Positions 1-35,840 of a DNA stretch of 35,840 bases are shown here, one piece after another. Both the position numbers and the translations under genes were made by a program. Below the pieces are notes generated by a model. The model saw only the letters and a program-made list of their open reading frames with translations. It did not search any database and was not told the origin of the DNA. The stretch is from assembly GCA_947073645.1 (NCBI GenBank), contig CAMTMK010000018.1, forward strand, positions 1 to 35,840, read 5' to 3'. Positions within the stretch are counted from its first letter, which is position 1, and every line of letters starts with the position of its first letter. The DNA comes from an uncultured bacterium. Its GTDB lineage: Bacteria; Cyanobacteriota; Vampirovibrionia; Gastranaerophilales; Gastranaerophilaceae.

Positions 1-1551
1 GAAAAGAAAAATATTATAAAAACTGTTTTTGATGCAAAAAATCAATATAATATTTTGAGAAAAAACGGTATTTTTGTTAATGGGATTACATTTGATGTTA
101 TGCTTGCAAGCTATGTTAAGGATGCCGGGCGTAATCACGAATTGGATATTCAAAGTCTGGAGCATTTGGGACATGCCATAATTCCTTATGGTCAATTTGA
201 TAAGAAAAATCCGTTGCAATTTTCGGATGCGCCATGTGACAATGTTTTGCAAAATGCATGTGACGAAGTTTATTCAATCTTGAATCTTACTCAATTTTGG
301 CGTAAAAATCTTGATGAGGCAGAATTAAGACTTGTTAATAATGTTGAAGTTCCACTGGCATTTGTGCTTGCGGATATGGAATATTATGGAGTTGCAATTG
401 ACAGAAACTATTTAATTTCCTTGACTGCAATGATGGATGATGAATTAAGGAAAATTGAAGGCAGGGTATTTGCCCTTGCGGGTTGTTCGTTTAATATTAA
501 TTCTCCGCGTCAGGTTGGAGAAGTGTTGTTTGAAAAAATGGGATTAAAAGCGAAGAAAAAACGCGGTAAGTCCACTTATTCAACTAATGCAGCAGTTTTA
601 GAGGAACTTGCTCAAGAATATGAAATTGCGGAATTGATTTTGGAATATAGAAAATATGCAAAGTTAAAATCGACTTATACTGAAGCATTGCCGGCATTGA
701 TTGATTCTAAAGACGGCAGAATTCATACTACATATAATCAAGCAGTTACGGTAACAGGGCGTTTATCGTCAACAAATCCTAATTTACAAAATATTCCTAT
801 AAGAACAGAACAGGGAAATAAAATTCGTAATGCTTTTGTAGCTCAGGATAGAGAAAACGGAATGATATTATCAGCTGATTATTCTCAGGTTGAATTGCGC
901 CTTTTGGCACATATTTCACAGGATAAACATTTAATGGAAGCTTTTAATAGCGGTATTGATGTTCACACTCTTACTGCATCTAAAGTTTTTGATGTAAGTA
1001 TTGAAAACGTTACAAAGGATATGCGTTATAAGGCTAAGGCTGTAAACTTTGGGATTATATACGGGCAAAGTAAATATGGGCTTGCAAAAGCTTTAGGTAT
1101 TTCAAATGCTGAAGCAGAAGATTTTATAAATAAATATTTTGCAACTTATCCGAAAGTTAAAGCTTATATGGAAGGAACAATTCACGAGGTTGAAGAAAAC
1201 GGGTTTGTCGAAACTATTTTTGGACGCAGAAGATATTTAGAGGCTGAACTTTCAAGTTCTAATGCTATGATTAGAGAATTTGGCAAACGTGCAGCTATTA
1301 ATCAGCCTATGCAAGGTTCGGCGGCGGATTTGATGAAAATGGCTATGATTGATTTTCAAAGAAAACTAAAGGAAAATAATTTAAAATCTAAAATGATTAT
1401 GCAGGTTCACGATGAACTTGTTGTAGAGGTGTATAAGCCTGAGCTTGAAATTATAAAAACTCTTGTTAAAGAAGCTATGGAATTAGGGCAACCGTTGTCT
1501 GTACCTCTTGTTGTTGATATAAATGCAGGTGAGTCATGGAAAGAAATTTAG
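1..1551 (+). CDS. polA: DNA polymerase I, C-terminal part (5' truncated by window edge)
   Basis: The reading frame is open from base 1, so the gene begins upstream and 516 residues are visible. The first ~95 residues match the 3'-5' exonuclease domain of Klenow-type polymerases: a VFDAK segment sits where the D424 region lies in E. coli, and a CDEVYS segment where D501 lies. The residue four before that Asp is Gln instead of the usual Tyr, so proofreading may be weak. The polymerase domain is complete: motif A (DYSQVELRLL, near base 870-900), motif B (RYKAKAVNFGIIYG, near 1024-1065) and motif C (QVHDELVVE, near 1402-1430). Any 5' nuclease domain would lie outside the window. It repairs DNA and processes Okazaki fragments. 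The TTG at 55 is internal and not a start. The end overlaps the next gene by 16 bases. Confidence 0.97.
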   Translation, partial: EKKNIIKTVFDAKNQYNILRKNGIFVNGITFDVMLASYVKDAGRNHELDIQSLEHLGHAIIPYGQFDKKNPLQFSDAPCDNVLQNACDEVYSILNLTQFWRKNLDEAELRLVNNVEVPLAFVLADMEYYGVAIDRNYLISLTAMMDDELRKIEGRVFALAGCSFNINSPRQVGEVLFEKMGLKAKKKRGKSTYSTNAAVLEELAQEYEIAELILEYRKYAKLKSTYTEALPALIDSKDGRIHTTYNQAVTVTGRLSSTNPNLQNIPIRTEQGNKIRNAFVAQDRENGMILSADYSQVELRLLAHISQDKHLMEAFNSGIDVHTLTASKVFDVSIENVTKDMRYKAKAVNFGIIYGQSKYGLAKALGISNAEAEDFINKYFATYPKVKAYMEGTIHEVEENGFVETIFGRRRYLEAELSSSNAMIREFGKRAAINQPMQGSAADLMKMAMIDFQRKLKENNLKSKMIMQVHDELVVEVYKPELEIIKTLVKEAMELGQPLSVPLVVDINAGESWKEI

Positions 1552-1949
1552 TAATTTTATTATTAATGTTAATATTATGTGTTCCGTATGTAAAAGCAGA
1601 GGAGCAAATACCTGTGACAACTCTTGTTACTCCTCAGAATGTTGATTTTAAGTTATGTACGCGAACTTATGTTATGCCGGCAGAAAAACTTTTTTATATG
1701 GCTATAGCTTCAGCAAAAGAAAATAAATTTGCTGTTGATGAAATACAATCAAAAACAGGATATATTTTGTTTACAGCAGCAGGAAAACAATATCTTGCAA
1801 GTGTTGTTAGAATTGATGATACAAAAACAATGCTCAAAATAACTCCAACAAATAATAATTACTTTTTTGCTCCGGGAATTGTTTTAAACTTTTTCAGATA
1901 TATTGATTTGAACGGAGCAACACCGCTTGTGACATTAACTAAGAGTTAA
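1536..1949 (+). CDS. small predicted secreted protein, unknown function
   Basis: The 137-residue product begins with a clear signal peptide: a short charged start (MERN), a Leu/Ile-rich core and a likely cleavage after VKA near residue 21. The mature part of about 115 residues has no transmembrane segment and looks like a mixed alpha/beta domain with one Cys (residue 41). I do not recognise a family. The start lies inside the end of polA, with AGGTGA just upstream as ribosome binding site, so translation is probably coupled to polA. Its end overlaps the end of the convergent tlyA by 15 bases, with no terminator between. Confidence 0.75.
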   Translation: MERNLVILLLMLILCVPYVKAEEQIPVTTLVTPQNVDFKLCTRTYVMPAEKLFYMAIASAKENKFAVDEIQSKTGYILFTAAGKQYLASVVRIDDTKTMLKITPTNNNYFFAPGIVLNFFRYIDLNGATPLVTLTKS

Positions 1950-2738
1950 GAATGCTTCTTCTACAATTGTTTTGATATCGAAAGCTGTTTCGTTTTCTGT
2001 AGAAAGCCATACCAGATACTCAATATTTCCTGACGGACCTTTTATTGAGGAAAATGTCAGACCGTTGATTTTGTAGCTTAAATCTTTGGCACAAGCTATT
2101 ACATTTTCTATTACTTCCGCATGAACCTTTTTGTCGCGAACAACTCCGCCTTTTTCAACTTTTTCCTTGCCTGCTTCAAATTGAGGTTTAATAAGACAAA
2201 TCATTTCGTGAAAGTCTGGTTTTAAAAGAGTTTTTAGGTTCGGTAGAACCTTTGTAAGTGAAATGAATGAAAGGTCGCTTACAAGTAAATCTGCAATAGG
2301 TTCGCCATCAGCGTAAATTTCTTCATATGCGCAGATTTTAAGATTTGTTCTTTCAATAGTTTTTACTCTTTCATCTGAGCGGATTTTCCAATCCAATTGT
2401 CCATAACCTACGTCGACGGCATAAACGAATTTTGCCCCGTTTTGCAAAAGACAATCAGTAAATCCGCCAGTTGAGGCTCCTGCATCAAAACAAATTCTGT
2501 CTGAGGGAGAAAAGTTAAATGCATCAAATGCTTTTTTGAGCTTAAATCCTCCGCGTGATACGTAAGGCATTGATTTTACAACTATATCATATTCTTTATT
2601 AGGGTTAATTTGAAATCCAGCTTTAGTTATGTATTCATCGTTGATTTTTACATGTCCTGCAAGGATTGCCGCTGAAGCTTTGCTTTTTGTTTCAAAATAG
2701 CCTAAGTCTGTCAGGTATTTATCTAATCTTTCTTTCAT
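1935..2738 (-). CDS. tlyA: TlyA-family rRNA 2'-O-methyltransferase
   Basis: This 267-residue protein has an N-terminal S4 RNA-binding domain (residues ~1-60, starting ERLDKYLTDLGY) followed by an FtsJ-like SAM methyltransferase domain. The SAM motif FDAGASTGGFTDCLL, a DVGYGQLDW segment, VSDLSFISL and a catalytic Lys in LIKPQFEAGK are all visible. Family members methylate ribose 2'-OH in 16S and/or 23S rRNA; some were first described as haemolysins. Length is normal. Its ATG overlaps the tatD stop by 4 bases (ATGA), so the two are translationally coupled. Whether it acts on both rRNA subunits cannot be read from sequence. Confidence 0.93.
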   Translation of the reverse strand: MKERLDKYLTDLGYFETKSKASAAILAGHVKINDEYITKAGFQINPNKEYDIVVKSMPYVSRGGFKLKKAFDAFNFSPSDRICFDAGASTGGFTDCLLQNGAKFVYAVDVGYGQLDWKIRSDERVKTIERTNLKICAYEEIYADGEPIADLLVSDLSFISLTKVLPNLKTLLKPDFHEMICLIKPQFEAGKEKVEKGGVVRDKKVHAEVIENVIACAKDLSYKINGLTFSSIKGPSGNIEYLVWLSTENETAFDIKTIVEEAFLTLS

Positions 2739-3490
2739 AATCCGAAAACCTCTTTTGCATTTTTTGTTGTTACCGCATCAACTTCTTCAATAGTAATTTG
2801 TCTAAGTTTTGCTATTTCTTCTGCAACAAATTTAGTATATGCAGGCTGATTTTCTTTACCTCTATATGGAACAGGTGTTAGGTAGGGGGCGTCTGTTTCC
2901 AATAATAATTTTTCTATCGGAATATTGATTGCAACTTCTTTCATTTTTATTGCATTTTTAAATGTTACAACTCCCCCCAGTGCCAGATACCAGCCTTCTT
3001 TAACACATTCCTGCGCAAATTCGGAACTCCCTGAAAAACAATGCATGACAATTTTTGAACCCTTATTATATTCTTTTAAAATATCAAATGTGTCTTTATG
3101 TGCCTCTCTGTCATGAATAGAAATAGGCAGATTAAGCTCATTTGCAAGTTTTATTTGCTTGATAAAAACTTCTTTTTGCAAATCGTTAAAACTTTTATCC
3201 CAATAATAATCCAGTCCTATTTCACCAATAGCAACTATTTTAGGATGTTTGGAATATTCTTTTATTTTATCAGTTAAATTATCAGTCCAGTCCTTAACTT
3301 CAGTAGGATGAACCCCAAGCATTCCGTATACATTCTCGTATTTGTCAATAAGTGTCATAACATTATCAAAGTCTTTTGGATATGCTGATGGTACTATTAT
3401 TTTATCCACTCCGCTTTCAATAGAGTTTTTTATAACTTCATCAAGCGAAATTTCTTCAATCATATTTATATGTGAATGTGTGTCTATCAT
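2735..3490 (-). CDS. tatD: TatD-family metal-dependent hydrolase/DNase
   Basis: The 251-residue TIM-barrel hydrolase carries the family hallmarks: N-terminal metal site DTHSHIN, the conserved GEIGLDYYWD, a SIHDREA strand, MHCFSG and C-terminal ETDAPYLTP. TatD proteins are Mg-dependent 3'-5' exonucleases and RNases acting in DNA repair and RNA quality control. It is first in a two-gene leftward operon with tlyA. There is no Shine-Dalgarno: an extended -10 (TGATATAAT on the minus strand, hexamer 3498-3503) ends 7 nt before the ATG, so the mRNA is probably leaderless. Confidence 0.94.
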   Translation of the reverse strand: MIDTHSHINMIEEISLDEVIKNSIESGVDKIIVPSAYPKDFDNVMTLIDKYENVYGMLGVHPTEVKDWTDNLTDKIKEYSKHPKIVAIGEIGLDYYWDKSFNDLQKEVFIKQIKLANELNLPISIHDREAHKDTFDILKEYNKGSKIVMHCFSGSSEFAQECVKEGWYLALGGVVTFKNAIKMKEVAINIPIEKLLLETDAPYLTPVPYRGKENQPAYTKFVAEEIAKLRQITIEEVDAVTTKNAKEVFGL

Positions 3491-3528
3491 AGTTAAAATT
3501 ATATCACGATTGTGCTATAATTTTAGTC
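3491..3528. promoter_or_regulatory. symmetrical divergent promoter of tatD and gatD
   Basis: The 38-bp gap holds an inverted repeat, TAAAATTATA (3494-3503) and TATAATTTTA (3516-3525), with CAC/GTG pairing inside it. Each arm contains a TATAAT -10 hexamer facing outward, preceded by TG-n (TGA leftward, TGC rightward), so both are extended -10 promoters. Each hexamer ends 7 nt before its ATG, so both transcripts probably start at or next to the A of the ATG. The -35 region of each promoter overlaps the -10 of the other, so polymerase should occupy only one direction at a time. The -35 matches are weak, as is usual for extended -10 promoters. Confidence 0.75.
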
Positions 3529-4248
3529 ATGGAAATTTCAATAGCACATCTTTATCCGAAACTTTTGAATTTATATGGAGATATGGGAAATATCATTACG
3601 TTGAAAAAACGCTGTGAATGGCGAGGTATTTCTGTTAAATTTGAAGAAATAGGAGTTGGTGATAAAATAAATGAGCACGATTTATATTTTATCGGCGGAG
3701 GGCAGGATAAGCAGCAGCAGGAAGTTGCTTCTGAACTTTATTCAAATAAAAATTTTCTAACCGAGGAACGCGACAGAGGGACGGTTTTTCTTGGAATTTG
3801 CGGAGGATACCAGCTTTTTGGACACTATTATCAGCCGTTTGTTGGAGATAAACTTTTGGGTATAAGTCTAATGGACGCTTATACAGTTGCAGGGAAAAAG
3901 AGATTTATTGGAAATGTTACGGTTGAAACTGATTTTTTAACCCCTCAAACACTTGTAGGATTTGAAAATCACAGCGGACTGACTTATTTGCAAGGTGAAA
4001 CAAAACCTTTGGGTAAGATTGTTGTCGGAAATGGAAATAATGGACAGGATGCTTTTGAGGGCGGACGTTATAAGAATGTTTTCGGAACATATTTGCATGG
4101 TTCATTATTACCTAAAAACCCGCATTTTGCAGATTATTTAATTGAGCTGGCACTTGAAAAACGTTATGGTGAAAAGATTAAATTGTCAAAATTAGATGAT
4201 GAAATCGAATTAAAAACTCATAATTCGCTAATTGGAAAGGCTTATTAA
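3529..4248 (+). CDS. gatD: lipid II isoglutaminyl synthase, glutamine amidotransferase subunit GatD
   Basis: This 239-residue protein is a CobB/CobQ-type class I glutamine amidotransferase. The nucleophile Cys91 lies in LGICGGYQLFG and the catalytic His190 in FGTYLHGSLLPKNP, matching positions in the S. aureus GatD family (about 240 residues). The N-terminus (LYPKLLNLYGDMGN) is also typical. GatD releases ammonia from glutamine for MurT, which amidates the D-Glu of lipid II stem peptides. No murT is next to it or elsewhere in the window. It has no Shine-Dalgarno and is probably translated from a leaderless mRNA. Its stop shares a base with the start of gtrA. Confidence 0.88.
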   Translation: MEISIAHLYPKLLNLYGDMGNIITLKKRCEWRGISVKFEEIGVGDKINEHDLYFIGGGQDKQQQEVASELYSNKNFLTEERDRGTVFLGICGGYQLFGHYYQPFVGDKLLGISLMDAYTVAGKKRFIGNVTVETDFLTPQTLVGFENHSGLTYLQGETKPLGKIVVGNGNNGQDAFEGGRYKNVFGTYLHGSLLPKNPHFADYLIELALEKRYGEKIKLSKLDDEIELKTHNSLIGKAY

Positions 4249-4646
4249 TGGAATTGTATAGTAAGTGGTGTCAAATCCCCGATAAAATAAGATTTTTACT
4301 GGTTGGCGGCGTTAATGCTTCATTTTCTTATATTGTGTTTGCAATAGCCGTGTTTTTAATTGGGCAGGAATATTATCAAATTTGTGTTGCTTTGCAATGG
4401 ATTATATCTTCTGTATTTTCATTTGTTAATCAGAAACTTTTTGTTTTTTGTACAAAAGGACATTGGATTTCTGAGTATTTAAAATGTTGTACAACTTGGA
4501 TAATCAGTTATCTTTGCAATGCACTTATTCTTGAATTTATTGTTAGATTTATAACTAAAAATGTTTATGTTGGGCAATTATTTTCAATATTAATGGCATC
4601 TGTTGTAACTTATATTCTGTTTAAACATTTTGCATTTAAGCGTTAG
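4248..4646 (+). CDS. GtrA-like membrane protein
   Basis: The 132-residue protein has four predicted membrane segments (about residues 15-40, 42-62, 78-98 and 105-125) and the GtrA-family opening IRFLLVGGVNASFSY, plus the FVNQKLFVF and FKHFAFKR loops. GtrA proteins are proposed flippases or helpers moving polyprenyl-linked sugars for cell-surface glycans. The start codon overlaps the gatD stop (TAATG), so it is translated with gatD, which is consistent with a joint role in cell-envelope synthesis but does not prove one. Its end overlaps the convergent calpain-like gene by 4 bases. Confidence 0.85.
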   Translation: MELYSKWCQIPDKIRFLLVGGVNASFSYIVFAIAVFLIGQEYYQICVALQWIISSVFSFVNQKLFVFCTKGHWISEYLKCCTTWIISYLCNALILEFIVRFITKNVYVGQLFSILMASVVTYILFKHFAFKR

Positions 4647-5359
4647 CGCAGGTATCCGGTAAGAAATTTGAATATACGTATAGCTTTATCAAACGGCAAT
4701 TCTATGCTTTCTCTATTTCGAGCTTCGTACACTTGTAAATATCTGTTTTCCGAATTAACTCCTTCTACTGTATAGCAGTGTACTTTTACAAATTTTTTGT
4801 TATATTTTAATCCTGTTCCGGCAACAAAACTGAAATCATTTGCCCTATCGATTTTTTCAAGCAGTTCTATAGTTTCGTCCTGCTTGTGGCTTAAGTCCAT
4901 TTGTAAACCGCTTTCATTTAGTATAATAGGTTTTTTCCCTGTGAAAATTTCTAAGAAGTTTGATGGCTTATTGTATTCAAATCTTTCATGGCAGCTTTTT
5001 AATCTGCTTATAAATGGTTTTTTATCAGGGTGTTCTTTCAATAATCTGTCCATTGCAACTTCAATAGCTTTTATAATAGGATTTTGCTTGTATTTTAAAA
5101 TTGCTTCGTTGTAATATTTATCAAGCGGTACAAGCTGCTGAATATCTTCTTGGGTTACAAAGTAATCTTCTATGCAATTATTTACTTCTTGAAATCTTAT
5201 TCTAAATCCGTCACCACGATGAGCAATATTTTGGCTTAATATTTTTTGTCCATCTTTACTTCTAGCAAGTGCACCGATAGATGCAACAAGATAACAGTCG
5301 GAAAAATGTTGGACTGGACGTTGCAGGGGGATAATTTCATGTCTGGTAATTGGTCGCAT
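4643..5359 (-). CDS. calpain-like (papain-fold) cysteine protease candidate
   Basis: The 238-residue protein has no signal peptide. It shows the ordered triad of C2-type proteases: Cys22 in SDCYLVASIGALA (calpains have GDCWLLAA), His194 in VKVHCYTVEGV (calpains have GHAYSV) and Asn215 in EARNRESIEL (calpains have RNPWG). Gln17 is five residues before the Cys, close to the usual oxyanion Gln at minus six. The Asn motif lacks the P-W-G, so activity is uncertain. It would be a cytoplasmic protease or an effector. A ribosome binding site (CAGGAG) precedes the ATG. It follows proS but a terminator lies between them, so it needs its own promoter, which I could not place. Confidence 0.6.
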   Translation of the reverse strand: MRPITRHEIIPLQRPVQHFSDCYLVASIGALARSKDGQKILSQNIAHRGDGFRIRFQEVNNCIEDYFVTQEDIQQLVPLDKYYNEAILKYKQNPIIKAIEVAMDRLLKEHPDKKPFISRLKSCHERFEYNKPSNFLEIFTGKKPIILNESGLQMDLSHKQDETIELLEKIDRANDFSFVAGTGLKYNKKFVKVHCYTVEGVNSENRYLQVYEARNRESIELPFDKAIRIFKFLTGYLR

Positions 5360-5393
5360 ATTGTGTATAAAACTCCTGAAAATATTTTTTGCG

Positions 5394-5423
5394 TAAAAAA
5401 AGCGGTTTTATAAAACCGCTTTT
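5394..5423 (-). terminator. rho-independent terminator after proS
   Basis: AAAGCGGTTTTA and TAAAACCGCTTT form a long stem, followed on the minus strand by a run of seven T. The proS stop codon (5408-5410) lies in the loop side of the stem, so the last codons of proS form half of the hairpin. It separates proS from the calpain-like gene downstream. Confidence 0.85.
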
Positions 5424-7135
5424 ATGTTATTGATAAGTTTTTCTGTTGCTTCTTCGGGTGTATATTTCTCCTGTTGGTCGGTTTCGCGAACTTTAAATTC
5501 TACAAAACCTTCATTAATAGTTTTACCGACAGTAACTCTGTATGGGAAGCCTATTAAATCTGCATCTTTGAATTTTACACCAGCACGTTCATCTCTGTCA
5601 TCAAGAACAACTTCGATTCCGGCTTTTTGTAAAGCATTGTACATTTCGCCTGCAACTTTCATTTGAAGTTCGTCTTTAATATTAACAGGAACGATTACAA
5701 CATGATATGGGGCAATTGCAATCGGCCATTTGATACCATGTTCGTCATAATGTGCTTCAACAGCAGCTGCAGCAGTTCTTGAAATGCCGATACCATAACA
5801 TCCCATAACATATGGATGAGTTTTTCCGTTAATATCTGTATAAACAGCATTCATTGGTTTTGAATATTTAGTACCCAGTTTAAAAATGTTACCAACTTCA
5901 ATACCTTTTGTTACGTATAACGGTTTACCGCATTGAGGACAAAGTTCTCCTCGTTCTACAAGACGGATATCTGTGTAATTTAATTCAACGCCTAAATCTT
6001 CAAGATTTGCACCAGTCATATGTTTGTCAGTTTGGTTAATGCCTACAACAAAGTTTTTCATATCTTTTACAGTATTGTCTGCAATGATTTTTACATCTTT
6101 CATTGGACCGATAAAGCCGGGAACGGCATCAAATCCATGTTCTGCCATTAGTTCGGCAATTTCGGCAGAAGATGCAATTCTGATATCAATTCCGCCTGCT
6201 GCGTTCATTAATTTTGTTTCTTCAACAGCTTTGTCTGCTCTGATTAGTGCAATTACAGGTTTTTTATCTACAATGTAAACAAGTGATTTTAAAATCAATG
6301 TTGACGGAATATTCAAAAACGCGCTTAATTCTTCGATAGAATGCGTATTTGGCGTGTCAATAACTTTTGTTTCTTTAAAGTAATCTTTGCCGTCAACTAC
6401 AGCTTCAGGAAGGTTTGATACTGCATGGTTTGAGTTTGCTGAATAATCGCAATCGTTACAATAGAATACGTCATTTTCGCCTGCGTCAGTATCAGTGATT
6501 ACCATAAACTCGTGAGAAACGCTTCCGCCGATAGCTCCGGAGTCTGACTGAACCATTTTTGTATCAAGTCCGCATCTTTCAAATATTCTTTTGTAAGCCT
6601 GCGCCATGTTTTCATATTCTTTATCCAAGCCTGCTTCATCAACATCAAAGCTGTAAGCATCCTTCATAATAAATTCACGGCCTCTTAAAAGACCATAGCG
6701 AGGTCTGATTTCGTCGCGGAATTTTGATTGGATTTGATATAAATTTACAGGTAATTGTTTATATGATTTTAATCCGTCACGTGCAACAGATGTAATTATT
6801 TCTTCGTGAGTCGGTCCAAGACACATATCGCGGTCGTGACGGTCTTTTAATCTCATTAATTCTTTACCGTAAACTTCCCATCTGCCTGATTCTTCCCAAA
6901 GTTCTTTAGGCTGAACAAACGGCATCAAAAGTTCTTGAGCGCCTGCTCTATCCATTTCTTCTCTAACTATATTTTCAATTTTCTTTAAAACTTTCCACAT
7001 CAAAGGCTGATATGTGTAAACCCCTGGTGCAAGTTTTTTTATAAACCCTGCTCTGCCAAGCATTTTGTGAGAAATAACTTCTGCATCAGAAGGAAATTCT
7101 CTCAGGGTTTGTACAAACATTTTTGACATTTTCAT
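5408..7135 (-). CDS. proS: prolyl-tRNA synthetase
   Basis: The 575-residue class II synthetase charges tRNA-Pro. Motif 1 region (APGVYTYQPLMWKVL), motif 2 (FRDEIRPRYGLLRGREFIMKDAYSF) and motif 3 (YGIGISRTAAAAVE) are visible. Between motifs 2 and 3 lies the INS/YbaK-like editing insertion (residues ~220-400, with LILKSLVYIVD and GFIGPM), so it is the bacterial type with mis-charged Ala-tRNA editing. The C-terminal anticodon domain follows (IAIAPYHVVIVPVN). Length is standard. An AGAGGA ribosome binding site sits 9 nt before the ATG, and an extended -10 (TGCTAATAT, minus strand near 7163-7171) lies upstream, 44 bases after the TPR gene ends. Confidence 0.97.
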   Translation of the reverse strand: MKMSKMFVQTLREFPSDAEVISHKMLGRAGFIKKLAPGVYTYQPLMWKVLKKIENIVREEMDRAGAQELLMPFVQPKELWEESGRWEVYGKELMRLKDRHDRDMCLGPTHEEIITSVARDGLKSYKQLPVNLYQIQSKFRDEIRPRYGLLRGREFIMKDAYSFDVDEAGLDKEYENMAQAYKRIFERCGLDTKMVQSDSGAIGGSVSHEFMVITDTDAGENDVFYCNDCDYSANSNHAVSNLPEAVVDGKDYFKETKVIDTPNTHSIEELSAFLNIPSTLILKSLVYIVDKKPVIALIRADKAVEETKLMNAAGGIDIRIASSAEIAELMAEHGFDAVPGFIGPMKDVKIIADNTVKDMKNFVVGINQTDKHMTGANLEDLGVELNYTDIRLVERGELCPQCGKPLYVTKGIEVGNIFKLGTKYSKPMNAVYTDINGKTHPYVMGCYGIGISRTAAAAVEAHYDEHGIKWPIAIAPYHVVIVPVNIKDELQMKVAGEMYNALQKAGIEVVLDDRDERAGVKFKDADLIGFPYRVTVGKTINEGFVEFKVRETDQQEKYTPEEATEKLINNIKAVL

Positions 7136-7179
7136 AATATTAAATCCTCTTTTCTTGCTTTTATATTAGCATGAACAAA

Positions 7180-8106
7180 TCAAGAGAGGAACTTATCCAA
7201 CTCTTTTTTTATAAGTTTTGGTGAAACGCTTAGAGTACTGTTGTATTTTAAAGCATTATTCATTGCTTTAACGTAATTTTCGCGAGATTTTGTGAGTTTA
7301 TATGTTTGAGCAAGCATATAGTATAAGTCGCCGTTATCTCCGCAGTTTTCTATTGCCCGCTCAAGCACCATTCCTGCAAATTCAGCTTGTCCGCCTTTTG
7401 TCAGGATTTTTGCATAAATATTATAAGCATCAATATCTTTTGGATTAAATTCAAGTGTTTTTTCAAGATTGTCTATTGCGCTTTCAATATTAGCTTCTTC
7501 ATAATCAATTGATGCGAGATTAAAATATGCCCAAGAGTAGTCGGGAGAAAGTTCAAGAACCTTGTAAAATTTTTTTCTGGCACCTTCATTATCCCCTTGT
7601 TCTTTTAATATATTGCCTATATAAAAATGTGCGTAAATGTCTTCATCATTCAAGTCAGCAGTACGTTCAAAATAATATTTTGCCCCGTCATATTTGCCTT
7701 GTTTGAAGTAGCAGAGTCCGATAGAAAAATAGGAGTTGGAATCATTGTTATCTTTTTCTAAAACTCTTTCAAAACATTCAATTGCAGTTTCATACATTTT
7801 TTTATCAGTGTAAACCAGTCCGAGATTATAATATGCATCAGCTTCATCCGGCGCAAGTTCGATTGCTCTGTTATAGTTTTCGATTGCTTTGTTCAGGTTT
7901 TTTAGTTTTTCATAAGTGATTCCGAGATTGTAAAAAATTCCGCTGTCATCAGTGAAAATTTTTGAGAGATATAAAAAATGTTGTAAAGCTTCATCAGGGA
8001 AATTACAGTCCAATAGCAGAACGCCCAGTTGTCTGCGGGCTTGGAAATTTGTTTGGTCTTGTTTTAGAATTTCTTGCAATTCTTGAATTTTATCAATTTT
8101 TGACAT
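7180..8106 (-). CDS. TPR-repeat protein
   Basis: The product is 308 residues when started at the ATG at 8106. The longer TTG start at 8121 lies inside the promoter and is rejected. About seven tandem tetratricopeptide repeats fill the protein, with typical A-x-Y-N-L-G and Y-x-x-A-I-E patterns (for example ADAYYNLGLVYTDKKMYETAIECFERVLEKD split over one repeat). There is no signal peptide, so it is probably a cytoplasmic scaffold for protein contacts; the partner is unknown. The -10 TATACT (8113-8118) ends 6 nt before the ATG and no Shine-Dalgarno is present, so the mRNA is probably leaderless. Confidence 0.85.
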   Translation of the reverse strand: MSKIDKIQELQEILKQDQTNFQARRQLGVLLLDCNFPDEALQHFLYLSKIFTDDSGIFYNLGITYEKLKNLNKAIENYNRAIELAPDEADAYYNLGLVYTDKKMYETAIECFERVLEKDNNDSNSYFSIGLCYFKQGKYDGAKYYFERTADLNDEDIYAHFYIGNILKEQGDNEGARKKFYKVLELSPDYSWAYFNLASIDYEEANIESAIDNLEKTLEFNPKDIDAYNIYAKILTKGGQAEFAGMVLERAIENCGDNGDLYYMLAQTYKLTKSRENYVKAMNNALKYNSTLSVSPKLIKKELDKFLS

Positions 8107-8112
8107 AAGTAT

Positions 8113-8164
8113 AGTATACAAGTTTTGTAAATATATTGCAAAAATGTTAAAAGTTTTATAGAAT
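8113..8164. promoter_or_regulatory. back-to-back promoters sharing one palindromic -35 hexamer
   Basis: TTGCAA at 8136-8141 reads the same on both strands. Leftward it is followed by a 17-bp spacer and TATACT (8113-8118, minus strand) for the TPR gene. Rightward it is followed by a 17-bp spacer and TAGAAT (8159-8164) for the secreted protein gene at 8192. One hexamer therefore fits both promoters at optimal spacing, and the two should compete for polymerase. The leftward start point would fall on the ATG, the rightward one about 20 nt before a good ribosome binding site. Confidence 0.7.
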
Positions 8165-8191
8165 GAGGGTGGAAATTTTAAGGAGAGAAAA

Positions 8192-8863
8192 ATGAGAATT
8201 TTAACTGTTATATTATCATTATTTTTGTTAGCACAATCAGTTATGGCAGGGCCGTTGAGCGGAAATGCAAAAACTAAAAGAATACCTGCGGGAACAGCAT
8301 TTCAATTACAATTGACAAATCCAGTATCTTCATATAATTCTGAAGGGTCAGAATTTACAGCAATTATGATTAATGATCAAACTGCGGATGCTGATGTGAT
8401 TTTGCCAATGGGGTCTTTAGTTCGCGGTACTATCAGAAAAATTGAACCTGCAAAAAGATTTTCAAAAGGTGCAGTTCTTTATTTAGATTTTGACCATGTC
8501 GTAACTCCAAATGGCAGACAATTACCTTTATCAATGTCTGTTGTCGGCAGAACTGATTTGACATATGACGGCGGGATTGCAGGTTCTAAAGGTTATAAGG
8601 AAGCTTTAGGTGAAAACTGGGAAAAAACAAAAGAAATAACATCTTCTGCTGCGGAGTGGGGTTCAGATGTGTTTGAAGGAGTTCCTGTTGCTGACCAATT
8701 AATGACAGGTGTTGGCGCAATCGGCGGTGCAATCGGCGGCGGCGCGTATTATACGTATGATTTTTTTGCAGATATGATTAGAAAAGGCAAAAATGTTAAC
8801 CTTAAAAAAGGTGATATCTTAAATGTAATTCTTTCAAATCCTGTTGATGTTCCTATAATATAA
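8192..8863 (+). CDS. predicted secreted/envelope protein, unknown function
   Basis: The 223-residue product starts with a signal peptide (MRILTVILSLFLLAQSVMAG, cleavage after VMA). The mature part is beta-rich for ~120 residues with the pattern PAGTAFQLQL, LPMGSLVRGTI, and VVTPNGRQLPL. That pattern resembles the order of strands in VirB10/TrbI C-terminal domains, but too weakly for an assignment and without any secretion-system neighbours. A Gly-zipper-like stretch (GAIGGAIGGGAYY, residues ~174-186) could insert in a membrane. An AAGGAGAG ribosome binding site precedes the ATG. It ends one base before the convergent cyclase gene. Confidence 0.8.
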   Translation: MRILTVILSLFLLAQSVMAGPLSGNAKTKRIPAGTAFQLQLTNPVSSYNSEGSEFTAIMINDQTADADVILPMGSLVRGTIRKIEPAKRFSKGAVLYLDFDHVVTPNGRQLPLSMSVVGRTDLTYDGGIAGSKGYKEALGENWEKTKEITSSAAEWGSDVFEGVPVADQLMTGVGAIGGAIGGGAYYTYDFFADMIRKGKNVNLKKGDILNVILSNPVDVPII

Positions 8864-10627
8864 TTATTTACCAACCTGATTTCTGCCATTATTTTTGGCA
8901 TCATAAAGTCTTTTATCAGCCGAAGCTATCATAGTTTCGGCTGTTTCGCCATCTTTAGGGAAAGTTGATACTCCTAAGCTTATTGTAACATTTGTTTCTT
9001 TACCGTTTGCAAGTTTAAATTTATGCTGTGCAACACGTTCGCAAATTTTTTGAGCTGTAGAAAAAGCTTCTTCTTCTGCTGTGTTAGGGAGTATTATGCT
9101 CATTTCTTCACCGCCGTATCTGCAAACTATATCTGTTGCTCGAACATTTCTTTTTAAAGTTTGTGCAACCTGTCTTAATACAGCATCTCCAGACTGGTGT
9201 CCGAAGTTATCATTGAATTTTTTAAAAAAGTCGATATCAATAATAATAAGTGAAAAGTTGCTGTTATAGCGTTTGCAGTGCTCAACATGACGTCTGATTT
9301 GTTCTTGAAAATATCTGTGATTAAATAATTCGGTTAACCCGTCTGTTGTAGCAAGTTTATATTGCTGCTCAAAGTCGCGAGATTTTACAAGATATTTGAC
9401 AATATAAGTACAGGTGAATGCAAGTATTGAGAATATTAAAGGATAGATAACTTCAAGCCATAAATTTTCAAATCTCATTGCATAATATGAAATTAATAAA
9501 TAAACAAAATATGTTGATAATGATATCATTGAAGCTGAAAATGCTGAATTTATACGAGTTACTATTGATGTTATTAAAAGTGCAAGGAGAATGCTCAATG
9601 CTATTGTATAACCTCTATCAACTTTGCGGATAAAGTTATTATCAATAATATTGTTTACGTAAGTTGCCTGAACTTCAACGCCTGGATAAATTTTTCCTGT
9701 TGGAACGGTTTTGATATCAAAAAGGCTTGATGCAGTAGTTCCAAAATAAATAATTTTATTTGAAAAATTAAAATCGAGTTTATCGCCGTTAACAGCTTTT
9801 ATAAGCTTATACATCGGGATATATGTATAAGTTCCAGCAGGTCCGTACCAGTTAAGTGTAGCACTGCCGTCTTTATCTAAATAAATTTTTCTGTCGCCAA
9901 TTTTTAGATTTGAATTATTATCAATCTCATAAGTAGTATGAGGCTCACCAATGTAATTTAAGCCGACTTTAAGAGCCAGTTGAGGGTAATAATCGTCTTG
10001 GTATTTTACAACAAGAGGCATTTTTCTTAAAATTCCGTCATCAGAACGCGAAACGTTTATTATGCCTATGTTTGAAGTTGCATCAATAATCCCTTGCAGA
10101 ATAGTTCTGCAGTTTGTAAATGTTAATTGAGAAAAATTAATTTGAGAATGGTTTTCAATATTAAGTTTCAATTTATCTGGCAATATTGGAGGAATTCTTA
10201 AATCTTCCGATTGGTTATCAAAATTCATTGAAGTATAAATATTATCATATTTTTTGAATGCATTAATTAATGCTTCATCTGCAAGGTTTTTGCTCTTTAG
10301 AGATTTGACAAACATCAAATCAAAAGCTATTGCACGAGGGCTTTGTTTTTCCAGATAATTTATAATGTTTGCATAAATATCTCTGGGTAAAGGCCATTCG
10401 CCGTAAGTATCTAAAATATATTCATAACTGGCATCGTCAATGGCGACTATGACTATATCTTCACTGGCTTTTTTAGCACCTTCATTAATCATAATAGTTT
10501 GACGAAGGTCAAATGTTCTGTTTTCAACAGAGTCAATAAAAGAACTTAAATTAGCATTTTTTAAAATTAAAAATGCAAAAATAGCAAAAAATATTATACC
10601 AATTGCGTATGAAATTTTCTTAAACAT
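8864..10627 (-). CDS. CHASE2-GGDEF transmembrane diguanylate cyclase
   Basis: The 587-residue protein has one N-terminal membrane helix (residues ~5-25), an extracytoplasmic CHASE2 sensor domain (~30-340, with VIVAIDDASYEYI and GEWPLPRDIYANII), two or three membrane helices (~345-420) and a cytoplasmic GGDEF domain (~425-585). The active-site loop is GGEEM (505-509) in place of GGDEF/GGEEF, a variant seen in this family, and the metal Asp (DIDFFKKFND) is present. An RxxD inhibitory site (RATD, 496-499) lies exactly five residues before GGEEM, so c-di-GMP feedback is likely. It should make c-di-GMP from GTP in response to an unknown external signal. It starts 12 bases after a 55-aa ORF, probably co-transcribed. 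Confidence 0.92.
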   Translation of the reverse strand: MFKKISYAIGIIFFAIFAFLILKNANLSSFIDSVENRTFDLRQTIMINEGAKKASEDIVIVAIDDASYEYILDTYGEWPLPRDIYANIINYLEKQSPRAIAFDLMFVKSLKSKNLADEALINAFKKYDNIYTSMNFDNQSEDLRIPPILPDKLKLNIENHSQINFSQLTFTNCRTILQGIIDATSNIGIINVSRSDDGILRKMPLVVKYQDDYYPQLALKVGLNYIGEPHTTYEIDNNSNLKIGDRKIYLDKDGSATLNWYGPAGTYTYIPMYKLIKAVNGDKLDFNFSNKIIYFGTTASSLFDIKTVPTGKIYPGVEVQATYVNNIIDNNFIRKVDRGYTIALSILLALLITSIVTRINSAFSASMISLSTYFVYLLISYYAMRFENLWLEVIYPLIFSILAFTCTYIVKYLVKSRDFEQQYKLATTDGLTELFNHRYFQEQIRRHVEHCKRYNSNFSLIIIDIDFFKKFNDNFGHQSGDAVLRQVAQTLKRNVRATDIVCRYGGEEMSIILPNTAEEEAFSTAQKICERVAQHKFKLANGKETNVTISLGVSTFPKDGETAETMIASADKRLYDAKNNGRNQVGK

Positions 10628-10639
10628 AACCTATCCCAA

Positions 10640-10807
10640 TTATACTTCATTATCAGTATAATTGAAATTACTTGTTTTTGCAATAAAATTATTCAGTACA
10701 AAATGTTTTTCTAATATGAAATTATTTAATTTCAAAATTTCTGTGGAGTAAGCCAGCTCGTCGGGGTTCTGTAAATATCTTAATAAACATTGTTCGTGCA
10801 GATTCAT
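10640..10807 (-). CDS. small 55-aa ORF upstream of the diguanylate cyclase
   Basis: An ATG at 10805-10807 opens 55 codons ending in TAA at 10640-10642, with AAGGTGA about 6 nt before the start. The peptide begins MNLHEQCLLRYLQNPDELAY, is soluble with no membrane segment, and has one Cys at residue 7. An extended -10 (TGCCATAAT, minus strand, hexamer 10839-10844) lies ~30 bases upstream. Its stop is 12 bases before the cyclase ATG, which itself has only a weak GGGATAGG ribosome binding site, so coupling is plausible. No family recognised. It could also be just a leader with a chance frame. Confidence 0.5.
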   Translation of the reverse strand: MNLHEQCLLRYLQNPDELAYSTEILKLNNFILEKHFVLNNFIAKTSNFNYTDNEV

Positions 10808-10878
10808 ATATTCACCTTTTATAACGGATAACTTTTATATTATGGCAAACTTAAAAATTTTTAACATCAAACGAATGC

Positions 10879-10918
10879 ATGATACTTGCACTTTTTTATT
10901 TCCGTAGTATCATATAAT
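10879..10918 (+). promoter_or_regulatory. rpmE promoter region with 7-bp inverted repeat
   Basis: A TATAAT -10 lies at 10913-10918, about 50 nt before the rpmE start. The arms ATGATAC (10879-10885) and GTATCAT (10907-10913) form a perfect inverted repeat whose right arm overlaps the -10. TTGCAC (10886-10891) is 21 bp from the -10, too far for a standard -35. The repeat could be an operator or may be chance. Confidence 0.4.
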
Positions 10919-10967
10919 TAGTCGAAATTAAATCAAGTTTGGAATCTTGAAAGAAAGAAGGTAAAAA

Positions 10968-11174
10968 ATGAAAAATGGAATTCACCCGGATTATAAGAAA
11001 ATGACCGTAAAATGCGTTTGCGGTAATGAAATTGAAACAGGTTCAATTTTAGATAACATTACAGTTGAAATTTGCAACAACTGCCACCCGTTCTATACAG
11101 GTCAACAAAAAATTCTTGACTCTGAAGGACGTGTTGAAAGATTTAACAAACGTTACGGTAAAAAACAAGCGTAA
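10968..11174 (+). CDS. rpmE: 50S ribosomal protein L31
   Basis: The 68-residue protein has the L31 sequence ([35 protein letters not shown]). The zinc ligands Cys16, Cys18, Cys36 and Cys39 are all present, so it is the C+ zinc-binding form. L31 sits at the bridge between the ribosomal subunits and helps subunit joining. A GAAGG ribosome binding site precedes the ATG. A terminator follows, so it is probably a single-gene transcript. A short hairpin (TCAAG/CTTGA) lies in its leader at 10933-10950. Confidence 0.97.
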
Positions 11175-11219
11175 CCGCTTGACCCGCCAAGTGGGTTTTG
11201 TAACAATTTTATTAAATAG

Positions 11220-11253
11220 TACCACATCGATTTTAGGTGTGGTATTATTTTTT
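11220..11253 (+). terminator. rho-independent terminator after rpmE
   Basis: TACCACA (11220-11226) pairs with TGTGGTA (11238-11244), followed by a T-rich tract ending in six T. It lies between rpmE and the thyX ribosome binding site. Confidence 0.75.
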
Positions 11254-11270
11254 ATATTAAGGAGGTTTTT

Positions 11271-11960
11271 ATGGAAGGGAATAATAAACCGGTTGTTAAT
11301 CTGATTTCAAAACCGGAAAATATGTTGAAAACTGTTTATACAGCTTGCAGAACCTGTTATAGTGCGGATTATCCGATAAATATTTACAACAGTACTGATG
11401 ATGAAGAAAAAATGCTTAAACTGATTGAGCGTGTAATTTCATCAGGTCATTATTCAACAATTGAACATATTCAGGTAAGTTTTGCTATTTCTAATGTTTC
11501 AAGAGCATGTACTCACCAGCTTGTAAGGCACAGACACATGTCTTTTTCTCAAAAATCTCAAAGATATGTTAAAGAAAAAGGACAGTTTGATTATATTATT
11601 CCTCCGACAATTGAGCGTAACCCTGAATTAAAAGTAAAGTTTGAAAACTTTATGGCACAAATTTCTACTCAATACCAAGAATTTGTAGAGGCTGGAATTC
11701 CTGCTGAAGATGCAAGATTTGTGCTTCCTAATGCTGCGGCAAGTTCGCTTGTTGTCAGTATGAATTTGAGAGAACTTATTCATGTTGCCAACCTTAGACT
11801 TTGTACACGTGCTCAGTATGAAATCAGAACAATGGTTAAGATGATGTGTGATGAACTTGTTAAAGAGGAACCATGGTTGAAGCCTTATCTTGTTCCTAAA
11901 TGTGAACGTTTGGGATTCTGTGATGAAGACAAAAGCTGTGGCAGGATGCAGACCAGATAA
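11271..11960 (+). CDS. thyX: FAD-dependent thymidylate synthase
   Basis: The 229-residue flavoenzyme makes dTMP from dUMP using methylenetetrahydrofolate and NADPH. The signature RHRX7S is exact: Arg86-His87-Arg88 and Ser96, in RHRHMSFSQKSQRY. EHIQVSFAISNVSR and the C-terminal NLRLCTRAQYEIR are also typical. ThyX replaces ThyA. A near-perfect ribosome binding site (AAGGAGG) precedes the ATG. Its stop overlaps the start of the transporter gene by one base. Confidence 0.97.
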   Translation: MEGNNKPVVNLISKPENMLKTVYTACRTCYSADYPINIYNSTDDEEKMLKLIERVISSGHYSTIEHIQVSFAISNVSRACTHQLVRHRHMSFSQKSQRYVKEKGQFDYIIPPTIERNPELKVKFENFMAQISTQYQEFVEAGIPAEDARFVLPNAAASSLVVSMNLRELIHVANLRLCTRAQYEIRTMVKMMCDELVKEEPWLKPYLVPKCERLGFCDEDKSCGRMQTR

Positions 11961-13258
11961 TGTTTTTGTTTAATCCCATCATAATATCTGTAATACTCCT
12001 TTGTGTGCTTTGCCTTTGCAGGGTTAATGTTCTTTTAGCACTGCTTGTTTCTGCTGTCGTTGCAGGAAAAGCCGCAGGAATGCATGCAGGTCAGATTATG
12101 GATGTTTTTATAAATGGCATGGGGCAGAATAGTGAAACAGCTTTGAGTTATATCCTTTTAGGAACTTTCGCTGCTGCTATGGCGCATACAGGGCTTGCTG
12201 ATGTTTTAGCAAAAAGAATTTCTCTGCTAATTAAAAATAATAAATTTATATTGCTTTTAATTTTGACACTTTTAGCTTGTGCATCGCAAAATTTAATCCC
12301 TGTGCATATTGCCTTTATTCCTGTCATAATACCGCCGTTAATCAGTTTGATGAATAAGCTTAAACTTGACAGGCGTGCTGTTGCTTGTGCTCTTTGTTTT
12401 GGCTTGGTTACTCCTTATATTATATTTCCGGCGGGGTTTGGTTTGATTTTTCAGAGCCTTCTGGCTGATAATATGAGTGCAAACGGAATGGCGGTTTCTG
12501 TTGATGATGTTTGGAAATCTGTATGGATTTTGGGGATTGGGTTGTTTGTCGGTTTATTGTGGGCTGTGTTTGTGTCTTATAGAAAACCTCGTGAATATGA
12601 AGATATTCCGTTTAGAGAAGAAAGACGACGTTCTTTGCGTTTTACGGGAAGTCACTATATAACTTTGTTTGCGGCTTTGGCTACTCTTGTGGTTCAATTG
12701 TTTACTAAGTCTTTGCCATTAGGAGCTTTAATCGGGCTTACTATAATTTTCGGAACTCGTGCTATTAATCCCGAAAAAATGGATACGCTTATCAATGAAG
12801 GTATAGGATTAATGGGATATGTCGCATTTGTAATGCTTGTTGCAGCAGGTTTTGCAGGTGTATTGAAGTCTACAGGTTCAATTGAGGTTCTTGTAAACGG
12901 ATTGATACCGTTTATGATGGGTTCAAAACTTTTAGCGTCAGCTTTAATGCTGTTTGTCGGGTTATTTATAACAATCGGTATCGGAACTTCTTTTGGTACA
13001 ATTCCTATTTTGGCAGTTTTATTTGTACCTATATTTATTAGTTTAGGGTTTAATCCAATGCAGGCAATTGTTGTCTTTGCGGCTTCTGCTGCATTAGGAG
13101 ATGCTGGCTCTCCTGCATCAGGAACAACTCTTGGTCCGACAGCAGGGTTAAATGTTGACGGACAGCATGAACATATAAAAGATACATGTATTCCTACATT
13201 TTTACATTACAATATTGCATTAATAATATTTGCATTGATTGCTGTTATTTTATTTTAA
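11960..13258 (+). CDS. Na+/H+ antiporter family transporter (YuiF-like)
   Basis: The 432-residue protein has about 11-12 membrane segments spread over its length. The sequences PVHIAFIPVIIPPLI, GFGLIFQSLLADNM and the late block ALGDAGSPASGTTLGPTAGLN are typical of the Na+/H+ antiporter family that includes B. subtilis YuiF, for which histidine uptake has been proposed. The substrate cannot be told from sequence. The start overlaps the thyX stop (TAATG), so translation is coupled; no functional link to thymidylate synthesis is evident. Confidence 0.82.
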   Translation: MFLFNPIIISVILLCVLCLCRVNVLLALLVSAVVAGKAAGMHAGQIMDVFINGMGQNSETALSYILLGTFAAAMAHTGLADVLAKRISLLIKNNKFILLLILTLLACASQNLIPVHIAFIPVIIPPLISLMNKLKLDRRAVACALCFGLVTPYIIFPAGFGLIFQSLLADNMSANGMAVSVDDVWKSVWILGIGLFVGLLWAVFVSYRKPREYEDIPFREERRRSLRFTGSHYITLFAALATLVVQLFTKSLPLGALIGLTIIFGTRAINPEKMDTLINEGIGLMGYVAFVMLVAAGFAGVLKSTGSIEVLVNGLIPFMMGSKLLASALMLFVGLFITIGIGTSFGTIPILAVLFVPIFISLGFNPMQAIVVFAASAALGDAGSPASGTTLGPTAGLNVDGQHEHIKDTCIPTFLHYNIALIIFALIAVILF

Positions 13259-13324
13259 TATATTTTAATAATGTAGCAAATTATATTTTTATCAGTTTTA
13301 CAACTTTCAAAAGGAGAAATGTCA

Positions 13325-14401
13325 ATGACGGCTGATAAAATATTGTCTTCAGTTATAGATAGTGCAGTATCTAAAGTTTCTGTACCAAAATTTAATAAAA
13401 GTGTAAAAGCTCAATCTGCTAATGATGCAGTTTCTCATGCTGTTAATGAAACGGCACAAAAAATTGGTGATGAAATTTTGGCAATGTATAACAGAGTAAT
13501 TACAACTCAACTTGGTGATGGAGCTTTGCAAAGAACAACATTAGGATTAAATGAAATTAAATTTGAAACAGTTCAAAAGGCCGGTACTGCGCAAGAATAC
13601 ATTTCTAAGTATAAAAGGACAACTCATCGCGGGACTTATGAAGTTGAGGCTGATGCAAGAGGATTAACAACATTTACCAGATATACTTCTCCTGCCGGAA
13701 AAGTTTTAGAGCGTACTTATTTGGGTGGAAAAGTTTTTAGAGGTTATTCTTATAAAAATCTTGCAGATAAAGAAGAAAAACATCTTGTTTCTAAAGGTAA
13801 AGTGATTAAAAGTGTAAAACATAAATGTGATAAATTCAAATCAAAGTATTTGGATGTGGATAAATTTTTTGAAAATGGTAATTCTGAAACTTTAACTTAT
13901 GATTCAAAAAAGAAGTTAGTTTTGCGTACTATAAATTTTTCTGATGGTACAAGTTTAGTAAAAGATGTAGAAAACGGAATTGTAAGGTATCTTAACGGCG
14001 GAAAAACTAAAAAAGGTATTCGAACAGCACCTATTGCATATCATCAGAATTTAAGCACAGGAGCTGTAACAACAATAAAGAGTGAAAAATTATCTGAAGC
14101 TGACGCAGTACGTATTTCTTATGAGTTTCCGACAAATGGGATTAAGGATGCTGAATTTATTTATTCTACGGATAGGAAATTTATAAGAGGTAAATTTACC
14201 GCTAAAAATATAGGTAATATAGAGTGTTTTCCTGATAAAATTTTTAGAAATGGTAAAGAGTTATCAAAGCTGGATTTGAATGATATCTCTTGTAATTTCC
14301 GATATTATGATAATGAAGCTTGTTTTGAACTTTTGTTAAAAGATTCATTGGAAGCAGAAGGTATTTGCAGATATCTTATGCCAAACTTGTTATGCTGGTA
14401 A
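13325..14401 (+). CDS. hypothetical protein, unknown family
   Basis: The product is 358 residues. Two in-frame ATGs lie 6 bases apart; the second (13325) is 8 nt after AAGGAG, whereas the first is only 2 nt away, so the second is chosen. There is no signal peptide or membrane segment. Residues ~100-250 are rich in short beta-strand repeats (TYEVEAD, LTYDSKKKLVL, NFSDGTSL, NGIVRYLNGG) that look like a toast-rack or MORN-like sheet. Lys-rich, no catalytic motif recognised. It may be a lineage-specific surface or regulatory protein. The promoter of the tRNA-Arg pair begins inside its 3' end. Confidence 0.75.
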   Translation: MTADKILSSVIDSAVSKVSVPKFNKSVKAQSANDAVSHAVNETAQKIGDEILAMYNRVITTQLGDGALQRTTLGLNEIKFETVQKAGTAQEYISKYKRTTHRGTYEVEADARGLTTFTRYTSPAGKVLERTYLGGKVFRGYSYKNLADKEEKHLVSKGKVIKSVKHKCDKFKSKYLDVDKFFENGNSETLTYDSKKKLVLRTINFSDGTSLVKDVENGIVRYLNGGKTKKGIRTAPIAYHQNLSTGAVTTIKSEKLSEADAVRISYEFPTNGIKDAEFIYSTDRKFIRGKFTAKNIGNIECFPDKIFRNGKELSKLDLNDISCNFRYYDNEACFELLLKDSLEAEGICRYLMPNLLCW

Positions 14402-14415
14402 ATGTATGATATAAT
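14387..14415 (+). promoter_or_regulatory. promoter of the tRNA-Arg pair
   Basis: TTGTTA (14387-14392), a 17-bp spacer and TATAAT (14410-14415) preceded by TG-n form a strong extended -10 promoter. Transcription would begin near 14422, two bases before the first tRNA. Confidence 0.8.
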
Positions 14416-14423
14416 CATGCAGA

Positions 14424-14497
14424 GGCTTCGTAGCTCAGCAGGATAGAGCAGTGGTTTCCTAAACCAAAGATCGCGCGTTCGAATCGCGCCGGGGCCA
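14424..14497 (+). tRNA. tRNA-Arg (anticodon CCT)
   Basis: The acceptor stem GGCTTCG/CGGGGCC pairs over 7 bp with G-T wobbles. The D-arm is GCTC/GAGC, the anticodon loop TTCCTAA gives anticodon CCT, and the T-arm GCGCG/CGCGC closes TTCGAAT. Discriminator A; CCA is not encoded. It reads AGG codons. Confidence 0.93.
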
Positions 14498-14501
14498 TTT
14501 T

Positions 14502-14575
14502 GTGCCTGTAGCTCAGTTGGATAGAGCGTTTCCCTCCGAAGGAAAAGGTCGTGCGTTCAAATCGCATCAGGCACG
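14502..14575 (+). tRNA. tRNA-Arg (anticodon CCG)
   Basis: The acceptor stem GTGCCTG/CAGGCAC is perfect. The anticodon stem TTTCC/GGAAA closes loop CTCCGAA with anticodon CCG, and the T-arm is GTGCG/CGCAT. Discriminator G; CCA not encoded. It reads CGG codons. Only four T separate it from the preceding tRNA-Arg, so both come from one transcript. A run of five T follows. Confidence 0.93.
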
Positions 14576-14582
14576 TTTTTAT

Positions 14583-15905
14583 TTAGTTTCCTGACAAAAT
14601 TATTGTAAAATCAGTTTCTCCGCAATAGTAATTTACGGGGTCATAAACAAACTGCAAACCGCTTAATGAATCATTCTTTTTCTTTAAATGGTTATAATAT
14701 TCGTTTGTAACTTTGCTTGAATGAGCGATAAATTGTGAATGTGAACGTGACATTGTTCCTGTACATTTAACTTCAATTCCTGCAGCTTTCAAGTTTTCTG
14801 CCATGCTTTCACCAATATAATTGTCGGCAGACATAATTCCTGCTGTTAATTGTAATGTTTCGTCAATAGGTGTTTTATCTCGATAAATTACTCTATTTAC
14901 AACTTCTTGAGTTTTTTCAGGGTCTAAAATCCAATAACTTATATATCCTTTTTGGTTTGGACCTCCAGGAAGCATTGATATTTCAATTTTGTCCATATCA
15001 ACATGTTTTGCAAGACCTGCATATTGAGTCATTTCATAGAATGACATATCTGTTTTTACATATTTTTTTGCAACTGAAATGATATCAGGGATTTTTGTAA
15101 TTGTTGAAGGTTGTTTTAATTGAGTTAAAATACTTCTTAATAACCATTGCTGACGCTGGGTTCTTCCGATATCGCCGAGTGCGTCATGTCTGAAACGTAA
15201 GTATTCAACTGCTTTCTGCCCGTCTAAGTGTTGGTTGCCTTTTGCAAAGTTAATATGTAAACCTGCTGTGTAATCGTGATAACGCATAGGTTTTTCAACG
15301 TAAATATCCACTCCTCCCATTGCATCAACTATTGCTTTTACTGCATCATCATGAACCATTATGTATCTGTCAACATGAATACCTAATGTGTCTTCAACGG
15401 TTTTTTTAGTCATTTCAACACCGCCGATTGCATGCGCTGCATTAATTTTATTAACACCATGGTTTTTGGGAAGGTAAACTTTACTGTCACGCGGAATTGA
15501 TAGAGCATTGACTGATTTTGTTTTTGGGTCAATGTTTACAAGAATAATTGTATCAGTTCGTGTTCCTGTCCATAAATCATCAGGATTTTCGCTTGCATCA
15601 ACACCTAAGAATAAAATATTTTGACGTCTTAGTCCGAATGGCAGAGTAAAGTCTGCATGTTCTTTATTTCCGTTGCTTTGAGATAGTTTGTGGAAGATTT
15701 GTGTTACAATTGAGTCTTCGCCAAATTGTTTAGCGACGTATTCTTCGTCTCCACCAAGGATAAATATACCGGCAACAACCCCGATAAATACAATAATCAT
15801 ACCAATAAGAACTTTGGCAAATGATGAACGTTCTTGGCGTTCTTGTTTTATTTGTCTTACAAATGAATCAGTTCTTTCTCTTCTTTGTTGAGTATTGTTA
15901 GCCAT
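14583..15905 (-). CDS. LytR-CpsA-Psr (LCP) family cell-wall glycopolymer ligase
   Basis: The 440-residue protein has a cytoplasmic N-terminus of ~27 residues, one membrane helix (~28-50), an extracytoplasmic LCP domain (~90-250) and a C-terminal LytR_C-type domain (~355-440). LCP landmarks are NILFLGVD, GTRTDTIILVNID, ALSIPRDSKV, GVNKINAAHAIGG, and EYLRFRHDALGDIGRTQRQQ, with the Asp and Arg residues that hold the polyprenyl phosphate. LCP enzymes transfer polymers from undecaprenyl carriers to peptidoglycan or protein. An AAGGA ribosome binding site precedes the ATG, 14 bases after the mgtE stop, so the two form an operon. Confidence 0.92.
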   Translation of the reverse strand: MANNTQQRRERTDSFVRQIKQERQERSSFAKVLIGMIIVFIGVVAGIFILGGDEEYVAKQFGEDSIVTQIFHKLSQSNGNKEHADFTLPFGLRRQNILFLGVDASENPDDLWTGTRTDTIILVNIDPKTKSVNALSIPRDSKVYLPKNHGVNKINAAHAIGGVEMTKKTVEDTLGIHVDRYIMVHDDAVKAIVDAMGGVDIYVEKPMRYHDYTAGLHINFAKGNQHLDGQKAVEYLRFRHDALGDIGRTQRQQWLLRSILTQLKQPSTITKIPDIISVAKKYVKTDMSFYEMTQYAGLAKHVDMDKIEISMLPGGPNQKGYISYWILDPEKTQEVVNRVIYRDKTPIDETLQLTAGIMSADNYIGESMAENLKAAGIEVKCTGTMSRSHSQFIAHSSKVTNEYYNHLKKKNDSLSGLQFVYDPVNYYCGETDFTIILSGN

Positions 15906-15919
15906 TATAATTTTCCTTC

Positions 15920-17287
15920 TTACATAACATTAATTAAATATGTAGAAACAAGCGTAAAATAAATCGCCAGTCCTAAAACGTCAATAGTTGTAGCAATTAC
16001 GGGTCCTGATGCTACAGCAGGGTCAATTTTTAATGATTTTAGAGCGAATGGTGTAAATGTACCGATAATTGTAGCCATTGTCATATTTATTGCCATTGCC
16101 AGTCCGACAATGATACCTAATTCCATATTATGCTGCCAGCCCCAGGTAACTGCAGTTACAAGCAATCCAAAAATAGAGCCGATAACAAGTCCGATGCTTG
16201 TTTCTCTTAAAATATGGTGCATAGCAGAGCTTAGAGTAACTTGTCCTGTAGAAAGACCGCGAACCATAAGTGTAATACTTTGAGTACCGATATTACCGCC
16301 CAGGCCAGCAAGCAGAGGCATAAATATCGCAATAATCGGCAAAGCATTTAATGTATGATCAAAATGATGTCCGACATTTACCGCAATAAATTCTCCAATA
16401 AGTGTGATGAATAACCAAGGAGTACGTGCGCGAATTGCATTAAAGACATTACCAGAAAGGATTTCGTCTTCATCTACAACTTCTGTTGAAATACCTGAAG
16501 ATTGATAGATTTCTTCTGTTGTTTCTTCTTCAAATAAGTCATGAACGTCATCCCACGTAATCATACCTTTCAACCTGTTGTATAAATCAACAACCGGAAG
16601 TGCATTATACTGGTATTTCATAAATTCGTCAGTTATATAATCGCTGTAATCGTCAACATGAAGTTTTACGATATCGGAAATCATTATTTCATCAACTCTT
16701 TGAGTTATAGGTGATGTCAAAAGCTTTCTTAAAGATACAACTCCCAAAAGGTGGTTTTGTTTATCCGTAACATATACGTAATAGAGTTCCATATTATCTT
16801 GTTCGGCTTTAATTCTGATATGGTTTAAGACATCTTGAACAGTCATGTCAAAATTTACGGTTAAAACAGCTGGGTTCATAATACCGCCGGCTGTGTCTTC
16901 GTTATATGTTAAAAGTTCTCTGACTTCTTCCGAGAATTTATGTGGCAGTTTATCTAAATAAGTTTCACTTTCATCATCTTCCATATCGCCTAATACGTCT
17001 GCCGCAGCATCGTGAGGCAGTTGTGTAAGGATTTGTGATGCAAGATTTTCGTCAATGTCTGACAACAATTCTACCTGCATTTGAGGCTGCAGGTATTCCA
17101 TTATATCGGCAGCTTTATCAAGTTCAAGAAGTTTGAAACATTCTAATCTTTCTTCAGGTTTCAGTTCTTGAAAAATGTCAGCCAAATCGGCAACGTGATA
17201 CCCGTTCAGTTCTTCTTTGAGCTGATCGAGGGTTTCGTCTTCCATAATTTCGCGTAATCTGTCGATAATGTTTTGGACATTCATCAT
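15920..17287 (-). CDS. mgtE: magnesium transporter MgtE
   Basis: The product is 455 residues when started at the ATG at 17287; a TTG at 17305 lies upstream of the -10 and is rejected. Order: MgtE N-domain (~1-130, helical, with ADILEELKPEE-type repeats), two CBS domains (~135-255), then five membrane helices (~290-450) with PLLAGLGGNIGTQS at the pore and ASGPVIATTIDVLGL at the last helix. The CBS and N domains sense cytoplasmic Mg2+ and close the channel. No Shine-Dalgarno; TATAAT (17294-17299) ends 6 nt before the ATG, so the mRNA is probably leaderless. The LCP gene follows. Confidence 0.95.
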   Translation of the reverse strand: MMNVQNIIDRLREIMEDETLDQLKEELNGYHVADLADIFQELKPEERLECFKLLELDKAADIMEYLQPQMQVELLSDIDENLASQILTQLPHDAAADVLGDMEDDESETYLDKLPHKFSEEVRELLTYNEDTAGGIMNPAVLTVNFDMTVQDVLNHIRIKAEQDNMELYYVYVTDKQNHLLGVVSLRKLLTSPITQRVDEIMISDIVKLHVDDYSDYITDEFMKYQYNALPVVDLYNRLKGMITWDDVHDLFEEETTEEIYQSSGISTEVVDEDEILSGNVFNAIRARTPWLFITLIGEFIAVNVGHHFDHTLNALPIIAIFMPLLAGLGGNIGTQSITLMVRGLSTGQVTLSSAMHHILRETSIGLVIGSIFGLLVTAVTWGWQHNMELGIIVGLAMAINMTMATIIGTFTPFALKSLKIDPAVASGPVIATTIDVLGLAIYFTLVSTYLINVM

Positions 17288-17293
17288 AACATT

Positions 17294-17323
17294 ATTATAT
17301 AACAAATATTTTTATAGTATAAT
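17294..17323. promoter_or_regulatory. overlapping divergent promoters of mgtE and argS
   Basis: The leftward TATAAT (17294-17299, minus strand) serves mgtE and the rightward TATAAT (17318-17323) serves argS. With 17-bp spacers, the -35 of each falls on the -10 of the other (TTATAC for mgtE, TTATAT for argS). The two promoters therefore cannot be occupied together. mgtE would be leaderless; argS has a ~20-nt leader with a ribosome binding site. Confidence 0.65.
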
Positions 17324-17350
17324 TTTTATACAAGTTACGGAGAGAAAAAG

Positions 17351-19048
17351 ATGATTAAAGATTATTTTATAAACAATGTTGAAAATGCAATAGAAAAAGC
17401 GGTTAAAGACGGTAATTTAGGTGCTATGACAGAATATACAAAAGGTACTTTGTCAGTAGAAAGACCTAAAAACGCAGATTTTGGCGATTATGCAGTGAAC
17501 GTTTCTTCACTTGCAAGATTTGCAAAAATTGCTCCACCGCAGATTGCTAACGCAATTGTTGAAAATATTGAAAAAGAGGATAACGAATATTCTGTTATCG
17601 GTGGATTTATAAACTTTAAAGCAGGTCACAAGTTGTTATCAAACCTTGTTGAAGAAATTTTCAAAAAAACAAATAAGTTTGGAAAACCGGAAAATGTAAA
17701 ATGTGAAAAAATCTTGCTTGAATATATTTCTGCAAATCCGACAGGTCCTTTTCATATCGGTCATGGCAGATGGGCTTCTATGGGGTCTGTTCTTGCAAAC
17801 CTTTTGAAATTCTACGGGCACGAAGTTTATCAAGAATTCTACATCAATGATGCAGGTTCGCAGATTAATAAGCTTGGTAACTCATTAGCAATAAGAATTC
17901 GTCAGGAGCTTGGCGAAGATGTTGATTTCCCGACTGATGAAATTGAAAGAAAGAATTTTTATCCGGGTGATTATTTAATCCCCGTTGCTAAAAAATATCT
18001 TGAAACTCATCAAGGTTTGCCTCAAGATGTAAAAGAACTTTCTGATTTTGCTAAAAAAGAAATGGAAGATTTACAAAAAGCGTTGCTTAATGATTTCAGA
18101 GTGCATTTTGATAATTTCTATTCTGAATTAACTTTGCATAATTCGGGTAAAGTCGAGGAATGTGTTAATAAATTAAAAGCGAGCGGAAAAATTTATCAAA
18201 AAGACGGCGCTGATTGGTTTAAATCATCAGATTACGGGGATGACCAAGACCGTGTAATCAAAAAAGCTGACGGTTCAAATACTTATTTGACAGCTGATAT
18301 TGCTTATCATATTGATAAACTTGAGCGCGGTTATGACAGAATGATTAATATCTGGGGGGCTGACCATCATGGTTATGTAGCACGCGTAAAAGCTTCAATT
18401 GAAGCTTTGGGGTATGACCCTGATAAGCTTGAAGTTTTATTAGGTCAGCTTGTTAATCTTGTAATTGACGGCAATGAAGTCAGAATGGGTAAACGTAAAA
18501 ATATGGTTACTCTTGATGATTTGATTGAAGAAGTAGGTATTGATGCTACACGTTTCTGGATGGCTATGAGAAATATTGATACTACGCTCGATTTTGATAT
18601 TGAACTTGCTAAGAAAAGTACTGATGAAAACCCTGTATTCTATGTTCAATACGCACATGCAAGAGCTTGTTCAATTTTGAGAAATGTTGTAACTGTAAGA
18701 GAAGACGGAAATTCTCCAATGTCAGAAACTGAATTAAAAGACCTGATTGAAGGTTTTAACTCTGAAATGGTTCTTCCTACAATTGATACTGCAAGAAAAC
18801 TTATTTTGAAACTTGAAGAATATAAGTCTGTAATTAAAACTTCAGCAGAAACAAGACAGGTTTATACTATTTGCAGATATGTTCAAGAGCTTGCATCTGA
18901 ATTTCATTCATTCTACAATGCAAATCGCGTAATTTCTGATGATAAAGAAATGATGAAGGCTAGAATTGCACTTGTATGGAGTGTAAAAACGGTTCTTCGT
19001 AATGCGTTGGAAGATATCTTGGCAGTCAGTGCACCTGAGCGCATGTAA
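17351..19048 (+). CDS. argS: arginyl-tRNA synthetase
   Basis: The 565-residue class I synthetase has the Arg-specific N-terminal additional domain (~1-95), the HIGH motif (135-138, in SANPTGPFHIGHGR), the YINDAGSQINKL segment, and IWGADHHGYVARV. The KMSKS position reads MGKRKN, within the variation seen in ArgRS. The C-terminal DALR anticodon domain includes FNSEMVLPTI and ends SAPERM, as usual. GGAGAG lies 6-7 nt before the ATG. Two tRNA-Arg genes lie about 2.8 kb upstream, but on a separate transcript. Confidence 0.97.
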   Translation: MIKDYFINNVENAIEKAVKDGNLGAMTEYTKGTLSVERPKNADFGDYAVNVSSLARFAKIAPPQIANAIVENIEKEDNEYSVIGGFINFKAGHKLLSNLVEEIFKKTNKFGKPENVKCEKILLEYISANPTGPFHIGHGRWASMGSVLANLLKFYGHEVYQEFYINDAGSQINKLGNSLAIRIRQELGEDVDFPTDEIERKNFYPGDYLIPVAKKYLETHQGLPQDVKELSDFAKKEMEDLQKALLNDFRVHFDNFYSELTLHNSGKVEECVNKLKASGKIYQKDGADWFKSSDYGDDQDRVIKKADGSNTYLTADIAYHIDKLERGYDRMINIWGADHHGYVARVKASIEALGYDPDKLEVLLGQLVNLVIDGNEVRMGKRKNMVTLDDLIEEVGIDATRFWMAMRNIDTTLDFDIELAKKSTDENPVFYVQYAHARACSILRNVVTVREDGNSPMSETELKDLIEGFNSEMVLPTIDTARKLILKLEEYKSVIKTSAETRQVYTICRYVQELASEFHSFYNANRVISDDKEMMKARIALVWSVKTVLRNALEDILAVSAPERM

Positions 19049-19077
19049 TAGCAAATTTATTTTTGTTTTAATTTAAT

Positions 19078-19773
19078 ATGATTATGAAAATCGGATTTCA
19101 TAATCATATAATGTTTTGCGGTGCTAAACCCTCTTATCTTATAAAAATGCCTGATATTCAGCAATATATTGATGCGGGGCGGATAAATGAAGCTGACATA
19201 AAAGGGATTGCTGGTCAGGGTGGCTTATCTGTTGTCTTGGATTTGGGTGATGAAGTATTGAAATGTTCTTATGAAAATCCTCTGGAATTTAGAAAACACA
19301 ATCCTTCTATTGATAATATACCGTTTTTGTCGCCTGTTGAAAAGTTTGGCAGGACTTATTTTGTCAAAGAAGCGAAGGCGGACATTAAAAACGTTACAGA
19401 AAATAATTGTAATGATGTTATAAATCGTATTTATAATGCAGGACTTGAAACATCAAGAGATTTTAGTCAATACAGAACTGAACAGGTTGGAATATATAAC
19501 GGGAAACCGTATTTGATTGATACAAGATGTGCAGTTCCGCAGCCTGACAGATTTTCACGATTTGTATATGATTTTTGTTCTATAAATAAAAGAGTGTATT
19601 TCTCAAATAATATGGATGAGTTTTGTTTTGAACACATTGATGAAACTCCCAGACCTAATTTGTCCTTCAAAAAAGGTTTGGCTAAGATGTGGGAAATTAT
19701 AAAAACTAATATTAAATATCGAAAAAAGCCATTTAGTTTAAAGAACAGTATTGCGTTGTTAATAATGAAATAA
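19078..19773 (+). CDS. hypothetical protein with a possible kinase-like fold
   Basis: The 231-residue product has no signal peptide. The stretch GQGGLSVVLDLGDEVLKCS (~46-64) looks like a glycine loop, two strands and the beta-3 Lys of a protein-kinase fold, and NGKPYLIDTRCAV (~140-152) looks like a catalytic-loop/metal-Asp region. No HRD motif is visible and the Gly loop is poor, so it would be a pseudokinase if the fold is right. Start choice is uncertain: ATG at 19078 or 19084, neither with a ribosome binding site. It follows argS by 29 bases and overlaps the convergent dusB by 41 bases. Confidence 0.65.
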   Translation: MIMKIGFHNHIMFCGAKPSYLIKMPDIQQYIDAGRINEADIKGIAGQGGLSVVLDLGDEVLKCSYENPLEFRKHNPSIDNIPFLSPVEKFGRTYFVKEAKADIKNVTENNCNDVINRIYNAGLETSRDFSQYRTEQVGIYNGKPYLIDTRCAVPQPDRFSRFVYDFCSINKRVYFSNNMDEFCFEHIDETPRPNLSFKKGLAKMWEIIKTNIKYRKKPFSLKNSIALLIMK

Positions 19774-20698
19774 TGTTTTCGTAACTATCCTCAAGCACGA
19801 GTTTAGAACGCAGTTGTTTTGCGTTTTCAAATCCTGCTAGGTAATACGGATAAAATTTGCGCATAAATTTGATTGCAACCCCTTCTCCTCGAAGCTTTAT
19901 TTCTTCGTCTAAATGCCATCTAAGCATTTGAATACGTTCTTCTAGCGGAGGAATTGGAAGTTTTTCCCCTGTTTTCAAGTAATGTGCAATTCGTCCTATT
20001 AATGTCGGGTCGCCTATTGCTCCTCTGCCGACAGCTACACCGTCTGCACCTGATTGCTCTAAGCACATTATTGCATCATCAATTGATAAGATATCACCGT
20101 TTGCAAATACTGGTATATCAACATTTTCTTTTAAAGCTCTGATTTTTCCCCAATCTGCATGACCGGAATACATTTGAGAACGTGTACGTCCATGAATTGT
20201 TATAAATTCAGCTCCTGCTTTCTGCATTTTTTGTCCGAATTCGACAAAGTTCATTTCATCAACAGTATAGCCAAGGCGGAATTTTACGCTTACTGGCTTA
20301 TTTGTTCCGTCTTTTACAGCTTTAACCAAATCAGAAGCAAGTTCGGGCGTGCGCATTAATGCACAGCCGTCTTGTCCGCCTACTACTTTCTTGACAGGAC
20401 AACCCATGTTAATATCAATCATATCTGCGTATTGTGTCAAAAATTCTGCTGCCTGGCGCATCATATGAGGTTTGTGACCGCTGATTTGATAAGATATTGG
20501 TGAATGGTTTTCATCCCGTTTTAAAATTTCAGTTCCGCTTCTTCCATTGAGGGTTTGTGCAAGATATTCAGAACTTATCATTTCTGTTGTTAAAAGAGCT
20601 TCATCAGAATATTTTCTGACTAAACTTCTTAATACATAGTCGGTTATGCCTGCCATTGGGGCTAATGATACTCGGCTTTGCAGTAATTTATTTAACAT
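19733..20698 (-). CDS. dusB: tRNA-dihydrouridine synthase B
   Basis: The 321-residue flavoenzyme reduces uridine to dihydrouridine in tRNA D-loops. Visible motifs: SLAPMAGITDYVLRSL at the FMN site, INMGCPVKKVVGGQDGCALM (the catalytic Cys region), IHGRTRSQMYSGHADW, and FANGDILSIDDA. The ATG at 20698 is chosen because it gives the usual MLNKLLQSRVSLAPMAG opening and has AGGTGA ~11 nt upstream; the GTG at 20713 has no ribosome binding site. The start lies inside the last codons of the TPR gene, so translation is coupled. Confidence 0.94.
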   Translation of the reverse strand: MLNKLLQSRVSLAPMAGITDYVLRSLVRKYSDEALLTTEMISSEYLAQTLNGRSGTEILKRDENHSPISYQISGHKPHMMRQAAEFLTQYADMIDINMGCPVKKVVGGQDGCALMRTPELASDLVKAVKDGTNKPVSVKFRLGYTVDEMNFVEFGQKMQKAGAEFITIHGRTRSQMYSGHADWGKIRALKENVDIPVFANGDILSIDDAIMCLEQSGADGVAVGRGAIGDPTLIGRIAHYLKTGEKLPIPPLEERIQMLRWHLDEEIKLRGEGVAIKFMRKFYPYYLAGFENAKQLRSKLVLEDSYENIISLLTTQYCSLN

Positions 20699-22793
20699 AA
20701 GCTTGAAGTTCACCTATTCTGTCTTCTGCGTATTTTTTGTAATCATCGTCTTCTGTATAAACAGCAAGGAATGATTTATAATAACTCATAGCATTTTTAT
20801 AATCTTCAAGCATATCGTAATCCACACCTATCAAGTAATTGATAATTACTAAATCAGGGTTCATACTGATTGCTTTTTTATAGTCAGCCAAAGCCTCTTT
20901 ATACTTTTGTTTTGTGTCATAAATCATTGCGCGATAGTAATATCCGTAAGCATTTTTACTGTCCGCTGTAAGTAATTTATTTAATTCAACTAAACTTTCG
21001 TCATATTTTTCGCTGTCAAACAGGTTGATTGCGTTTGTCAAAATTGTTGCATTTTGATTTTCTGCAAGCATTTTAGTTAACTCTTGTGCTTGTTTATTAT
21101 TTTTATTTAAAGCTAAAGATTTTTGAGCATAAATTCCTGCATTTGCAAAATCCTCTTTTTCAGCATAAAGGGCTGCGATATAATATGCAATATCTGAATT
21201 TGTCGGAGCAAGTTTAAAAGCTTCCAAGTAATATTCAATTGCTTTATCTGTGTCGCCAAGATTTTGGTAGGCAGACGCTGCGCCAAGCATTGTGTCTGAT
21301 GTTGCAGGTGTAATCTTCAAATATTCATTAATCGCGTTTTGATATTCTTTATTATTAAAGAAGTTTGCTGCAGTTTCAAGCTGTGCATCTGTTGATTGTG
21401 CACTGATTGATTTTATGGTGTCATTTATTTGTGCATTATTTGGGAATTTTGCATTTGCGTTTTTCAAGGTTAAAAGAGCGTTTTCGTAGTCTTTATTTTG
21501 AGCTTTTGCCAATGCAAGGTTTACATAAACTTCAGCATTTGAAGGTTCTAATTTTATAACTTCATTATACATATTTTCGGCATCTGCAAGTTTATTTTGT
21601 TTATGTAGTTCTAATGCATAGTCATAAAGTAATTCAACAGCACTGTTTGGTACGTTTTTCTTTACATATTCCGTAAATTGTGCAGGTGTCATTGAGTTTC
21701 TGAGTAGGGCTGTCATCTCGTTTCGAATACTTTCATTTTTGGGGTCTTTTGCAAGTATTTTTTTATATAGCTCTTGAGCTTCTTTTGTATTTCCTAATTT
21801 TGCAAGAGATTGTGCTTTGTAAATATTTGCCTGCATATTATCAGGATTTAATATCAAAACAGAATCATAAGCAGTTATAGCGGTTTTGTAGTCGCCTTTT
21901 TGCTGGTATAATGTTCCGACATTAATTCTTGTTGTTGTGTCTGAAGGGTTTAAGTATTCAGCTTTAGCATAATATCTTAGGGCTTCATCAAAATTCCCTA
22001 ATTTTTGCATAATAGCTCCGAGGTTTGCGGTTACTGATGCATCGTTAGGGGATTCTTCAAGTTTTCTTTTATAAATTCTTTCCAGTGAATAAAGCACGTC
22101 CTTGTTATTGTCGGTTTTGCTTAAAATATAGTTATATTCTTGTACGGCTTGGTCTTCTTGCTCAAGTTTATCAAGGATTTTTGCATATGAAAGTCTTAGG
22201 TCTATGTCATTAGGTGCAACTGAAACTGCTTTTTTATAATATTCTGCGGCTTTTGGAAAGTTGCCTAAAAGTCTCATTATATCACCGGTTTGTTGAAAAC
22301 TTTCTTTTATAAGTGATGTATCTGATAATGCTTGGTTAAACTCATATGCAGCAGCGGAGAAATTACCTTCCGCCCTGAGTTGTTTGGCTGTATTGAATCT
22401 GTTTGAAGCTGATGTGTCAAAATTAATCTCATTTAAGCATTTGTTAAGGTTTGAGGTAACGCCTACTATAGCCTGTGATGAGTTTTTAGCCTGATTTGCA
22501 GTCGGATAATATATCAAATAAAATAATGCTGAGCGAAAATCGTCAGCAGCTTTTTGATAGTCTTTATCCGTATTTGCGTAATATCTGCCTCTTGACATGT
22601 AAGAGTTTATAAGTCCTATACGTGCCGAGTTGTCCAAATAATTTATTCTTAATGCACTTTTGAATTCTGTAATGGCTCCGGAATATCTGTAATTTGTTAA
22701 ATATTGCTGTCCTAAATCAAAGTGTTCCTTAAATCCTGCAAATGACGGAATACCTAATGCTAATGCACAGATTAATACTAAAAATTTTTTCAT
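20688..22793 (-). CDS. large secreted TPR-repeat protein
   Basis: The 701-residue product starts at MKKFLVL, which gives a clean signal peptide (cleavage near SFAG, residue ~20) and an AGAGGG ribosome binding site 9 nt upstream; 13 extra upstream codons of the longest frame are rejected. The rest is about 15-17 tetratricopeptide repeats in two blocks (~20-360 and ~380-690) separated by a short linker. It is probably periplasmic or outer-surface and builds protein complexes; partners unknown. It is co-transcribed with dusB, whose start lies in its end. Confidence 0.88.
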   Translation of the reverse strand: MKKFLVLICALALGIPSFAGFKEHFDLGQQYLTNYRYSGAITEFKSALRINYLDNSARIGLINSYMSRGRYYANTDKDYQKAADDFRSALFYLIYYPTANQAKNSSQAIVGVTSNLNKCLNEINFDTSASNRFNTAKQLRAEGNFSAAAYEFNQALSDTSLIKESFQQTGDIMRLLGNFPKAAEYYKKAVSVAPNDIDLRLSYAKILDKLEQEDQAVQEYNYILSKTDNNKDVLYSLERIYKRKLEESPNDASVTANLGAIMQKLGNFDEALRYYAKAEYLNPSDTTTRINVGTLYQQKGDYKTAITAYDSVLILNPDNMQANIYKAQSLAKLGNTKEAQELYKKILAKDPKNESIRNEMTALLRNSMTPAQFTEYVKKNVPNSAVELLYDYALELHKQNKLADAENMYNEVIKLEPSNAEVYVNLALAKAQNKDYENALLTLKNANAKFPNNAQINDTIKSISAQSTDAQLETAANFFNNKEYQNAINEYLKITPATSDTMLGAASAYQNLGDTDKAIEYYLEAFKLAPTNSDIAYYIAALYAEKEDFANAGIYAQKSLALNKNNKQAQELTKMLAENQNATILTNAINLFDSEKYDESLVELNKLLTADSKNAYGYYYRAMIYDTKQKYKEALADYKKAISMNPDLVIINYLIGVDYDMLEDYKNAMSYYKSFLAVYTEDDDYKKYAEDRIGELQAYVK

Positions 22794-22873
22794 ATATAAT
22801 ATCCCTCTCGGCATCAATTTTAATATAATCATTTTTACATGAACATAGTCATTTTACTATATTTTGTAACAAA

Positions 22874-22900
22874 AAAAGAACCGTTTAATACGGTTCTTTT
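22874..22900 (-). terminator. rho-independent terminator after the 49-aa gene
   Basis: AAAAGAACCG and CGGTTCTTTT pair perfectly around TTTAATA, with A and T tracts on both sides. It ends leftward transcripts from the gene at 22925 and protects the TPR gene promoter region. Confidence 0.82.
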
Positions 22901-22924
22901 AAAACTTTTTAGTGATGTAAACAA

Positions 22925-23074
22925 TTAATCAAAGTCTGTTTTCGACACAAAGTTAAATACATCATCAAATAACATTTGAAGCGGTAATGTCATGTCAAAT
23001 TGCAAATATTCCCCATTGTTCATATCTACAAAGACTTCGCTTGCAGAAAAATCCATTGCTGTTTCTTGTAACAT
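22925..23074 (-). CDS. small acidic protein (49 aa), unknown function
   Basis: Starting at the ATG at 23074, 8 nt after AAAGGAG, the product is 49 residues and begins MLQETAMDFSASEVFVD. It is acidic, with Phe and Met clusters (FDMTLPLQMLFDDVFNFV) and no membrane helix. The upstream extension to 23110 is rejected because it would place the ribosome binding site inside the coding sequence. It has its own terminator, supporting a true gene. No family recognised. Confidence 0.6.
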   Translation of the reverse strand: MLQETAMDFSASEVFVDMNNGEYLQFDMTLPLQMLFDDVFNFVSKTDFD

Positions 23075-23226
23075 ATTTGTAACTCCTTTTGATTTATATA
23101 TCGGTAACATGTCAAAAAAACTTTAATCATTTTTTATAAATTTACATATTGTAACAACTAATAATTTGAAAAAATAATATTTTGTGCTACCATGACTCTT
23201 GTGTTAGTAAGATAGGAGATAGAACA

Positions 23227-23766
23227 ATAGCTTCCAACGACAATAGAAATAATAAAAATCAGGCGATAATGAATGAAAGAATTCGCGCAAAAGAAGTCAG
23301 ACTGATAGATCAGGATGGACAAAACCATGGAGTGATAGCAACGTCAAAAGCTTTACAAATGGCTTATGATGCAGATTTAGATTTGGTTTTAATCAACCCG
23401 AACCAAGAACCGCCGGTAGCTAAAATCCTAAATTACGGAAAATATAAGTATGAACTAGAAAAACGTGCAAAAGAAGCAAAGAAAAAACAACATACAGTTG
23501 ATGTTAAGGAGATAAAAATCCGCTATAAAATTGATACGCATGATTATCAAGTTCGTATTAAAAGTATCGAAAAATTTATTGCACAAGGTAATAAAGTGAA
23601 AATTGTTGTAATGCTTCGTGGTCGTGAAATGCAGCATTCTAACCTTGCTTTTGATTTGGCTAATAAATTCATGCAGGACATGGAAAACATGCCTGTAGTA
23701 ATTGAAAAGAAACCACAGTTAGAAGGTAGAAACGTAACATTATACGTGGCTCCTCAGGCTTCTTAA
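23227..23766 (+). CDS. infC: translation initiation factor IF-3, AUA start
   Basis: The product is 179 residues, the usual size. The N domain includes NERIRAKEVRLID, the linker is KRAKEAKKKQ, and the C domain includes KEIKIRYKIDTHDYQVR and MLRGREM. The only good ribosome binding site, AGGAGA (23214-23219), lies 7 nt before an in-frame ATA at 23227; no ATG, GTG or TTG has a comparable site. Other infC genes use AUU, AUC or AUA so that IF-3 represses its own translation. An ATG at 23269 would cut the family's usual N-terminus, and a TTG at 23182 lies in the promoter. rpmI and rplT do not follow. The likely promoter is TTGAAA (23166-23171) with TACCAT (23188-23193). Confidence 0.93.
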   Translation: MASNDNRNNKNQAIMNERIRAKEVRLIDQDGQNHGVIATSKALQMAYDADLDLVLINPNQEPPVAKILNYGKYKYELEKRAKEAKKKQHTVDVKEIKIRYKIDTHDYQVRIKSIEKFIAQGNKVKIVVMLRGREMQHSNLAFDLANKFMQDMENMPVVIEKKPQLEGRNVTLYVAPQAS

Positions 23767-23774
23767 AAAAACTC

Positions 23775-23802
23775 TTGACTGAAAATTTTCAGGCATTATA
23801 AT
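23775..23802 (+). promoter_or_regulatory. promoter with a 14-bp palindrome in its spacer
   Basis: TTGACT (23775-23780), a 16-bp spacer and TATAAT (23797-23802) form a strong promoter just after infC. The perfect palindrome CTGAAAATTTTCAG (23779-23792) starts in the -35 and fills the spacer, where a bound repressor would block polymerase. No ORF follows before the tRNA-Phe promoter ~75 bases on, so it is a second tRNA promoter or makes a short RNA. Confidence 0.6.
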
Positions 23803-23854
23803 AATAGATGTGGCAATTGAATATTTAACACCATTTATCCCAAAGAATATTTTA

Positions 23855-23883
23855 TTGCCTCGAGATTTAAAACTTAATATAAT
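23855..23883 (+). promoter_or_regulatory. tRNA-Phe promoter
   Basis: TTGCCT (23855-23860), a 17-bp spacer and TATAAT (23878-23883) place the start near 23890, ten bases before the tRNA. Confidence 0.75.
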
Positions 23884-23899
23884 AAGCATATAAAAATAT

Positions 23900-23972
23900 G
23901 CCGCGTTAGCTCAGTTGGTAGAGCAAGGGACTGAAAATCCCTGTGTCCTTGGTTCGATTCCGAGACGCGGCA
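23900..23972 (+). tRNA. tRNA-Phe (anticodon GAA)
   Basis: The acceptor stem GCCGCGT/ACGCGGC is perfect over 7 bp. The D-arm is GCTC/GAGC, the anticodon stem AGGGA/TCCCT closes loop CTGAAAA with anticodon GAA, and the T-arm carries TTCGATT. Discriminator A; CCA not encoded. Confidence 0.96.
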
Positions 23973-23989
23973 TATTTTTTGTCTATAAT

Positions 23990-24019
23990 AAAAAACGCTC
24001 TTTGAAAAGAGCGTTTTTT
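23990..24019. terminator. bidirectional terminator between tRNA-Phe and the prepilin operon
   Basis: AAAAAACGCTCTT pairs with AAGAGCGTTTTTT around a short loop. A on one side and T on the other make it work in both directions, ending tRNA-Phe rightward and the prepilin operon leftward. Confidence 0.88.
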
Positions 24020-24034
24020 ATATAATTTTAGGTG

Positions 24035-24829
24035 TTAATAATTCATTTCCCAGTTATTGTCTAGTAATTTTGCGAAACAACCTGAACCAAAAGCATCTTG
24101 ACCGCAATCTTTTGACTGTTTTTCTACATTTGCATAACAAACCATACTGTTCCCTGGGTTGCCAAATGCAGGTAAACCGCCCGGATTGTTGTTTATAGCC
24201 GGACCACAGATGATGCCGTCAGTGTTTGCTTCATCATAAATTCTGCCATCTGGTTGTATATAAACATGAAACATGTCTCTTCCTCCAATATTTGGACCTT
24301 GTGCCCCATTGGTATCTATAAATACTTCAATGTTTATTCCGCGTGCAGATATGAATGCATTAGGTAATTCTTTAATACTTCCGTCAGGTTGGGTTTGCAC
24401 TGCATTAACTTTTACCTGACTTATTTTATTAGCACATATGACTGCTGAATTTGCTAATATATAAGAATTTCCTGCACAGCTGAAACTTTTATTTTCCTTG
24501 CCGTCTATTGATATATATTTTTCATTGGCAAAACAATCACTTGTCTTTGATGATGAGCAGGTTTTTACTGTTTTAAAGTGAGTTCTTATAAAGGCATCAA
24601 CTCCGCCATCTTGCGATATGCTTGTACCAGCTAATGAACTTTTACCTTCTTCTGTTATAAGCATGTCAATTGCGCTTTCTATTTCTGCTACAACTTTTCT
24701 GAGTTGTACAGTTTGCGCTTCTTTTTGGTAATTTTTAACAAGTGTCGGTACTGTTAATGCAGAAATAACACCAATTATACCTACTGTTATCATGATTTCT
24801 GATAATGTAAACGCTGTAAATTTTTTCAT
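24035..24829 (-). CDS. type IV prepilin-like protein 1
   Basis: The 264-residue protein opens with a class III leader, MKKFTA, then FTLSEIMITVGIIGVISAL, with Glu at mature position 5. The residue before the cut is Ala instead of the usual Gly. Prepilin peptidase would cleave and N-methylate it. The globular part has several Cys and ends with DTNG...PNIGGRDMF and GCFAKLLDNNWEMNY blocks, both shared with the next gene. The DTNG loop may bind Ca2+. It lies 13 bases after prepilin 2, with AGAGAGGAT as ribosome binding site, in one operon ended by the terminator at 23990. Pilus or pseudopilus subunit; which machine is unknown, as no assembly genes are near. Confidence 0.9.
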   Translation of the reverse strand: MKKFTAFTLSEIMITVGIIGVISALTVPTLVKNYQKEAQTVQLRKVVAEIESAIDMLITEEGKSSLAGTSISQDGGVDAFIRTHFKTVKTCSSSKTSDCFANEKYISIDGKENKSFSCAGNSYILANSAVICANKISQVKVNAVQTQPDGSIKELPNAFISARGINIEVFIDTNGAQGPNIGGRDMFHVYIQPDGRIYDEANTDGIICGPAINNNPGGLPAFGNPGNSMVCYANVEKQSKDCGQDAFGSGCFAKLLDNNWEMNY

Positions 24830-24842
24830 TATATCATCCTCT

Positions 24843-25583
24843 CTAGTAATTCATATTCCAATTATCGTTCAAGATTTTTCCAAAGCAACCTTCACCTGTT
24901 GAAGATGTTAAGCAGTTAGATGAGTATAAACTGTTTCTTTCTGTTTCTGCAGTTGCATTTTGAATTAGCTCTGGCGGAATTACGTCTATACTGAAATCTT
25001 CATATATATTAAATTTGAACATATCTCTACCGCCAATATTTGGCAGGCTTGGTCCATTAGTATCAAGGAAAACTGTTACCGGATTTTTTACTTCTAAATC
25101 AAAACCAGGTTTTGTTGCGCTTCCCATCATATGTTTTATTGATTTTGTTGCCGGAATCATACATATTGCAAACCCATTTGACAGTAATGCGCTATAACCA
25201 TTTGAACAGCTGAAACTTTCATCCTTATTATTGTTAATGCTTCCGTATGCATCAGCAAAACAAGGCTGGGTGTCAGTTCCGCAATCTTTATTAATTTTGT
25301 AATATGTTTTTAAAAACTCTCCTGTTGTAGAGCTAATACTATCACTACTATTTTTAAGATGTAATTTTGAATTATATAAACCTTTGTTTCTATAATTCTC
25401 TGTTTGCATAACTGTCAAATTTTGCTGTAAATCGGTATATGCTTTTTTTAAGCTTGTTACATAGGTTTGTTTTTGGTAATTAGCAACAACTCCCGGTATA
25501 GTTAATGCCGATATAATTCCAACAATTGCCAATGCAATTAAACATTCACTAAGTGTAAATCCATAAAATTTATTGTTTTTCAT
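24843..25583 (-). CDS. type IV prepilin-like protein 2
   Basis: The product is 246 residues from the ATG at 25583, which follows GAGGGAAG; the upstream TTG at 25631 is in the -35 element and is rejected. The leader MKNNKFYG precedes FTLSECLIALAIVGIISAL, with Gly before the cut and Glu at mature position 5. The domain shares DTNG...PNIGGRDMF and the ending GCFGKILNDNWNMNY with prepilin 1, so the pair arose by duplication. It is first in the two-gene operon and its promoter is a full consensus. Confidence 0.9.
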   Translation of the reverse strand: MKNNKFYGFTLSECLIALAIVGIISALTIPGVVANYQKQTYVTSLKKAYTDLQQNLTVMQTENYRNKGLYNSKLHLKNSSDSISSTTGEFLKTYYKINKDCGTDTQPCFADAYGSINNNKDESFSCSNGYSALLSNGFAICMIPATKSIKHMMGSATKPGFDLEVKNPVTVFLDTNGPSLPNIGGRDMFKFNIYEDFSIDVIPPELIQNATAETERNSLYSSNCLTSSTGEGCFGKILNDNWNMNY

Positions 25584-25602
25584 ATAACTTCCCTCACATT
25601 TC

Positions 25603-25631
25603 ATTATAACGTTTTGCGAGGGGTTTGTCAA
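25603..25631 (-). promoter_or_regulatory. full-consensus sigma-70 promoter of the prepilin operon
   Basis: On the minus strand TTGACA (25626-25631), exactly 17 bp, then TATAAT (25603-25608). Both hexamers and the spacing are perfect. Transcription should begin near 25596, giving a ~13-nt leader with the ribosome binding site. Confidence 0.88.
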
Positions 25632-25634
25632 TCG

Positions 25635-25862
25635 TTAAACTTCAATAAATAAGCGTTGTCCGACTATATTTTGCCTGCCGTTATAATAACCTGCAAAATA
25701 ACCCCCGCGAACCGGAGTGTTTTTTGCATAATTATTTAAGCTGTTTCCATTGTAATTAACAAAGGGGTTGTTTGCATAAGGGTTAGAACTCCTTACGGGC
25801 GCTGCTACCTGTGTTGTCTGCGGAACAAACATTTGTGATAATAAATTTACAATACCTGCCAT
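25635..25862 (-). CDS. small Asn/Tyr-rich protein (75 aa), unknown function
   Basis: The 75-residue product starts after AGAGGT, 5-6 nt before the ATG. It begins MAGIVNLLSQMF, then is low in charge and rich in Asn, Tyr, Gly and Pro (NPYANNPFVNYNGN), suggesting a disordered or surface peptide. A TGA-TACAAT extended -10 (hexamer 25908-25913, minus strand) lies upstream. Its stop is only 3 bases before the -35 of the prepilin promoter, so read-through into that operon is possible. No family recognised. Confidence 0.6.
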   Translation of the reverse strand: MAGIVNLLSQMFVPQTTQVAAPVRSSNPYANNPFVNYNGNSLNNYAKNTPVRGGYFAGYYNGRQNIVGQRLFIEV

Positions 25863-25979
25863 TTCTACCTCTTTATTGAATTTAATGATTATGTTTATTT
25901 TGTCATTATTGTATCATATATTTATTGAAATTTTTAAAAATTCTTTACAAAATCATATAATTTATGTAGAATATTACCT

Positions 25980-27221
25980 ATGGAAAAGAAAAAAGTTCTA
26001 ATTGTCGGTGCATCTGCGAAGGAATATGCACTTGCCGAAAAATTTATTGCTAATGAATGTGATGTTGTTGTTGCGCCGGGCAATTGCAGAATAAAAGATA
26101 TTGCAGATTGTGTGGATATCAGGGAAGAAAATGTACAAGAGCTTTTGGAATATGTATTAGAAAATGCAGTTGATTTAACTGTTGCATCTTCTGAAACAGC
26201 AATAAAAAATGATATTGCAGAACTTTTTCAAAATAACCACCAGTTGATTTTTGCCCCATCTGCAAATAGTGCAGAAATGACTTTGAGCCGTTCTGCTGGT
26301 AAGAAATTTTTATACAGGTTAAGAATACCGACACCGCGTTTCTCTGTATATGATAAATTGCAAATGGCAGTGGATTACCTGAAAAATGCTCCTATGCCTC
26401 AGGTTATCAGAACAGATAAAGCATCTAACGGTATGGATAGGCTTGTTTGTACAACTTTTTTGACAGCAAAAACTTTTGCGGAAGATTTATTTGCTAAAGG
26501 TGAGGATAAAGTTGTATTTGAAGATTACGTTTTTGGACATGAATTTACTGTTTATGTTGTAACTGACGGTTATAATGCAGTTCATTTGGCAACTGTTGCA
26601 AATTATAAATTTGCCGAAGATGGAGACGGTGGTATTTTAACTTCCGGTACAGGTGCTTATACTCCTGATTATAAGGTTTCAAAAGAAGTTGAAGATGCTG
26701 TTATGAAGCATGTTGTAAGCAATGCTCTTCAAGCTTTGCAAAAGAGAGAAACTCCGTATTTAGGTATTCTTGGTGTTGATTGTGTGTTGAAAGATGATGG
26801 AAGATTTGTAACTTTAGATTTTAAATCATTTTTATCTGATCATGATGCAAAAGCTGTTTTAAATCTTGTCGATGAAAATATTTATACATTATTTGAAGCC
26901 TGTTCTGTAGGGTCTTTTGCTGATGATTATGAGATTATAAAAACTTCCGAAAGTGCATCTGTTTCAGCAGTACTTTCAACCAGAACCGGAGCTCAGGTTA
27001 TAGAAGGGTTTGATATTGTAGAAGCTGATATTACACCTTTTGCGTTGCCTAAGAACGATTATCTGGAATATGAAACTGTTGTCGGCAGAAATTTTGTTTT
27101 GACGAAAACTGCTAAAACTCTTTCCAGAGCTCGTCAAGGTTTATATGAGGATGCGGAGTTGATAAAATTTGCTGGTAAAAAATACCGTACTGATATTTGT
27201 GAGCAGGTTGAAAAATTTTAG
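25980..27221 (+). CDS. PurD-like ATP-grasp protein with eroded active site
   Basis: The 413-residue protein follows phosphoribosylamine-glycine ligase (PurD) from end to end: KKVLIVGASAKEYALAEKF in place of the VLVIGSGGREHAL opening, VVVAPGNCR for the APGN motif, FEDYVFGHEFTVYVV for the ATP-grasp strand, and GDGGILTSGTGAY for the GPNTGGMGAY loop. The C-terminal metal site reads LDFKSFLSD where PurD has LEFNARFGDPE, losing the Asn and Arg. Functional PurD is doubtful; a paralogue with another role or a regulatory protein is more likely. The promoter is TTTACA (25944-25949), 17 bp, TAGAAT (25967-25972), which ends 7 nt before the ATG with no Shine-Dalgarno, so it is probably leaderless. Confidence 0.8.
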   Translation: MEKKKVLIVGASAKEYALAEKFIANECDVVVAPGNCRIKDIADCVDIREENVQELLEYVLENAVDLTVASSETAIKNDIAELFQNNHQLIFAPSANSAEMTLSRSAGKKFLYRLRIPTPRFSVYDKLQMAVDYLKNAPMPQVIRTDKASNGMDRLVCTTFLTAKTFAEDLFAKGEDKVVFEDYVFGHEFTVYVVTDGYNAVHLATVANYKFAEDGDGGILTSGTGAYTPDYKVSKEVEDAVMKHVVSNALQALQKRETPYLGILGVDCVLKDDGRFVTLDFKSFLSDHDAKAVLNLVDENIYTLFEACSVGSFADDYEIIKTSESASVSAVLSTRTGAQVIEGFDIVEADITPFALPKNDYLEYETVVGRNFVLTKTAKTLSRARQGLYEDAELIKFAGKKYRTDICEQVEKF

Positions 27222-27242
27222 AACTTCATTATATATAAAAAT

Positions 27243-28217
27243 ATGAAGAACTATTATTCTATTCTTGGAGTTACACCTGACAGTACTTTTGCTGAGATAA
27301 AGTCAGCATATAGAGCTCTTGCGCGTAAATATCATCCCGATATAAATCCGCAGGGAACAGAAAAATTTAAAGATGTATCAGAGGCATATGATACATTATC
27401 TGATGCAAAAAAACGCTTGCATTATGATACTGTTAACGGCTTTTTTAAATCTACCAAAACTAAAACATCTTCAGAAAAAGCGCATGAAGAATACAAAAAA
27501 TCAACGTCGCATGAAGATGTTCAAAAGAAAACTAAGGATGAGTTTTCAAAAAAAATAAGCGATATTTTTAAGCAGAAGAAAAAAAATATTCCAAAACGCG
27601 GTGAAGATATTAATGAGCAAATTTCAGTTTCAATTAAAGATGCGATTAATGGATGTGAACGTACAATAAATGTTTTGCATACGTCTGAGTGCCCGCACTG
27701 TAAAGGCAGAAAATTTATTAACGGTGCAATTTGTTCTGTTTGTGACGGTACGGGAGAAAAATCCGAGCATAGAAAAATTACCGTAAAAATTCCTAAAAAT
27801 ATCAAAAATGGCGCCAAATTGCGTATTCCTGCCGAAGGTGATAAGGGGGAGAATGGCGGTAAGAACGGCGATTTGTATTTAAAAATTATTATTGAACAAA
27901 ATTCAAGAATACGTATAGAAGAAAATAATATAATTTTTAAAGTTCCAATTACTCCTTTTGAAGCAGTTTTGGGCGGGAATATTTCTATTCCGTCATTTGA
28001 TGGTAATTTGTCTTTGAAAATTCCTGCAAAAACTCATTCAGGTCAAAAATTCAGACTCGCAGGTCAGGGAGTTAAGCAAAATGGGAAAATTGGCGACCTA
28101 ATAATTCTTATAGATATTGAAATTCCTTCTTCTTTGTCGGATGATGAAATAAAGCTTTATGAAAAGCTGAAAAAGTTGTCCGCACAAAATTTAAGAGAGA
28201 ATTTATTAAATGGTTAA
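27243..28217 (+). CDS. DnaJ-like co-chaperone with a half zinc-finger
   Basis: The 324-residue protein has a J domain (~3-62, HPD at 31-33), a Lys/Glu-rich linker (~65-120) in place of the Gly/Phe region, a short zinc region with only two of the four CxxCxGxG-type motifs (CPHCKGRK at 150-157, CSVCDGTG at 164-171), and the C-terminal substrate-binding and dimer domain (~175-310, [11 protein letters not shown]). It should stimulate DnaK. It would bind one zinc, not two. The gene begins 21 bases after the PurD-like gene. No Shine-Dalgarno; TTGAAA (27208-27213), 16 bp, TATATA (27230-27235) ends 7 nt before the ATG. It overlaps queE by 8 bases. Confidence 0.88.
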
Positions 28218-28863
28218 AGTAAATGAAATTTTTGCTTCAATTCAGGGAGAAGGTTCGTATGTAGGGTACAAACAGCTGTTTGTCCGCTTTTGTAATTGTA
28301 ATTTGAAATGTAATTATTGTGATACGGAGTTTATGAGCGGTAAAGATTATAATCCTTGTGAGCTTGCGGATGAAGTAAATAAACATAAGGATGTTCATTC
28401 TGTTTCTTTGACTGGTGGTGAACCTCTTTTGCAGGTTGAATTTTTAAAAGAATTTTTGCCTCATGTGGAAAAGAAAATTTATCTGGAAACAAATGCGACT
28501 CTTGCGGATAAGTTTTTGGAAGTAAAACCTTTCGTTGACATTGTTTCAGCTGATATTAAGCTTGAAAGTGCTACTGGTATAAAAGATACTTATAAATTTC
28601 ATGACAAATTTTTTGAAGCATGTAAAGGTGTTGAAACTTTTGCAAAAATCGTATTTAATAGCGGAATTACGGATGAAGAAATCTTCCAATGTTGTGAATT
28701 GGGTAAGAAATACGGAATAGAACTTATTCTACAGCCTGAAATGGGAGAAAATGGTATGACTGTAGATTCAGATTTTTGTGCTAAAACACTTGATAAATTT
28801 TTGACAAAATATGAAAACGTAAGACTTATTCCACAGGTGCATAAATTTTTGGATGTAAGATAG
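28210..28863 (+). CDS. queE: 7-carboxy-7-deazaguanine synthase
   Basis: The 217-residue radical SAM enzyme converts CPH4 to CDG in the queuosine pathway. The 4Fe-4S cysteines are Cys30, Cys34 and Cys37 (CNLKCNYC), following [14 protein letters not shown], the QueE opening. LTGGEPLLQ binds SAM, and the C-terminus [11 protein letters not shown] is typical. Its start overlaps the dnaJ-like gene. No other queuosine gene is in the window. Confidence 0.95.
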
Positions 28864-28898
28864 TTTTTATGTTATAATGGGATAAAAGAAGGTGGAAT

Positions 28899-29432
28899 AT
28901 GAGCGTAAAAAGAGTTTTACAATATGGTGAAAAAAGTTTGAGAGAACCGTCAAAAGAGGTTCATAAAGTTTCTAAAAAAATTCAGGAACTTGTGCAGGAT
29001 TTGCTGGATACAATGTATGCTAAAAACGGTGTCGGTATGGCGGCTCCGCAAATTGGTGTTAATTATAGGGTGTTTGTTATTGATGTTTCTAAAAATGACG
29101 AACCGCTTAATCCTATTGTTTTTATTAATCCGAAAATTATTAAAAAATCAGGTTCGTGTGTTGCTCAAGAAGGCTGTATCAGCTTCCCCGAAGCTTATAC
29201 AGATGTAAAACGCTATTCAGATGTTATGGTAAAAGCTCTTGATAGAAACGGCAGACCATTTGTACTGGAAGCGAAAGACGGCGAACTTCTTGCACGTGCT
29301 ATTCAGCATGAAAATGACCACCTTGACGGGATTTTGTTTATTGATCACTGTGTGAACCGTTTTGAAACAGATGAAATTCTTGCAAAACATAAACTTCCGC
29401 CGATTGATCCGGAGAAATTAATAAATGATTGA
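28899..29432 (+). CDS. def: peptide deformylase
   Basis: The 177-residue metalloenzyme removes the formyl group from new proteins. The three motifs are GVGMAAPQIG, EGCIS with metal-binding Cys93, and HENDH with His137, Glu138 and His141. GAAGGTGGA precedes the ATG and a TATAAT (28873-28878) lies upstream, so it has its own promoter. Its end overlaps fmt by 8 bases. Confidence 0.97.
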   Translation: MSVKRVLQYGEKSLREPSKEVHKVSKKIQELVQDLLDTMYAKNGVGMAAPQIGVNYRVFVIDVSKNDEPLNPIVFINPKIIKKSGSCVAQEGCISFPEAYTDVKRYSDVMVKALDRNGRPFVLEAKDGELLARAIQHENDHLDGILFIDHCVNRFETDEILAKHKLPPIDPEKLIND

Positions 29433-30336
29433 TATAGTATTTTTTGGAACACCTGCAATAGCTTTAAAGTCTTTGGAATATCTTTATAATTCCGATAAAA
29501 TTAATGTGCTTGCTGTTGTTACGCAGCCTGACAAACCTGCAGGACGCGGGCATAAAATTTCTATGTCACCGATAAAACAGTTTGCTCTTGATAAAGGATT
29601 AGCTCTTTTTCAGCCAAAATCTATTCGCAAAGAGCCTGAAATTCAAGAAGAATTGAAGAAATTAAATCCCGATTTCTTTGTAACTTTTGCATTCGGACAG
29701 ATTTTGTCACAGGAAGTTTTAGATATTCCGAAATATGAAACAATTAATCTTCACGCATCATTATTGCCTAAATATCGCGGCGCTAATCCTATTCAACGTG
29801 CGATTATAAACGGAGATAAGGAAACCGGTATATGTACAATGATTACTGAACTCGGGCTAGACTGCGGTGATGTCTGCATGCGCGAAGTTATTCAAATCCC
29901 TGATGATATGACTTGTGTTGATTTGTTTGAAAAAATCAGTGAAACTTCTCCTGAATTATTAGAAAAAACACTTATAGGACTTGTTGAAAAAACTATTGCC
30001 CCTGAAAAACAGTGCGAAAACGGTGTTTGTATGGCAAACAAGCTTACAAAAGAAGAAACATTAATTGATTGGACAAAGTCTGCACAGGAAATTCATAATC
30101 TCGTGCGTGGAATTTATAAATTCCCTTCAGCATATTTTATTCATAATGATAAGATTATCAAAGTTCTTGAAACCCGTGTAGTAAATGGCTCCGGTAAATG
30201 TGGAGAGTTTGTCAGATTTTCTAAAGAAGGTATTGAAGTCGGATGCGGTAAAGATTGCATTTTGCTTGTAAAAGTTAAACCTGAGGGTAAAGGTGAAATG
30301 CTTGCAAGTGCTTGGAGTAACGGAATTAAAAAATGA
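29425..30336 (+). CDS. fmt: methionyl-tRNA formyltransferase
   Basis: The 303-residue enzyme formylates Met-tRNAi with 10-formyl-THF. FFGTPAIALKSLEYL, LHASLLPKYRGANPIQRAI (catalytic Asn, His, Asp region) and TELGLDCGDV are characteristic, followed by the OB-like C-domain. The def-fmt order is the classic pairing, so the two steps of formylation and deformylation are co-expressed. Its stop overlaps the aroH start by 4 bases. Confidence 0.97.
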   Translation: MIDIVFFGTPAIALKSLEYLYNSDKINVLAVVTQPDKPAGRGHKISMSPIKQFALDKGLALFQPKSIRKEPEIQEELKKLNPDFFVTFAFGQILSQEVLDIPKYETINLHASLLPKYRGANPIQRAIINGDKETGICTMITELGLDCGDVCMREVIQIPDDMTCVDLFEKISETSPELLEKTLIGLVEKTIAPEKQCENGVCMANKLTKEETLIDWTKSAQEIHNLVRGIYKFPSAYFIHNDKIIKVLETRVVNGSGKCGEFVRFSKEGIEVGCGKDCILLVKVKPEGKGEMLASAWSNGIKK

Positions 30337-30680
30337 TAACAAAAGGAATTAGAGGTGCAATTACTGTTGAAAATAATTCGGTAGAAGCTTTAAGAGAAGC
30401 TGCTCTTGAGCTGTTAAAGGAAATTATTACTAAAAATAATATTGCACAAGATAAAATTTCGCATGTTATTTTTACAACTACAAGTGATTTGAATGCAGAG
30501 TTTCCTGCGAAGTTTGCACGTCTTGAACTCGGCTGGGATAGTGTTGCTATGATGTGTTTTCATGAGCTTGATGTGCCAAATTCTCTTGCCATGTGTTTAA
30601 GAGTGCTCATTGTTGCTAACTGCGAAAATGATTTTATTCCGCAGTTTGTGTATTTAAAAGGTGCATCTAAATTAAGATAG
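30333..30680 (+). CDS. aroH: chorismate mutase, AroH type
   Basis: The 115-residue protein is the trimeric AroH class: KGIRGAITVENNS at the N-terminus (active-site Arg), AMMCFHELDVPNSLAMCLRVLI containing the Glu and Arg ligands, and IPQFVYLKGA. It converts chorismate to prephenate for Phe and Tyr synthesis. It starts inside the end of fmt (ATGA) with no clear ribosome binding site, so it depends on coupling. It overlaps the convergent gene at 30672 by 9 bases. Confidence 0.94.
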   Translation: MITKGIRGAITVENNSVEALREAALELLKEIITKNNIAQDKISHVIFTTTSDLNAEFPAKFARLELGWDSVAMMCFHELDVPNSLAMCLRVLIVANCENDFIPQFVYLKGASKLR

Positions 30681-32621
30681 TCTTGTAATTTCTGTCATTG
30701 CAGGGTCTAAAAGTCTTCTGCCAATGTTCGGAAAATCAATTGAACATAGCATTTTGTTGCCATATTTAATCATTTTTTCAACAACACCTTCACCGTATTT
30801 AGCGGTAGAAACTCTGTCACCGGGTTCAAAAGACTGAACATCCCCTTCTAAGTCTTCTTCTGCCGGATAAATTGGAACTACAGGCGGTAATTCTTCTTCA
30901 TAATCCACAAATTCAGGCATTTCTTCTTCGCCTACAAGTGATATTTCATCAGTAACAGCCAAATCATCAATTAAATTAAGATCATCTTCTGTTAAATCGT
31001 CTTGTGTTTCAAATTCATCATCTTCAGTTGGAAGTTTTTCGTAAAAAACTTTATCCACATCTTTTGCAACTTGCTCTACCAGTTCGTCATTTGAAAGTTC
31101 TTGCGGTAATTCATCTTCAATAAATTCATCTTGATAATATTCTTCACTTGCTAGTTGTGGAGCTTCTTCAAGCGGTTCGTATATTACATTATCGTCAAGA
31201 ATATTATCTACAGGCTGAATTTCGTCATACATAGAAACTTTATCTTGTTCAAATGATATTGGTTCTTCCTCAATAATCGGTTCTTCGATAAATTCTTCTT
31301 TTTCTTCTATTTCTGGATAATTTATTTCAGGAAATTCTTGTTGAATATCTTCTGCTGCATCTTCTTTTTCATTTTTTTCTTCCACTTTAACTGTAGTTTC
31401 CGGCATTGGAACAATTTCCGGTTCTTCAACTTCTTCTACAGGTGTCATTTCTGTAATAAGCGGAATGTTTTGTGTGTGTGCACCGTAGATTATGAATTCA
31501 TCACTGTTAAGTTTTCCCAAGAACGAATTATAGCTTGCGAAATCATGTTGTAATGTTAACGGCGCAAAGAAAATAATATTTTGAGATGCTTCTTTGATTT
31601 CTTCAATATATTTAAACTCATGCGGGCAGATAACTGTTGTAAATATGTTATCTCTTGCAATATATCTTTTTAGAAGTTTTTTGCTTATGTTTGCGTTGTT
31701 CACTTTTACAAAGCAATAAATTTGTTCGTTTATTCCATTTAAAATTGAATAGATATATCTGATAACTTCTTTTTGAAGGGTTTCAGGGATTTCTGACAAA
31801 TCAATACTGATATTTTTAGCGTTTTCTATAGCTATACTCAAATCTAAAATATCTTTTAGAGTATCTGCGAATATATTTAATTCTTTATATTTAAGCAATT
31901 TATTTTTTAGTAAGATTAATTGCGGAATTTGAGTTTCTCTATACTGGCTGTCAATTACGCTGATAAATGAGTCGAACGGTAAAAATCTTTCGGGGAGTGT
32001 TTGAATATATTCTTGAACTTCAATAAAAATATCTTGAATCATTGCTTTGCTTACAGCATCAACATCTTCAAGGTCATTTTCATAAATAAAGTTAATGGTG
32101 TCAAAATTTAGCGGAAGTTTAAAATCTTTTCCGATAGAAATTGCTCTATCCCATTCAAATTGTCCTTCTGTATCGATTATGATTGCTTTTTCTTTAATCT
32201 GTTCTATAATGTTGCTTAAAAGTGTAGTTGTGTTGCTAAGGTTATTTGAGCAGATTAAAAGGTTATTTTCCAAAATTGTTTTATCAACGTTAAGATTAAC
32301 ATCTTGTTGAGCAAGACTGCCTAAAATAAGCGGGTCTTCCGCAGGTATTATGTCAAGAAGTTCGCTTGAGGGAAGCTTTGAAACATTGGCTTTTAGGGAA
32401 GGTATTGTGCCGTTATAATTTTTCAAAATACCCTCATCATTGAAAGTGAATAGTAATTTAACTATAGCATAGTTAGATGCGGGTTCTGATTTTAGGTTCA
32501 TAACCTGTGCAACGTATGGATTGTTTGAGTCTTCGATGATTACAAATCCGCCCAATGCAAGATTATCAGCTACGTCAAACGCTACTTTAACTAAATTGTT
32601 CTTAATTTCCAAAACCTTCAT
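30672..32621 (-). CDS. degenerate HerA-like ATPase with acidic linker and PcrA-type Tudor domain
   Basis: The 649-residue protein shows: a HAS-barrel-like N-domain (~1-90, GGFVIIEDSNNPYVAQV); a RecA/HerA-like core (~115-390) in which the Walker A position reads CSNNLSNTTTLL, lacking the GKS, followed by IIIDTEGQFEW, then KNISIDLSEIP and a late IIFFAPL; an acidic, Pro-rich disordered linker (~393-597); and a C-terminal 52-residue domain FEPGDRVSTAKYGEGVVE like the Tudor domain at the end of PcrA/UvrD, which binds RNA polymerase. ATP hydrolysis looks lost. The role may be scaffolding on DNA or RNA polymerase. TGAGGG precedes the ATG. The HerA-type assignment is by pattern only. Confidence 0.7.
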   Translation of the reverse strand: MKVLEIKNNLVKVAFDVADNLALGGFVIIEDSNNPYVAQVMNLKSEPASNYAIVKLLFTFNDEGILKNYNGTIPSLKANVSKLPSSELLDIIPAEDPLILGSLAQQDVNLNVDKTILENNLLICSNNLSNTTTLLSNIIEQIKEKAIIIDTEGQFEWDRAISIGKDFKLPLNFDTINFIYENDLEDVDAVSKAMIQDIFIEVQEYIQTLPERFLPFDSFISVIDSQYRETQIPQLILLKNKLLKYKELNIFADTLKDILDLSIAIENAKNISIDLSEIPETLQKEVIRYIYSILNGINEQIYCFVKVNNANISKKLLKRYIARDNIFTTVICPHEFKYIEEIKEASQNIIFFAPLTLQHDFASYNSFLGKLNSDEFIIYGAHTQNIPLITEMTPVEEVEEPEIVPMPETTVKVEEKNEKEDAAEDIQQEFPEINYPEIEEKEEFIEEPIIEEEPISFEQDKVSMYDEIQPVDNILDDNVIYEPLEEAPQLASEEYYQDEFIEDELPQELSNDELVEQVAKDVDKVFYEKLPTEDDEFETQDDLTEDDLNLIDDLAVTDEISLVGEEEMPEFVDYEEELPPVVPIYPAEEDLEGDVQSFEPGDRVSTAKYGEGVVEKMIKYGNKMLCSIDFPNIGRRLLDPAMTEITRLS

Positions 32622-32663
32622 TAAAATACCCTCACTTATGAATTTTATTTTACCATAAACATG

Positions 32664-33242
32664 CTAATTTTGTACTAAATCTTGAAGTTTGTTGTATATT
32701 TCAATAGTTAATAAACAGATTTTCAGATTTCTTTTGACAAGGCTTTTTATGGTTTCTTTGTAACATTTTAATAGAGCTTTGTTTAATCCGTTTTCTTCTT
32801 CAAGGTATGTTCTGATTTTATCGGAGTATTCTTTATCTCTTGTGTTAGGTTCGATTTTGTCAGCCAGAAAAACTATTTTTTCAAAATCTGTCATTTCAAG
32901 TTTTCCAAGAGTATGCCATCTAATTGCAGATAAAATTTCAGAGTCTGTTACTTCAAACTCTTTTTCTGCAATATAGGCGCTGACGGGTGCATGAAGTGTT
33001 TTGTAATTCAGCATTTCGCATTCTTCAACTTGAAGGTGTGTTTTTATAATTTCTAAAAGTTTTTCATTAGGAAAACATTTTGCACAATCGTGTAAAAGTC
33101 CGGCAATATATGCTTTATCCGTATTAAGGTTGAATTTTTGCGCCAATTCTTTTGCGCAGTCGGCAGTGCCCAGTGTATGAATATATCTTTCTTCTGATAA
33201 GTTTTCCTTTAGCCAGTTATTTATATAAGTTATTTCTTTCAA
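32664..33242 (-). CDS. yqeK: YqeK-type Ap4A hydrolase (HD domain)
   Basis: The 192-residue HD-domain protein carries RYIHTLGTADCAKELA, the metal motif LLHDCAK, LHAPVSAYIAE, IRWHTLGKLEM, and ADKIEPNTR, as in YqeK, which splits Ap4A symmetrically. The start is TTG at 33242, because AGGAGA lies 6 nt upstream and no ATG does. The start lies 26 bases inside nadD. The nadD-yqeK order is common in Firmicutes and relatives. Confidence 0.92.
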   Translation of the reverse strand: MKEITYINNWLKENLSEERYIHTLGTADCAKELAQKFNLNTDKAYIAGLLHDCAKCFPNEKLLEIIKTHLQVEECEMLNYKTLHAPVSAYIAEKEFEVTDSEILSAIRWHTLGKLEMTDFEKIVFLADKIEPNTRDKEYSDKIRTYLEEENGLNKALLKCYKETIKSLVKRNLKICLLTIEIYNKLQDLVQN

Positions 33243-33726
33243 TGTACTCTCCTACTTCTTTTGTTACTAAATCTGAAATTGGTTTGTTTTCTTTAATTCT
33301 TTGCCGGATTTTTGATGATGAAATATCTTCCGGGGCTCTGTCAAAGACTACAAAATCAATTAATTCTTTCAGTTTGTCTGCTTCATACCAAGTATCAAAT
33401 TTTTCGATTGCATCTTTGCCGATTATAAAATGAATTTTGCCTTCAATATCATATTTTTTGTAAAGTTCTTGGATAGTTAAATATGTATATGATTTCCCTT
33501 TTCTTTGATATTCAATATCAGAGATTTCAAATTTAGGATGTTTTTTTATTGCAAGTTCAACCATATTATAGCGATGTTCGCTCAAAGCTGTATCTTTATG
33601 AGGCGGATTAAATGCTGGAATGAATAGAATTTTATCAAACCTGTATTTATCAAGTGCAAGTTCAGCCATCTTAAGATGGCTTTTGTGTATCGGATTAAAT
33701 GTACCTGCAAAAATACATAGTTTCAT
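33217..33726 (-). CDS. nadD: nicotinate-nucleotide adenylyltransferase
   Basis: The 169-residue enzyme makes deamido-NAD from nicotinate mononucleotide and ATP. FAGTFNPIHKSHLKMAE holds the (H/T)xGH-type motif as IHKSH, FIPAFNPPHKD follows, and SSSKIRQRIKE is the ISxTxxR-type motif. It is shorter than the usual 190-210 residues, but both nucleotide motifs are present. No Shine-Dalgarno; an extended -10 TGCTAAAAT (hexamer 33733-33738, minus strand) ends 6 nt before the ATG, so the mRNA is probably leaderless. Confidence 0.93.
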   Translation of the reverse strand: MKLCIFAGTFNPIHKSHLKMAELALDKYRFDKILFIPAFNPPHKDTALSEHRYNMVELAIKKHPKFEISDIEYQRKGKSYTYLTIQELYKKYDIEGKIHFIIGKDAIEKFDTWYEADKLKELIDFVVFDRAPEDISSSKIRQRIKENKPISDLVTKEVGEYIERNNLYK

Positions 33727-33732
33727 AAGCAG

Positions 33733-33741
33733 ATTTTAGCA
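33733..33741 (-). promoter_or_regulatory. nadD extended -10 promoter
   Basis: On the minus strand TGCTAAAAT precedes the ATG with only 6 nt between. The core TGTGCTAAAAT resembles the gatD promoter TGTGCTATAAT. No -35 is recognisable because its position is taken by a terminator hairpin. Confidence 0.65.
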
Positions 33742-33750
33742 CAAAGAAAA

Positions 33751-33770
33751 CCCGCACTGGTGTGCGGGTG
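33751..33770 (-). terminator. rho-independent terminator after the 54-aa gene
   Basis: CCCGCAC and GTGCGGG pair around a 3-4 base loop, followed on the minus strand by TTTTCTTT. It lies between the 54-aa gene and the nadD -10, so it also occupies the nadD -35 region. Confidence 0.8.
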
Positions 33771-33802
33771 AAAAAATTTGTAGGGGAAAAATTAAATTGG
33801 AG

Positions 33803-33967
33803 TTAAATTAAATGTAAAGCTTGTTTGTTTGCAATAGCGATGAAATTCATCTGTGCAAACAGAAGTTCCGAGCGGTCCTCAAACGGCTGATTATTGTTGA
33901 CAGTAACCTGACTTTCATAGATGTTTTTCAATTTGTCATCAATATTTTTTAAATTAGCTGTTGCCAT
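33803..33967 (-). CDS. small 54-aa protein, unknown function
   Basis: The ATG at 33965-33967 opens 54 codons ending TAA at 33803-33805, too short for usual ORF calling. AGAGGA lies 8 nt before the start. The peptide begins MATANLKNIDDKLKNIYESQ, continues with EDRSELLFAQMNFIAIANKQ, and is soluble and helical. A dedicated terminator and a long structured leader (33974-34070) frame it, supporting a real, regulated gene. No family recognised. Confidence 0.65.
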   Translation of the reverse strand: MATANLKNIDDKLKNIYESQVTVNNNQPFEDRSELLFAQMNFIAIANKQALHLI

Positions 33968-33973
33968 TTTTAA

Positions 33974-34043
33974 GTCCTCTCTATAGGTTATTTTGTGCTT
34001 TCAGAGGTTATCGCCAGAGCCTGAAGGCTCCGTTTGCCTCTCT
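33974..34043 (-). promoter_or_regulatory. structured leader with competing anti-SD pairing
   Basis: In the minus-strand RNA an AGAGAGG (34037-34043) is followed by a GAGCC-TTCA-GGCTC hairpin (34017-34030), then AACCTCT (34003-34009), then a second AGAGAGG (33976-33982) that contains the ribosome binding site of the 54-aa gene. AACCTCT can pair with either AGAGAGG, so folding with the first frees the ribosome binding site and folding with the second hides it. The design is that of a riboswitch or autoregulated leader. It matches no riboswitch class I know. Confidence 0.55.
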
Positions 34044-34188
34044 TTAGATTTATTACTCTCTCGTGTCTGATGTATATATAAAGTATATATAAACTTCTCG
34101 ATTTCAGTTTTGTATTATCTTGTTACATATCTTTACAAATAATCAATTATTGCAGAAAAAATGTTTTTATATCTATATAGGGGAAACT

Positions 34189-35840
34189 ATGCTCGACAAT
34201 AATGTCCAAAAACAGCAGCAAGCTCAAATGCAGTTTCAGTCTTTAACTCCACAGCAGCAGGAACAGTTAAGGCAGCAGATTACTATGCAGGCGGGTGTTA
34301 ATCCTGAACTTTTAAGGGAAAATGTTCAGGATACTTATGTTGCCAATAGGGTTGCAAATACTACAGATGACCCTAAAGGGATGATGTGGACTGCCGGTTT
34401 GACATTACCTGCGTGGTATGCGATTGCCAAAGGTATGGATAAATATGCTGAAAAATGTCGAGGTGATTATGAAAAAACAATCCCCGGCAAGATTGGCGCT
34501 TGGGGGGACAGAGTCTCTGACAGGCTTGGTAAAAACAGCTTTATGCAATCAATGGGCAAAGGTTATCGTTCTTGCAGAAAATTTATAAGAGAAAAAATTG
34601 TAGATAAATCAAGAATTTTACGCGCTTTCTGTGATACTCCTTCAAAACCTGAACTTTCAATGGTTCGAGATCAGGCAAGGGGTATGCTCGGTTTCTGCGC
34701 AACTGATTGGGATCAGGTTGTTGAAAACTTTATAAGAGAAACTCATCAGATCGACGATTTGGCAGCTTATGGAGCAAATGCATCTGAAATTAAAGCTTAT
34801 AAATCAAGAATTGGTAAAGTGCCAAAAGCACAGCAAGCTGCAGAATTACAAAAAGCTGAATTTGAACTTCTTAAAAAATATACAAGAGGTGGAAATACAT
34901 TCTTAGCAGGAGCGCTTCCGACTGATGCTGCTGCAAGAGCAAAATTATTAAAAGATGCTAAAGCTTATGAGTTCGGCTTGAAGGATTTTGCAGAATTTGA
35001 GCTTATTAAAAAGAACAGACCTGATTATTTGCACAGAATTATGGAATCTGGTCATAATGCAAACCGAAATATGTTCTCAATAGCTTATGAAGCTAAACCT
35101 ACTTTATGGGGTAGAGTTAAACGCTTTTTATTTGGAAGGAAAGTTTACGGCTCTGAATTTGCCAACAAAATGGCAAGTTCAATAGGTAATGAAACTTTAA
35201 CTCCCGAAATGGCTAAAGCTTTAAGAGATACAGGTTTGGATAAGAAAATCCCGAAATCTGCATTAGGTAAATTTATTGCAAAATACAATAATATTGTACT
35301 TGAAGGTGCAACAAACAGAGTTGCGGGCGGTAAGTTAATCGCTATTATGCAGGCATGGTTCCTGGCTGAAGCTATTTACAAATCAGCTAAAGCAGAAGGC
35401 GGTGCAGGTGAAAAAGCTAGAACATTTGCAGAACGCTTTACTGAACTTGTTGCAATGTTTGCTTGTATTCCACCTGCAATTATGTTGATGCACAAAGTCG
35501 GCGGTCTTCAGTATGCCGGCATGACAAAACAAGAAGTAGAAGCTTATAGAAAAAATCTTAAAGCCTTCAACGAAAAAGCAATGGCAGGTAAAATGTCAAA
35601 AGCTGAATATAAAGCCGGTAAGAAAGCATTAAGAACAGAATTAAAAGCCGGAGTTAAAAATCCGTTCACAAACTTGTGCAAACGTGTTGGCCGTGTTGTA
35701 TCAGTTGGACTTGAACAAATAAGACCTTATCAGTCAAAAGCTTCAACAAGAAAAACTGTTATGGAAAAAATAAAAGATATGTTCAAGAGCCCCGGACATT
35801 TTAAATTCGGCTTTAAACAAATGGCTGGTTATCCGATGAG
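34189..35840 (+). CDS. large hypothetical protein, 3' truncated by window edge
   Basis: The frame is open from the ATG at 34189 to the end of the window: at least 550 residues and no stop. GGGGA precedes the ATG by 4-5 nt. The first ~45 residues are very Gln-rich (NVQKQQQAQMQFQ, PQQQEQLRQQ). Two likely membrane segments are seen, near residues 65-85 (GMMWTAGLTLPAWYAIA) and 420-445 (LVAMFACIPPAIMLMHKVGG); between them lies a Lys/Ala-rich helical region. No signal peptide and no known family. It may be a membrane-bound structural protein. Confidence 0.8.
   Translation, partial: MLDNNVQKQQQAQMQFQSLTPQQQEQLRQQITMQAGVNPELLRENVQDTYVANRVANTTDDPKGMMWTAGLTLPAWYAIAKGMDKYAEKCRGDYEKTIPGKIGAWGDRVSDRLGKNSFMQSMGKGYRSCRKFIREKIVDKSRILRAFCDTPSKPELSMVRDQARGMLGFCATDWDQVVENFIRETHQIDDLAAYGANASEIKAYKSRIGKVPKAQQAAELQKAEFELLKKYTRGGNTFLAGALPTDAAARAKLLKDAKAYEFGLKDFAEFELIKKNRPDYLHRIMESGHNANRNMFSIAYEAKPTLWGRVKRFLFGRKVYGSEFANKMASSIGNETLTPEMAKALRDTGLDKKIPKSALGKFIAKYNNIVLEGATNRVAGGKLIAIMQAWFLAEAIYKSAKAEGGAGEKARTFAERFTELVAMFACIPPAIMLMHKVGGLQYAGMTKQEVEAYRKNLKAFNEKAMAGKMSKAEYKAGKKALRTELKAGVKNPFTNLCKRVGRVVSVGLEQIRPYQSKASTRKTVMEKIKDMFKSPGHFKFGFKQMAGYPM

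Follow-up and report, generated by a model that had tools for sequence, protein, structure and literature searches.

The 649-residue protein encoded on the minus strand at 32621..30672 (ORF call) belongs to an uncharacterised, class-level pseudo-ATPase branch of the HerA superfamily that carries a PcrA-type Tudor domain, as searched within the phylum. In this branch, a DNA-motor fold has been kept under strong selection after the loss of its ATP site and is linked to a helicase docking domain. The structural part of this reading is firm, while the steps that lead from it to a function are ones that we infer. The window, that is the whole stretch of DNA analysed, is an entire contig of 35,840 bases from a 1.71-Mb genome of the Gastranaerophilales ("Melainabacteria"). 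A ribosome-binding-site-like sequence, GTGAGGG, lies upstream of the start of the gene, and the plus-strand reading of 30672..32621 contains stops throughout. The gene occupies the coordinates given in the initial annotation, which named no strand.

The initial annotation had proposed that a HAS barrel precedes a RecA-like HerA core without the P-loop GKS, that the strands following the P-loop are still in place, and that an acidic linker of 205 residues leads to a Tudor-like end akin to that of PcrA/UvrD. This architecture was borne out in each of its parts, with the linker now placed at 202 residues. The features are as follows.

30672..32621, minus strand: whole gene, encoding HAS barrel, P-loop-less HerA core, acidic linker and Tudor (ORF, matches of the relatives, dN/dS)
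32370..32621, minus strand: HAS barrel, residues 1-84 (AF2 strands at 2-83; full-length HerA alignments start at residue 1)
31437..32369, minus strand: HerA RecA-like core, residues 85-395, pI about 4.5 (fold match to 4d2i_B, DUF87 in orthologues, 4d2i profile)
About residues 173-267, minus strand: inserted helical bundle within the HerA core
32223..32252, minus strand: site of the lost Walker A, residues 124-133, reading CSNNLSNTTT (aligned by profile with HerA ATGSGKS)
32172..32174, minus strand: D150 at the end of strand beta2 (invariant in alignments A1, A3 and A4)
30831..31436, minus strand: disordered acidic linker, residues 396-597 (pLDDT, composition, homologues)
31041..31091, minus strand: predicted short helix in the linker, residues 511-527 (low-confidence AF2; genus-conserved VEQVAKDVDK)
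30867..30878, minus strand: short motif [VI]P[IV]Y immediately preceding the Tudor, residues 582-585 (72 of the 88 homologues)
30675..30830, minus strand: PcrA/UvrD-type Tudor, residues 598-649 (PDB profiles, PF21196 in orthologues, five AF2 strands)

The HerA fold and its lost ATP site

Pfam and NCBIfam scans with the single query returned nothing beyond a sub-threshold Tudor match, and we therefore turned to relatives and profiles. AF2 modelled residues 1-390 and 600-649 with a mean pLDDT near 88, and residues 398-594 mostly below 50. When residues 1-398 were compared with known structures (Foldseek, VIA-align), they matched full-length HerA including its HAS barrel (4d2i_B; Z 26.7, 378 residues aligned, rmsd 4.0), and a sister-order orthologue, modelled by AF2 from a mostly different alignment, again matched HerA (8xav_A; Z 19.6, 362 residues). 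The fold predicted for residues 1-390 is thus RecA-like and preceded by a barrel. A profile built from 28 sequences matched archaeal HerA 4d2i (E 3.1e-6) together with the UvrD/PcrA Tudors in the PDB, and Pfam DUF87, the central domain of HerA, scored above cut-off in same-order orthologues (for example, 40.8 bits and E 2.9e-10 in genome G049). Profile-profile comparison with the P-loop DUF87 proteins of the class gave a moderate probability of 60%, and in it the P-loop and the D-x-x-G motif lined up as expected.

Since the HAS barrel, the RecA-like core, and the inserted helical bundle are all present, the protein belongs by descent and fold to the HerA superfamily, and it has these elements in the same order as the HerA translocases (4d2i; NurA-HerA, SIR2-HerA, and HerA-DUF4297). 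It differs from HerA in that Walker A is missing from all relatives examined and the Walker B acids are not conserved by eye, that the core is acidic, and that an acidic arm of 147-1,677 residues and a Tudor have been added. With the PADLOC models of known anti-phage HerA systems, the window protein gave no match, and one of 20 members matched weakly (E 0.0087).

The loss of the P-loop was seen both in the HerA profile alignment and in the homologues. The HerA sequence ATGSGKSN aligned to the degenerate consensus vsdklsqknn, where the query reads CSNNLSNTTT (HMM), and GxxxxGK[ST] was found in the first 450 residues of none of the 88 distinct full-length homologues. HerA of D. radiodurans has D487/E488 as its Walker B pair, and a further catalytic acid, D220, at the end of beta2 (excerpt of PMC9960219). 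Among these catalytic acids, only D220 has an invariant counterpart in the family, namely D150, which we take as its equivalent from its position, and throughout the class the D-x-x-G motif of beta2 (D150, G153) is retained. The strand at which Walker B is expected reads YCFVKVNNAN in the query, with no conserved acid pair seen by eye around the approximate column that the alignment gives.

Against three relatives, the dN/dS of the core was 0.030, 0.043, and 0.056, while the values were 0.01-0.08 for the Tudor and 0.17-0.42 for the linker, and the core values are approximate because dS is high. Since the core is under strong purifying selection, the gene encodes a maintained pseudo-ATPase and is not decaying. 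The best reading of the sequence is that the fusion protein is a pseudo-ATPase of the HerA superfamily that is probably catalytically dead, and it provides a concrete, testable case of such a protein in this superfamily. A weak match of 458 aa in genome G059 was rejected as a family member; it has a P-loop, GPPGVGKT, and appears to be an ATPase without relation to the family.

The Tudor domain and its candidate docking loops

A profile of the Tudor only (residues 598-649) matched the PDB entries 7egs, 9dqs, 6yi2, and 5dma with E values from 4.5e-9 to 4e-5. PF21196 (PcrA_UvrD_tudor) scored above cut-off at the C-termini of many orthologues and matched 17 of 20 class members at E <= 0.01, while the query alone matched it over residues 601-637 below the cut-off (16.2 vs 23.9 bits). 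Together with the AF2 strands, these matches assign the C-terminal domain to the PcrA/UvrD Tudor family. Besides family membership, it shares with the PcrA/UvrD Tudors (5dma, 7egs, 6yi2) a disordered linker before the domain and, in the alignment register presumed below, the aromatic, basic, and Leu docking positions, whereas the module that it is attached to is a dead HerA and not an SF1 helicase. In Mfd RID, CarD, and RapA, a small Tudor likewise links a larger module to RNA polymerase (excerpt of PMC5397179), and in BrxHII a Tudor is fused to a helicase (excerpt of PMC12839542); unlike in all of these, the larger module of the fusion is a P-loop-less HerA core. The Tudors of PcrA and Mfd are described as having no apparent sequence homology to each other (excerpt of PMC5397179).

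To bind RNA polymerase, G. stearothermophilus PcrA requires each of H681, W684, K712, and L714 (same excerpt of PMC5397179). At three of these four docking positions, the query has the same residue or a conservative replacement. In the alignment register that we presume from shared flanking residues and from the PcrA sequence, the equivalents are T606 (His in most relatives and Thr in the genus of the window), Y609, R635 (Lys in the sister orders), and L637, and throughout the class the aromatic, the basic, and the Leu position are maintained. The same genome encodes a separate PcrA (848 aa) with a Tudor of its own, in which the W684 position is Leu, so that the Tudor of the fusion seems no less suited to docking.

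The PcrA Tudor targets a [VIL]-D-x-x-T-G-E loop that occurs in RpoB and UvrB (excerpt of PMC8318588). The UvrB of the host contains RIDNVTGEII, which agrees fully with the motif as published, and the UvrB proteins of three relatives contain IDHVTGEVL, VDPETGEVL or LDATTGEIL. In RpoB, the sequence LVNRD[T/S]GEIKEQE was present in six of the six genomes checked, near residue 120, a position that lies within the beta1 region rather than SI1. The host RpoB stretch, LVNRDSGEIKEQEV, is similar to the motif, with N..[T/S]GE in place of a strict D..TGE.

Because the docking positions are mostly kept, TGE loops occur in UvrB and RpoB, and the PcrA of the same genome has Leu in its own Tudor, we favor a dead HerA scaffold, tethered by its Tudor to RNA polymerase and/or UvrB, over a motor, and we hold this proposal with about even confidence. 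The Tudor would bind RNA polymerase beta and/or UvrB at their TGE loops, the loop type used by PcrA/UvrD, and docking would hold the dead HerA platform, perhaps still a ring, near the transcription or nucleotide-excision-repair machinery. So tethered, the platform could recruit partners, or it could compete with PcrA for the docking site, and the acidic arm would act as a flexible, DNA-repelling tether. The link to transcription made in the initial annotation is plausible on these grounds, but UvrB would serve equally well as a target. Should the predicted docking prove right, the protein would be an added player in transcription-repair coupling in these non-photosynthetic relatives of cyanobacteria. 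A more specific version, which we offer only tentatively, is a lineage-wide, housekeeping-like pseudo-HerA ring that is permanently Tudor-tethered to RNA polymerase or UvrB, where it competes with or complements PcrA; such a ring would be a new kind of transcription-associated scaffold derived from a dead DNA motor.

An alternative is that the Tudor has been repurposed to bind another partner, or DNA/RNA, and that the scaffold has no relation to transcription and serves, for example, in nucleoid organisation or cell division. The Tudor of E. coli UvrD also binds DNA non-specifically (excerpt of PMC7585439), the beta2-beta3 stretch of the fusion (e.g. KMIKYGNKMLCSI) differs from that of PcrA Tudors, and the change of the H681 equivalent to Thr in this genus would fit such a shift. 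The class-wide conservation of the other docking positions argues against it, and we consider this alternative unlikely.

In a Tudor tree, 25 of the 26 fusion Tudors grouped together (SH-aLRT 86), separate from the PcrA Tudors found within this class, with one long branch placed elsewhere; the tree, built on only 51 columns, weakly suggests one ancient fusion. In PcrA itself, Leu was found in this genus and a family relative in place of the aromatic residue that contacts RNA polymerase, and the PcrA Tudors there have KAMDA where other families of the class have KKLLDP or KRLLDP.

The acidic linker and the role of the dead core

Residues 396-597 are predicted to be disordered and contain 76 D/E vs 8 K/R. 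The linkers of the 88 homologues range from 147 to 1677 residues, with medians of 33% D/E and 3% K/R. At one sister-order locus (L108, genome G110), the fusion frame is 2158 aa long, and about 1,700 residues of linker precede the Tudor. The pI is 4.1 for the whole protein and 4.6 for the core, which argues against the core as a surface that grips DNA. Since the core is acidic and no partner gene is conserved alongside across families, the earlier suggestion that the protein joins a translocase complex to transcription found no support.

The composition of the linker had also led to the suggestion of a DNA mimic. On this view, the linker or the whole protein would imitate DNA and sequester DNA binders such as RNA polymerase or UvrB, with the Tudor providing specificity. 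The low pI of the whole protein, the excess of D/E in the linker, and the acidic median among the homologues are in keeping with such a mimic. Among DNA mimics that are understood, the charge pattern is usually a folded one, whereas here the arm is predicted to be disordered, and it varies freely in sequence and length, with a dN/dS that is higher than that of the folded domains. An inhibitor would also be ill-suited to constitutive presence across the order. Given this disorder and the free variation in length, we disfavor mimicry, which we rate as improbable; a linker of this kind seems more in line with a charged, flexible tether than with a mimic of defined shape.

As for the core, it could be a regulatory subunit that mixes with an active FtsK/HerA-like ATPase in one ring, and the retention of the full protomer fold, with the beta2 Asp and its neighboring elements conserved, would suit this role. 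No other DUF87 protein was detected in the same genome (E <= 0.001), and thus no close active HerA partner was found there, which makes a mixed ring a doubtful explanation. That the protein is a cryptic ATPase with a non-canonical nucleotide site is most improbable, since the class-wide D-x-x-G motif that speaks for it is set against the lack of the Walker A lysine/serine in all 88 homologues and of conserved Walker B acids, judged by eye, at the expected strand.

Distribution and gene neighborhood

In the first search, all 58 of the related genomes gave a match. In G057, which is from another family of the class, the match was to the Tudor only, in a 905-aa frame of PcrA/UvrD-like size, and the whole protein was therefore counted in 57 of 58. 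In the class search, a member of the same family as the window (G137) gave a weak match only, and so we describe the presence as very broad rather than absolute. The fusion is near-universal among the genomes of the order that were searched, and three additional groups of the class at family level (f9, f14, and f15) have the same architecture. In the remaining families of the sample (f8, f10-f13) and in the sampled Cyanobacteriia, there was either no match or one confined to the Tudor, in a frame about as long as PcrA/UvrD. With a match in 58 of 58 genomes and a core dN/dS of 0.03-0.06, the pattern is not due to chance. No model spanning the whole protein was present in the family libraries searched, and a HerA-Tudor fusion is not described in the titles and abstracts returned for HerA with Tudor, HerA with Melainabacteria, and degenerate HerA.

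The neighbors of the gene in the window, which we take from recognition of their sequences to be purD, dnaJ, queE, def, fmt, aroH, yqeK, and nadD, are presumably housekeeping genes, and Pfam supports the DnaJ, the chorismate mutase, and the HD protein among them. The order purD-dnaJ-queE-def-fmt-aroH / fusion gene-yqeK-nadD is kept within the genus only. In other families of the order and in the sister orders, the neighbors differ, and no partner gene is conserved beside the fusion gene across families. We therefore dropped the gene neighborhood as a clue to function, its conservation being confined to the genus.

At eight loci of relatives within the order, a small protein of about 130-150 aa without a Pfam match is encoded directly upstream on the same strand, and it may be a partner of the fusion protein in those families. 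Nine sister-order loci have a conserved placement of their own that is unlike that of the window. The flanking genes there are, as we presume from their sequences, one for a divergent RarA-like AAA ATPase (nine loci) and one resembling isoleucyl-tRNA synthetase (eight loci). In the window, 34120-35838 holds the start of a large ORF without a Pfam match that runs off the end of the contig, and this ORF keeps its place as a neighbor at most of the loci examined within the genus.
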